This document shows, in pieces, positions 1-64,000 of a DNA stretch of 64,000 nt (position 1 is its first letter; every line of letters begins with the position of its first letter). The position numbers and the translations under genes are program-made. Below the pieces are notes generated by a model. That model was given only the letters and a program-made list of their open reading frames with translations. It did not search any database and had not been told where the DNA came from. The DNA comes from Craspedostauros australis (lineage: Eukaryota; Bacillariophyta; Bacillariophyceae; Mastogloiales; Achnanthaceae). Where the stretch lies: positions 806,001-870,000 of the forward strand of contig JAMXDE010000006.1 of NCBI GenBank assembly GCA_026770025.1, in the 5' to 3' direction.

Positions 1-472
1 CGATGAGGTCGTTCACCTCACCGTGGCACTGCGAGATCTGAATGTACTTCCAAAGCCTCCTCGAATGAAACGTCTGAATGAACGCATCGACGACGTCTGT
101 GTGCACTTGCACGTTGGCAAACGACATTGCGTCGTCCACGATGGCATTCGCACCACTGCTGTTGCCGTTGCTGTTGCTGTTGCTGTTATTAGGAGTAGGA
201 TTTGTGGGCTCCACCGGCTCCGCTTGCTCACCACGATCCCCATGCGCGCCGATGGACTGAGACTGTGCTCCTGCAACCACCTCCTGCGCGCTGCGCTTCA
301 AGTGTTCATCTTCACTGGCGCGATCATCTCGCTGCTTGTTTCTGTTCCGCACATCCTCCAGGGTCTGAAGCACCATGTCGTGATCCATGGAGGATCCGGA
401 GATCTTGCGCGTGTTGCACCCATCCGGTTCGTGGGCGCTGTCTGATTTCCACAGCAACAGTTTCGAATTCAT
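1..472 (-). CDS. Hypothetical protein, 5' part only; runs off left edge
   Basis: An open minus-strand frame starts at ATG 472 and stays open for 157 codons to the window edge; the first upstream in-frame stop lies about 35 bases before the ATG. The start reads MNSKLLLWKSDS. The middle is polar and charged, with an Asn/Ser run near residues 90-105 encoded by an imperfect trinucleotide tract. The last 40 residues look more ordered (DDAMSFANVQVHTDVVDAFI and following). I do not recognise a family. The reading is preferred over the overlapping plus-strand frames because of its composition and because it is open to the edge. It may end at a splice site beyond the window. Confidence 0.5.
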   Translation of the reverse strand, partial: MNSKLLLWKSDSAHEPDGCNTRKISGSSMDHDMVLQTLEDVRNRNKQRDDRASEDEHLKRSAQEVVAGAQSQSIGAHGDRGEQAEPVEPTNPTPNNSNSNSNGNSSGANAIVDDAMSFANVQVHTDVVDAFIQTFHSRRLWKYIQISQCHGEVNDLI

Positions 473-1328
473 CTCGGCCGTTACACCTGGACTGGCTGTC
501 CCTCTAGAGTAGAGTATCTATTCTAGGTTTGTGTGTCGTTTCGGGAAACTGCTTTCGGGTTTCAGGAAGTCTCTATTGTTGGATGAAGATGAAGATGGAG
601 GTGGAGGTGGATGCAGAGGTCATTCAGGTTTCGTCCATCTCTCGAAAGCATGGATGACTGGGAGAACAAGCGCAACGACAAATCATGATACTCCAAATAC
701 GGTTCCATTTGTGGTAGGCGGATTCGCGAAGTGATATTTGGTGAGACTGTAGCGATAATGGAGGTGGTTGTAAGGGTCATAATTTCATAACCCGTCAGCC
801 TCGTTCACCCCGATTTCAAGTCACGACCATCAGTCCCGTATCCAAATCTGCCCCCAAGACTAAATCAGTGCCCGTCAATCCATTGATTCCTTCCATGCAT
901 CACCATTTCTCTGCACGGCCACTTTCGTCGTATCACCCCGTTCAGGATTGTCATGTCATCATTTGCGGATTGTTAAGATAAGCATTATGTACATCCTATT
1001 ATATTGTGGAGAGTATAGTATACTTCTCATACCATAGGATGAGTCACTGTGCTCCATTGTATTCTATAATATTATGCTGCATAGTATTCGCAAGTGTTGC
1101 TGTTGCCGTGAATAATAACAACTCAAGGATTACATTAGAAATGTGCTATAAGGCTTTACCCTCGCCGCTGCAAGCCCCGTAGGGCCGTGTTTTGAGCGAG
1201 CTGTTGTGTGTCGTCTGCTATGAAAGCCCCAACCAAGCCGCCAACGCCCGCCTCTCGGCGTGCATTGACCGCGATCGTCGCCACGCTCTCACCGCCGCGT
1301 GAACGGCGATCATAGAGTTCACCCACTG

Positions 1329-1940
1329 TTACATTTGAATCTCGGTGCCGTGTTCGATATGTCGGCCCTCATGGAACAAACGCATCTCCGCTTCGGTCAT
1401 ATCCTGACTCGCATCCTGGATCATTCGGCGGACCTTGCGTCGCAGGTCCTGGACCGAGGGGTGCATCTCTTCGTCATGCACTTTGGCATTCCGCGCCAGC
1501 CATACCTCCCACAGGATTCTCCAAATCCATCGTACGATCTCTCGGGCCCAAGCATTGGCATCTGAGTAACGACACTCATGCGTCATCATCCAGTGGGCCT
1601 GATGGAGAGCCCAGTCCTTGTGGATAAACCCCATTGTGAGGGGGTACCACCCGATGTTGCTTTGCACATCGTTGGATCGTGCATTCCTTCTCCGTCTCAC
1701 AAGACCGACCCGCATGCGCTGGACCAGCCTTGGGGCGGTCCCGATCTGAACCATGCGATCGATTAGGCCAGAAGTGGCCCCATCCCATGCTTCCTGATGC
1801 TCCGGGCAACGGAGAATGTGTTGAGTGGTCTCGTCACTGGCACAGAACTTGCATTTCGGCGACTGCAGTTGGCCTGTCTAATGAAGTTTGTGGTTGACGC
1901 CCACAAAGCCCGAGGCCCACTTGGAGATGAAACGCGTGGA
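1329..1940 (-). pseudogene. LINE reverse transcriptase C-terminal tail, decayed
   Basis: Reading the minus strand from about 1940 down: RFISKWASGFVGV, an in-frame stop (TAG), then a zinc-knuckle-like segment CKFCASDETTQHILRC (C-x2-C, later H-x4-C). The frame then stays open to 1329 and includes a Trp-rich segment with WRILWEVWLARNAKVHD. The order of an aligned 'ET..H...C' knuckle followed by a 'LWE.W..RN...H' helix is the usual tail of non-LTR retrotransposon polymerases as I know them in diatoms; that family link is from memory. No polymerase domain is left upstream, so this is a 5'-truncated, broken copy. Confidence 0.55.
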
Positions 1941-2685
1941 CCCACGGCTCATCTTGGATTGTCGCGCCGTCTTGTATGTACGCCAGTCGATCTGGCGAAG
2001 CTGCTGCTGCTGTTGCCGTGAATGTAGACGTGAACGTGTAGGGATGCCAAAAACAACCCTGTGCTACTTGACACAACACGCACAAGGGAGGAAACGCACA
2101 ACAGAGCCCAATCGTCCACAACATGAGGAATCAACACGACACTGAAGCTGTCACAACATCACTACCCACTCTGTTGGATACCATTGCAGTCTGATATCAA
2201 CCAACAATGATGGCATCATTCTCATCCACAGTGAGGACAAGCCATGTATTAGTGTTGTAAGAGCTATCTAAATATATCTAACCCTAATGGACAACATGCC
2301 ACATAGCTTGCTAAAATGTCATGTTGTCCAATTCAACATTGACAGGAATATGCTCGACCTCGCTGAATGGGGTCGTATGTTGACACATTCACAGCTTCAG
2401 TGTCGCACATCTCTTGCTGCTTCGCACATTCACAAATACATGTGTCTTGCCTAAGTGCAGTTTTCAACTGCCATATACCAGATGAATGTGTTTGTATGTA
2501 CGTATGTGTCGCTCCGTGCCATCTGCAGTTCATCTCCATACTACTCTCCAAGCGTCGTCGCTTTCCTGCTTCCCTCCGTCTTCCTTTCTCCATTGGCTGT
2601 GCTGCTGGTGTCCACTCCTTCATTCATTGAACGCTCCACGTACCTATCCCAACCATCGCAGCATTCAGCGCAATCGTTTGCTTGC

Positions 2686-3030
2686 CTATTGTCTCATTGT
2701 TAATGCTTTGATGATGCAAATGGCCATTGTAGCTTCCCACTCACACCTTCTTTGCTTCTGGGTATCGTTGATGTATTCCACATCTTCCTTTGCTTTCTTC
2801 TCAAGAGCCATCGCTTCGTATGTCAGGTTACAATTGTCATCCATAGTCCCTGTTTCACGAGAGTGCTCTTCCGTTGCCTCAACTTCAGCCTCTGCCATTC
2901 CATTGCTCCCTACGTCCTCCAAGATCTCTTCCGACCTTCCAACAAAGGCAGATCCTACCAGAAACGGTTCTAAAATTCTGACTTGGAAGCCAGATACTCC
3001 ATTGCAATGGCAGTGACATCGATGTAGTCA
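2686..3030 (-). CDS. Short unidentified open frame, charged and helical
   Basis: The minus strand is open from about 3030 to a TAG at 2686 (about 115 codons); the first ATG in frame is at 2898, giving 70 residues. The product is rich in Glu, Lys and Ala (for example AMALEKKAKEDVEYINDTQK) and would form a helix. The composition looks like protein rather than a chance frame, but there is no family match I can name, and it lies inside the inverted-repeat-bounded stretch. It may be a remnant of an element gene or the last exon of something upstream. Confidence 0.25.
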
Positions 3031-3831
3031 AACTTACAAAAGAGAATATATGATGGTCATGGTGGCGCCATGTCTCACGGATCTACAGGCAACGCTTCGA
3101 TGCCAGGCTATAGCAGTTATGCCAATCGATCGAACGATGGCCTGGTAAGCCCAATGAAGTCGTAGAACGCCATGGAGTCACCATACTCTCAAATCAAAGA
3201 CCTGAAAGATAATGCTTGATGATGGAAAATGCTTGAGCTGAGGTACCGACCCCTCCGCACACTTGTTGGCATAGTGTCGAGGATGCAGTGTGCCACAGCA
3301 CACATGAAGAGGCACTGCTGTGCAGCAAGATGCTTGAGAATGACAAAGATGACAGAAATCAAGGCAGCCTGGTGCCAGCGATGATACTGGAGGGTGGAAG
3401 TCATGATGGTGGGGGAAGATATGATCCGCCGGAGCTCATCAGATGATAAATACAGAGTTACACTAGGTGCATGTAAAGAAGGAGTTGAACTGCAACAGAG
3501 AGTTGCGATGCAATGGGTGGGCACGAATAATCAATTTGCAGTAGAGCACATCGGATCAATCTGGTGTGAGCACGAAGTTTTGCTCCGATGCAGCCGTTGA
3601 GAACGAATTTTGGACTACCACGACTCGTCAGAGAGATTATGAAATTATGAACGGTCTCCGAGGAGCGTTCATATTCGCGGACAATGAGTTCATAATTATT
3701 TCGATTGACGTTATGTGGACGTTGACCCCCAATTCAATGAGGAGCCGAAAGGTATCTTGTGCCCTAAATGAAGCGATATGATTGGCCGAGAGGCTCAGAT
3801 TATGAAATTATGACCCTTACAACCACCTCCA

Positions 3832-4793
3832 ATGTCATGGCGCGAAATGGTTGTTCGCCATTCGCCCAGACGCACGGATCCGTTCGACGTTCCTGTCATA
3901 ACTCGAACGGGACGCGGGTAGATCCAGTGAGGAACCCCAGCAAAGAGTTGGTGGAAACTCTCCAGAGTAAGATTCCATAATGTAACATAATACCACGTCA
4001 CACATACCAGTGTTGTTCGCTATTGCTGGGAGTTCATGCCTCGAGAGAGACAGAGTGTTTGTGTTTGTGTGATCATTGCCTACTCTACGCCAATTTATGT
4101 TACGACTGCCAAGCCTCGCTTGATGTGGGTGTCGGTTCGTCTGTTGTGTGACCTGCATGGAATGGCGGTCGATCATCCTTGTACGTTGGTTCCGCCTATT
4201 TCGTTCGTCACCTTTCGATACTCTTGATCTCAGTGCCCACGATGGTGTGGTTTGGTCGCAGCAAGCGATTGGGGAGTGTCGGGACAGGCACTGGTGCACA
4301 GATTCGTCGACGACATTGGCTTTGTTCATCTCAACGCGTCGATGTCGCTGTTGTTGTGAGAGCGACGCAAGGCTGGAAATAACCTCTGTGCGTATCTCTC
4401 ATTGGGGGCTGTTGTCATTCTTGTGCCCTTCGAGTTCTTGTTTCGTTCCTCCTTTCGCAGGTTGATCTGTGTGTCCTTGTGCGTTGGCTTCTGCGAGTCT
4501 TGGTGGAGCACCACCATCCTCTCTACTCGTTCGGTCGTCTCACGATGCGCCTGATTTGTCCTCTTGTTTCTTCGTATTTGAATCTATAATATGAACAACC
4601 TGGATCTTGTGGTCCAAATGTCTCTGGTCATCGAAGGTCGTGCCAACAAATGTCGTGCTCGCTCATTGTGGATGTGAACTACTTGGAGTGCAAGCACGAG
4701 GTCTGTATGGTACATGGATAGAAAGGGTGTGGCTTTGTCCCTTGAGGCTACGATGTGATTTGGCGATGTGCTGGTTGACAGAAATGCAGCACT
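3832..4793. other. Stretch without a recognised gene
   Basis: Between the right arm of the inverted repeat and the 3' end of the next minus-strand gene. Several short frames are open on both strands, but none has protein-like composition or a motif. I see nothing else in it. Confidence 0.3.
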
Positions 4794-5187
4794 TCAATAG
4801 GGCGCCGCTCTTGTTGGTGCAGCGGAGGAGACGTTTCTTTTGTGTGGAGTGCTCGCACCATGGTGCCTCCATGTCTCTGTCGTGCTCAAACACACTGATG
4901 CATTGCCAAGGGCTTGGCTCTGGAGTTGATGGAATCGGTTCTGAAGACGACATGAAACGTTGCTGTTTCCGTGGTACTCTTCGAAGGCATGGGCGACGCA
5001 GGCGTAGGCGTTGGATGGTGCTGGTGCGTGCGAGTGACAGTTGTTGAAGTCATCGTCCAGAATCTTGCATATCTCGATCAAGGCCTCGATGCATCCGTCG
5101 AGCATGTTCTCATCATCATCGTAGTTGATGTTGGTGTTGGCGCGACGAAAGAGCTGCACATTGTTGCAACCATAGTTCATGTTGCTG

Positions 5188-5226
<39 letters not shown>

Positions 5227-5678
5227 GCCGCGATGGATTCTCGCTCAAAGATGCGATCGACGATTCGAAGTAACGTTTTGACGCTCAACCGCCTGTCTCG
5301 TAGTCGGTTGAGGAGGGCATCATCCGGCGAACAGCTTGCGCTGTATTCATCGATGCCGAAGAAGTATGACTCGATGAGCTCATCGGTGGAATGATCCTGT
5401 TGGATCTTCTTCTGCGCACGTTGGAGTTGGAGATCGAGAGAAGCCTGCTCGGCCTGTCGTCGAAGCATCTTGGCCTTCTCCAAGTGTTGCTGGGCTGCGT
5501 TGTGCAGGTCGCTGTCGACACTAGTTCCTTGATGCACTGTGTTGCAGTTGGGCCCCAGCTGCTGCTGCTGTTTGTTTGCAACGAACGCATGTGATGGCCC
5601 GAAGGACTCAACAGTCGATTGGCTCATCATGACGGTCGTGAGCATGGCGGCGAGGCAGACGGAATCGATTTTCATCAT
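4794..5678 (-). CDS. Plastid-targeted or secreted hypothetical protein, 294 aa
   Basis: ATG at 5678 gives MMKIDSVCLAAMLTTVMMSQ, a signal peptide followed by STVESFGPSHAF, which resembles the diatom plastid-import cleavage site (…AF). Residues about 65-95 form an amphipathic helix (LEKAKMLRRQAEQASLDLQL) of a type frequent in diatom plastid proteins of unknown role. A second ordered part (residues about 100-150) follows, then a Ser/Asn run coded by a CTG/GTT microsatellite (plus positions 5181-5225). The C-terminal 80 residues are Cys/His-rich and less conserved-looking, so an unspliced intron near the end is possible. No enzyme motif is visible. Import to the plastid is inferred from the N-terminus only. 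Confidence 0.6.
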
Positions 5679-5782
5679 GGTCGTTATTGGTTCTTGCGTC
5701 CTATTCGATGCTTAGCTTTGGTCTGCACTTTTGTTGTGAGTTGGTTGTGGATTGATTGGCTTTGAATTGCCACAGCATCAAA

Positions 5783-6235
5783 TTATGAGGAGTGGACTTG
5801 TTGTCTGTTCCTCGTCCATCCGTTGCTCTCTTGACTTCGTCGTTTGGTTGGCCTCGTTGGAAGAAATGGAAGGGGATGGCGTGGCGCTTCTACACGATGA
5901 AGTCGTTCTCGTTCTTCCACCTGTGGTGCATTTATCGTCGTTTCCAGCCATAAGTCTCCATCGGTCATTTTGTCGCAAGAGTTCGTGAACCGCCCTTGAC
6001 ATGCGCAGGATTTATTGGCCGTTCGCTTTGTTCACTAGACATTGTGCACGTTGGATCTGTCGTGATCGTGAGTTGACAATTCACAACCTCTACCTTTCCA
6101 TCCCTCATGGGAGATTCGAGCACTGCGTTTGACGCCACCAGACGAGGATGCCAGACAGCGTGATGGGCAAGCACGAGTATGTACGAGCACGACCATGAGG
6201 CACACAACCACGATCTGTGGCAGCGTCAAAGACAT
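5783..6235 (-). CDS. Possible two-exon small secreted protein, 117 aa
   Basis: ATG at 6235 begins a strong signal-peptide-like sequence (MSLTLPQIVVVCLMVVLV, then HTRACPSRC). The frame meets a good donor (G|GTAGAG) at 6094/6093. An acceptor (TCAAG|G) at 5995/5994 gives a 99-nt intron, common in diatoms, and restores phase exactly: exon 6235-6094 (142 nt) and exon 5994-5783 (212 nt) make 117 codons plus stop. The mature part is basic, with no domain I know. Without splicing the frame would end about 20 codons after the donor. Composition is only moderately protein-like; transcript data would decide. Confidence 0.3.
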
Positions 6236-7480
6236 CACTCCTTGGTTTCTCAGACAAAGGCATAGCTTGCCCATAAATGAGCGCATTGGATTTGTCTTTC
6301 GTTTGGGGTATCCGATCGTGGCTGAAGTACCACTTTCGGAATTGGTCCGGGAATCGATGAGCTCGAAACGAATCGTGAATTCGAATGAGATGCTGGCATC
6401 CCAAGAGTAATCGAAACAGCTCTGGGTATCGTACAAGCATTGGTAGTCGTGGTCGGAGTTGACACTGGTGGTCGGGAGGGGGCTGGAGTGATGGCAACTC
6501 TCTGTTTTGGCCACTCCGCCTCTCCCTCCCTCTCTCGCCTCCCCTTCCTTAGGGCACGAGCCATCTCCATCATTTGCCCACCTTGGGAGGCGACGACAAC
6601 AGGTTGGAGGAATCCAAAGATTCTGCTGTGCGATTGAGGCGATGTAAGAGATCCGAGCTCGATCCAAGCCACAACAGCGCGCGCCACAAGACCAGACCGA
6701 CAGTGAAAGCATGATCCACGAGTACTAACACGAGCACGGCTACATGTCACGCACGCGCAGTTCCAACGTTATGGCACATACGTGTCAACACATTACCAGT
6801 CCGTGGTTGGTCATGCTCTGATCATGCTTCGCAGAGGCTCCGAACACAACCTGGGAGACTGTCCTTCACTCATGCTTGCACGTAGAAGTCTGTCTGATAT
6901 TTCTGTTCACGAACTGTCGAACATTTCTCCGCAAGTTTTCCGTGCCGTCGCCTCTCGTGAATGAAATTGCTCCGAGCCACGGAGTATCTCCAGTCTTGCG
7001 AATCAGACAAACAAATAGTACGTAACTAGATTCAAATAGGATCCGCGGCAATACCATATTACACGTTAATCCATGTCTATTCAACAAATTCAATCCAAAC
7101 AAACTGAAATGCAGCAACCTATTTCATTTTCGCCAGTTGAATTTACGAATCGCACCAAGAGTGCTTCCACGAACCAAGGGCTATTCGTACTGAATTAGAT
7201 TCAAACACTGAGTCGTGACTTGCATTGCACGCACACAAGTTCGAGACGCCGAAGACGCAACGAAATCAAACACTGCAAAACACAAGGCAGGTCTTGGTCG
7301 TGGGACTTGGGAACAACCTCACGCTCTTGTGGGGGACCTCTCACAGAACAAAGAGAGGCGAAAGCGCGTTGAGGAGAAGAAGACTGAGGTGATACTCTGC
7401 GCAGAGGCTGAATCCAAGTCTTCATAAAATTCGCTTCTTCCCAACAAGTTTGAGAGTAGAAGCACCAGATCTCAAGACAC
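6236..7480. other. Intergenic stretch
   Basis: No gene recognised. It lies between two divergently transcribed units (minus-strand genes to the left, a plus-strand gene from 7542), so it should hold their promoters. No TATA-like or other site is distinct enough to call. Confidence 0.3.
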
Positions 7481-7524
7481 CAACCAACAAGCAACCAACA
7501 AGCAACCAACAAGCAACCAACAAG
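7481..7524 (+). repeat. Four tandem 11-bp units in the 5' leader
   Basis: CAACCAACAAG is repeated four times without change, ending 17 bases before the ATG at 7542. It probably lies in the untranslated leader of the next gene. Confidence 0.8.
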
Positions 7525-7541
7525 CAACCACATACACAATA

Positions 7542-10103
7542 ATGGCATTGACAGACAACAGGTCGGGCGATGGCGACGATGCCTCGGAATTCGTGGTAGT
7601 GGACGAACCCTCTGCCGTTGCGGATGTCGCAGCGGCTGTACCCACGTCTGTACCTGCCACTGCACCCACCGCAGTACCCACTTCTGTACCCACCGCAGTA
7701 CCCACCGCTGACACAACAGCGGAGGTGGCCCCGGCTTGTGCTGCAGCCGCCCGACTGGCAGCAGCCACGACGCAGGTCACGGAGGCGACGGACGTCACAG
7801 AAATCACAGCCAAGGAGGCAGCCATGGCGACGGACGCCACAGCGGAGGCTTGCGCGGTGGCAACTGCCACGGTTCCGTCGATGGACTCCGCGAGGGCAGC
7901 TTCCAACATTTCGGACATCTCCGATGGCGCAAATGCGGATGAGGGTGCGGCCTTGCCGGCAGAGAGCCAAGATCCGAACCCAACTGCAGATGAAAACAAC
8001 GACACGGCGCCCACACCCGCGGCTGCGTCTGCATTAACCTCCACCGCAAATGACGACGAAACCGGAGCCGAGTCTGGAGAATCTCTCATCGGAAGGCACG
8101 TCAAGACGGACTACGGAATCGGCAAGGTGGTCAACTACCGCGCTTCGGACGGCATGTACATCGTCACCTTGGAAGATGGTGAGAACGTTTCCGACCGACC
8201 AATGCCACTCACGCCCGTGGCCTTGGCTGCGCAGGCGGAGGATTCGTCCGTATCGGTGGCGTCGTCAACATCAATGGCGTCGTCAACATCAATGGCGTCG
8301 TCCGCGTCTGCGTCCGCGTCTACGTCGACATTGTCGGCCCCCAACGATGCACCTGCCTCTCGCACGGTCCGAACCAAGAAGGTCGTGCCGCTCACCATCC
8401 AGGAGGAGGCAGAATGGGCCAAGAAATCCGCCATGGATCTCAACATCGCGTACCAATCCCTCGAGAAGATGCGAAAGCTCAATCTGGAACTCGAGTGCTC
8501 CGAACTCGGCGTGTACAACGTGGATCACAAGCACTGCACCACGTGCCAGCTCACCAACGTGCACAAGCAGAGCTACTTTCCCAAGCTTCAGAAGTTCGTC
8601 GACGACAGCAAGAACGCAGACACAACCAAGTTCCCGAGGCTCCAGCGATGGTGGTCATCGTCGACGACGCAGGAGCAGAAGGCCAAGAAGACCGTCGTCC
8701 TCCCTCGCATCCAAAACCTCCTCGAGGATCGCAAGCGCTCGTCCACGGAACCCTGCCTGATCTGCGCCGCGCCCTGCTGCTCCAACCACTCCTCGGCCAG
8801 CTTTCGCAAGGAGGGCATCACGCTTTGCAACAACTGCGAGCGCTTCTTCGAGCTTGACTTCATCGTGGACTGCGTATCCTCGCCGGACCCCGCCCTGCGT
8901 GCCAAGCACATCGATCACATGGTGGATCTGTACGACCGCTGTCTCCTCCTGCTCAAGTACTCCTCGCAGTACATCGAGCCCATTGCGCGCTCTTTGGAAT
9001 CGCGCAAGGAGCAGCAGAACAAGGTGGGGCTCGGCAGCAGCAGCGTCGGCATCCTCTCCGGTTTCCTGGGAGTTGCCGCGGCCGCCACCATCTTGACACC
9101 GGCCGGTCCACCCCTCCTCATCGCGTCGCTGTTCTTCGGCGGCGGAGCGACGGCCGTCCAGACTGGAAACGACGCCATGAACTACTTCTCCGAACCGCGC
9201 AAGCTGGCAGATCGCATCATCGCCCTGCACGGCATGTTGAAATCGGTCCTCCGCGTCACCAGCACCCTGCGCGACGCCATGCTCAGAGATCATATCCGCA
9301 CGGATGCCTACGCCGTGGGCGGAGCAGACGCGAAGCTCACGCCCGAGGAGCTGCAGAAGGCCATCGAAAACAACAAGGCCGGGGTTTTGGCAGGCGCGAA
9401 CGTCGGACGCAGCGTCACGCTGGGCACCGCAGCAGCAGCAGGCGGGTCGGTCGCTACTGCGGAGGCCGGCGTCATTGGTGCCAGAGCATCCACGGCGCTG
9501 TCACGAGCAGGCACGGCGGCTGCCCGGACCGTGCGGTTTGCGAGGTTCGCTGGTGGCGCACTCAGCGCTGCCGTGCTCGTCATGGAGGCCAACGCCATCC
9601 ACTCCACGTTGCAATCCATCCAGGCCGGCAATCCTTGCGACAAGGCCGACACGATTCGCTCCATCAAGAAGGACATCGAGGAAGATAAGCTGCCCAGCAC
9701 GTCCGACCTGGACGAGGAATGCCAGACGTACCTGGCCGCCCTGGAAGGACGTTCGCAAGGGCCATTCGAGGTTCCAGCATCCGAGTCGGCCACCGTCCCC
9801 ATCGCCCAGCCGGTCGGCGGGGTCATCGAGGCGCCCATCCCAGTCGCAAACGCAGAGCCGGATATCTTGATCCCGGTCATGACGCTGCCGGTCGGAGGTG
9901 CTGCTGCTGCGGTTCCGGAGGCTACCGCGGTGGTCAACACGCCTCGCGAAGTAGCCGCGCGAGCACCACCTGCAGCCGCTCCACAGCAACCATCATTGCT
10001 TCAAAGGATCCGCGACCGTCAAGGGCTGTCCAATGACTCGAACGAGGCCAATGCCGTGGCGGAAGTCAGCGAGCAGACGGCGGCCCTCGACCTGACGGCT
10101 TGA
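7542..10103 (+). CDS. Zinc-binding, apolipoprotein-L-like membrane protein, 853 aa
   Basis: Single open frame with good codon use. Residues 1-180 are low-complexity Ala/Thr/Pro/Val (including V-P-T repeats). Residues 183-213 (GRHVKTDYGIGKVV…) form a small SH3/Tudor-like barrel motif. Cysteines at 332 and 335 and from 405 to 444 (CLIC, CC, CNNC and others) look zinc-binding. Residues 495-545 form a Gly/Ala-rich hydrophobic hairpin (SVGILSGFLGVAAAATILTP), and 612-720 hold a second hydrophobic stretch followed by a charged helix. The hairpin, 'LSA..LV.…' segment and trailing helix match the layout of the apolipoprotein L family, whose members insert into membranes as colicin-like pores. The fit is by pattern, not search. 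The C-terminus is Pro/Ala-rich. Convergent with the next gene, 275 bases apart. Confidence 0.75.
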   Translation: MALTDNRSGDGDDASEFVVVDEPSAVADVAAAVPTSVPATAPTAVPTSVPTAVPTADTTAEVAPACAAAARLAAATTQVTEATDVTEITAKEAAMATDATAEACAVATATVPSMDSARAASNISDISDGANADEGAALPAESQDPNPTADENNDTAPTPAAASALTSTANDDETGAESGESLIGRHVKTDYGIGKVVNYRASDGMYIVTLEDGENVSDRPMPLTPVALAAQAEDSSVSVASSTSMASSTSMASSASASASTSTLSAPNDAPASRTVRTKKVVPLTIQEEAEWAKKSAMDLNIAYQSLEKMRKLNLELECSELGVYNVDHKHCTTCQLTNVHKQSYFPKLQKFVDDSKNADTTKFPRLQRWWSSSTTQEQKAKKTVVLPRIQNLLEDRKRSSTEPCLICAAPCCSNHSSASFRKEGITLCNNCERFFELDFIVDCVSSPDPALRAKHIDHMVDLYDRCLLLLKYSSQYIEPIARSLESRKEQQNKVGLGSSSVGILSGFLGVAAAATILTPAGPPLLIASLFFGGGATAVQTGNDAMNYFSEPRKLADRIIALHGMLKSVLRVTSTLRDAMLRDHIRTDAYAVGGADAKLTPEELQKAIENNKAGVLAGANVGRSVTLGTAAAAGGSVATAEAGVIGARASTALSRAGTAAARTVRFARFAGGALSAAVLVMEANAIHSTLQSIQAGNPCDKADTIRSIKKDIEEDKLPSTSDLDEECQTYLAALEGRSQGPFEVPASESATVPIAQPVGGVIEAPIPVANAEPDILIPVMTLPVGGAAAAVPEATAVVNTPREVAARAPPAAAPQQPSLLQRIRDRQGLSNDSNEANAVAEVSEQTAALDLTA

Positions 10104-10378
10104 TCGCTGATAACGACAGCCGAGATGGATGATACGTACGTATCGTTGGAGTTCCATATTGTATACTCATACACACCATATGATGGCATGACCACCCATA
10201 CTTGATAGAGACTAATGCATATATAGTACCGATAATCTCGCAGATTAATGACAGATGACGTGTATGTATCATTTCTAGTTTTATGCACAATGGCGGTTTC
10301 CCGAGACGAGCGCGTGATGAAATACGCTTCGTATCTTATCCACCATGCGTTTTGGCGAGCTGCTTGACGCTGCTTGCG

Positions 10379-13183
10379 CTACTTGTGTTGTGTGCTATCG
10401 GCTGTTTGCACTGAAAGCATGGATGCCATGGCCCATGCCAGGCGTCCCAACTCTCGCGATTGGAGCTGGTCGAGGCCGGGCGTCGTTGATGGGTGCTTTG
10501 ATGATGATGATGATGATGATATTGATGTTGAAATCGATAGTGACGAGTCGGTGCCTGGACTGCTGATCAGGTCGATACTGGCGAGCGCAATCCAACGGAC
10601 CAACTCTACCAACCGTGAATCGTCTTCGCCGCTGTTCTTCTTCCCATCGCGTCGTTGTTCCTCGTACTTTGCCAACGCCCATGCAAGATTCGATAGTTCG
10701 CCACCTTCGAACCTCGAGATGCACGCTTTGCCTTTCGAATGCAACCCTCGGATGACGTTTTGCATGATCTGCTCCTGTAACGGATCATCGAGTTCTGTCA
10801 CTGCCCATGCCACGGTCGCCAAGTCGGAGGGCGTGAACATCAGCATTGCATCGTCAGCGTTTGGATCGGATGGTCGTAATGCAAGCAGATCGTCCGCCGG
10901 AGAGGCCGCATCGCTCTCCGTCACCACGATCTCCCTTTCCACCTTGACCGTCTCTCCACCTGCTGCGGCTTCCAGCAGTTTCTTCGCGTCCACCACCTCA
11001 ACTTCTTGGGTGCTGTGATGTGACATCGCAGGTGATGCTGAGTTGATTGTCAGGTTCTCGGTGACAATTTCGACGTCCATGTCGCTATCGCTGTCGCCAT
11101 CGCCAATAGGAGCGTCGACATCAGCTTCGTTGTCACGGTGATCACCGTCATCATCATTGTCCCCGTCATGATCATGATCCATATCTTCGCCAACATCAAC
11201 TTCGGTAGTCCCAGTGCTCCCTTGCTGTGTGCCTTGAGCTTCAGATCGCAGTAATGTTGCCGCGTCTACGACTTCCACAGTCGATGTCGATGTCGCTGTT
11301 ACTGCTGCTGGTGTTGGTGCTATTGGTGCTCCTGGAACTGTATTCCCAGCTGTCGTCGCACCCACGCTGGTGCCTTCCTGCAACCACCCGAGCAATCGAT
11401 CGAACGCCGTTTCACAAAGAACTACGGTCGTTTGTGACATTCCAAGATCATCGTTGTCACCTCCATGCGTTGCCATGGCCCAAATGATCTCCACAATTTC
11501 GTTCGCGGACAGCCAATCAATCAATGCGTCCTTCGATTCCAACTGGACGTTCGTGCTCGTGTCCAACGTCGATGCTTGCGATGGTGATCTTTTGGTGTCC
11601 GACTGCGCTGCATTGTTGTGCATCTCATCATCGCTGCCAACATCGACGCTCCTGCTATCGTCATCGTCATCATTTGTCGCCGCCGCCGCTGCTGCTTCTG
11701 CTGTTTCTGACCTTGCCAGTCGATCCACGACATCATTCCCACCGATCACTGTCGATGAGGCAGTGTCCTGCGCCTTCCTTCGCGCCTCCACGATATCTTG
11801 GCACAGAATCGAGGAACACGCCTGGAACAAGGACGGGCTTTGCAATCCAGTCCGCACATGCACGTGCGCGAAGGTCCACAGCGCCATGGCGGTGTCTTCC
11901 GCAAGCTCCTCTGCCAAGGCATCCAGCCGTTCTTCTGGCAGCTCTTCCACGATGGCAACATTCTCAAAAAGGTCCCCCGTCTTGAGCTGCTTGACGCGCG
12001 CCAGCAACAACTCTCGCACCCTCAACGACAACGCGATGAGAACATCCGACAGAGTCTCGCCGCCAAATCGGACGTTCCACTCCTCGTCGTTGGCGGCGCG
12101 CTGCAACGTGGCCAATCCCCATGCGGCGCGGCAAGCATCGCGCACGTTCAAGCCCTCGGTCTCTTCGGCATCGGCCTCGTCCTCATCTTCGTCGGAATCG
12201 TAGTCCGTCGACGCAGCATCTGCTGCGCGATGCGATGGCGTCATGGAAAGCCATTCGCGTTTGCGTTTGCGGACGTTGACGCCGGACACGATGCATTCCA
12301 CGAGCTGTTCGAATCGACGGTCCTTCGTGACATCTGCCGCCGATGACGCCGGTGGGTTTCCTGGTTGCGAATGAAACGGAGGATTGTATAAGACTTGATC
12401 GTACTGCCGACAAACTTGTGCCAAGGAACTCACGATGCAGGCAGCAATGCCAGAATCCACGTCGGACTTGGCGGACCGGATTCGCAGATTGACGTCTGGG
12501 GAGTGCTTGATGGCGGGCACTTTGGGTGCAAGGTAATGCAGGAATTTGCGAGGATGTGGTGGCAGTGGCCGTGCCATGCTGCTGCGGCTGCTGCTGCGAC
12601 CAGAGCTGCTGCTGGTGTTGGTTTCATCATCGCCGTCATCGCCGTCGTCGTCGTCGTCATCATCATCATCATCGTAGATGAGGTCTTCCAAATACTCGGC
12701 TCGTCTGGATGTGATGAGCGATCGAAGCTTGAGCGATTCTTTATTCTGCGACACGCCGGATCGCTTGCGCAAGTCGTCGAGCATGTCGTGCAGCCTCCGG
12801 GTCTTCCTTTGTGCGCTTGTTGTCGATGTTTCTGTGTTTGTCATTGCCGTTGTAGTTGTTGTCATTGTTGTCATTGTTGTCATTGTTGTCACTGTTGCTG
12901 CTGCTGCTGCTGCTTCTTGACGATCCTCTTCTGATCCATGTTGCGACGAGGACTCCAAAGCTCTAGGTGGAAGCTCAACATCCGCATCATCCAGATCATC
13001 CAGAACTTCCACAAGAGCATCGGCACCACCATCTGCGCCACCAGGCGTGACGACTCCCCAAGGTCGAAACCAGCTGGATGCCTCGCATAGTCGAAGCCCA
13101 GCCCACGATGCCGAAGGTGGCGACCACAGAAGAACGAAGACCACGAGCGGCTGTAGTCGTGATGGCATGATACGATTTTTCAT
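10379..13183 (-). CDS. Organelle-targeted helical-repeat protein (FASTK/OPR-like), 934 aa
   Basis: ATG 13183 is chosen because it begins a signal-like sequence (MPSRLQPLVVFVLLWSPPSA a few residues in); the frame extends upstream but only from a GTG. After a low-complexity acidic part (Asp and Thr/Met runs coded by GTC/ATC microsatellites, plus about 12,640-12,912) there are at least six copies of a helical motif centred on 'L…WA.A': DACRAAWGLATLQ, EDTAMALWTFAHV, EIVEIIWAMATHG, DLATVAWAVTELD, ELSNLAWALAKYE, ELGRLAWAMASML. This is the pattern of octatricopeptide and FASTK-type repeats, which bind RNA in plastids and mitochondria. I see no RAP domain at the end, so the gene may be truncated or continue through an intron. 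Role in organelle RNA processing is inferred. Confidence 0.7.
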   Translation of the reverse strand: MKNRIMPSRLQPLVVFVLLWSPPSASWAGLRLCEASSWFRPWGVVTPGGADGGADALVEVLDDLDDADVELPPRALESSSQHGSEEDRQEAAAAAATVTTMTTMTTMTTTTTAMTNTETSTTSAQRKTRRLHDMLDDLRKRSGVSQNKESLKLRSLITSRRAEYLEDLIYDDDDDDDDDDGDDGDDETNTSSSSGRSSSRSSMARPLPPHPRKFLHYLAPKVPAIKHSPDVNLRIRSAKSDVDSGIAACIVSSLAQVCRQYDQVLYNPPFHSQPGNPPASSAADVTKDRRFEQLVECIVSGVNVRKRKREWLSMTPSHRAADAASTDYDSDEDEDEADAEETEGLNVRDACRAAWGLATLQRAANDEEWNVRFGGETLSDVLIALSLRVRELLLARVKQLKTGDLFENVAIVEELPEERLDALAEELAEDTAMALWTFAHVHVRTGLQSPSLFQACSSILCQDIVEARRKAQDTASSTVIGGNDVVDRLARSETAEAAAAAATNDDDDDSRSVDVGSDDEMHNNAAQSDTKRSPSQASTLDTSTNVQLESKDALIDWLSANEIVEIIWAMATHGGDNDDLGMSQTTVVLCETAFDRLLGWLQEGTSVGATTAGNTVPGAPIAPTPAAVTATSTSTVEVVDAATLLRSEAQGTQQGSTGTTEVDVGEDMDHDHDGDNDDDGDHRDNEADVDAPIGDGDSDSDMDVEIVTENLTINSASPAMSHHSTQEVEVVDAKKLLEAAAGGETVKVEREIVVTESDAASPADDLLALRPSDPNADDAMLMFTPSDLATVAWAVTELDDPLQEQIMQNVIRGLHSKGKACISRFEGGELSNLAWALAKYEEQRRDGKKNSGEDDSRLVELVRWIALASIDLISSPGTDSSLSISTSISSSSSSSKHPSTTPGLDQLQSRELGRLAWAMASMLSVQTADSTQHK

Positions 13184-13297
13184 GGATCGACCGATCGATC
13201 GATGAAGCAGAGGAGGAGGAGGAGGAGGAGACTGAATTGGATGAATGGATGGAGCAGAGGCTGCCACCCTTGGAGATGAATGAGATGGCCCCAACAC

Positions 13298-14126
13298 TCT
13301 TCCACGACGAACTATGAAGTATGAGTGTTCTGCGATGCCATCACTCTCCTCTCTTTGTCATGCACGCAGCTCTTTCTTCACGTTGTGTCAAAGTCCGAAA
13401 AATTTGAGTTCTCATCACAACATGTCTCTCGCACCATGCGATGATTGGTCAACTGAATCGCACGTTGTGGGTCGTGGATAAGAACTTCACCTCCGGGTGA
13501 TGTTCTTTCAGTTCCTTCCATCTGGAACAATCTGCTCGGCTTCTCCCGGCAGATTCGCAGCGGAGCACTCCGTGGTTTATTTGTCGAAAGTAGAAAAAGA
13601 TGGATGGAGTAGTTCTGGGATCCGCGCTCTTGAGATCGACCCTGTAAGCGTTCGATTCCGATCATACTCACACTTTGACAATGGACTATTGTGCGACAGC
13701 ATCTTCTTTCCGATGGCACCGTCCCTACATTTCGGAACCACATTCTCTGGTCAACAATCAATGTATCCGTGCTTCTGAGCGTATCATGTTCATTCTGTCA
13801 AAAAGAGCTTGGTGCGTGCCTATTATGGTAATGGTATTCGGTTGGATCTTGAACTCACAAGTGTTGACATGGCGACATGGCATCGAGCGTGTGCTCTAAT
13901 ACTCCGCTGTATTGTCCTCTGCAGGTCTTCCATCACGCTACATCGCAGCATTAGTCGTGTCGCATTGCATTGCAGTTGGCGCCCTGTTCGCTTGATCTCA
14001 TTTCAATCCATGACATGTCATTACATGCCACCTCGTTGCATTCAATCGCACCCAACTATTGTATCGCACGTACTCTACGAGCACGTCCAATTGTGTCGCA
14101 TTCCACGAGCATGGTGTTCAGCCCAT
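13298..14126. other. Intergenic stretch
   Basis: Holds the promoter side of the repeat-protein gene and the 3' flank of the 151-residue plastid protein gene. A 127-codon minus-strand frame (13378-13761) is open but does not look like protein. Nothing else seen. Confidence 0.3.
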
Positions 14127-14582
14127 TCACGATTGCCATGGGAACTTGAATCCGCCCTCCTTGCGTTTCTGCTCCTTCTCGAGATCCTCTGGATCCACCC
14201 ATCCCGATTCGAAGTACGGCATGGAGGTCTGCTTGCTCTTGCCGTCCTCGTCGACGAGGTTGTTGGCCTCCAACGAGAACATGAACTTGCCCGATTCCTC
14301 ATCGACGCCCTGGAAGTCCCCCAGGAAGGGCGCGCCCATGCCGGCTGTGATGAGCTGCGCAAGCCCCTTCAGGTCCATCTTCTTCTTGGGGATGGCATCT
14401 TCGCCGTCCTTGTCGTCATCGTTCTTGGATTGGAAGGTCGGGATTCCGAATGCCAGGCTCGTGCTGGTGGAATGTTGCACCGCTGCGTTGGTCCTGCTGG
14501 ATGGCGATGGGGCGAAGGCTTGGACTTGGCAGCATGTGCCAATGACGGCGGCCATGGCCAGGGTGTTGATCTGCGACTTCAT
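14127..14582 (-). CDS. Plastid-targeted protein of unknown function, 151 aa
   Basis: ATG 14582 gives MKSQINTLAMAAVIGTCCQ then VQAFAPSPSS, a textbook diatom bipartite plastid presequence (signal peptide with cleavage at A-F-A-P and a Ser-rich transit peptide). The upstream open frame has no ATG start and is leader. The mature part has a compact, well-ordered core: MDLKGLAQLITAGMGAPFLG, then a segment with FSLEANNLVDEDGKSKQT and PYFESGWVDPEDLEKEQKRK. I know of no function; it looks like a small conserved stromal protein of diatoms and related algae. It is transcribed away from PGR5, with 655 bases between the two starts. Confidence 0.8.
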   Translation of the reverse strand: MKSQINTLAMAAVIGTCCQVQAFAPSPSSRTNAAVQHSTSTSLAFGIPTFQSKNDDDKDGEDAIPKKKMDLKGLAQLITAGMGAPFLGDFQGVDEESGKFMFSLEANNLVDEDGKSKQTSMPYFESGWVDPEDLEKEQKRKEGGFKFPWQS

Positions 14583-15237
14583 GATGCTGCTGGGTGTGTG
14601 ACGGTGGATCTGCTCGTTCCAGATTCTGGATTGTTCTCTTTCTTCTGAGTGGAATGCTACTGCTTCTGCTTCTCGTTCCGTTTGTTGGTGGGCACTCCGA
14701 GAATACTCGTATCGGGCACGCCCCGTGCGCATGGCGACACGTGGGATACTCATTGCACCATTGTCATCAACACCGCCAGCACCACACCAGCACCATCGCC
14801 GTGGCCGGCGACGCCACCGAGGTTGGACGCCATCTTGCCTGTTGTCGGTCTTTTGTCGCGGTTTCAATTTGTGACATCAACTAGGGACTGGATTGGTTCA
14901 ACAGTCGACGTCATCATGCTGAGTCACGAGCGATGAGCTTGCCAACACAACACGTCACACAACAAACAGGCTCGAAACAGATCGAACAACCAAACCAAAA
15001 CGAAGCAAGAGAGACAGATGACGATCGTTGCAGTGATGTTTGTGGCGATTGTGTGTACGATGATGACGATGTCTGGTTTGTGTGGATCGTCGCTCGACGC
15101 ATCGGGTGCTTTTCTCCACCTTCGCGATTCACCGGAGAGGCTCACACCAGGCTCCGCAACCCATTGGTACCGACGCCAGAACCCATAACATCACACCATC
15201 CCAAGATACATCACAGCACATCACAACAGACAGCACC
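14583..15237. promoter_or_regulatory. Shared divergent promoter region of two plastid-protein genes
   Basis: 655 bases between the start codons of the 151-residue plastid protein (left) and PGR5 (right). The part next to PGR5 is CA-rich, as expected for a leader. No single site stands out. Co-regulation is an inference from the arrangement. Confidence 0.4.
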
Positions 15238-15630
15238 ATGAAGACCATCTCCATCGCCCTCCTCCTCGCCCTGATCGTGGCATCCGCCAACGCCTTCGTC
15301 GTCTCCAGCCAGCAGGGATCCGCATTCGTCATCTCCCAGAGACAGCGGGCCTCCACCACGGCCGCCGTCGCCGCTCCGCTGCCACGCACAGGCGCCTCCA
15401 GCCTGCACATGGGCGGCAAGAACGCCAAGTTCGGCATCTTCTCGCCTGCCGTCTACGGCGCCAAGGTCGTCCTGGGAACACCACGTTTGAACAAGCTGCG
15501 CGGAAAGGGAATCTCCCTGCACAGCCAGGCCATTGGTGAATTCTGCGAATGGGCCGGTGCCTACCACCTCCGAACCCGTCTCATCAAGCTCGCCAAGACC
15601 AACGGAGACACCCTCGGATTCCTGGTCTAA
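15238..15630 (+). CDS. PGR5: PGR5, cyclic electron flow regulator, 130 aa
   Basis: ATG 15238 begins a signal peptide (MKTISIALLLALIVASANAF, cleavage at A-F) and transit peptide. The mature part matches plant PGR5 closely at its end: GKGISLHSQAIGEFCEWAG then RLIKLAKTNGDTLGFLV, compared with the LRGKAIALHSQ…EFC…LIRLAKKNGERLGFL of Arabidopsis that I recall. PGR5 is a small peripheral thylakoid/stromal protein needed for ferredoxin-dependent cyclic electron flow around photosystem I and for building the proton gradient. Length after processing is that of the family. An ATG-less upstream extension of the frame is leader. Transcribed divergently from another plastid-protein gene. Confidence 0.93.
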   Translation: MKTISIALLLALIVASANAFVVSSQQGSAFVISQRQRASTTAAVAAPLPRTGASSLHMGGKNAKFGIFSPAVYGAKVVLGTPRLNKLRGKGISLHSQAIGEFCEWAGAYHLRTRLIKLAKTNGDTLGFLV

Positions 15631-16189
15631 ATCCTATCGTTGTCAACGCCTTCGAGCCCTGCGTTGACACGGAACGTCATAGATCGTGCTCGAGTACGAC
15701 AATCATTGGGCACAGGCGCAGTACCATTCCATCCATGCCACACTCGTCGGCGATGTGCCCAGTCCGCTGTCCAAGAGCGTGGCAGAACTCGTTCAGCATA
15801 CTGCGAGCAGCGTGATCTGTTGACCATTCCATGCCTTTGCTCTACTCTAGTCGAATCGTGGGATTGATCCAAGCGTACCAAACAATGATCCCTGGATGCC
15901 ATCGCACTCGTGCGGCAGCCACGGTCCTTGGTTGCGACGCATGCGATGATGGATCTTTTTGTCGCTTCCCTTGCTGACGAAATCCATGAAATTGCACCAA
16001 GGCAACCACGCAGCCATCATCGTCGTCGTCGTCGTCACACAAGACACAGTGGTCCCAAAGCGCTATCTTTCGTCCGGGGACGTCAGATAGTACATATCAT
16101 TCCACAACTCTAAAGCTAAACAAAACACACATAAAGCAAACGAAAGTACGAGCACGCGTACTACTCGACACCATGTTCACTACCCCACC
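15631..16189. other. Intergenic stretch between convergent genes
   Basis: PGR5 and UBA2 run towards each other here. No gene or repeat seen; 3' untranslated regions of both are expected. Confidence 0.3.
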
Positions 16190-18223
16190 CTAATCAATCA
16201 TGATGACTTCATCTGCGGCTGGCCCCGTCCTGGCTCTCTTCGCTGCAGGCTTGAGGTCGCCATCACCGTTGTCATCATCCAGCGTTCTCTTCTCTCCTGT
16301 GGTGATTTCGATGGGATCATCGTCGATGATGCAGATATCGTCGTCGTCGTCCGCTGCCGCAATAGGAACGGCAGCAGGCTTCGAATCCGGTGCTTCTGCC
16401 CCCTCTTCCTTCTTGCTGTCATCTTCGCCTGCAGGCTTTGCAGGCGTGGCCTTCGGCACCTCACCACCAACAACGAAGGGCATGTCCTCGGCGGATTTGC
16501 CTTCCTCCCAGGTCTCCTTGTGGACGATGGAGACTTGGATCGTCAGATCTTGCGAGAAATCCTCCATCTCCACCACCGTCCCGTGCTGGATGCCACCGCA
16601 TGGCAGGTCCGTGATCTGCTTCTTCAGATTGGGTTCGTACGATTCCTGGTCGGACCCTTCCCCTTCCTCCCAAATCACATCGCCCTGCAGCATGACGGTG
16701 GGCTGCTCGAATCCGAGCCGGCCTTTGGCGACGATGCTCAGCAATTGGCCCAGCGTCCATTGCTTCGTATTCAGCGTCAATGGCACGACAGCGCTGCGGC
16801 ACACGAAGCACTTGGGGTTCTGACCCTCCAGCGCGCTGGCCGTCACGTACAGGCCGTTGCGGGTTTTGTTGCGGACGCAGTTGACGTACTTGGAATGCGG
16901 CTTGAGATCGAGCTCGCTCTTGTCCTTGCCGTTCTTCGCGTTGTCCATCTGCGCCTTGAGGATCTTGTAGACTTGCAACATCTGCAATCCAGCGCAGATG
17001 GCGTTGGTGGTGGCGATGGCCGGGATGATGTTGCCCGCGATGCCCTTGGCGCTGTAGATCGATTGCAACGGCTCGATGCCAAACACCGCCGATCTCAGGT
17101 TGGCGGCGGCGGTGACGAATCGCATGCACAGATCGTCATCCTTGTCGAACTCCTGCAGCAGCTCATCGCCATTCCTCGTGACGGCTTCCAGCAGACACTT
17201 GACGATCTCAACAACGCACTGCTTTGGTTGCCAAATCGATTCGGTGTCACGGGATGGCGCCATGCTGGATGCCAGTTCCTCGTCCACCATGGTCTTGGAC
17301 AGCACATCAGCTTGCTCCAAGGGCTTGGGAGTCTTCTTCGCGGTCTTGTATTTGTCCATCCCCAGCTGCTTGTCGATCTCGGTCTTGTACAGCGCCACCA
17401 GCAGTTCCTGGATGTCGTCCTTCATCTTGCCACTGGCCGCACCTGCATCTGCGTTCTTGGGTTCGTCGCCACCGCCCCCCGCAGCAGAGGTCGCAAGGAC
17501 ATGCGATCGCACACGTTCTACCACCGCCATGTAGGTGCTCTTTTCGGAGTCTTCGGCGGACGTGTCCTCAAAGAGCATGCTCTCCTCGACCTTGTGGTGG
17601 AAGAGCAGCTTGTAGAGCTCCTTCGCCCAAACGATGGTGTGGACTGGCATGCTGGGCGTCGATCGGATGGTGCAGATGGGGTAGACCTTCTGCGTCTCCT
17701 GCGTCGTGCACTCGTAGCACGCCACGTGGCTAGGCTTGTGAATGACGGTGACCTGGCCGAGGTAGCCCGTGGTCCCGGCCTCGATGAGCGGCACCCCCGC
17801 AGCCAGGCAGAGGCGGTTGACACGCCGACGCGCCTCCACGTTGTCCAAGGCGTTGAGGACGAGGTGGAACTGCGACACGAAGGGCACGTTGAACTTGGCG
17901 TTGTCGCAGACGTTGCCATGATGAGCGATGTACTTGGCCGAGCCATCGCCGATCATCTCCTGCGCCACTTCGCAAGCGACGGTGCACTTGGGCATGCCGA
18001 CGTGCTTGCCGCGGAACAGCAGCTGCCGGTTGAGGTTGGACACGTCGATGGTGTCCAGGTCGATCACCTCCACGTGCCGGAAGCCGCTCAGCGACAGATC
18101 CTTGAGCAGCTCGCAGCCGATGCCGCCGCTGCCCACCAGCAGGATCTTGGAGGATTGGATGTTCTCCACCTGGCTGTCGCCAAACGCGCGTTTCAGCGCG
18201 GAGACTGGGTTGATGGAGGCCAT
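16190..18223 (-). CDS. UBA2: SUMO-activating enzyme subunit 2 (UBA2/SAE2), 677 aa
   Basis: ATG 18223 gives MASINPVSALKRAFGDSQVE; the frame is open further upstream but only from a TTG, and that part includes a CT/GA microsatellite (plus 18248-18262), so it is leader. The ATP-binding loop GSGGIG is at residues 31-36, followed by DLDTIDVSNLNRQLLF, the diagnostic E1 adenylation segment. Zinc ligands are C169 and C172 (CYEC) with the second pair in CFVC; the catalytic cysteine is C184 in CTIRSTPS, which corresponds to Cys173 of human UBA2. A ubiquitin-fold region and an acidic tail ending in DDDDDICIIDDDPIEI and a Lys/Arg-rich stretch follow, the latter a likely nuclear signal. With SAE1 it activates SUMO. 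Length is close to the family norm and no intron is needed. Confidence 0.95.
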   Translation of the reverse strand: MASINPVSALKRAFGDSQVENIQSSKILLVGSGGIGCELLKDLSLSGFRHVEVIDLDTIDVSNLNRQLLFRGKHVGMPKCTVACEVAQEMIGDGSAKYIAHHGNVCDNAKFNVPFVSQFHLVLNALDNVEARRRVNRLCLAAGVPLIEAGTTGYLGQVTVIHKPSHVACYECTTQETQKVYPICTIRSTPSMPVHTIVWAKELYKLLFHHKVEESMLFEDTSAEDSEKSTYMAVVERVRSHVLATSAAGGGGDEPKNADAGAASGKMKDDIQELLVALYKTEIDKQLGMDKYKTAKKTPKPLEQADVLSKTMVDEELASSMAPSRDTESIWQPKQCVVEIVKCLLEAVTRNGDELLQEFDKDDDLCMRFVTAAANLRSAVFGIEPLQSIYSAKGIAGNIIPAIATTNAICAGLQMLQVYKILKAQMDNAKNGKDKSELDLKPHSKYVNCVRNKTRNGLYVTASALEGQNPKCFVCRSAVVPLTLNTKQWTLGQLLSIVAKGRLGFEQPTVMLQGDVIWEEGEGSDQESYEPNLKKQITDLPCGGIQHGTVVEMEDFSQDLTIQVSIVHKETWEEGKSAEDMPFVVGGEVPKATPAKPAGEDDSKKEEGAEAPDSKPAAVPIAAADDDDDICIIDDDPIEITTGEKRTLDDDNGDGDLKPAAKRARTGPAADEVIMID

Positions 18224-18786
18224 GGCGCTTTGGCGTTTGCGCAAGGAGAAAGAGAGAGAGAGAGGGAGCCGAGTGCAGATCCTGAGACAGTTGTCCCGTC
18301 TTGGTCTTGCGCCGAGGGGGAGAGTTCGAGCAGATGTGTGCTTCTGGGCTCCTGCTCGTGCGAGTACGACTGTTGTTGGCGTTTGTGTCGTTGATGTTGT
18401 TGCCAAGGTTGCTCTTTGTGGTTGTGTGCATCACGATTTCTGGGTTTGGTCGCCTGTTGGTTGTTTTGCCACCGACACAGGTTTCACTCGCTAGCCACCA
18501 AGCAGCGTAGCTTTTCGCGAGACGGAGACGTGGATGAATTCGAAATCAGAGGGTTTCGAAGATTTAACCGTTTCCACTCACGCATTTGCATTCAGTCCTG
18601 ACCAATGATACTGTCAAAGGCAAGCAATTCGAAACTAGATTGGGAATCAGTTCAGAACATTCCGTCGAGAACGCTTCACCAAAACGTGCAACACCAGAAA
18701 CCAGAACTCGGCAAACCACTCGTCAAGAGAGCAAAGAACAGTAGAGCAGAGTGGATTAGGGTACGGCAGAGCATGATGGAGCACAA

Positions 18787-18918
18787 GGAAGATTGTTGAT
18801 TGGCAGTTCCGAAATGCGCACCCACAAGCAGAGGTACGACCTCCAGGTCGCAGTTGATGCACTCACGATAACACTAGTTGTGGAGTGTTTTTTGAGTTTT
18901 ACTCGTGATGAGTCGTGA
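18787..18918 (+). pseudogene. Exon-like fragment sharing 48 bp with 28,429-28,476
   Basis: An open 43-codon stretch ending in TGA at 18918 contains LQVAVDALTITLVVE. The 48 bases 18839-18886 are a perfect inverted copy of 28429-28476, where the same residues are read on the minus strand in the same frame. Outside the 48 bases the two places do not match. In both copies the sequence ACCTCCAG precedes the shared codons and could be a splice acceptor, so this may be a duplicated exon edge. No intact gene can be drawn here. Confidence 0.4.
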
Positions 18919-19139
18919 TAAAGTAGACTAAATTAGAGCACACCCAAAACCATCCAAACAACTGCTTATGATGTTATATCTCAACAACGCACCATTTAAA
19001 ATTAAAACTAGACAGTTCATTCGGACGCTTGGCTATCGTTTATTCTGAATATCTTAGTTAAATTTGTATGAACTTTATTTTTAATGTCGTTTTGGCTTGC
19101 TGTCTGTCAGGTGGTGGGTGCAAAAAATTCTCGATGGCA

Positions 19140-20300
19140 CCATGCTGCCCTACCTTCAGCACCCATGATCATCATTATCATCCCTGGCATTTTCACAATC
19201 TGCGCACCACACTGGCTCCGGATACCCCCCATCTATCCACTCCATGAAGATCCTGCGCAGATAGCCGCATCTCATACTCCAAACTGTCCCTGCACTGAAA
19301 CGCAGAATTTTCGAACACCCGATTCCGACACGGATGCCGTTCGGATTTGGATCCGTATCTCGTCGATACGATCCTTGCAGCTCCTTCACATGCCCCTCAT
19401 GCGTTCCCACATTCTCTGGCGACACACTGATGTGTTCAGAATGGGTGGGGCGCTCATACCTCCAAAGGTGCACCTCCATGTGATGATGCCGTCATGATGT
19501 TTTTCCGACACCCAAAAAAATCCCTTTCGTGTGCATCCCAGGCTGCAGCCTCTTCCAGACCGTATCTGCGCAGGATACTTCGCCATGGCCATCTTGAGTT
19601 GATTCCTAACACATCTTGAATGGGTGGTTTGGCGATATGGGTGACTTTTCAATGGCACCCATCACCAGCGAAGTCACGTGATGTGTCCGCCGCCACCCGC
19701 CAAAAAACTCTTGCCCGCCACTTGTTTCTTGCGGAGGGCACCTTCCAGGCCACCCCCGACCCTCAAACTTCGTGTGCATCTTCACCGTATCCTCTTGGAT
19801 ACGTCTTGCCCATCCATGGTCGTTGGAATGGCCTGTGCATTCCAGGCAGAGACCATATCCAATGAGCATATTTTCCTCCGAATCGTGCCGTGTGCGCGTG
19901 GGCCTGCCACGGCCCCAAATAAGCCAAGATGACATCCCGCTCTCGCTCATCCACCAAACTTTCCATGGCGGTTCCGCCTATGCCCTCAGATCTTGCACTG
20001 GACCGCTGGTTGTGGCAGTGCCGTCGATGCCATTCGACAGCGCTTGTGGAGTTTTGTTGTGTTTCTCCATTGTCGTGTTGTTGTGTTGTGTTTGGTGTTC
20101 TCAAACAGTTTTTGCTGTTGGGGGCCATGGAGATTAATCACAATTCTACCAAATGCGCCCATCAATGAGAACACTTTGCGAGTCCCGAATTGCACCTCCA
20201 TTCCACAACGACACAGCGAAGGCACAAAATCCTCCTCACAAAATGGACAACGGAAACATTGCGCATCTGCGACGAGCTGCTGTTGATTCTCTGCTGCTTG
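19140..20300 (-). pseudogene. Decayed unidentified coding region with Cys-rich start
   Basis: On the minus strand near 20,280-20,200 an open frame reads CFRCPFCEEDFVPSLCRCG, a cluster of Cys pairs like a zinc finger, followed by KVFSLMGAFGRIVIN. Further down several overlapping frames are each open for 80-120 codons (19763-20128, 19606-19950, 19386-19658, 19156-19479) with Trp, His and Cys in protein-like spacing, as expected for a gene that has lost its frame repeatedly. I cannot name the family. A mobile-element origin is possible. Confidence 0.3.
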
Positions 20301-21061
20301 TAGTCATAGCTTACACAGAATGTAGAATGACTGTGACCTTCCCACAAAGGAAAGAGTGGATGGTACAAGGCACCTTGTGACCATCCTCCTGTGTTGTTCA
20401 TGCCGTTCTGTGGTGCGCTGCGCCGTGCTGCGCGTCAATGACTGGTGCTGTGCTGTGCTGTGCTGTGCTGTGCTGTTCTCCTTGTGTGCCTGGTGTGCGT
20501 CGCGACCAGCCAATCTCGTACAATCAGCTTGCAACCTCTATTGACACACAGCTAGTATTCACCATGAGTTCCCTTGTTGTTAGACCATGTGTGCTGAATC
20601 AATCCAATCGTTGTTCGAGTTTTGAGTCCTTTGTGTCAGTCACACTTCGTTTCGAAAGATCCAAGAAAACTACTCGATAGAATTCGGAAAATGTGATGCG
20701 GGTTTCAGACCCAAGACAAAATTAGGAAGATGATCCAAGAGGATCAAAGAGACTCTATTAGACCTCCAAACATGTGTCATTGCACATGTTTGGACACAGA
20801 TACACTAATTAGCAAGAGTAACCAGAAGTTTGGCATGGTTACAACACGATGGACAATGGTGAATAGCACCATTAGTGGAGCCAAGAAGTAGAAAACAGGA
20901 AGATGATGAGCTCTTATTGATGAGCTCATAATCTCAACAAACTTAACTTTGTAAACCATCACTTCAAACAAGCACACACAATAACACAGTTCTATCAACC
21001 TTCACCAACATTGGACGTAGTTGTATCATCCCGCAACCACTGAACTCTTCACCTCGCAAGC
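20301..21061. other. Stretch before the transposase gene, with a hairpin
   Basis: No gene seen. A pentanucleotide run (TGTGC) lies near 20448-20475. Positions 20766-20793 form a perfect hairpin with an 11-bp stem (CCAAACATGTG) and a 6-base loop. It could be part of the left end of the transposon carrying the next gene, but I find no matching inverted copy downstream of that gene. Confidence 0.4.
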
Positions 21062-23608
21062 ATGCTGCGCGCTGGTGACTGTGTGAAGGTGGCATCCCAC
21101 CAGAGCTCAAGCGGCAGGGTCCATGACCTGGGCGTATGTCATGTTGATTTTGCAATGAAGCAGACCACGGACGGCGCTACAGTCAAACGCAATGGGCCTC
21201 TTGCACCAGGAGAGGTGGCAATGGTCATGGTGACCCCAGTGATGGGGCAGAGCCGAATGTATGTTGTTCGCGAGGATCTGTGCACACCACACAGCCTCGC
21301 TACCTTCGCACGGACTCGCACTGCTGGAGGCCTTGCTAAGCCTTCCCTCCTTTCTCCCCAGCATCACTCCGTCGCTGCCACGCGTGTCAACAACAAGGCT
21401 AAGCCCCCCACACCATCCCCAACTACCACAGAATCGCAAGAAGCCAAAATCGCCGCTTTTCTCGAGGTCTCGCGGCGTCAGAAAGCAACAGCAATCGCCC
21501 AGCTCACGAACCAGATGAAGAAAGGCGCGAAAACAAAAGGATGGTTGCGAAAGGATGGAGGGCATAGTATTGCTAAGCCTGGTAATCCTAGCAAGCGCCT
21601 TGACAAAGAAGACAATCGGAACTACACTGTTCTCTATTTCAATTTGGGTGGGATTCCTGAACATGCAGAGTTGATCGCCCATGCATGGGGTATCAACCGC
21701 ACCACAGTGGGGCGCAACATTGTGAAATTCCAAACGGAGACGCTCGAATGCAAGAAGCGAAGTGACGCAGGCAGCAGCATCTTCACCTGCCCCATCAAGC
21801 AACGACAGTACTTCACGCAGCGCGCAGCCTTTGAGAAACAACTACGTCTTCGACATCCAGAGCAACAGTTCAAGAACGACGAAATTGCTTCTGCCTATGC
21901 CTCTGCTTCGCTGGAAGAGCTGGCATCCGCAAAAGCGCTGGCTGATTTGTGGTTGGAGCGTGGTCCCTTCCTGCAATTTGAGCTCCAGGATGTGTTGCGA
22001 CGGTGCAATGGCGCAATCTCGTGGGACAGAATTGCATGGAAACTGGCAGGCAGCGGAAACCCGCAAGTCGTTGGTCCGAAGTGTATTCGCAAATTCGTCA
22101 TGGGATTGGAAGGCAGTGAGTACCGTTCTACAACAATACTCCCTCTGATCAATGGCACCACTACAGCAAAGCGCGACATCTGGGCTCAGGACTTCTGTGT
22201 GTTCTGGGAATCAGCTGAGCTGTTTGAGAATACGCAAGTTGTCCTTGTCCACATGGACGAAAAGTGGTTCTACTCCATTGTCGCTCGCATGCATCTGAAA
22301 CATGTGCCCCAGATGGGAGTTAAGCCTGTGAAGCAGACTGTGCATCACAAGTGTCACATTGACAAGACCATGGCAATTGCATCAACAGCATTTGCCCCAA
22401 CAAATAACTGTTTTGCGAAAGGAGGAAAGGCGTATAAGGTGAACTTCGAACGTGTTGGGCGCATGGTCCGAGCGCAGAAGACCACGTACAAGCGAACTTG
22501 GGTCTCGCCGACCAAGTACAAGCACCTTCCTGATCCCGAGAAAATCTCTCGCAAGAAGGGTGAACTGTACTTCCAACCACTGGAAATCACGGGCAGCAAG
22601 GAAACAGATGGTCATCGTGTTAAGCCCAAGCCGAAGTACAGCCTCAAGAAATTCTTCCGCGAAAAAGAACTCCCCGCACTGGATTCGCTCGCCAGCAAAA
22701 TCAAGGCCGAAACCGGAAAGAACGTGGTGATTCGGTACCAGATGGATGGCGCAGGGCCACACAGAGACACGGAGCTACTTAGATTCATCAACAAGGAGTT
22801 CGACAGTCGCGGATGGCACTTACGACTGCAACCACCAAATTCTCCCATCACGAATGTGAAAGACGATGCGATATTCCCAGCGATGTCAAAACACGTGTCA
22901 GCATATCAAGGTGAGCACCATGGAAGCCGATTGCTTACCACTGAGGCATTGTGGAATGCTTGTGGAACCTGTTGGAAACAATTCAAGCTGGACAAGGTGG
23001 CTAGCGCGTATGTTCGCCACCATCAGATTGCCTACGCAATTTGTGCTGCAAAAGGAGGTGACGAATTTGTGACGGAGCGCAAGGGACTGCACATGAATGT
23101 GCGGAAACAAACGTCCACGGAATTCGACAAAGAGGGCAACAAGATCGGCGTTACCGTGTCTCACACGGACTTCGTGTTGGAGGAGGATGAGGCTACCCGC
23201 GCGACCACCAACAAACCAACTGCAACAGACAACAAAGGCAAATCAGCTGACTTCAAATACGCCAAGCCCGACATCAAAGGTATGTACGATGATGCGCTCA
23301 AGGTGATGGCTGTCAGTGGACTGCAGTGCCTGAAAACGAATCTGCCAACAACCAGCAGCCTCATTCCGTTGCTGGAGAAGCAAATCGTTGCGACAACCAG
23401 AGCCAACGAGGAGGCTGAGCAACAGAAGAAAGACGAGAAGAGAAAGAAGCAACCCAGCAAGAGCAAAGCCGACATCATTGAGCCTTGCAACAACAACAGC
23501 AAAGCCAAAGCAGCACCCACCATGAACACATTCGAAGTGGCCATGTTCGTTGGCAAGGACGAGCATCACAGCAAAGCAGAGCAGGATACCAACACAGCAG
23601 AGATGTAG
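21062..23608 (+). CDS. Tc1/mariner-type transposase, 848 aa
   Basis: The catalytic core is recognisable: HMDEKWFYSIVARMH (first Asp, residue 399), YQMDGAGPH (second Asp, 562) and QPPNSPITNVKDD (third Asp, 601), the layout of plant and protist mariner-like elements, whose last two acids are about 39 apart. Upstream, residues about 195-300 include a helix-turn-helix-like segment (ELIAHAWGINRTTVGRNIVK). The protein is far longer than usual (350-500): the first 190 residues are an added, basic, partly low-complexity part, about 160 residues separate the first two Asp, and a Lys-rich tail follows. The frame is undamaged, so it may be active or domesticated. I do not see terminal inverted repeats or a clean TA duplication around it. 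Confidence 0.85.
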   Translation: MLRAGDCVKVASHQSSSGRVHDLGVCHVDFAMKQTTDGATVKRNGPLAPGEVAMVMVTPVMGQSRMYVVREDLCTPHSLATFARTRTAGGLAKPSLLSPQHHSVAATRVNNKAKPPTPSPTTTESQEAKIAAFLEVSRRQKATAIAQLTNQMKKGAKTKGWLRKDGGHSIAKPGNPSKRLDKEDNRNYTVLYFNLGGIPEHAELIAHAWGINRTTVGRNIVKFQTETLECKKRSDAGSSIFTCPIKQRQYFTQRAAFEKQLRLRHPEQQFKNDEIASAYASASLEELASAKALADLWLERGPFLQFELQDVLRRCNGAISWDRIAWKLAGSGNPQVVGPKCIRKFVMGLEGSEYRSTTILPLINGTTTAKRDIWAQDFCVFWESAELFENTQVVLVHMDEKWFYSIVARMHLKHVPQMGVKPVKQTVHHKCHIDKTMAIASTAFAPTNNCFAKGGKAYKVNFERVGRMVRAQKTTYKRTWVSPTKYKHLPDPEKISRKKGELYFQPLEITGSKETDGHRVKPKPKYSLKKFFREKELPALDSLASKIKAETGKNVVIRYQMDGAGPHRDTELLRFINKEFDSRGWHLRLQPPNSPITNVKDDAIFPAMSKHVSAYQGEHHGSRLLTTEALWNACGTCWKQFKLDKVASAYVRHHQIAYAICAAKGGDEFVTERKGLHMNVRKQTSTEFDKEGNKIGVTVSHTDFVLEEDEATRATTNKPTATDNKGKSADFKYAKPDIKGMYDDALKVMAVSGLQCLKTNLPTTSSLIPLLEKQIVATTRANEEAEQQKKDEKRKKQPSKSKADIIEPCNNNSKAKAAPTMNTFEVAMFVGKDEHHSKAEQDTNTAEM

Positions 23609-23702
23609 CTGCAAATCAAAGTAGTAGTATTATATGTTATAGGCACACCTGTGATTGGAGTGCCTGTGTGCACATCGTCTGTTTGATGGCATGGAGGATT
23701 GT

Positions 23703-23825
23703 GATGTGTGATGTGTGATGTGTGGTGTGTGGTGTGGTGTGTGGTGTGGTGTGGTGTGGTGTGGTGTGGTGTGGTGTGGTGTGGTGTGGTGTGGTGTGGT
23801 GTGGTGTGGTGTGGTGTGGTGTGTG
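23703..23825 (+). repeat. GTGTG/TGTGG pentanucleotide satellite
   Basis: About 120 bases of near-perfect five-base units (GGTGT) with some TGATG/TGTGG variants at the left edge. The frames open through it on both strands are only translations of the repeat. Confidence 0.9.
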
Positions 23826-23829
23826 ATGT

Positions 23830-24999
23830 TTGTTTTGTGTTTTGTGACGAGTGGTGTGAATTGTGTGACGCGGACCGTATTTTTGTGTCGTGAATGGTGT
23901 GCGTCGTGGAGCCATCGCGTCGTGGAGCCGGCACGTTGTGTTGTGCCGTTCTGGTCGGAAAATTTCCATCCGAACCACACACAAAAACGCTCCAAGGCCT
24001 CAACTGCGTCGATCGGAGCGCCAGCACAATCGGTGTGTGTCGCACAAACCAATCGAATGGCAAAGCCTCCTCTTGGTTGGTACCGCACTCGTACATCTGT
24101 ACCACATCGTGCCATGCCAGTATTCCGCTTTCTCTTCATCACACATGTGCAACCCTCGCGATCGTTGCTGCCATCAAGTCCAAGCGTCTGTACTCGTCAC
24201 TGGAGCACCAACGATGCATCCTCTGATCATTCATCTCTGCTCGTGCCCTGCCGACGGCGCTGCCACTAGCACAATCGTCATGTATTGGTAGAGTAGAGTA
24301 GAGTAGAGTAGAGCGCAACGAATCCACACCATACCATGCTCATATGCTATACTATGCTATGTTGTGATGTGCTAGTGCAGCTCCTATAATATGTTACATT
24401 CGATGAGCTATTCCGTCGTCTGCGTGCTGAAGACGAACACGCAGGACGCCCCCTTCTGCAGATACAGACGTTCTGGGTAACCAAACGTGGCATCACCGAG
24501 TCTTCGTTTTAGTTCGCACATAACGTTTCCTCGCTGAGCTGGCCTCGAACAAGACAAGTTTAGAATACTCGACGAGTTGTACGACAAGAACGCAAGTGCA
24601 CTCGTATGGATGTCTGGACGGAGTGGTTGAAACTGTAGTCAAGTTGTGTGGTTCATCTTCGGATATGCTCCCTTGAAGTCATGGGCAAAGGTACCATATC
24701 ATGCTATACTAGCACATGGAAGTACGAGAATGCACAACTGGCAAGGCGCAGCACAGCACAGGATGCAAACGATTGTTCCATGACTGTATTGTAACATGTA
24801 TTCTATTCTTCGATCATCGTGCCATATGCAACGATGGAGTTGAGTTGAGCCATTCGTTCTGAATATGGATCGCATCCATGCTGTCTTGCCGCTGCGGAAG
24901 ATGCGACCGTATGAGCATGGGCGTACATGTGGATACGTTGTGATGTTTGTACTCCCACTCCTGTTCGCGCCCTGAGAGTGCGGTCAGCCATTTCATTTT
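23830..24999. other. Intergenic stretch
   Basis: No gene recognised. A short TAGAG tandem repeat lies at about 24292-24312, and TATACTA/ATGCTATACTA motifs recur near 24,340 and 24,700. Nothing else seen. Confidence 0.3.
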
Positions 25000-27723
25000 T
25001 CAAGAGCATGCATCGTTATTTTGTCCAGGGCAGTCGTTGGATGGGCTGTCGATGGTGTAGGTCCAGCCAGGAGAGCCGCTGCACATGTCTGTCGCCATGC
25101 AGTCCTGACAGTTGCTTGGAGCCGCGCAGGTGTTCGCCGCCACGACCAGATCATCAACCGCCAAGTTGGAGTTTGCAACACCGTTACAGCTGTCTTGTGA
25201 CAAGCATGTGCCACTGCCGATGGTGATACAACCGAGAGTCTTGAACGGGTCAGCGTGAACATTCTGACTAGCGCGTTGTCCCTCACAAGCGTTCATCCCC
25301 ACGTCGATGTTGGCAAGCGTAGGTGTGGCGATACTGGGAGACTGGTCGGCGCAAATTCCAAGGCCTTTGCAGCCGTCCCCGCCATTTCATCCTGCGTGTT
25401 GGGTCCAGATGTTACCATAGATGTTCTGCCCAAGATTCTCGCAGCTGTTTGTGCTGGTTCATGCGGCTGGCCCGATGATCTGGTAGCCAATGGTGGCCGT
25501 GGCACTGGGAGGGCTGGAAAAAGATCCAAGATTCTTGCAGGATTTTGGTCCCAGACAGCTGCTGAGGATGATGGCATCCTTCGAAACCTCTTCGCAGGAA
25601 CTATCACTTGCACATGAGTCCAGGGTGATGATGATGTTTGCCCCTGAGAGTCCAACCGAGAGTTCCTCAGCGGCAGGCCCCGCCCACAGCACCGCATCTC
25701 GTGGATAGGCTTGCGGCGTTCGCAGTGAGAAGGATGCCATCGCCTTCGAGAGCAGTGAGGATGGCTGCGATTGCTTGGGGGTCATTCTTGATGCGATCAA
25801 ATCGTACCTGCGCCTGTTGCTGCGACGTCCGGCTGCCTTGGTCGTCATCGCATCCGAAGATACTTTTCACGAACCTGTCCTTGTTCGTTGGGAGAGACTC
25901 GTTGTTGTTGACGAATTGTGCGCATGTGCCCACATCATCATCGCAGAGGACGACTTGTCTGGAGGTGAAGCCCGCAGTAACCTCCCCAGCCTCATTCAAG
26001 CAAAGGGTCTGCAGGGTGGTCTTGTTGATGGTTGGGGAGTTTGTTGGAACAAAAGTTGACAGATCGGATGGCTGCTCTGTCGGAATCATCGTTGGGGTAT
26101 CGCTTGCCAGCGGAGAAGGGGGCGAAAGTTGGGCAATCTGTTGGGCGTTGGTCTTTGTTGATGCAGAATTGATCGACCCTTTTCACTGGTTGGGTCGCCA
26201 TCGACGTCTTTGGGGCAGGCGACGGCAGCATCGTAGATAATGAAGACTTCGTCGCTGTCGCAGTTGGTTTTTGTCATGCATTCGTAGCATGCGCCGCTGC
26301 TGTCACAGCCATAGTCTGGCACAATGATGTCAGTTGTCACTGAGTCACCGAATCCCAATCCCGGGCAAGCGTAGGCTGCGGCGCAGGCATTGTCGCCGAT
26401 GCTCAAGCTGCCCTGAATCTTCGCAGGTGATGGCAACGATGTGCATGTGCAGTCGTAGTAACCGCTCGCATGTGCTGCGGTGCATGCATATTCACCAAGG
26501 CATGCGTTGAACCCAATTCTGACGTGGCTCTGGGAACGGCTGGGCCTGTACTGTTCAACGCGGTAGCCAACGCTCGCACAGGCGTAGGGTCCAACGCAGG
26601 CGCGGCTTTGTATGATGGCGTCTCTGTAGGAGTATGTGCCAGCAAGGACGCAGGAAAGATAATCAGTGCAGGCCAGTTGACCAATGAAGGTGACACCGTA
26701 TGTTGGGTGAGGACCATAGCAATTGGAAACATAAAGAGAGTTCATGCCGGCGCATACCCCTTTGCTGGTACAGGATGAAGCCAGGACCAATGTGTTTCGT
26801 CCCATCCTGTCGCAAGATCCAGACCCAATGCAGGCAGTGGTGGCAATGGTCATGAAACTGTAACCGTCGGCGCTGGTACAGTGATACTTCTCTGCACAGC
26901 TTGGAGCCCCAGCGTCCTGGCACATGTAGTAGATGTCCTCGCCACCGAGAGCTGTGAGCAGAGTGGTGCCGGCGGCGGACAATAGCTTCAGCTCCTCAGC
27001 TAGCAAGGGGCTGGACGCATATCGGTTGAATAGCTTGTGCGCATCCCCCTCGGTCAAGAGGCCAGCGCATGCAAAGTAATTCTGCAATCCTGGTGTGCTT
27101 CGAACAGCAGTGACGGCCTTGCGGTACGATGTCTTGGATGGATTGCAGATGATGGTCTTTGGCTCGGATGCCTCCGGCAGAAAGCATGGCGGCGCAACAT
27201 CTGGCTCGCAGGCCACGGAGATGCTGGAATCAAATGCAAACGAGATGGTTGTCGGTGCAGATGTAGGCCCTGATGTCGGCATGCTGGTTGCTCCGCCTGT
27301 TGGCTGGTCAGTCGGTGATGAGGTAGGCCTCAGGGTTGGATTGCTGGTCGGCAAGGCAACTGGCCGCCCAGTTGGCCTTGAAGTTGGTGCCCCAGTTGGT
27401 GGCAAGGTTGGTGTAGAAGTCGGTGTTGTCGTCATTATTCAGGCCAACGCAGTTGGTGCCAATGTAGGAGAGCTGGTAGGCGAACTGGTTGGTGCCACAC
27501 TGGGATTGCTGCTTGGATTGTTGGACGGTGCTCCCGTCTGTTTGTTACCCTTGACGTTCTTTGGAATGAAACCGCCGTCGCCCTTCAGCAGTCTGGTTGC
27601 CTGCATCGCAACATGAAGTTCGTTGGTTGGGTCAATCAATCTATGGCCGCGAAGGATGGCATCGATCGTCTTGCAGTTGGCGAGCAAGATCGCCGTGATG
27701 GTAACTGCCTTGAAGTTGAGCAT
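25000..27723 (-). pseudogene. Secreted Pro/Thr-repeat, Cys-rich protein gene, decayed
   Basis: ATG 27723 begins a signal peptide (MLNFKAVTITAILLANC…DAI). A Pro/Thr-rich stretch of 'PTxxPTxxPT' units follows, then about 450 codons with regularly spaced Cys in segments such as ACVGPYACASVG, NACLGEYACTAAH and NACAAAYACPGLG, a repeat type of diatom secreted or cell-wall proteins. A second Pro/Thr linker and a 'VGTCAQF…SIFGC' segment follow, and the product ends near 25,000. The reading is interrupted by in-frame stops (near 27,440, 25,462 and 25,390) and by frame shifts near 26,178 and 25,675, both at short homopolymers. Unusual splicing is possible, but no splice consensus sits at these points, so I call it a pseudogene. 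Confidence 0.7.
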
Positions 27724-28041
27724 CTTCGGTTTCCACGTGATCTTTGCTTGGTTGTGGTTTGCTGGAATGCTGTTTCTTTCCTCTCGAATTTGGACAAGCG
27801 GTTTACTATTGCTCGTATTTGCTTCGAGGCTCCTTCACACTCGTGGCTGGATCGGTACTTTCGGTTGTGTTGATGTCGTCCCTTGCGCCTTGGCGTTCAT
27901 GCAGGAGGATCGTGCTGCACGGTTGCGCAGGATGCATACCGTACCACGTTGATCATGTGCGCACCGCATGTTATCGGAGAAGAAAAATGGAAACAGCAAC
28001 AGTGGCAAGAATGTGGATTGGCTGAGCTGTGCATGCATCAT
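27724..28041. other. Intergenic stretch
   Basis: Upstream of the decayed Cys-rich gene and downstream of the possible membrane-protein gene. Nothing recognised. Confidence 0.3.
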
Positions 28042-28842
28042 TCACAGGATTGGCAGCCGAGGTGAAGACGATGTTGTGGTGATTGGCGAAGCACTGTCGT
28101 CTGCGTCGTACAGATTGCCAATGCGCTTCGTTGTATTCCGAGACGATTGGATGTTGCTGGTTTCCATTGTGAGACTGGTCAACGTGGAGTGTTGTTGGCT
28201 GTCCTGGCCTGGCACATTCTGTTGTCGCCGCGCGCAGTCATCATCTTGTCTTGCGGAGGAAGAGTCACACGATGTCTCTTCCTCTGTTGTGACTCGTTTC
28301 TCATGACGTGGAATACGTTCCCTGTGACGTAGAAGACGGATCAGCGAGAGCAAACACACAATAGCTCTAAATATCCAATCGCCGTTTCTCCCAAAAGCAA
28401 GCAAACCAGTGACAACAAGGGGCCAAAACTCCACAACTAGTGTTATCGTGAGTGCATCAACTGCGACCTGGAGGTAGTAGAGGAGAGGCAGGGACAGAAC
28501 AAGAGAACAGGCCTCCGTTGCTGCCACTGCCACTGCCTCGGTCACCACATGGTCTGATCTGGGCAGAAATGGAACCCAGCAAGTACGGCACTCGCACGCG
28601 CACCCGCGCAGGAGTTCGAGTACGCAAGGCAATAGAGAATGGGGATGCCCCCGTGCCGATGATCTCATCAGTTTTCGGATCGTGACGTGCCACAGGTCGT
28701 ACTCCTCCAACAGCGCGCAGTTTGAGTGGTGCCAACAAGGGAACAAACCTTCTGTCCCAGACGACTGTTTGTTGTCTGCCTTTTGCATTCGCGATTGCCG
28801 TTTGCAAACTCCCAGCCATGCTTTTCTCCTCTGGCTTCGCAA
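28042..28842 (-). CDS. Possible membrane protein, partly protein-like
   Basis: The minus-strand frame from about 28,470 down to 28,042 looks real: ALTITLVVEFWPLVVTGLLA and a following segment (IFRAIVCLLSLIRLL) are hydrophobic, then a long charged and Ser/Thr-rich tail ends at 28,042. The part from 28,842 to about 28,480 looks less like protein. The sequence at 28,510-28,469 is a pyrimidine-rich tract ending in CCTCCAG, a good splice acceptor, so the true upstream exon is probably elsewhere. The region around 28,429-28,476 is duplicated at 18,839-18,886. No family is recognised. Two membrane segments and a cytosolic tail are inferred from hydropathy by eye. Confidence 0.35.
   Translation of the reverse strand: MRSQRRKAWLGVCKRQSRMQKADNKQSSGTEGLFPCWHHSNCALLEEYDLWHVTIRKLMRSSARGHPHSLLPCVLELLRGCACECRTCWVPFLPRSDHVVTEAVAVAATEACSLVLSLPLLYYLQVAVDALTITLVVEFWPLVVTGLLAFGRNGDWIFRAIVCLLSLIRLLRHRERIPRHEKRVTTEEETSCDSSSARQDDDCARRQQNVPGQDSQQHSTLTSLTMETSNIQSSRNTTKRIGNLYDADDSASPITTTSSSPRLPIL
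28429..28476 (-). repeat. 48-bp perfect inverted copy of 18,839-18,886
   Basis: Every base of the 48 matches in inverted orientation across 9.6 kb. Both copies encode VAVDALTITLVVE in their own orientation. Flanks differ. Confidence 0.9.
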
Positions 28843-30324
28843 CCACTTCGTGTCGTTCCTCCACTGTTCCGATCAAGATCCACAGTGTTCGTTTTCCTTC
28901 AGTTGATTGGATGGTTCGGATCTGCGTTGAACGTGAACTCTGTCTGCGCCTATCGCGCTGTGGCTCTCTCGTTCTCTTGTGTGTGCACTGACGACATTTC
29001 AGAACATCGGCCATCAACTTCTTCCAAAGTTCTCCCTCTCCTATTGACGTCTTCCTCCTTGCGATTCCTTCTTCCGTTGCTCGTACTTCGTCCACGCAAC
29101 CGTTCATCGCTTCGCGCGCGGGTGGTGACACGACCTGTTCCCAAACACCCACCAACAACGCAAAAAGCACGTGTGTGTGGGGGAACACCTTCTCGTCGTG
29201 GTTGACATCCAACTCACGGCTTCTGAAAGATCGGAATCGTTCTTGTTGTCCGCTTTGCGTGACGGCGATTATGTGCGTAAATCGTTCAGCGTGTCTGTGT
29301 ACCAGCTGGAAAGCGCATCAGTGTGACATCGTCCTACGTGAGTTTCTGTAAAGATGCGATTCGTTTGCCGAGTTCTGATTGGTGAGAAAAGAGACGGTGC
29401 AACTGGTGTTAAACAGATGACAATCCTCTTCCGAAGCCCACAGTCTCGTCTTTTCTCCCTCCGCCACACGCGAAAAAGACGAAAGCATCCTCTCTGTGTC
29501 TGCGCACGAGTCTTCTCTTTTCTTCTTCCTTGATTTGTTCCTTCTTGTTGTCGTGTCTCATCCATCCTCGTTTTCTTGTTCATTCTCCCTCTGTTTCTCG
29601 TCTCGTGCGCTCAGTTTGATCTGCGAGTGCTGCCATGCGAGTGTGTGGCTTTGTGCCCTCTCTGGTTGTGCCGCGCCATGTGTGGCATCACACCATGCCG
29701 CAGCGCGCAGGCGTGACATGACATGATGGGTGCTCTCGTAGCTCGTGTTGTATTCCACTGCCACCGACTGATCACATCAACCGCGCAGCCGCACCACACA
29801 GGCGTGTTCGCAGTTCTGTTTTCACCATCGGCCCAATCCACCTGCCAAAAGGTTCGACGCACACACAAATGCGCACAAATACACACACACACCCATCAAC
29901 CAAATCAAATCAAAGAAAACCAAACCAGGGGCCACCACCCATCAACTAGCCGATCTCCACCACAAAGCCAATCCATCGACAGAACAGAACGAATCAAACC
30001 AAGGACATCAAAGGCATCAAAGGCATTCCGAAACAAGCAAAGGTCCACACAACCACACAGATCAAAGGCATCATCAAACGTGTCTGCCTGTCATAAAATC
30101 TGCAACTCCAAGCAACGAAGAAAGAACAAAAGCAAAAGCCATCAACCTCCGATCCAAACATTCACACAATCCACGCAATCCACACAATCCACATAGTCCA
30201 TTGTATCGCAATCAAACGCATACCCACTCTACACAGCAAGCGAAAGAACAAAGCAGCAGCCATTCCATCCATCCATACTCACATTCACACTCACATTCAC
30301 ACCCACAGAAACGAAAAGACGACA
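28843..30324. other. Promoter and leader region of the heat shock factor gene
   Basis: No gene recognised. From about 29,850 the plus strand is CA-rich and almost free of T, with tandem 9-mers of the type AATCCACAC (about 30,160-30,196) and CATTCACACTCA repeats (about 30,276-30,306), typical of a diatom 5' leader. No clear heat shock element could be called by eye. Confidence 0.4.
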
Positions 30325-32156
30325 ATGAGCGCGGCAAGAATGATACACAGTGACTCCCCCATGTCACGACGCCCGGCCCATCAGAACAAGCACCATCTGC
30401 AGAGCAACCTCGGACAGAGCATGCCTGCGATTGGTCTGGTCACACCGGAGCAAACCAGCAAGAACCCGCCGTTCAATCTGCACGCGGAGCTCATGCGCCA
30501 TCACAACCACCTCGTCATCCCCGAAGACTTGATGTCTCGATCTGCTCTGCATGCACATCAGCATGGTGTGCTGACGCCACGCATAGGTAAGAACGACGCA
30601 AAGAAGAAGAAGCAGCGAGCGAGCGCACGAGAGAGAGGGAGAGAAGATGAGTCTAGTTCGGCGTAGCTCCCCATGCTTGCTTGTTTCCGTGTCCGCGGAG
30701 GGAAGAACACACTGTGGCCATACCAATCGTAGACTCCTCTACGCTCTTGCGCCACAGCGCCATCAGCACCCTCTCTTCTTTTCCACTTCTCATTGCGACC
30801 AGAACCGTCGAAACTTCGCGATCATTTCCATTCATCCTTCGTGTTCTCACTTCGTCGTGTCGCCGCGTTTTTCTTCTGCACCGTTTCGCTCGGTCGATCC
30901 ATCGCCCGCTGCCTGGTTGTATCCTTGCTCTTTGGCGCGCTGTGTCGTTCCGCTCTCGGCAATCGTCACAACCACCAAATCATTGTGCACGTTCTCGTCT
31001 GTGCTTTTTCTTCTTGTTCTCCTGCTGTACTCCCGCTTTATGCAACAACGCATCGCATCACTCCACTCAACACCACACTCTCGGCCGTGATCATCTACTG
31101 TACTATGCGCACTCCGATGGGTGCAGTACACAAACCAGTGGCAAGACCTCAACATGAGAGCACGACTGCGACACCTCCGTGCAATCACAGTCGCATCGAA
31201 GTCAGCCACGGCCAGGACCCCGCACCATGCCCGCCAACACGGCTCAACAAGTTCGTTCGCAGGCTGTACGACATGCTCAAGGGCGAGCAAGAGTCCGGCA
31301 TTGTGGAGTGGCGACGAGGACTCCTCGTGCTACACTCCACAGACGCATTCGCACATGCCGTCCTCCCCAAGTACTTCAAAACTCGAAACTTCAAGACATT
31401 CCGTCGCCAGGTACGTGCACTTGGAACGCAACGCGCCATGTACCATCCATGCCTGGATACCAAGGCGTTCATGCTATTATATGAATCCTCATCTTCACAT
31501 TGCGTCGCAAACTCACCATGTTCGAATCTTCATTCTTGAATCTCTTCGCCTCGGTGTCCTTTCACGGTCCCGCCGCTTCGACCCAATCCGATCCAATCCA
31601 CACCATCTCACTCCGTCCACAGCTAAACTACTACGGCTTCGTGCACGTCCGATCCTTCAGCACGACAGGGTCAGCGACGACGGCGCTCTGGGTCAACCGC
31701 AGCCTGGCGCAGAAAGGCTCCGATGACATCTCCAGCGTCCTCATGCTCAAGCGCGTGGATCCGTGCGAAACCACGAAGACCGCCGAAGGCAGACGCCAGC
31801 GCAAGGAGGAGGCCATCCACACTGTCGAGGAAGACATCGGTGTGAGCCCCAAATCGCTGCAGCTCGAACAGATCCGAGCGCTGGCGATGAAGGGCCATGC
31901 TCAGCTTGCCTCTCACGACAATCACAGCACGCTGCCGTACGCCAGCCACGACGAGCATATCCCTCAGACGTATGCCTGCTTGCCGACCATGCGAAAGGTT
32001 TCCAATGCAAGCGCGGCGCACTCTTCCTCATCCGAGACATCAATGGAAGACGATCATGATTCACACCATGGCCTCCATCATGACTCTCACCACATCACCT
32101 CCGATGACGAGAGCGTCGTTGCCGCGTCCGTGCTTCTGATGCTGTCGCAAGCATGA
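30325..32156 (+). CDS. HSF: Heat shock transcription factor, three exons, 359 aa
   Basis: Exons 30325-30586, 31127-31410 and 31623-32156; introns start GTAAGA and GTACGT and end GTGCAG and CCACAG, and phases agree exactly. An acceptor 11-12 bases further into intron 1 (AACCAG) would also keep the frame. The DNA-binding domain is residues about 125-220: LNKFVRRLYDMLKGEQESGI, VEW, then LPKYFKTRNFKTFRRQ, which joins LNYYGF across the second intron. This is the HSF winged-helix signature (F.RKLY.ML…LP.YF…FQRQLN.YGF). The N-terminal 87 residues are polar, and the C-terminal part is acidic with His/Asp/Ser runs. Diatoms have large HSF families; the target genes are unknown. I see no clear heptad-repeat trimerisation region, which is common in diatom members. 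Confidence 0.88.
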
Positions 32157-33059
32157 GCACGCCACTGCAACCTCCTATTCAACCTTGGTCTGGGGGCAAC
32201 TAATGGCAGCATGGCAAACTCGGGCATGGTTGAGACATCTGCAGCATCGCGACGCCGATACCAAAACATCTTCACGAAGATTTATAGTTTGCTTTCATCA
32301 ACTCGAAGCTGCCATCATTGACACCTTCCATTTTCTCGCTACATACAAATACATATTACTTTTACTCAACGTTTGCAATGGTATATAATAGAGCCCAAAT
32401 GTAATGGCTGTGGTCTTTGTAGTAGTAGTAGTAGTTGTTGTTGTTGAAGGCAGAGGCTTGATTTCAAGCTGCCTGGACAAGAGTTCTTCTGTTCGCAAGA
32501 ATAATAGTCAATTGGGAATACCCGAGTTGGTATTCCGTGTCTTTTGCACGTTGTCAGGAGGATGATCTGTCCTTCAACCGGTTTTGACGCCGTTTGATGT
32601 TGAGGACAAAGCTGTATCAGACGATGATGTAACTGTAGTAGACTCGGAAGTAAGCTGTAAAGATTGTTTCTGATTGCTTGTTTTATGTGTTAAGCTGACT
32701 ATTGATAGGACGATCGAGTAAAAGGGGCAGGGGTTCATGCTGTCGTGCTTCAGCCGTTCTTTGTTGCACAGCAACATGCCGTGGTGGTTCTGCACACATA
32801 CAGTCGTCCAGTATCATCACCCATAGGGCAGCAGCTAATCCATTCACATGGATATGCTTCAAGATGGGTGCAGGTTCTGCAAGATGGTTAGCTGGACAGG
32901 TGGCATGGGTGCATGAGCTGGAGGGTGAGCAGAGCATGGATCGTGGTTCAACTACACACCATGCGCGCGGTAGCCTTTCATTGCAGTATCGGTTTCGGAT
33001 ACCGGGTACCGTGTACATGACATGGACAATTGAGTCCCGGATAAGTCCCAGACCAAGTC
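32157..33059. other. Stretch without a recognised gene
   Basis: 3' flank of the HSF gene, then sequence of unclear nature up to the LINE-like remnant. A GTAGTTGTT microsatellite lies at about 32,420-32,445. The stretch from about 32,840 may belong to the remnant that follows, but no frame supports it. Confidence 0.3.
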
Positions 33060-34912
33060 TGTCCCAACTCACATCAACAAAGATCAGTACTCAAACTACA
33101 GCGATTTATGTGACACGAAATATACCGACATGACCATGAAGGCCACCAAACATGTTCGAATCGTAGACGACAAAGCCAACAACGGTGAGATGATGGAAGA
33201 GCAAGGACCAACTGTGCAAACAGCAGCTCCAAAGCCACCTCCCAAGCCAAATCCGAGGGCAATCGAAGAAGAGGGAATGGAGAAATGGGGAGAAATAGCG
33301 ACGACATGAAAAAATCCAAACACCGCGCATTGGAGAAAGCTTCACAACATGATCATTCAGCACGCCAAAGCTTTCCAGCCAGAAGAGAAGTACAGAGAAG
33401 AGGACAGAGCCCTGCACAACCAGGCAAAGAAGACTCTAGTCATGAAAGCAAGGTGGGAGAAGAGCGACATGTCAATGGTGTCAGCGTCCATGCCCACCAT
33501 CAGCAAGATGACAGGTTTTTCAGACAGTGATGGACGAGCGCACAACCAAGTTGGGAAAAACAAAAGTGGCATTGGGCAATCCAGCGCAAGTTGCCATCAA
33601 ACAACTCATGGCAGATTTGTCCCTCACCAATCCCATCCGATGCTTTGCCAATGCCCTCAAGCCAGGCAACACAACTATGGCAGCCAACCAGATGACCATA
33701 CTATGGGCAGCAGATACAAACTATATGGGCTGTCAATACATGGACAAGCAAGTGCCACCAGAAGTGGACAGCAACAATGAAAGCTACGATCTGGAAGCTC
33801 TCATGACAAAGAAGCCTCTGAGACAAGCCAACCTGACGGCATACACAGCAGTGACAAAAATCACATCACCAGCCCCACAAGATGCAGCAGGCAACCTTAA
33901 AGCAGTGCAAGCTCCAACAAAACAGGAACAGCAATTGGGAGACAACAATGCAGCAGGCAAAGGATGGACACTCCTACAAAAGAAGACCAACCTGCAGATG
34001 TCCAATCCCAAGCAACGGTACTACGAGCGGTTCTAAATGAGATTGAAGATCCCAAAAGGCTCAAAAACACTGGTCAGAGATTTCCAAGAACACTGCCAGC
34101 AATGGTACGAGGAGGCTCTGGACATGGACAAAAGCCTGATCATCAGCCCCTGGTACAAGAAAAACAAAGCCAAAGGCTGCATCGTCACAGCAGATGACAT
34201 CCCAGCAGTGTGGAAGGACCTCCGATACTTCATTGGAAGAGCAAACCCAACATCCAAGAGCAAAGACGTCTATCTCCAGGTACTCCTATCTTCCAACATG
34301 GACATTCAAATGTTCACTAGTTGGAACACAGAGCTCAAAGGCGCGTACAATGAGGGGGAGTACTCATAGATCCAAGATCTGAAGAACGCAGAACATACTA
34401 CAGAGATCGGATTCATGGCATACTCTGGTAACTTCACCAAGGCAAAGCAAGCCCTGGAGATTATCAATCAACTGTTGGAAGGAAAACAAGTGAAACTCAA
34501 AGTCAGAGGACGTGTGAAGTACATGGGAAAGGTGTCAGAGGAAGTGAAGGAACAGCATCTACGACTTGGAGGCACTTGGTACAACGCTCCGTGGATGGCC
34601 CAACATCTCCATGCAGATGTCAAAGACGCTTGCAGGGCCTCAAAATTGCTTGGTAAGATCTTCAACACCAAGGAAGGCGACCGGGGAGGACTCAACTACA
34701 GTTATGTTCCAAAGCCAGGGACATCGGTGATGGGGGCAAAGACAGCCGCAAAGGTGCAGGCGATGACAAGGAAACACCAAAGCTACGTCCACAGGCTCAA
34801 GTATGAGCAGCTCAAGGGCGGCGTTGCACTGGATGTCAAAGATCCGGAGACCCAGACAATCACACTTCAATAATTCCTCGCCAACCAAACCATCGATGGA
34901 TGCCCAATGATT
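33060..34912 (+). pseudogene. LINE-ORF1-like coding remnant, left part
   Basis: Plus-strand coding-like sequence in changing frames: a Pro/Lys/Glu-rich start (about 33,070-33,310), open pieces 33349-33780 and 33527-34036, then ordered pieces 34037-34369 (with PKGSKTLVRDFQEHCQQWYE) and 34415-34873 (with EIGFMAYSGNFTKAKQALEI just at its start). The order and the 'IGFMAYSGNFT…' segment resemble, from memory, a protein found before reverse transcriptases in diatom genomes, so I read it as ORF1 of a non-LTR element. The assignment is tentative. The reading is broken several times. The region is cut at 34,912 by a copia element and resumes at 46,104. Confidence 0.45.
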
Positions 34913-35703
34913 TGTCGAGATGTATATGTGAGTATACGTCAAGATGTACGTGTATATGTGCATCGTTCACCCGCTATTCTCTCATACGCACTTGGACGGT
35001 ATAACTATACTCGTGTCGATAGTATACTGTGATTCGTTAGAATTACAGGGGAAATGGAACACACGAAAAGGGGCAAGATTTCTGGAGGAAATTTGCAAAT
35101 AACGATTTCTGGGAGAATCAGAAGATCGTCCGTCCATGCATCAATGGTACCAAGAGAATCTCGAGGTACTTCCCAACTAAACCTCAGATGACGATATCAT
35201 CTGACAGACCACTGCATCACCAATGGAACATGACATCTGGAGAGCAGAAGGACGCCTACTGACGTCGACAGGATGTCAACATGTCACCACGTCGACAGCT
35301 GTCTCCAAGTCAGAGCAGGAGGCGAAGATGCAATGACCCATGAAGATCATGGATACTGAAGGTGAACTTCAAATGGTAAGTACTCATGGAGTAGGAACCA
35401 GTACTGAACGAACGGAGTGTCGAATGCAGAGTACGCATCGAACACGGAGTATCGTGTAACACGAGTACACGATGTTGAGAGCGAGAGCGAGAATACAGAG
35501 AGGAGCGAGAGAGGATCTCGCGTACCGACTCATAGTCGGAGACTGAATCTACGAAACAGATTGAAGCGCTGAGAGCATCGGGCAAGACAACTGGTGTACA
35601 CCGAGAGGATTGGAGTAACCAAGTAATGAAATAGCAAACAGACGACTATCAACCAATACCATCTTCCACGATCGTAGGTTACCGTGAGCGGAACTTGCCA
35701 ACA
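34913..35703 (+). repeat. 5' LTR of copia A
   Basis: 791 bases, same length as the 3' copy. Contains TGACGTCGAC near 35,261-35,270 and a purine-rich GAGAGCGAGAGCG tract at about 35,479-35,491. Confidence 0.93.
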
Positions 35704-35785
35704 CGTTTATAAACAATAGATCAGGGCGAGCCCGCGAATCGTATCGTGCGAGGAAGACGAACATCATTCAAGAGCAGCAGGCTGA

Positions 35786-37651
35786 ATGAGCGAGGAAGAG
35801 GAATTGAAAGATATCCCTCTGTCTAATCCGGCTATCAAGAGAGAAGAAGGTGCGAGTGAGACTCCACCACGAGAAGAGAAGGAAGCAGCCGCGGCTACTG
35901 TCCTATCAGGCACAGACGCAAGCGCGATCGACGAGACCGAAGAAGAACGGTCTGCAAGACTACACCGTAAGGAGAAGAGGATTCTCAAGGCGGCCAAGCA
36001 AGAGGAGACTGGTGTGACGGAGAGCATTCGCACAGCCAAACAGAGTGGGAAAAGTGAGACACCACCAGGAGGAGAATTTGTGAGCAAATCAACCTTCGCG
36101 AAACAACAAGCGAAAATCGAAGAATCGGTAACACAGAAACCGACGGAAATCAAGGGCGCGAGCGCACCAACAACGAAACAACGAACCAACATGGCGACAT
36201 CAGCCAACATGAACAAGCGACGCATCAAGGCGCCGATGTTCAGCGGTGAACAGGAAGACTACAGCGCATGGGAGTCCCAAGCGAAGGCATACGCTCGTGC
36301 ACAGAAGACGAGAGACGTGATGTTGGGCAAGACCAAGGTGCCAACAGTGAGCGAGATCGCGGCAGCCGCCGATGAAGACAAGGAAGCGATGGAGGAGATC
36401 TACGAGCTGGGATGCAACTGCTTCAGCGATCTGATCCTCATGATGGATGCAGAGAAAGGAAAAGGCAAGCAGGCCATCCAGTACATCAACCAATGCATCT
36501 CCGACGACTACCCCGAAGGAGACGCACACGCAGCATGGAACGTTCTCGCGGAGAAGTTCCGTCCATCCGACGCAGCAACGAAGATCAAACTCAAGCGTCA
36601 ATTCAACAACGAAAAGATGAAGAAAGACTCGGACCCCGACATCTACATCACGCGACTCGAAGGTTTACGATCGCGTCTCCACGATGTCAAGTACGAGATC
36701 ACGGACGAGGAGATGATCATGCAAATCTTCAGCACGGTGAGCAGCGAATACAAAACTCACATCGTGAACTTCCAACATCAACTCACGTTTAATCCGGAAC
36801 TGGTCACCATCAACACGATCAAAGGAGTACTCCGCACAGCATACGCCACTCATCAAGGAGGCAAGGCGTACATCGACGACTTCCAAGACAGTAACACGAA
36901 GAGCAACGACACCGGCTTCGCGAGCACCGGTAACTTCAAGGGTACTTGTCACAACTGTGGCGTGTATGGCCATAGATCCGCCGATTGCCCAGAACGCAAG
37001 AAATCGAACAACAAGAAAAACAACAAGATGAACGGAAAGCGCAACAAGGGAAGCGGCTTCAAGGGCAAGTGCAACTACTGCGGCATCTTCGGACACCGCG
37101 AGGCGGAGTGCCGAAAGAAGAAGTTCAACGAGAAGAAGAAGGCCGACGAGCAGGCCAACACAGCAACACAAGGACACGACAAGAGCGGACACGAGATGGT
37201 ACTCTCTGCAAAGGACATGCCACTCTGCATGTTGGTGTCCGACGACTACATCAAAGACTCCTTCTTCGATAACTTCGAGTACGTCGGAAGTGACGACGAA
37301 GTGCAGGACGATGAGATCGTCCCGGAGTGGCTCAGCGAGGAGCCAATCATCCACGAGGTGGATCCAAGACGCGAAGTGAACTACGAATGCTGCTTCAACG
37401 CGCACGACCTGATCGGTTCATACGGCGACGAAGCTGAGATGGACGACGAGGCCAACGATAGCGACATCGAAGAGGCCATGAGCGATGACAACGACGACGC
37501 CGACGAGGACGGCGCAGATGAAGACGACGAGGTGAACCGCGACGAGGTGCCTCCTCCGCAAGTAGGGAGATACGAGAGAACGGGAACCTTCATCAACAGA
37601 GGACAGGATGATGCAAACTGTTGGAAGGCTCCGCGCACGGAGAATCGGTAG
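35786..37651 (+). CDS. Copia A gag-type frame, 621 aa
   Basis: Polar N-terminus, then the copia gag domain (UBN2-like) from about residue 145: PMFSGEQEDYSAWESQAKAY, later AIQYINQCISDDYPEGDAHA and a segment ending TVSSEYKTHIVNFQHQL. Two CCHC zinc knuckles follow, CHNCGVYGHRSADC from residue 388 and CNYCGIFGHREAEC from residue 429. The C-terminal 150 residues are strongly acidic. Two knuckles are more than the single one usual in copia gag. It would form the particle shell and bind the element's RNA. Confidence 0.88.
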   Translation: MSEEEELKDIPLSNPAIKREEGASETPPREEKEAAAATVLSGTDASAIDETEEERSARLHRKEKRILKAAKQEETGVTESIRTAKQSGKSETPPGGEFVSKSTFAKQQAKIEESVTQKPTEIKGASAPTTKQRTNMATSANMNKRRIKAPMFSGEQEDYSAWESQAKAYARAQKTRDVMLGKTKVPTVSEIAAAADEDKEAMEEIYELGCNCFSDLILMMDAEKGKGKQAIQYINQCISDDYPEGDAHAAWNVLAEKFRPSDAATKIKLKRQFNNEKMKKDSDPDIYITRLEGLRSRLHDVKYEITDEEMIMQIFSTVSSEYKTHIVNFQHQLTFNPELVTINTIKGVLRTAYATHQGGKAYIDDFQDSNTKSNDTGFASTGNFKGTCHNCGVYGHRSADCPERKKSNNKKNNKMNGKRNKGSGFKGKCNYCGIFGHREAECRKKKFNEKKKADEQANTATQGHDKSGHEMVLSAKDMPLCMLVSDDYIKDSFFDNFEYVGSDDEVQDDEIVPEWLSEEPIIHEVDPRREVNYECCFNAHDLIGSYGDEAEMDDEANDSDIEEAMSDDNDDADEDGADEDDEVNRDEVPPPQVGRYERTGTFINRGQDDANCWKAPRTENR

Positions 37652-38151
37652 TAGTCACACTCTTTGTCGAAAGTGTTTCTGTTACTGTTACTGTTGTTGC
37701 TATTGATTGTTGGTGAGCGAGCGTGGGGTATGAGATGATCAAGATGCTCTCTTGATCCATCTCTTCCTTGCTCTCATTGCTTGGTGCAATCCTCTTGCAC
37801 CTCCATGCACATTGCTCTCATGTTGCTCGTTGATGTTGACTTCATCGTCAACGTCATCGTTTCTCTCTCGTTGTCTCGTCGTTGTTCCGTGTTCAGGTTT
37901 TGTTGAACCTGATGATTGATCGAATCTGATGGAATATTCACAACATATTTCATTCCTGTAGACCTGGTAGTTAAGGTCTCGATGTGACGTCACGTGTGAT
38001 GGATACTGTGGTATCCGCTGGTATCGCGGTATCCTGGCGTCGTAGTATCGCGGTGTATTCGTGGTACAGCGATGGTATCCCTGTGACGTCATAGTTTTGT
38101 GTCGTGATTCCGCCACCGAATAGTCTAGATGGCGGCAAGCAAGTGTGACTG
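37652..38151 (+). other. Gag-pol spacer of copia A with CRE-like palindromes
   Basis: Five hundred bases without a long frame separate gag and pol, unusual for copia elements. TGACGTCA occurs at about 37,985 and again at about 38,083. Between them lie many copies of GGTATC or GGTATCGCGGTATCC-like units that can pair with each other. Confidence 0.6.
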
Positions 38152-39760
38152 ATGCATACACATCCGAGTACACACATTCCGACAGCAAACCGCGGCGCAG
38201 CGCCGCCTCCTCCAGCAGCGGGGAACAACAGATCGGGCATCTTCGACGAAGATGACAGCGACGGAACTGAAGATCATCCGGACGACAGCTTCAACCCAAA
38301 CGAGCGTGTCGTCTACCCAGGGAACATCGACTTCCCACCTATTGAGGATCCCAACAGCGTCGACTACCTCCTCCGTCACAGCACCATCCCAAATGCAACA
38401 GCAACAGCATTGATAATCCAAAAGCAGCTCATCTTTGACGCCGTAATGGAAGCGGGGATGCGACTGTTCTCAGGAACCGCACGAGGAGTACTCAGACCGA
38501 TATGGGTGAACATGATGGGATCCATCCTATCCGAGCACTTCGAATCAATCGAAGAGATCCTCGTCAATGCGATCATCATCAACCGCATACTGGAAGCGAA
38601 CAACTCAGAAACGATCCCAGAGACGGATCTACATTACATCCTTGGAGGATGCATGCGCGTGCTCTTACGCGAGCGATCACGCGTCCACCCATACGATCCT
38701 GTCACAGGATCACATCGAAGCAACACGATCCCATCGGACTACGCACAACTACCCAACGACATGGATGACGGAGACCATCATCATCCATACAACGAAAATG
38801 GAGTCCACGAAGACGACGATGACGGCAGCTTCAACGACGAGATAGCTGCGGCAGCCGTGGAGCAGCTCCACGAGCTGAGCACCAGATACAAGGACAAGGT
38901 CAACAAGGACACCTGGCTCGCCGACAGCGGAGCTTCGTGTCACATCGTTAACTCGGACGCCGCTCTCTTCAACGTGCGGCACATCAAGTCCTTCATCCAA
39001 GTGGGAGACAGCACGAAGCTGGATTCTCCCAAGATGGGATCCATTCGCTTGAAAGTCAAACAGCGAGACAACACTGGCCACATCATCCGACTTGATGACG
39101 TGAAGTACACACCGAAAATGGCGGTGAACCTTTTCTCTACGAACAAGGCTCTGTACAACAGTTACCAGCTTGGTAACAATGGCATCCTGATGGACATCAT
39201 CAACGGATCCGGAACGAAGATCGTATTCGACCGAGTCTTCCCCACATCCAACGGATTCATCACGGGAGTGCAGATGCATCCCATCATGCCAACAGACGAC
39301 GACAAGGCTTGCACAGCCATCGTCAAGAATCCATCCAAGGAGATCAGCGCGGTGAACCTGCACCGAATGCTCGGCCACGCGCCACTCAAGACCATGAAGC
39401 GGACGGCCGCTCAATACGGATGGAAGATTATCGGCGAGATGCCGGTATGTCGCGACTGCGCGGTCGCGAACGCAAGAGTGAAGAACATCCCGAAGGCAAC
39501 CATTCCAAGAGCAACTCGCCGTGGCGAACGGCTCTTCATTGACATTAGTTACACTAAACACATAAGCTTCGGAGATAAACGCTACTGGACCCTGATCGTG
39601 GACGACTGCACGGATCACTGCTGGAGTTTCTTTCTCAAGAACAAGAGTGACCAACCAGAGTACATCAAACGATTCGTTCAAACGATCAAGTCACAGACTG
39701 GTGACCAACAGATCATCTTCCGAGGTGACAACAGCGGAGAGAACAAATCCACGCAGGATA
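38152..39760 (+). CDS. Copia A pol, part before the DNA insertion
   Basis: Carries the aspartic protease motif (WLADSGASCHIV) around residue 258, then the GAG-pre-integrase zinc segment (LHRMLGHAPLKTM, later CRDCAVANARVKNIP) and the start of the integrase core (RLFIDISYTKHISFGD, then VDDCTDHCW). It ends where the DNA element begins. Confidence 0.88.
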
Positions 39761-42459
39761 TCCACGGTGATTTTTTGTTGCGTCAGGACGCAAAATCGAC
39801 GTTTTTTGTCTCCTGACGCAAAAGTACCCGGATGGATAAAATTTGTTGCGCCAGGACGCAAAATTGAATTTAACGTGGAGATTTAACACGGGGCGAAAAA
39901 TGGTGTGACTCACTCGAACACTCGTAAAAAAATCGTTCGCTGTCGTCATTTGTCGCCTGTGCTTTGGGACAAATACAGTGTGTTTTACCGTGTTGTTTTG
40001 TACTGATGGATGCAAATCTTATCTGCGCTCCACATCCAGCAACAATAGTATCGAAACAACTCTCTGAATGTTGCAATGCATATATTAGTGATTTATGTGT
40101 TGTACATTGCCTTATTTACCTCGTGCATGCTCTCCTGCTTGCGAAGAGGAGAAAAGGAGCCAGGTATGTTTATCGGGCTCTGTCGTCCTCCTTCCTGTTG
40201 TGATCCTACCACTCTCCTTGCCAGCTTGGCTGCCTATGTTTGATACTTCTGTGTTCAAAGAGTGCTTCCAGTCACCCATCAGCTCCGTGCTGTCTGTGGA
40301 GTTGGTTGAGGCACACACTTCGTGCCTTCGGCACGACGATTCGCCTCTGTACATTGACCATCAACCACTTGTTTGTCACGCAAGTACAAGGCTCTCGTTC
40401 ATTTTGTATCGCTTCAAATCAAAAGGGATGCTCCTTCATTTGTCCTCACACTTGTGCTTACCAGATTTGGACTTCCAACACTCAGCGCATCCCCGCCGCA
40501 AACAGGGTCGCAGGCAAGAGCTCGCACCATCGAAGGCATGAATGTCCTTCCTGTGCGGAGTTCAGTTCCAAGACCACATGAGGCATACATACAAGAGAAG
40601 CATATCATGTTTGCCAGTGTGCGCATCCGCACCATTGTCAAATGAGCCCCCTTTGGTTGGCAGAAGCTAATGTGTGGGGTGGTGACTGCATTCTTGGCGG
40701 CCATATTTGTTGCCAGAATCTGGATGAATCTGATTGCCGTCCTGCTATCAAATATGTACATCTTCTTATTCATGTTAAGAAGAACAATAATAAGTCACTG
40801 AATGTCCTCCGCGTACAAAGTTACCTTGAAGGCTTTAGTGTTGGCCGCCTACAACGAGCCTAGGGCCGATTGCGCTGAAACGACTTCCCTGTGTCTCTCA
40901 CTGCCTAGCCTACCACGATTTGTCAGCACCATGGGCCATCAAACATACCGCACTGGGCATCCAACTTGCGCCCACTATGCTCTTTCACGAACCTCATGCA
41001 CTGATCCGTGCTCCATATTGTTGCTTGTTTGCCCTTCCTCCCAAGGCCCTGTATAACTGTCGTTTGCGCAGACCCATTTCTCGTCACTGCACTCTCACGG
41101 CGTGTGTGAGTCCTTGGCGTACTCCTCTTCTCTCCTGCGTTGCTGCATGTTGTTGCTGCTCAACTGCCTGGGCCCTTATCCGTGCTGCTTGCACATGCTT
41201 CACTCACTGGCTCTGAGCATCCACTGGCCAGGTCACCACCTCCACTCTCGCCGCATTCGTCATGAGGGCTTGGTCTGTGGCCAGGATACCTCCGCCTCCG
41301 ATCGCCCATTGCTCGTTCACCCTGGCTCATACTTCTTTTCCTGGGCTGCCGCGCGCTTGCGTCCATCCTGGTCATGTAGCACGCAGTTGCGCGCTTCCCA
41401 TGGCTTCTGTCAAACCTCCCACAGCCCTCGAATGGCTATGCCCCTCCAGTTCGCTGGCTTCATTGGGAGCTCTTCCTCCATCATCACGGACTCCTGTATT
41501 GTCCTCCACTGCCTCGCCCAGCGCCCACGCACCATCATACCCCATCCGATCACTTGTTGGGCATTGACTGCTTCTTGGATTCGCGTTGGTGCTCTTGGCT
41601 CCATGTTGTCCATGTTGCTCCAACTCCTCAGCTGGCAGAGCATCTCTTGGACCATATCTGGATCTCCTCCTACCCGAAGCATGTCATCTCCCCACTCTGC
41701 ATTCGCCTTCTCCCTCACAGAGACCGCTGCTGAATGCCAACACTGCATGACTTGCTCCGTTGTTATCTTATTCACATTTGTACTAACACATTCATGTTTC
41801 TCAATGAAGCAAGCAATCTTTGCTTGAAAGAGAAGCACATGGATGGCGATCTTGATTCGACGGGAACATCTAATGAGGTTGGGACCCAATGGAAGGAGGA
41901 AGCAACACAGATGCAGACACAAACTAAGACGCACATCTCACCTCGCAAGGAATGAATGAGACACTGATGTCGTGTGAAGCTGCCTGGAGAGGCACAGAAT
42001 GACGTGGAGGAAGAACGGAAAGGACCGCAGGTCCCATTGGCACACGAAGAAAAACAAGTAATCGAAGAGACATGAACACACGGAAAGCTAAAGAAAGCAC
42101 CACAGTTACGGCATCATAGTAGTGCAATTACTGATATGGTACCAACAAACTAGAGTTGGTATCTTCATGATCACTGCAAACGACAGCATCCTCTAGAGTA
42201 TGTGCTTGATGCAGAGAACACTGAACACTGCGCGAAAATAACACGAGACAAGAGCTAAGAAAATAACACGAAGGAAATCCACACAAGAAGGAGAGAGTTT
42301 TGTGGCGCTGAGTCCAACAAGTCGACGTAATTTATCCCTCGTGTTAAATTGTCGCACTAATTCTCCATTTGCGTCCTGACGCAAAAGTTCGAAAATTGTC
42401 TCGAAATTTGCGTCCTGACGCATCTTGGGTCCATTATCGCGACGAAAAATCACCGTGGA
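39761..42459. mobile_element. TIR DNA element 1 (2.7 kb) with palindromic subterminal units
   Basis: TA lies on both sides (39759-39760 and 42460-42461) within ATAT. The ends are inverted copies: TCCACGGTGATTTTT at the left and its complement at the right. Palindromic 16-mers lie just inside: TTGCGTCAGGACGCAA at 39778-39793, a one-base variant at 39846-39861, and inverted forms at 42369-42384 and 42408-42423. The interior has no recognisable transposase. It carries, on the minus strand, a LINE polymerase-tail-like frame (41410-41934); the rest is unassigned. TA use suggests a Tc1/mariner-like or related integration mechanism. See also element 2 at 47339. Confidence 0.8.
41410..41934 (-). pseudogene. 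LINE polymerase-tail-like fragment inside DNA element 1
   Basis: The minus-strand frame includes KITTEQVMQCWHSAAVSVRE, like the zinc-knuckle end of a non-LTR polymerase, then VIGWGMMVRGRWARQWRTIQ and a segment ending NWRGIAIRGLWEV, followed directly by a stop after which the same frame would read QKPWEARNCVLHD. The pattern parallels the fragment at 1329-1940. Assignment by memory of the family; no polymerase core is present. Confidence 0.4.
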
Positions 42460-45292
42460 TATTCTCATCGATGCAAGACTGAACGTGAAATTCGAATTCA
42501 CGGCATCGAACACGCCGCAACAGAACAGCAGAGTGGAACGCAAGTTCGCGTACCTCTACACCAAGATCCGCTCCATGCTCAACGGAGCACAGCTCGACGA
42601 AGAGTATAGGCATGGCCTGTGGGCAGCAGCTGCTAGCACTGCCACTGTCATCGCCAATATCACCGTAGCGAAGAACCAGAAGGAGTCACCACATCGACAA
42701 TTCTTCGGAAACGATCCACCATACGCGGATGCACTCCGCACATTTGGAGAAGTGGGTGTTGTGAAGACTACCTACGGCGGGATTACCGCCAAGCTCAAGA
42801 ACAGAGGAGAAGAGATGGTGTTCATCGGATATGCACACCAACACGCATCAGGGGTCTACAACATGTACAGACCATCGACCAAGTCACTCATCTGTTCACG
42901 GGACATCAAGTGGCTCAACCAATCATACGGACAGTTCCGTGGCTGGACACCAGCACCGAACATATCCAACGAAACAGGAACAACGGACGCAGACGGCTTC
43001 ACAACCATCGGACGGAAGGGAGCAACGCCAAGGACGGCAACGCGTCAAACATCCGAAGCGAAGAGAGTATCTTTTGCTGACAGCAACAGATACTACATCC
43101 TATCAGACAGCGATGATGAGGATAATGAGGACAACGGAGTAGTAACTCAACTAATCCAGAATGACGAGGAAGATCGGAGCGAATCCGATCATGAGGATGA
43201 CGAGATCCTACCATCCGGCGACGAAGCCGATGATGACGCAGGCGTCACCCCTCCGAATACACCAGCGAGGTCTACACATGACACACCATCCAGACCTCCA
43301 CCGAGCAAACCAAGCAAGCGTGACATAGCTAGAAAGGAGAGAATCCGACGTCACGAAGCACGAGGCAGGAAGGGAGAAGTCAATCCCAAGTCAACTGCAG
43401 GGAAGAGTATTCCCAGAGCTCTGCGCGAGCTCGCAGACTTCAACGAACGAGGTCAAAAGGAAGAAGGTTATGAGAGCGATTCATCATCCAATGAGGCGAG
43501 TGACGAACTCAGCGACAAGATGATCGATGATTCCAACAACGAAACTACAGATGATGAAGAAATCGAAGACGAAGATGAAGAGATCGAGATCACTCACCAT
43601 AGCACAACTGGATTATACGGGATGAATGCAATCATCACCGAGAGGCCAGCGATCGACATCGGATTGTCGATGCAGGACGAGAACAAGGAACCAGAGAAGC
43701 ACATCGAACCAACGACATTCGATGGAGCCTTCAATCATCCAGATCCCATCCATCGAAAGGGATATCGAGCAGCCATCAAGAAGGAGTTCGACTCCATGGA
43801 CACACGCAAGGTGTACAGCAAGATCAAACGAGACGCCATCCCACGCGGCCGCAGATGCTGCAAGTGCAAATGGGTCTTCAAGCTGAAGCGTGACGGCACA
43901 CATCGAGCGCGGCTCGTTGCATGTGGCTATTCACAAGTCGCAGGAGTAGACTTCCAAGAGCATTACTCACCCGTCATCCATGACGTGACCTATCGGGTCA
44001 TGATGGTGATCATGCTGATCAAGAAGATGGACTGCGCACTCGTCGATGTCGTAACGGCATTCCTACATGGAGACCTCGACGAGGAGATCTACATGAACTG
44101 TCCCAATGGGATGGATCATCAACCAGACGAAGCCCTGACCCTACACAAGCCAATCTACGGACTTGTGCAGAGCGCCAGGCAATGGTTCAAGATGCTGGTA
44201 TCGACCCTCAAGAATATCAACTTCGAACAGAGCGCAGCAGACCCGTGTCTGTTCCACAGGAAGACGAACGAAGGAAGCATGATCGTGGCCATCTACGTGG
44301 ACGATTGCTTCTGTTGCGGAGACTCCAAGGCACTGGAGACATTCCTGAAGGATATCCAAGGCAGCAAGTTCAAGGTGACAATCGAGCGCGGACTCGGAGA
44401 CTACCTCAGCTGCAACATCGAACTGAACCATGACAAGACTAGAGCGACATTGCGTCAACCACATCTCATCCGACACCTCATCGAAGAGTTCGGAACCAAA
44501 GTTGAGAAGATGCAACGCTATGGGACACCGGGAACCCCGGGTCAAATCATTGTACGACCATCCGAAGATAACGGACTGCAGAAGGTCGGACCGGAAGAAC
44601 ATGCCGAGTATCGCCGAGGCGTCGGTATGCTACTCTTCCTCATCAAGCACTCGCGACCAGATATCGCGAATCCTGTGAGAGAACTCTCCAAGGTATTGAT
44701 CGGGCCCACCAAGGCCGCAATGAAGGAGATGTATCGGATCATCAAGTATGTGATCGATACAAAGGACTATGGATTGAAGATCCATCCAGCGCGTCCAGAC
44801 GACGACGGCTGGGACATGGAGCTCTTCTGCGATAGCGAATATGCAGGAGACAAAAACACGAGAATCAGCGTAGGAGGGTTCATCCTATACCTGTGCAAGG
44901 TACCAATCCTTTGGCGATCCAAAGCACAGAAGGCTGTCACACTCAGCTCATCCGAAGCAGAATACGTTGCCCTTTCCGAAGCGGCAAAGGAAATCTTCTT
45001 CGTCGTGCAGCTACTCGAAAGTGTGGGCGTCCCAGTGAAGACACCGATCAAGGTCCGTGTGGACAACATCGGAGCAATCTTCATCGCCAAGAACCCATCA
45101 ACATCCCAACGATCGCGGCACATCGACGTGCGCCATCACTACGTGAGGAACATGGTAATCAACAAAACCATCGAAATCATTTTCGTCAAATCCGAGCAGA
45201 ACACAAGCGACGGATTCACCAAGAACATCAAGGCCGACTTACAACGCGAACATGAGAAGTCGTACCTTGACACATCGAGAACATTCGAATGA
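42460..45292 (+). CDS. Copia A pol, part after the DNA insertion
   Basis: Begins with the end of the integrase core (TASNTPQQNSRVERKFAYLY, catalytic Glu in the V-E-R context), then a variable acidic linker. The reverse transcriptase includes CALVDVVTAFLHGDLDEEIY and the YVDD box (AIYVDDCFCCGD). RNase H follows with FCDSEYAGDKNTRISVGGF and VTLSSSEAEYVALSEAAKE, the typical copia signature. It ends at 45292, about 20 bases before the 3' LTR. Confidence 0.9.
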
Positions 45293-45312
45293 CCGAATGC
45301 ACACAGGAAGGG

Positions 45313-46103
45313 TGTCGAGATGTACATGTGAGTATATGTCAAGATGTACGTGTATATGTGCATCGTTCACCCGCTATTCTCTCATACGCACTTGGACGGT
45401 ATAACTATACTCGTGTCGATAGTATTCTGTGATTCGTCAGAATTACAGGGGAAATGGAACACACGAAAAGGGGCAAGATTTCTGGAGGAAATTTGCAAAT
45501 AACGATTTCTGGGAGAATCAGAAGATCGTCCGTCCATGCATCAATGGTACCAAGAGAATCTCGAGGTACTTCCCAACTAAACCTCAGATGACGATATCAT
45601 CTGACAGGCTACTGCATCACCAATGGAACATGACATCTGGAGAGCAGAAGGACGCCTACTGACGTCGACAGGATGTCAACATGTCACCACGTTGACAGCT
45701 GTCTCCAAGTCAGAGCAGGAGGCGAAGATGCAATGACCCATGAAGATCATGGATACTGAAGGTGAACTTCAAATGGTAAGTACTCATGGAGTAGGAACCA
45801 GTACTGAACGAACGGAGTGTCGAATGCGGAGTACGCATCGAACACGGAGTATCGTGTAACACGAGTACACGATGTTGAGAGAGAGAGCGAGAATACAGAG
45901 AGGAGCGAGAGAGGATCTCGCGTACCGACTCATAGTCGGAGACTGAATCTACGAAACAGATTGAAGCGCCGAGAGCATCGGGCAAGACAACTGGTGTACA
46001 CCGAGAGGATCGGAGTAACCAAGTAATGAAATAGCAAACAGACGACTATCAACCAATACCATCTTCCACGATTGTAGGTTACCATGAGCGGAACTTGCCA
46101 ACA
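45313..46103 (+). repeat. 3' LTR of copia A
   Basis: 791 bases matching the 5' LTR except for about a dozen substitutions. Followed by ATGATT, which also precedes the 5' LTR. Confidence 0.93.
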
Positions 46104-46900
46104 ATGATTCATGACGTCAGCACAACACACATGTCTGACAGAAAGGAAGATGCAATTCACATCGTCGCATTCGAAGAGCGCCACGCACAGGCGGTAGGCT
46201 TGATCCACAGCATTGGGATCAGATGCTCCTCGGAGATCAACGAGTCCACCAACAAGTGGTTTTCTGACAACATTGTCACCATGAGCAGCAACATGATACA
46301 GGATGCAAACGGGGAATACGTGGACGTCGAGACAGAAGAAGAGATGGACTTTCTCTTGGACGAAGGATTCGGCAACGTAGTCATCGAAGGTATCAACATC
46401 ATGGAGAGAGACAACAAGGCGCCAAAATGCAAGAAGGCAAGGCTGGAGGACGAAAGCTTCAAGATCTTTGGAACGGAATACGGGAAGTCAGCGGCATCAT
46501 CAAGATACACAATCCCTGAGTCACAGACAGCAGTAGATGAAAGAGAAGCGATCGAAGCAGAATTGGAAGAAGCAATGCGAATGGCAAGAGAAACTCAAGA
46601 ACTGGAGGCAAGCCGTGCTTGAGTGCAAGAGCAGAAAAGCACGACCACCAACTAAGAAGCAATCATAGCGGCTCTGCGTGCCCAACTGGCGGCGTCCGAA
46701 GCCCAGCCACCTGCCTCAAGCAAGGGCGGGGGCGAGGGCTAAGAATAATGATAGGCTGGGGGCAGGCAAAGCATTGTCAACCACCCCTGCAAGCCCAACA
46801 GATGCAAACCCAGAGGAAAGGCGCTGGGAAGGGCCAGACCTCCTCGACAAGCAGTGGGGAGATTCTATGCGCACCAAGGGTGGCACTATGATATGTGTTG
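46104..46900 (+). pseudogene. LINE-ORF1-like coding remnant, right part
   Basis: Coding-like sequence resumes at the end of copia A. The open piece to 46,624 includes DAIHIVAFEERHAQAVGLIH and an acidic helix-rich end (DEREAIEAELEEAMRMARET). After stops the same frame still reads like protein (AALRAQLAASEAQPPASSKG) to about 46,740. Its strand agrees with the part left of copia A. Sequence from 46,900 to 47,124 is unassigned. Confidence 0.45.
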
Positions 46901-47338
46901 GAAATCCAGGGTGGCGATGATAGTAGAAAGTGAATCATTTGCTAGAATCTACTTCTCTGAACTGTGAGCTCTTCATTGCTCTCAATCTCAAAGTCCAATC
47001 TCCTCCTGAGATCTCCATGGGTCCCTCTGTTGATCTAGCATGCATCCATCTTGCATTCATTGCAAATTCATCATGGACATGCATGCACCACTGAGTACCC
47101 CATATCCGTGAACACAAGCACGTTTGTCGAGATGTACATGTGAGTACATGTCGGGATGTACGTGTATATGTGCATCGTTCACCCGTTATTCTCTCATACG
47201 CACTTGGACGGTATAACTATACTCGTGTCTATAGTATGCTGTGATTCGTCAGAATTACAGTGGAAATGGAACACACGAAAATGAGCAGAATTTCTGGAGG
47301 AAATTTGCAATCGACGATTTCTGAGAGAATTGGAAATA

Positions 47339-50300
47339 TCCGTAAGGAAAGTTTCGGTCCTCAGGAGGACATTTAGTGCTATCTGTCCTCCTGAGGACAT
47401 TTATTTTTGACATGCATCGTAACTGTCCTCAGGAAGACAGAAAACTTATCTGTCCTCCTGAGGACATTTAATTTTGGCGTTTGACTGGTTGGAACACGTA
47501 TCCACGACACAAATTATGAGTGTCGCGACAATTCATCGCGTTGTGGCTGGTGCCATCTGCTCCGTTCTTTTTGCCATCTGCACATCCACACGCCAATCTG
47601 TTCAATAGTATTCCAGAATATTATTCTATATTATTATATTATATTATATTATACAACATCTGCTTTCAGTTGCATCACTTACGGGTGTTGGGGGGATCTC
47701 TAATTGTGTTCTGGAACTTGTGTGTCCTGGTTATGTTTCCTCTTTCATCAACGGAGCCATGTAACTGTGTGTCCATTCTTAAAAAGCTTGGTTGATTTCT
47801 CGTTGTTGCGATAGAGGACTCTCGCACTCCGCTCAGCCCTTCACAAGCAAGCCTGCAAGGGAGCCACAGCCCGATAGCCACACCTTTCGAGGGGTGGCAT
47901 CAGAGCTTCTCCCTTGGCGCAAGCCGAATAGATTTAAGTTCGTGCGCTCCAAGCTGATATGTTCTAAGCTTGCACAGTTCCGGCAAACTAGCAGCTCCAT
48001 GCGTTAACCGAACATTAGCCAATCATGGTACTTTATTCTGCGTTGTTTTATTGTTCTTGTCGTCTTCATTGCTCCATGCTTGTCACTGGGCTATCTCATT
48101 TGCATTCCATTTCAAACCACGACGTCAAGGAGAACCACTGCAACACATCCATGCCATGGGATTACATTGCCTCACATGCTTCCTCTGCATCATCCGCATC
48201 ATCCACACCACTCTATGCTTATGCTTTCCTCTGATCCACACCCACCTACAACAGCCAATTCATCCATACCCCACCCCACTGTACATCTTCTTGCCAAATC
48301 AACAACAAGCCACATTCTTCCATCATTGATCCATCCCATCCTTTCGATTATCTCTCCACCCCTCGCCTCAACAACAACAGTGACCATCCTGATGGGACTG
48401 CAGCGCAGTCTCCCGCGCCATCCACTTGCACGATACAACCACCTTCCTACGCCGACGACGTGAAGCAGCCACCAACCATCACATGGTGTCCCAATGCATT
48501 CATGTTGGTGCAGTCTCCTCAGGATGCAGGTGTTGCCTACACGGAATGCAACAACAATGAATCCCGCACTATGTCTGTCACTGATGGCTTACCCTGTACA
48601 ACGCTGCCATCTACGGACCAGACGAACAACAAGAGGGCATGCCATTGCAAGAAGCCGCCAGCTCCTCCTACCTCAGTCTTCAAAATTGTGACGGTTGGTA
48701 GCAACAGTAGTCAGCCCACTTCATGGCCTGATCCCACCACCACTGTTGGCAAGGCCGCATAGCGTTTCCCTCCAATGTACTACAAACTGAAGGGAAAGGT
48801 GGACTGCTTGCCTTGGCTGCACATACTGCAACCATGCAACAGAATCCCCATGAATGTGATGACCAGGCTTCCAAACAAGCCATGGATACCACTCATTGGC
48901 ACAGCATGGACAATCATCTGCAACGAACTACACCAGCAGAACTCCACGGTGTTGCTGAATATGCCACAAGAGTCCGCATTGGCCAACCAATTCCATAACT
49001 TCCTGGAGCTCACCAAAACACTCCTGAAGCGCACCCCTTGCTGCAGCGGCATGACGGAGAATATGAAGCAGTGGCTCGATGAGCTCACCACCCTGATACA
49101 GGAGCGCAAGGACTACGCCAAGGATTGTGTCACCTTGGAGCAAAGAGTTCAAGGACGCAATAGCATCACCAGCAAGCAAAGGTCCCACATGCTCGCCCTG
49201 CGCCCTGCAATATCAAAGGAATAGGCTGGCAAAGCCGCGCGCAAACAGAAGGCAGCAGGAAGTGAGGAGAATGCCTCATCTTTCTGCATGTCATCCACCA
49301 CAATGAAGCCTGAGAAGAAGCCACACGTGAGTATGGAACAGAAGATACAGAACACTGCAAGCCTCCTCAACAGGCTGAACAAAATCGAAACAAGCTTGCA
49401 GATTGGCTGCATGTGGCAATGCCTCCTGCTCCCACCCAAGCCGGACTTCATCCAATCATGGTGGTCTGGTCTGCTTCCCCCCTTTCAGTACCAGCTGTGG
49501 AGGCAAGCGCACACATCCACAATAGCGGCAATGGCAATGGCAACAGAAATGGCAGCAAGGACAGGGACAGTAGCAATGACAATAACAACAACAGCAACGA
49601 CAGCCAATTCATCCAGCACATGTTGAATCAGCAACAGAAAATGCACGATACATGCCACCGCTGGGAGGAGGATCGTGACAGCGTGGAGCGAGAGACTTCT
49701 CAGTTGCGCTACACCCAAGATAGGCTCTCTGCTGATATGAGGTCTCTTGCGGACCTCATGTTCCAAAACTACCACACCAGCAATGGCACTGTCAGCGGCA
49801 ATAGCAATGACAACATCAACAGCCACCGCGATGGCAACAACAACCACGATGGCAATGGCAGTGGCAGTTGCAACCGAAACAGAAACGGAAGTGACAGCGA
49901 TTCCGCAATCACTGTCTCCCAACAAGATTCAGATTGCGGTGACAGGGAATACCACAGCGGCCATGATGGACATCCTCCCCAAGTCACGAGGACGGAGTCC
50001 ACCGAATTTTTTACGAACATAGAGTGAGACAAGCATGATAACAGCAATGACGAAGACAAAGATGAAAGAACGGATGCAGCAGCTGCAACAATCAACAAGA
50101 AAAGGTCTGAACAAAACAGCCACCTCGAAAGAGAGAGAGAGATACATTAGAAATCTGCATTGGCATTATAATGAAGAGATGCGGCGGAAACTGGAATGAA
50201 AGAAAGAATTGCAAATGGGGTAGAACGTAGTTGCAGTGGAAGACAAGTTAAACACAAAACGCAAACGCATCCGCTAAGAAAAGACTGTAAAATAGACGTA

Positions 50301-50659
50301 GCCAAGCTTGTCGGACAGCAGACACACATTAGTATGATTTTGTTGACGCAGAAGGAGACAAAACTAGACCAAGCAAGTACCGCGATGCAAGTGGAGGTGC
50401 GCTAACACCCAGAACAAGCGCACAGAAAAGAACGAAGCAGATGGCGCCAGCCAACAACGCGATGAATTGTCGCGACACTCATAATTTGTGTCGTGGATAC
50501 GTGTTCCAGCCAGTCAAACGCCAAAATTAAATGTCCTGAGGAGGACAGATAGTTTATCTGTCCTCCTCAGGACAGTTGTGGGAAAAACATTGACAGGAAG
50601 CGATAAATGTCCTCCTCAGGACATTTACGAAAACGCCCACACAAATTTTTCCTTACGGA
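47339..50659. mobile_element. TIR DNA element 2 (3.3 kb) with palindromic subterminal units
   Basis: TA lies on both sides (47337-47338 and 50660-50661) within ATAT. The left end starts TCCGTAAGGAAA and the right end is its complement; similarity between the two arms continues, with gaps, for about 240 bases. Palindromic 16-mers of the type TGTCCTCCTGAGGACA lie at 47384-47399 and 47451-47466, variants at about 47356-47371 and 47424-47439, and inverted forms at 50532-50547, 50559-50574 and 50608-50623. The interior is coding-like in places but shows no transposase. Same architecture as element 1. Confidence 0.82.
48233..50027 (+). CDS. Unidentified coding-like interior of DNA element 2
   Basis: Three plus-strand pieces look like protein. 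48233-48762 is open, without an early ATG, Pro/Thr/Ser/Asn-rich with scattered Cys (CPNAFMLVQSPQDAGVAY). 48775-49224, in another frame, has a helical segment (NFLELTKTLLKRTPCC, then MKQWLDELTTLIQERKDYAK) and continues in frame past its TAG. 49413-50027 has Asn/Ser/Gly runs around a coiled coil (QHMLNQQQKMHDTCHRWEED, then RDSVERETSQLRYTQDRLSA). Together they suggest a decayed or spliced gene with a coiled-coil tail, perhaps an accessory DNA-binding protein or a captured host gene. No domain is firmly recognised. Confidence 0.3.
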
Positions 50660-51529
50660 TATCGTCCGTCCATCCATCAATGGTACCGAGAGAATCTCGA
50701 GGCACTTCCCAACTAAACCTCAGATGACGATATCATCTGACAAACTGCTGCATCACCAATGGAACGTGACATCTGGAGAGCAGAAGGACGCCTACTGACG
50801 TCAACAGGATGTCATCGTGTCACCACGTCGACATCTGTCTCCAAGTCAGAGCAGGAGGCAAAGATCCGATGACCCATGAAGATCATGGATACAGGAGGTG
50901 AAGTTCAAATGGTAAGTACTCATGGAGTAGGAACCAGTACTGAATGAACGAAGTGTCGAATGCGGAGCACGCTTCGAACGTGTAGTATCGCGTAGCACGA
51001 AGCACGCGATGCTGAGACAGAGAGAGAGAGAATACAGAGAGGAGCGAGAGAGCATCTCGCGTACCGACTCATAGTTGGAGACCGAATCTACAAGACAGAT
51101 TGAAGCGCTGAGAGCATCGGGCAAGAGAACGGGCGTACACCGAGAGGATCAGAGTAGCCAAGTAATGAAATAGCAAACGAACGACTATCAACCAACACCA
51201 CCCTCCACGATCGTAGGCTACCAATCACGGAACCTGCCAACAGACAACCACAAGAACCACTTCATCCAACTGCGGTCTGCAATGGATTAATGGGAGTAAG
51301 GCGAATGGTGAAAGAGACGGATGGTGATAATGGATGTTATGTTGTCGATGCGACAATGGAAGGGTGTTAGGAATCGAGGGTACGACTTTGTCAGAATATC
51401 CATGATTGCCGCACCTCCCAACATTATTCATCACAGCTTTGAATATTATTCGTCACATGTTCGGAGACTATTTGTCACACCTTTATATGCCATGTCGTTA
51501 TGACTATGACTAAGGGTACGGACGTGATT

Positions 51530-52102
51530 GACACCTGTACTACCACGAGGAGGATAGCCTGTCCTCCAGTAACGCAAGGACGACACCTATGGCGGATCAG
51601 GGGGTCCCGATACCGCGCCAACCATGGCAACCATCCAGATGACGACGTCAATCAGAACAGCAAGTCCATGGGCAAGTGACGCACCCTCCTCAGAAGACAG
51701 CACGCGCCCCTCCTGCGGACAAGAACATCCGCAGGTTTGGAACATCACCAAAGGTGACATCGACCATGAGACGATGGTGTCATGAGATCAACGACGGAAA
51801 CATGAGATAGGCAAGTGCCCAAGACTGCAGATCCCTACCATGCAAGCGTAGACAGCTACGACGATGCAGAGACAAGCAACATCAATGCCAAGACAAGGAA
51901 GCCAGAAAAGAGCATGATGAATGAAGGGAGAAGCACCTAAGAGACAACAGGACGCCCCGTGTCGCCACCGCGACAGATGCCTGCCATGAAGATGAAATCG
52001 AAAGAGAAAGTGAGATTGTGCTCACAGTTCTAAAACGGTACAGTTTCTAACAGCGGATTAGATTACAGTACTAACTATAACCCCGGATTTCCAACAGACG
52101 AC
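51530..52102 (-). mobile_element. Possible solo LTR or short insertion between 14-bp direct repeats
   Basis: GTACGGACGTGATT occurs at 51516-51529 and 52103-52116, flanking 573 bases. On the minus strand the inside begins, from 52,096, TGTTGGAAATCCGGGG, like the start of many copia LTRs, and the other end has TG on the plus strand (51,536). The candidate LTR limits do not coincide with the 14-bp repeats, so the boundaries are uncertain. No coding sequence inside. Confidence 0.35.
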
Positions 52103-52116
52103 GTACGGACGTGATT

Positions 52117-53378
52117 TCGGATTTTTTCGTTGGTAACCATTGGTAACCACGTAGAGTCTACGACATTCTGGTACATACAATTGTTGCTTCTTGGTCCAAT
52201 CTCGACCGACTGTCTTCCAAAGACCCGCATCCAATTCTGTTTCGTCTATTACTCAAGTGGACGGCATGGCTGGATCCGCCACTTCATTCTGCTTCGGGTG
52301 GTGTGCTGGTCAGCGGTCCAGGATGCCTTTGGGTGTTGCTTTGGGTGTTTGAAGTCAGTCACTAATGCTCGTGACAGCCATGATCATCGATTCGTGAACG
52401 CACAAAAGTTCGCGCCAAAAATTATCGTGCGTTTTTACGTGTTGTTGATTCCGACTGCACTCCTCACCTGAGTCTGGCTACTTTATGCAAGGTTGTGCAT
52501 CGCCCTGATGTCGGATCATCGCGCCGTTTCTTTCAATCGACGCAGTATCCTCTCCTGTACCTGCCCGTGTAGTATTGGTCATAGTCCTTCACTTCCTCCA
52601 AAGATATACCAACTGCAAGTTGTGTTCTTCGCTTTGTCACGTGGTATCCTTGCAAGGAAACATCGCTTCCTGATCAGGCCCCACAACTGCATTCGTCGGC
52701 GCTGGTTGCTACACCCTGGCGAAGACTAGCCATTTATCTCACGCTCACGCGATGGGTGAAGTTGTTGACGCAGTCGCTGTTCGTGCTCCATCAAACCACG
52801 TTCGAACCGTCCTGTAGAGGCAGCCTGATGATCATTAATGATCTTCAGCGCCGCTAAGGCCAATCAAACACTGGCATCTACATTTCGCACGCAATACATG
52901 CCAAGTGCGCGCACATTGCATGGAAATTATGCGCGGCGCAGTTGCACATGCTCAGTGATGCGGAAGATCCAAAGAAGAGCGGTCAGAGCATGGCGAGATT
53001 GCACTCCTTGGTGTGAAACAGTCGGCTCTGCTCTATTCTTGACTGCTATTGTGTGCTGCTGATATCCAAGGGATCATTGCTTCCCCAAGCAGGATGGATG
53101 CAATGATACACATGCATCCAAGTTGCTGTTGCCAAGAAGGTTGCTGGTGTACGGTATTCTGGAGTAGAACTGAAACGTGATTGCAGAAGTAATCAACCAT
53201 AATCAACTACAATGCTATACGATGAAGGAAGTCGTAATGGATGGTACCAGGATACAAGGAACTGATCATAGCATGTGAGGAACGCACCGGTTGGCACCAC
53301 ATTGTTTTTGTGATCATTTCAACCGCGTGTTAACACGTGTTGGGACACACAGGAATTCGCCACGATACATCGCGGTGA
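52117..53378. other. Stretch without a recognised gene
   Basis: Short open frames on the plus strand (52130-52471 and 52838-53062) have some Cys and aromatic residues but no motif. No repeat seen. Confidence 0.25.
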
Positions 53379-53759
53379 TTGGCATTCGTGAATGGCAAGA
53401 ACGAGTGGCGGCTCCAGAGAAACGAACAGATATCGACAACTACCCAACCAATCACCACCAAAGTTAGAGAGGGTGATAACAGGCTACACATGAGAGTGCT
53501 CACGAAAGGAGAGCTCAAACAAATGGAGCGGCATGGACTTGCCGAGGAGGTTTGTGTCAAAAACGGTGGTTTTTGGGCCGCTTCGCGTGGGACTGACGTA
53601 CAAAATGTACCAGCGTCTACAGAGAAACTGACTCATACGACTAGTTACCAATCGTTGCCAATGGCTACCAAAACATTTGGCCTCCACTCAAGCCAAAAGA
53701 CACTAGACTGGGCAACGCATCACGACAATTCCCACATTGGAGGGCAACAACCAGCGTAA
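53379..53759 (+). CDS. Short unidentified open frame, 126 aa
   Basis: Starts MAFVNGKNEWRLQRNEQIST, polar throughout with moderate protein-like composition. No signal peptide, no membrane segment and no family recognised. It could be a remnant of an element. Confidence 0.2.
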   Translation: MAFVNGKNEWRLQRNEQISTTTQPITTKVREGDNRLHMRVLTKGELKQMERHGLAEEVCVKNGGFWAASRGTDVQNVPASTEKLTHTTSYQSLPMATKTFGLHSSQKTLDWATHHDNSHIGGQQPA

Positions 53760-54015
53760 CCGTGGTGAAAAGTATTGCTGAGTGCAGTAGTAAGCACTAA
53801 TTTGGATGATGTTGGGTGCGCTCTGGATTAGTCTATTTCAACGCGTCTCATCACAAAAATCCACGACTGACGTTATCGTGACACCGTTTTACCTGGGGGC
53901 AGGACGTACTCCTCCACCAAGGATGTGGAGAAAAGCTTCTCCGACGGAGATCCAGTTCATAGTTGAGCATGTAATCACTGAGCTAACACTTGTTTATCGT
54001 TGTGTTTGGAATCTA

Positions 54016-54396
54016 CTAGATTTTGAGTACAGCATTCGGTAGGCCTGTGCACTCACCGTCAGACATGCAAGCCCCTTCGCCGATGAAGATAATTGGATTG
54101 GCAGCATCCGATGTGCAAGAACCAACTCCTGCGCAACATCTACCATTGCATGCTGCTCTCACAGCTTCTGGATTGCCTGAGAACAGTATTTTGTTGTTGT
54201 TCACAACTGATAGTGCGTCGTTTGTGAATCGCGCACCGTTAGCACGATTGCCGAAGATAAGCCGGGCAAAACCAATGCTGTTCAGCTTCGGAGGATTTGT
54301 TGTGCTGCACCCGAACATGCTCCTCAACAAGAGAGCTTTATCTGAATCCAAAGCCTCAACTGCAGCAACAAAGTTTGCGCATGCGCCTACACCATA
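54016..54396 (-). pseudogene. Fragment of a Cys-rich protein related to 25,000-27,723
   Basis: The minus-strand piece reads VGACANFVAAVEALDSDK, then LLLRSMFGCSTTN, RLIFGNRANG and later CNGRCCAGVGSCTSD and ACMSDGECTG. The gene at 25,000-27,723 has the parallel segment VGTCAQFVNNNESLPTNKDR followed by VKSIFGC. The match covers only this module, with stops at both sides, so it is a fragment. It is probably host DNA between elements. Confidence 0.55.
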
Positions 54397-54571
54397 TTAG
54401 CACAACACTTTATTCACCTGATTCGTTTTCTGATTAGTCTGTCCTGGTATGTGCTGAAACGATGCTTTCCTCAGACACATGATTTTCGGCATAAGAGGGA
54501 CACACTAGGGAGAACATCAGAGATTCGGTCTGGCCATCGCCCGGCAAACATGTGATGCCCAATTCGACCTG

Positions 54572-54760
54572 ATATACTTCCCAACTAAACCTGAAATGAC
54601 AACACACTCGACGACCTCAAGCATCATCAAGGGAATGTGGAATCGACAGAGCCATGGAACGGTGATGAGTGACGTCGACACAGAAGACATCATCGCCACA
54701 TCATGGGTCATCTCCACATCAGAACAAGATCGGATTCGAGGTGCAATGACTGAGAGCTGA
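54572..54760 (+). mobile_element. Worn LTR fragment related to copia A
   Basis: ACTTCCCAACTAAACCTGAA at 54,576 matches the copia A LTR but for one base, and weaker matches follow in the same order (GACGTCGACA, CATCATGGGTCAT region, TGCAATGAC). It is far older than the other LTR copies here. Confidence 0.5.
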
Positions 54761-54928
54761 CCTTGAAGACAACAACATGAGATACAACTCAATGAAGATA
54801 ACATAAGAACTAGAAGTCACTCAACCCAAACAGTGTCTTCACTTACCAGCTTGTCACCCTCGTCCTGAAAGACTTGATCTCTCTTGAAGGACTCGTGTGA
54901 TTTCGCTGTGTACGATAACGAGATAACA

Positions 54929-55239
54929 GATTAACAGTCGCAAGCACTACATCCTGACCTGACTGAGTGAACCCCCCTCCAAACCACCGAGCTGATCCCA
55001 TCAGCAACGAACCAACTGCATCACGTGACGACGTGAAGCAGGAACCGAACAACAACAAGAGCCTCCCAAGGCAGCGCACACGAACACACCGAGCACAGCG
55101 TATCCGCTTCTCCGTGACGAACCGAACAAACGAACACACCGAGCACAGCGTATCCGCTTCTCTGTGACGAACCGAACAAGATGACAGAACCCACCGAACC
55201 CATCACCGTACTGAACCACGTCCTCAAGGCCGTGGGTAT
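54929..55239 (+). mobile_element. Older copia element (B family): primer site, leader and gag start
   Basis: GATTAACAGTCGCAAGCA at 54929-54946 equals the primer-binding site of copia B and follows sequence ending GATAACA, the end of its LTR. The leader contains a 50-bp tandem duplication. A gag-like frame begins at ATG 55181 (MTEPTEPITVLNHVLKAVG), similar to the gag start of copia B. The younger element is inserted at 55,239. The left limit of this element's LTR is not clear. Confidence 0.65.
55081..55180 (+). repeat. 50-bp tandem duplication
   Basis: Units 55081-55130 and 55131-55180 differ at two bases. They lie directly before the gag-like ATG at 55181. Confidence 0.9.
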
Positions 55240-55952
55240 TATCAACATCTAGATCGAAATTAGGTACCCATCTCCCATGACTGAAACGTGATTCACTATT
55301 TTTTGATTCGACTCGATTTGAGAGTATAGTCGAGTGAGTCTTGATACACGATTGATATTTGGTCACTACTGTCATCGAACATGACGTAGGCACTGACATC
55401 ATCGTATGACGTCAGAGGATCGGTCATTGTGATCCTCGGAATCGAGATTATATTTTAGTCATGGTATGCTGACCTGTCTAGCCTAGCCGAGTGCATCATC
55501 GAGCACGTGGCAACAACATTTAGAGTAGAGATCGTCGTCGTCAGAGGTGATGCATGCATCTCGTCGACGTAGACGGATCAATACATATATGATCAAACAG
55601 AGATCAAGATTAGGCAAGACCAGGAGAGATGAGGAAAGACCCAAAGGCAAGAATAACACGGAATATTGTGTAAATCAACATGCCATCTTGGGCAATGTTT
55701 TAGGAAAGACTGCGAGAGAAACCACGAGGTAATCAAGCAGCACGTTAGCAACCGTGCATTAGGCACCATCATTAGAAATAGGAGATCATCATCTCATAAT
55801 CCAAACTCAATCATCAATTGACACACCAATAACTTAGCAACCAAATACACCAAACATCTCCAACTTCACCTATTGGATTGATCACCCAGGCGGCGTCGTA
55901 AGTGCAGTGTTTGGTGCTCCCCTCTTGTCCTGTGTGTAATTGCTGATTATCA
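55240..55952 (+). repeat. 5' LTR of copia B
   Basis: 713 bases. Carries CATGACGTAGG and TATGACGTCAGAG within about 40 bases, that is TGACGT and a full TGACGTCA. Confidence 0.94.
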
Positions 55953-57540
55953 GATTAACAGTCGCAAGCATCTATCGTGAGAGTGAACGGATACTGAAGT
56001 GCTGCGCATGCCCTGGTGACATCACGCTGTCCCCTTCCTTTTGATTTCGGCCCAAGAAAGGCCCAACGCGTCCGTGACGACGGACCAATTGCTCGTGTGT
56101 GCAGATTGCTACGTGCCGCCACACCCGCTTTGCCCTGCTAAAGTGCAGAAAGGCTCACCCGCTGTTGCGAATATCGCAGGCGGAGTAATTTCCCTCAACA
56201 AACCAAGTTCCGCACCACTGCGTTACTTACGATAGCTGGTCAGCTAAAAGACAAAGGTGTAAAAACCCGTGAAGCAAGTCACACGTAAACACTTGGCCTG
56301 GTCAGCATCGACAAAGGTGAAAGCCCGTGAAGCAAGATACACGTAAAAACTTGGAGCGCAAAGGCCCTCTGAAACCTATCGGCAATCTCACCGTGAGTTG
56401 TCGCGACCAGGTCAGTCGTTAACACTAAGTCTAAGCCGTACTTGAGATCGGTTAACGTCCAAAAGGGACGCAGAGATAACTGCTAACCAGACTAGCGTCT
56501 GCCCTTGACTGGGGAAGAAACGTGATCGGTAGAGATACCGCGGAAGCAACCCGTAAAGCTAGCATTGTGCTGATAGCAATATCACACAAGTGAGTCTAAC
56601 GACACCGGAAGGCAGGTATACGCTGGACGAAAACGCGAGTGGTGGAACCAGGTGAATCAAAGCAGTTGCTGGCACCTGGGGGGCACCGCGCTCATTAGCG
56701 TGCAAAATCCTGTTAGTATCAGGTACATCGGGCAAGCTGCTGCCAGATCTAAAAGACGTATAGCAAGCTGATCTGTGGCACTCAAAGGAGGCACGGATTG
56801 GATCGAAGGTCCAACTGGGTGAAACCAAAGGTGCACCACATCCTGGTGGAGCACAGCTGAACAAGCGCAAGAATACGGCGTTCGGGGAGACGAAATCCGA
56901 ACGGGCAGGGCCATCCAACGCGCAATCCATCCGCGACGTTTCATCGTTTCAAGACCAACAAAACAAACAATCGCTCCATCAACAACAGCCATTTGCGCTC
57001 AGTCCACCTTCTGATTGGCTACGAATTCCTTCAGTTCGTACAATCACTGGCGCGTCATCACCGGCTCACAACTCCTTCGCCGTTCCAGTCATTCATCCGA
57101 CTTCGGGTCGCGCGCCAACACATCACCCAAACGGGAAATTCACACGGTCCTGGTTGACATTTTCCATCGGTCATCCTTCGCCTCGGATTAAGCACGGTCA
57201 TCTTCGCATTCATCAATCGGGAAATTCACACGGTCCCGTCTGGCCTTCCATCCGTCAGTCAGTCACAATTCGAGACATCGCGCACGGATTAACCGCAGTC
57301 CACTCGTGACATCATACCACAGCTGACGCCTTCGCCATCACTGGCGCTTTGCATCCGGCACCACTTCCATTCCCGACGAATCCCGACAAGCGCAGAAACC
57401 CACCGTCACATCCCGGCGAACACTTCGACATCACAGCGGACGGCACAGTCATTTCCAAGTGTGACCACTTTCCTGGGAGCTGCGGGAAAATACTCGTCCG
57501 ATAAAATAGCAACAAATCCGGACCAACACCCAGCTACACG
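55953..57540 (+). other. Leader of copia B with primer-binding site and tandem repeat
   Basis: GATTAACAGTCGCAAGCA at 55953-55970 directly follows the LTR; its complement reads like the anticodon arm of a tRNA-Asn (CTGTTAA loop). A 61-bp unit is imperfectly repeated at 56237-56297 and 56298-56357. GGGAAATTCACACGGTCC occurs twice (about 57,133 and 57,220). Short frames in the leader do not look like protein. Confidence 0.65.
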
Positions 57541-60500
57541 ATGTCCAACCCAATCCCAATCAACGACCCCATCCTGGCGCACGTCCTCAACGTTCTCGGA
57601 TATGACGACTCGTCTACTGAATGGCGTATCTTGCACACCGAAGAGATCCAAACCATCATGGATTTCGCTTCGCTCCATCGCGAAGACATGCTCGATATGG
57701 ACGTCACCATCCAGGTGCCTGATCCAGAATCCGACTACGTAGCCCAACTGTCTAAGGTAGCAATCCGGAAATTCATAAACGCTATTGGCTGGTTCAGTGT
57801 TCAACCTAATCCCACTGCAGAGACATGGCGGGAACTCAACCAAGCTTCGTACATGGAGTATGTCGCCCGGACGTTCACACCCTCGCCCGCATCCTCAGCT
57901 GCCATGCCCGATGGAACCACCAGCGCATTCCCCTTCGAACCAACGAAGACCGAACCAACGGAGAAGACCGGACGCGACCTCGCCGCAGATTTCAACCGCA
58001 GCATCAAACGTAACATTAGCGACTATCCCAAGTTGTCTGATGATAAATACTTTGCTACATTCCATCGTCGTCTGCGTGCCACCGCTGCTGCTCATGGCAT
58101 CTCCAATGTTCTCGATACTAACTACGTCCCGTCCGATGAACAAGCCGAGCTCTTCAAGGTGCAGTCCACCTTCCTGTTCAACGTGTTTGTATCCAACCTG
58201 CAGACCACGAAGAGTAGGAAGTGTGTCACTCCATACGAGTCGATCTGTGACGGCCAAGCCGTCTACTGCATGCTGGTTCGCGAGTACACCACCGGTGCTA
58301 CTGCTGTCAACACCATCCGACGCATCCGCGACGACATCATCAAGTTCAAGCTGGATAAGCAGTGGCGCAAGACGCGTGAGCAGTTCCTAGACCTGTGGCA
58401 ACACAAGGTTCACGAACTTGAGGCTTTGCGTGATGATCCAATCGACGACGCAACGAAGAAGGAGTGGTTGACCAACGCCATCGAGGCAGACAAGGCTCTG
58501 TACCAGTCTATCTTCCAGACTGACTACCTGCAGACCGCCATCCTGGCCTACTCACCCGGCAAGTCCGCAACCACCATGGAGTTCGACACCCTCGTGGAGC
58601 TCGTTCGGTCGTACGCCGTCCAACTCGATGGCCACGACGCCAACAAGCCAAAGACGCCACGGCAAGTCAACAACACTGATCAGCGCAAGCAACGCGGGAA
58701 GGATAAGGACGACGGACCCAATCTCTGGAAGCCCAACAAGGACTACAGCAAGGAGACACGAGAACGGCTGCCGCGAGAGGAGTTCCAGAAGCTGTCGGAT
58801 AAGCAACGCAGCGACTTCCTCCAAGCCCGGCGAGCCAAGTCTGGACGTGGTAAGAAGGACAAGCCTAGGCGTTCCGCCAACAACACCAACCGCAGTGGAT
58901 CCACATCCAACCAGAACGACCAACAGGACACTCAGACCAACGACAATGGTAGTAACAATAACGAGTCTAGTTCTACCGCTGGAACAGCAATCAACCGTAT
59001 GCTTTCCAATGCCATGTCTAGCGCGTCCGGGAGTCCGCCGACTACCCTCGTCATTGACGGTCGCACCTACACCCTGTCTCACACGAACGTATCGTACAAG
59101 TTCAACAACGCGAACGTGACTGTGCAAGGCGCATTGGTGGATGGAGGTGCGAATGGCGGTCTCGTTGGCGATGACATGCTGGTGATGGAGTCCACGTCCA
59201 ACCGGGCCGATGTTTCTGGAATTGGTGACGCAGAGATCAAGGATCTGGCTCTGGTCACGGCCACCGCTGTCATCCAGACCACCTCAGGGCCGGTGATCGG
59301 TTGGTTCCATCAGTACGCCAACTACGGGAAAGGGCGAACCATCCATTCTGCCAACCAACTCGCAGCGTTTGGATTGGATGTCAATGAGCGACCAAAGGAC
59401 CTCCCTGGCGGTCGGCAGACCATCGTCACGCCAGACGGATTCATCGTCCCACTCACCGTGCGTCAAGGCCTCGCATACATGGACATGCACAAGCCAACTC
59501 AGGCAGAGCTAGACGATCTGCCACATGTGTTCTTCACCTCCAACCAAGAGTGGGACCCATCTGTCCTGGACGGGGAGGCTGATCTGGACAACATTCCCGC
59601 AACCGGACGCAGCGAAGACGACGACATCGACATCACCATCTCCAAGTGCGTTCAGTACGCTCAATCCGCTGCAACGCTCGGGGATGGGGAGAAGGCAACC
59701 AAGGCCGGGCCACGCAACATCGTGGGTAAAGCGCCCAATTTCCATGCGCTACGGCCATACTTCGGGTGGATTCCGGCAGACCGCGTGCGTGACACTCTTG
59801 CATGTACTACCCAGTGGTATCGCATGTCTGAGCGTTATCCCATGCGTAAACACTATAAGTCTAGATTCCCCGCAGCCAATGTCAACCGACTACACGATGT
59901 TGTTTCCATGGACACGTTGTTCTCTGACACGCCTGCTCATCATGATGGAGTCCCCGGACACGGTGGATGTACCATGGTGCAGGTGTTTGTAGGATCCAAC
60001 ACGCGCCTCACAGCGGTGTACCCTCTGGCAAGCGAATCCCATGTTCCCCATGTTGTGCAAGACTTCATTCGGGAGCATGGTGCCATGGACGTGTTGATGT
60101 CCGACAACGCCACAGCGCAGATCGGAGGCAAGATGAAGGACATCCTCCGGCAGTACTGCATTGCAGACCACCAGTCTGAACCACACCACCAACATCAGAA
60201 TCCTGTCGAGCGACGCATCCAGGATATCAAGCGCACCACTAACGGCATCATGGACCAAACTGGCACCCCTGCCAGGTTCTGGCTCATCTGCACCCTGTAT
60301 GTCGTGGGGCTGTTCAACCATCTGTCCCAGTCCACGGCGGGTCACATCACGCCCGTCCAAGCCGCCACTGGCCAACGTCCCGACGTGAGCAAGTATCTCA
60401 ACTTCCACTGGTGGGAGCCGGTGTACTACAAGGTTGGGAACGCTGCCTTCCCTGGCACCACGCAGGGACGACGTGGGCGCTGGGCTGGACCATGCGAGCA

Positions 60501-63000
60501 CAAGGGTGACGAACTGACGTTCTGGGTACTGGATGACGCAACGCAACGGCTGTTGCCACGCTCAAGCATCCGACGTGTGTCTGATGACGCGCGAAACCTA
60601 CGGGCGGACTACCCCCTGCTTGATTCTGGGGAGGATGGTAACGTGGGTGACGAAGCTAGCGAAACCGAAAATCCAGACGATTTCGACAGTGGCAGCACAC
60701 CTAAAGCTAGACAACCTGTTGTGCATGCACTATCTGACCTGGTAGCCACATCACATGGAGAATCAGATCTAGGTGTAGTCAAAGTCCCCAAATTCAGTCC
60801 TGATGAGCTGCTCGGATTGACCTTCCTCCACCAACAGGATGGACTCAAGTGGAGAGCTCGCGTGATCCGCAAGATCAAGGACGGTGACGCAGCCAACCAT
60901 GATAACATCAAGATGCTCATCGCATACGGCGACGACGACACCGAAGAGCTCATCGCGTACACGGATCTGGCAGACATCATCGAGCAACAACACGAACAGG
61001 AGATTGGCGACGGGGAGATGTGCGTTTTCAAAGCCATCACCGGACACGAAGGTCCATTCCACTCCAGTCACAGCAAGTACAACGGCTCCTCCTACAACGT
61101 GAAGGTACAATGGGAGGATGGCAGTGTGACCATGGAACCACTGGACGTGATCGCCAAAGACGACCCTGTATCCTGTGCAAAGTACGCCGCAGACAACAAC
61201 CTCCTTGGTCTGCCTGGCTGGAAACGATTCCGTAAACTAGCAAAGAGAAAGAAGAAACTCAATCGTCTCATCAACGCTAGTAAACGCAAAGCTCGTGCAC
61301 AAGGTCCTATCTTCAAGTTTGGTGTTCAAGTTCCACGGAACGGGAAGGAAGCCCGCCAGCTTGATGAGAAGAACGGCAACTCCAAGTGGGTAGACGCTGA
61401 GAGAAAAGAAATGGCTCAGCTCCACGAGTATGGCACGTTCAAGGATCTCGGAAAGAACACTCGGAAACCAGACGGATACAAGCAGATCAAGCTCCTCTGG
61501 GTGTACGACGTGAAGCACGACCTTCGCCACAAGGCAAGATGCGTAGCAGGAGGGCACTTAACGGATCCATGCAAGGATATGGCATATGCAGGAGTAGTCA
61601 ATCTCAGATCATTCAGGATTGCACTGCTTGCTGCGGAACTCAACAACCTCAAGCCCATGGTGGGTGATATTGGTAATGCCTATCTAGAAGCATACACAAA
61701 AGAAAAGATCTGTTTTGTAGCTGGTCCTGAGTTCCAAGAGTTTGCTGGTCACATGATGGTCATTGTGAAAGCGCTCTACGGACTACGCACGTCTGGTGCT
61801 CGATTCCACGAGTCTCTGGCCGACACACTCCGCGACATGAAGTTCTTTCAGTGCAAGGCTGACCCAGATGTGTGGATGAGGGATGCTGGTAGATGCTGGG
61901 AATACATCTGTGTGTACGTAGATGATCTGATGGCCGTCATGGAAGACCCACAGTCATTCTTCGACACGCTCATCAACAAGTACAAGTACAAGTTGAAAGG
62001 TGTAGGACCAATCAAGTATCACCTCGGCGCAGACTTCGACCGTGACAAAGACGGAACCCTGACTATGAGCCCGCAATCTTACATCAAACGGATGCTGGCG
62101 AATTACGAACAGGTGCATGGGGAGCTTCCACGGACCTACACCAGTCCCATGGAACACAACGACGCCCCCGAGCTAGACACATCACGTGAACTAAACCCTG
62201 TAGAGACCAGACAGTTTCAATCACTCATCGGTGCCCTTCAATGGTGCATCACATTGGGACGGTTTGATATTGCTGCAGCTGTGATGACTTTGTCTAGATT
62301 CAGAGCTCAACCCAGGATTGGTCACATGGACCGCGCTAAACGTGTGTATGGATACCTCCGAAAGCGTTCTGACGCCGCCATCAGGTTCAGAACAGGGATT
62401 CCAGATCACGAGCGCTTCTTCAAGGTTCCTGACCATGAATGGATGTACTCTGTGTATGGTGATGCCGAAGAGGAGACCGCGGACGACGATCCAACACCCA
62501 AGGGCAAGGCAGTTCGTATGACAACGTTTGTAGATGCCAATCTCATGCACTGCAAAGTGACAGGCAAATCTGCAACTGGTGTTCTCCATCTGCTCAACCA
62601 GACACCCATCGAATGGTTCAGCAAGCGCCAGACCACCGTCGAGACTGCAACATACGGATCGGAATTCGTCGCGGCAAGACAGGCAACAGAGCAAGTGATT
62701 GCGATGCGCCTTACTCTTCGTGCAATGGGGATTCCACTGGACGGACCCGCCTGGATGTTCGGAGACAACCAGAGTGTGATCACTTCCTCCACCATTCCCA
62801 ACAGTGTGTTGTCCAAACGACACAACGCATTGGCGTACCACCGCGTGCGTGCCGCAGTAGCTGCGAAGATCCTGCATTTCTGCAAGATAGACGGAACGGA
62901 AAACGTAGCCGACATCATGACCAAGTTCCTTCCATGGGCGAAGTACTGGCCGTTAGTGAGGCCGCTTCTGTTCTGGAAAGGAGAGACTCTGGGTGGATGA
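57541..63000 (+). CDS. Copia B gag-pol, 1819 aa
   Basis: Gag comes first (about 1-400, beginning MSNPIPINDPILAHVLNVLG), then a basic Asn/Ser-rich linker. The protease-like segment has ALVDGGANGGLVGDDM near residue 534, a form found across diatom copia (CoDi) elements. Integrase: VSMDTLFSD, LMSDNATAQ and NPVERRIQDI carry the D, D and E. Reverse transcriptase: PMVGDIGNAYLEAYTKEKI, ALYGLRTSGARFHESL and CVYVDDLMA (YVDD near residue 1459). RNase H: FVDANLMHCKVTGKSATG, TVETATYGSEFVAARQATEQ and a C-terminus with KIDGTENVADIMTKFLPW. Unlike copia A there is no separate gag frame and no CCHC knuckle that I can see. Confidence 0.93.
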   Translation: MSNPIPINDPILAHVLNVLGYDDSSTEWRILHTEEIQTIMDFASLHREDMLDMDVTIQVPDPESDYVAQLSKVAIRKFINAIGWFSVQPNPTAETWRELNQASYMEYVARTFTPSPASSAAMPDGTTSAFPFEPTKTEPTEKTGRDLAADFNRSIKRNISDYPKLSDDKYFATFHRRLRATAAAHGISNVLDTNYVPSDEQAELFKVQSTFLFNVFVSNLQTTKSRKCVTPYESICDGQAVYCMLVREYTTGATAVNTIRRIRDDIIKFKLDKQWRKTREQFLDLWQHKVHELEALRDDPIDDATKKEWLTNAIEADKALYQSIFQTDYLQTAILAYSPGKSATTMEFDTLVELVRSYAVQLDGHDANKPKTPRQVNNTDQRKQRGKDKDDGPNLWKPNKDYSKETRERLPREEFQKLSDKQRSDFLQARRAKSGRGKKDKPRRSANNTNRSGSTSNQNDQQDTQTNDNGSNNNESSSTAGTAINRMLSNAMSSASGSPPTTLVIDGRTYTLSHTNVSYKFNNANVTVQGALVDGGANGGLVGDDMLVMESTSNRADVSGIGDAEIKDLALVTATAVIQTTSGPVIGWFHQYANYGKGRTIHSANQLAAFGLDVNERPKDLPGGRQTIVTPDGFIVPLTVRQGLAYMDMHKPTQAELDDLPHVFFTSNQEWDPSVLDGEADLDNIPATGRSEDDDIDITISKCVQYAQSAATLGDGEKATKAGPRNIVGKAPNFHALRPYFGWIPADRVRDTLACTTQWYRMSERYPMRKHYKSRFPAANVNRLHDVVSMDTLFSDTPAHHDGVPGHGGCTMVQVFVGSNTRLTAVYPLASESHVPHVVQDFIREHGAMDVLMSDNATAQIGGKMKDILRQYCIADHQSEPHHQHQNPVERRIQDIKRTTNGIMDQTGTPARFWLICTLYVVGLFNHLSQSTAGHITPVQAATGQRPDVSKYLNFHWWEPVYYKVGNAAFPGTTQGRRGRWAGPCEHKGDELTFWVLDDATQRLLPRSSIRRVSDDARNLRADYPLLDSGEDGNVGDEASETENPDDFDSGSTPKARQPVVHALSDLVATSHGESDLGVVKVPKFSPDELLGLTFLHQQDGLKWRARVIRKIKDGDAANHDNIKMLIAYGDDDTEELIAYTDLADIIEQQHEQEIGDGEMCVFKAITGHEGPFHSSHSKYNGSSYNVKVQWEDGSVTMEPLDVIAKDDPVSCAKYAADNNLLGLPGWKRFRKLAKRKKKLNRLINASKRKARAQGPIFKFGVQVPRNGKEARQLDEKNGNSKWVDAERKEMAQLHEYGTFKDLGKNTRKPDGYKQIKLLWVYDVKHDLRHKARCVAGGHLTDPCKDMAYAGVVNLRSFRIALLAAELNNLKPMVGDIGNAYLEAYTKEKICFVAGPEFQEFAGHMMVIVKALYGLRTSGARFHESLADTLRDMKFFQCKADPDVWMRDAGRCWEYICVYVDDLMAVMEDPQSFFDTLINKYKYKLKGVGPIKYHLGADFDRDKDGTLTMSPQSYIKRMLANYEQVHGELPRTYTSPMEHNDAPELDTSRELNPVETRQFQSLIGALQWCITLGRFDIAAAVMTLSRFRAQPRIGHMDRAKRVYGYLRKRSDAAIRFRTGIPDHERFFKVPDHEWMYSVYGDAEEETADDDPTPKGKAVRMTTFVDANLMHCKVTGKSATGVLHLLNQTPIEWFSKRQTTVETATYGSEFVAARQATEQVIAMRLTLRAMGIPLDGPAWMFGDNQSVITSSTIPNSVLSKRHNALAYHRVRAAVAAKILHFCKIDGTENVADIMTKFLPWAKYWPLVRPLLFWKGETLGG

Positions 63001-63024
63001 ACAAGACTCCCGACTATAGGGGAG

Positions 63025-63737
63025 TATCAACATCTAGATCGAAATTAGGTACCCATCTCCCATGACTGAAACGTGATTCACTATTTTTTGATTCGACTCG
63101 ATTTGAGAGTATAGTCGAGTGAGTCTTGATACACGATTGATATTTGGTCACTACTGTCATCGAACATGACGTAGGCACTGACATCATCGTATGACGTCAG
63201 AGGATCGGTCATTGTGATCCTCGGAATCGAGATTATATTTTAGTCATGGTATGCTGACCTGTCTAGCCTAGCCGAGTGCATCATCGAGCACGTGGCAACA
63301 ACATTTAGAGTAGAGATCGTCGTCGTCAGAGGTGATGCATGCATCTCGTCGACGTAGACGGATCAATACATATATGATCAAACAGAGATCAAGATTAGGC
63401 AAGACCAGGAGAGATGAGGAAAGACCCAAAGGCAAGAATAACACGGAATATTGTGTAAATCAACATGCCATCTTGGGCAATGTTTTAGGAAAGACTGCGA
63501 GAGAAACCACGAGGTAATCAAGCAGCACGTTAGCAACCGTGCATTAGGCACCATCATTAGAAATAGGAGATCATCATCTCATAATCCAAACTCAATCATC
63601 AATTGACACACCAATAACTTAGCAACCAAATACACCAAACATCTCCAACTTCACCTATTGGATTGATCACCCAGGCGGCGTCGTAAGTGCAGTGTTTGGT
63701 GCTCCCCTCTTGTCCTGTGTGTAATTGCTGATTATCA
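63025..63737 (+). repeat. 3' LTR of copia B
   Basis: 713 bases, no difference from the 5' LTR found on reading. Followed by GGTAT. Confidence 0.94.
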
Positions 63738-63742
63738 GGTAT

Positions 63743-64000
63743 CTCCGACGACTCCGACCATCGCCGCGTTATCATCGACGCAGCGGTGGAGAACGTTGAC
63801 GACCTCACCTTCCTCACCAAGGAAGACCTCGACGGTCTTCATCGCGACTTCACTCCCACCTCGGGAGACCCATACTCATGCCGATTGACTGCGCTGCACA
63901 TTCGCAAGATCCTCGCACTCCCAATGTGGTATGACGCACAAGCTGGCGACGGCGACTCCGTCTGGCTTGACCTGAATGCTGCGAGGCTCCAGACCTTCAT
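63743..64000 (+). pseudogene. Older copia gag, right part, runs off the window
   Basis: Open plus-strand frame to the edge with DLTFLTKEDLDGLHRDF and TALHIRKILALPMWYDA, parallel to MDFASLHREDMLDMDV and VAIRKFINAIGWF of the copia B gag. It belongs to the element whose start lies at 54929-55239. Confidence 0.65.

Follow-up and report, generated by a model that had tools for sequence, protein, structure and literature searches.

Elements A and B and their target sites

The window, a stretch of 64,000 nucleotides from the 75-Mb genome of Craspedostauros australis (90 contigs), contains open reading frames which we take to represent proteins with plastid-targeting-like N-termini and Copia elements, a gene content suggestive of a photosynthetic stramenopile, probably a diatom. 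Two repeats in the window, A and B, and the features belonging to them are as follows.

39758-39761, no strand: ATAT target copy, left of A
39762-42458, no strand: element A, non-autonomous (CC...GG), nested in the reading frame of a Copia retrotransposon
42459-42462, no strand: ATAT target copy, right of A
47336-47339, no strand: ATAT target copy, left of B
47340-50658, no strand: element B, non-autonomous deletion derivative (CC...GG), inside another repeat
49882-50439, plus strand: 3'-terminal remnant of the transposase gene of autonomous B, with DNA that follows the gene (83% identical to L085:609-1161 over 564 columns)
50659-50662, no strand: ATAT target copy, right of B

The boundaries proposed in the first-pass annotation (39761-42459 and 47339-50659), with the TCC and GGA tips, the ATAT flanks and the palindromes, were all re-read as described there. 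Both A and B are genuine non-autonomous cut-and-paste DNA transposons with gene-bearing relatives in the same genome, and they are best explained as two families within one large lineage of such transposons. A and its gene-bearing relative L023 had similar ends (134 bp at 91% and 170 bp at 90.6%) and nothing else in common. The ends of B matched those of the autonomous copy at 93% over 267 columns (L067) and 94% over 233 columns (L069). No transposase had been seen earlier in either element; this holds for A, which has only its ends in common with L023, but not for B, which keeps the 3' remnant of a transposase gene listed above.

For the empty site of A, 30 Copia loci were read among the 40 matches listed, one of which was the filled site. 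The other 29 Copia paralogs lacked the element, and the sequence between the flanks was ATAT in 28 of them and ATAC in one. For B, the flanks joined by a single ATAT (AGAGAATTGGAA-ATAT-CGTCCGTCCATC) were found at 33 exact places and at 122 places within three mismatches. The comparison of empty sites called for by the first-pass annotation thus fits the boundaries of both elements. Flank pairs were ATAT in 15 of 15 cases (13 loci outside the window with both tips readable, plus A and B), and therefore the target is ATAT and not just TA; A-like right ends, searched with up to three mismatches over 32 bases, were also bordered by ATAT in 23 of 23 cases. The earlier claim of a TA target within ATAT is correct in that TA lies at the centre of each target, but the target itself is longer. 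Since ATAT reads alike on both strands, duplications of TA and of ATAT look the same in sequence. Positions beyond ATAT showed no strong preference among 48 distinct ends, which had been selected by ATAT, and two tips found without requiring ATAT were bordered by ATAG (L006) and by a C run (L035).

Sequence, spacing and rarity of the palindromic sites

In 19 ends from seven families, each palindromic site consisted of a 6-bp half-site, a 4-bp centre (CAGG or GAGG, or their complements) and a second 6-bp half-site. Three left and two right sites were located in A, and four left and three right sites in B, in agreement with the two or more units per end noticed before. They are listed below, none with an assigned strand and with offsets counted from the T of TATCC.

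39778-39793: A left, TTGCGT-CAGG-ACGCAA, offset 19
39806-39821: A left, hybrid TTGTCT-CCTG-ACGCAA with one C3-type half and one A-type half, offset 47
39846-39861: A left, TTGCGC-CAGG-ACGCAA, one mismatch, offset 87
42369-42384: A right, TTGCGT-CCTG-ACGCAA as read on the plus strand, offset 77 from the right tip
42408-42423: A right, palindrome with one mismatch, offset 38 from the right tip
47356-47371: B left, GGTCCT-CAGG-AGGACA, one mismatch, offset 19
47384-47399: B left, TGTCCT-CCTG-AGGACA, offset 47
47424-47439: B left, TGTCCT-CAGG-AAGACA, one mismatch, offset 87
47451-47466: B left, TGTCCT-CCTG-AGGACA, offset 114
50532-50547: B right, palindrome, offset 114 from the right tip
50559-50574: B right, palindrome, offset 87 from the right tip
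50608-50623: B right, palindrome, offset 38 from the right tip

The sites were strongly concentrated at the ends, with a mean of 2.47 sites (up to one mismatch) per 140 bp over the 19 ends, the 5' end of C3 having none at that threshold. In 5000 stretches of 140 bp drawn at random from the initial 39 kb of the window, the mean was 0.009, and no stretch held two sites. Only five perfect palindromes with 7-bp arms and a 2-bp centre occurred in the whole window, four of them in A and B. Genome-wide, there were 86 exact 16-mers of A type and 24 of B type, and no copy of the reversed A and B patterns or of one made-up palindrome with the same centre. The centre TCAGGA had been taken as constant while the arms differed; the arms do differ, but T-GAGG-A occurs in the D sites and in some of those of B.

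The half-sites were TTGCGT in A, E and F, TTGC[AG]T in C2, TTGTCT in C3, TGTCCT in B and TGGACT in D. The two ends had unlike layouts. At the first type of end, the offsets were 19, 47-48 and 87-88 in A, C2 and E; 19, 47, 87 and 114 in B; 19, 47, 88 and 115 in D, for which one end only was used; and 20, 48 and 77 in F. At the second type, they were 38 and 77-81 in A, C2, C3, E and F, and 38, 87 and 114 in B. Across families, one end thus repeatedly had sites at 19-20, 47-48 and 87-88 and the other at 38, with the exceptions visible above. The weak case is C3, whose first end lacked a site at 19 and showed those at 47 and 88 only when two mismatches were allowed. Families B and D were alike in tip letters and offsets, and their half-sites differed at every site of the end read, while their transposases formed a well-supported pair in the tree (100/99). 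Judged from these sequences, B and D represent the clearest apparent case of a concerted half-site change at kept offsets.

Gene-bearing relatives and their protein

A transposase supplied elsewhere had been postulated, and the lack of further members in the genome had been named as a refutation. Many further members were found, including full-length partners for both elements with the same tips and sites. The A-type copy (L023, C24:509763-515509) has the tips and sites of A and a three-exon gene with an open middle exon. The B-type copy on C16, which was read in pieces (L067, L068, L085 and L069), extends from about 1210182 to 1216682 with its ATAT copies, and from C16:1210230 to 1216643 between the B 16-mers. 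Two other copies, L017 (E) and L019 (F), differ in their tips and carry the A half-site and homologous genes (each 46% identical to A in exon 2). The transposases of A and B are homologous, with 33-34% identity. A and B are presumably moved in trans by the A-type and B-type enzymes.

The gene-bearing members read as encoding one predicted three-exon gene. Judged from the genomic sequence alone, all four genes (A, E, F and B) are interrupted at two shared positions with GT-AG borders, the coding blocks being 109-140 bp apart, and the nuclease motif described below would therefore sit inside one protein. The spliced proteins of A, E and B comprised about 1,370-1,660 amino acids, with ends chosen by eye and exon 1 of B incomplete. 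Exon 1 ends with LDDDKVH and a short further stretch; exon 2 contains DRGY or DRGF and finishes with a PD-(D/E)XK nuclease motif of the lambda-exonuclease/YqaJ type; exon 3 contains KGGSD and a C-terminal Cys/His cluster, which is conserved in the exon 3 alignment. LDDD, DRGY/DRGF and GGSD were conserved among the spliced proteins, and the distance between the first two putative catalytic residues (D1 and D2) was 77 in three of four proteins and 83 in B. Among nine divergent exon 2 proteins, the D of DRGY/DRGF was invariant, one row reading DCGY, as were the D, E and K of the nuclease motif (ARASVDFL...VVEMKTR). KGGSD was kept in all six exon 3 rows covering it.

In profile searches, Pfam DDE_Tnp_1 (PF01609) scored above its curated cut-off in two of four spliced D1-D2 domains (E, 4.3e-6; F, 6e-5) and in two of nine exon 2 proteins (best 1.2e-4); the A and B proteins themselves gave no match to it in the Pfam scan. 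The lambda-exonuclease family TIGR03033 of NCBIfam was matched by two of nine exon 2 proteins (best 2.8e-4), and exon 2 of A had no NCBIfam match. The piggyBac domain DDE_Tnp_1_7 (PF13843) was not matched by any protein scanned; its matches are abundant in the genome, and among those listed none overlapped the 62 transposase loci described below when compared by eye. Alignment with piggyBac and piggyBat by hhalign gave scores of 17.0 for the whole protein and 15.3 for the core only. The core score was not above that of the controls, being reached by 92 of 100 template column shuffles (mean 18.6), with the reversed template at 15.1, and only the placing of the motifs, which was in register, is suggestive of piggyBac. 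In a Foldseek search with the exon 2 model, Tn5 ranked first and piggyBat third by E-value, and piggyBat had the top probability (0.87) among the best 50 rows; no match reached an E-value of 0.001, and the AlphaFold models were poor (pLDDT 54 and 45). The exon 3 model gave no useful match. Profile searches of the PDB, run with exons 2 and 3 and with the D1-D2 domain, returned chance matches only; the best D1-D2 match (6.5e-5), to a designed ankyrin protein, contained no single stretch that was significant and was discarded. Among viral contigs and among bacterial and archaeal genomes, 59 and 20 stretches, respectively, matched a search pattern, and none was a relative.

Census of site types and transposase groups

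The transposase census comprised at least 102 matches (67 of 137 candidates scored), which were merged by eye into 62 loci. Identity to A, rather than a tree of the 62 loci, defined the groups, and in identity E and F (46-47%) run into the lowest values of C3. Site lists contained exact matches for A, B and D and matches with up to one mismatch for C3 (100 of 101 C3 places); the three C2 loci (55-57%) fell outside them. The site type of a locus's own group was present within 5 kb at 38 of the 62 loci: exact A-type sites at seven (A, E and F), C3-type sites at 28, all with 47-53% identity to A, D sites at two D loci and B sites at the B locus. For 25 of the 28 C3 loci, the site lay 1,923-1,944 or 531-550 bp away, as it should if locus and site belong to one element. 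Listed A sites were absent near C3-type loci, and listed C3 sites were absent near the A, E and F loci. One locus (C32:648828) had a neighbouring D pair in addition to its own C3 site, and the ninth locus of the 36% group (C62:92288) had only a D pair 2.9 kb away, apparently a neighbour's. The listed site types were absent within 5 kb of the other 23 loci, namely the three C2 loci, C8:2288738, C5:2499317, eight loci of the 33-35% group with frames of 704-785 amino acids, C28:213397, C60:104869 and eight loci of the 36% group. In the two deep groups (33-36%), no tip with such sites was found in the flanks read.

The agreement between site type and group is not independent, since it was by way of their sites that the E, F, B and A copies were initially found; it is also partly built in, since groups were set by identity to A, and co-inheritance alone would yield it. 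The census therefore shows matched sets of site type and transposase, not selection. The first-pass annotation had suggested a family in which palindrome and transposase change together, an interpretation that is supported in part. In favour of this, the partners are homologous and the arms are swapped at the same offsets between B and D; on the other side, A, E and F keep one arm, TTGCGT, at about 46% identity to A, and C3 at 50% has TTGTCT, so that the relation of arm to divergence is not simple. The tree inside the A/E/F/C3 group gave no resolved branching order.

Relationship to known transposons and alternative explanations

In piggyBac, 13-bp TIRs are followed by 3 bp (left) or 31 bp (right) and then by a 19-bp sub-terminal repeat bound by the CRD (PMC8151067, PMC11707139). 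The elements studied here likewise have unlike left and right ends with palindromic sites. Counted from the CC start under the ATAT reading, their first site starts at nt 17 in one end and at nt 36 in the other, and nt 17 is also where the first palindrome of one piggyBac end begins; the site of F begins one base later and C3 has none there at the threshold used. Further likenesses are TIRs starting with CC, an AT-only palindromic 4-bp target, a C-terminal Cys/His cluster, and KGGSD, which is comparable to the GGVD of piggyBac. As in piggyBac and piggyBat, the palindromes vary between relatives; the CRDs of these two bind unrelated palindromes (PMC11707139), which provides a precedent for the change of arms. 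On the other hand, the target is ATAT instead of TTAA, the tips are CCAC, CCAT or CCGT instead of CC[C/T]T (PMC2872659), PF13843 has no match, each end has 2-4 sites, and the three exons contain a nuclease motif. Because target, Pfam match and tip motif all fail, the lineage is not assigned to piggyBac. We infer a relation to piggyBac from the geometry of the ends, the order of the motifs and the weak placing of piggyBat by Foldseek, the Pfam and hhalign scores giving it no support. A divergent piggyBac-like lineage with an embedded nuclease, an ATAT target and lineage-specific palindromes is the best reading and probably the right one.

IS4-type (DDE_Tnp_1) transposases have a YREK motif with the third catalytic acid. 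The lineage resembles this type in the DDE_Tnp_1 matches over D1-D2 in E and F, and differs from it in the spliced eukaryotic gene, the large insertion and the ATAT target; the IS4-type elements described in PMC3627910 have 18-bp TIRs, and one of them has an 8-bp duplication.

The main rival is that A and B are divergent members of the Sola2 group, which has short TIRs (12-13 or 21 bp) and 4-bp AT-rich duplications of the form AWWT (ATAT, AAAT or ATTT) (PMC3627910). Short TIRs are shared, and so is an AWWT duplication if the duplication here is of 4 bp and not of 2 bp; the target here is nearly always ATAT, however, and the available description of Sola2, which served for comparison in place of protein sequence, includes neither nuclease nor palindromes, a point of little weight. 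We consider this explanation unlikely. A relation to ISL2EU of the PHIS superfamily could account for a DDE transposase with a YqaJ/lambda-exonuclease-type nuclease and an AT-only target, since these elements combine a DDE transposase with a YqaJ exonuclease and use A|AT|T (PMC4482050). In the same text, the nuclease of ISL2EU is mostly a second ORF, the duplication is AT within AATT, and THAP and HTH domains are present, whereas here the nuclease motif lies in exon 2 inside the spliced transposase, insertion is into ATAT, and the proteins scanned showed neither a THAP nor a Harbinger-type Pfam domain, which makes this relation very improbable.

The palindromes could also be host-factor sites or hairpins, their agreement with transposase group being mere co-inheritance. 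The association would be expected from descent alone, and is partly built in as noted above, but the sites of one end change together between B and D with offsets kept, and such sites in piggyBac are bound by the transposase (PMC8151067, PMC11707139); this explanation also appears improbable. Tc1/mariner-type elements that duplicate TA and whose subterminal repeats are ornamental would explain the TA at the centre of each target. The open reading frame at 21062-23608 of the window, which we take by its motifs to be Tc1/mariner-like, would also count for this explanation; it has no Pfam match, and it was rejected as a helper because no palindromes adjoin it. The proteins of the gene-bearing members look like a different type of DDE transposase, and these copies already disfavour a Tc1/mariner origin, as does the ATAT target, so that it is hardly credible.

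Proposed mechanism and significance

Since the end geometry is shared with piggyBac, a piggyBac-like action is proposed for the divergent lineage with ATAT target and extra nuclease. The DDD catalytic core would excise the element and insert it into ATAT. The C-terminal zinc modules, acting in pairs from a dimer, may bind each palindrome by analogy with piggyBac. The half-site would serve as a lineage-specific address, with the centre, the distances and the ATAT target as a shared frame, and a change of the DNA-binding module would be followed by a change in place of all sites of an end, as between B and D. As a guess, the embedded nuclease might process the ends or the excision break.

A literature search, with Repbase outside its scope, yielded no described family with this combination and no nuclease inside the reading frame of a piggyBac-like transposase. 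The chance is slightly short of even that this is a new eukaryotic DNA transposon lineage at the level of a superfamily, in which a nuclease of the lambda-exonuclease type lies between the second and third catalytic residues of an RNase H core, a C-terminal zinc module has repeatedly recoded its half-site, and five or more addresses coexist in a single genome on a fixed spacing frame. Related transposases that differ in palindrome but share a spacing frame form a natural series within one genome, which suits the study of how transposases recognize their own DNA ends. The series allows a direct test of how end recognition can shift in a transposase while its target is kept, and of whether such families become mutually exclusive.

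The large open reading frame of L020 was considered as a second transposase of the lineage and rejected. L020 and L018 are composites with something nested in them, because copies of the 1.7-kb L025 type align on both sides of their insert.

Divergent relatives and canonical piggyBac genes

The canonical piggyBac domain (PF13843) has at least 160 matches in the genome of C. australis, with several per gene, and none among the matches listed was found, in a check by eye, to overlap the 62 loci that carry homologues of the lineage's transposase. Two deep groups of divergent relatives, represented by C3:1191561 and C13:989179 (contig positions), have long open frames of about 712 and 717 aa, and no correctly oriented palindrome-bearing tip was found within the flanks read in either group. 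The homologous stretch at C28:213397-214704 is enclosed by an open frame of 2220 aa; other members differ.

Other large open reading frames

Three further large open reading frames lie in the window and in two stretches read elsewhere in the genome (L020 and L034):

Window 21062-23608, plus strand: 848-aa ORF with Tc1/mariner-looking motifs
L020:3137-6100: 988-aa ORF, without a confident Pfam match
L034:4776-8015: 1080-aa ORF, without a confident Pfam match

The DNA holding the ORFs of L020 and L034 is about 85.5% identical, and the L020 ORF is nested within a 1.7-kb copy of family F of the lineage. The window ORF has DEKWFY and QMDGAGPH as its Tc1/mariner-looking motifs; it has no Pfam match and no link to the lineage's palindromes.

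Unusual tips

Near base 1550 of L006 (minus strand), a tip resembling those of family C2 adjoins ATAG rather than ATAT. No partner end was found in a search of this locus; such a partner could help to show whether the duplication is 2 or 4 bp long. At L035:1365-1400, a single ATAT has a tip on each side, head to head (TTTCTCCATGG-ATAT-CCATGGAGAAA), an arrangement that resembles either a joined-end product or an insertion adjoining a tip.
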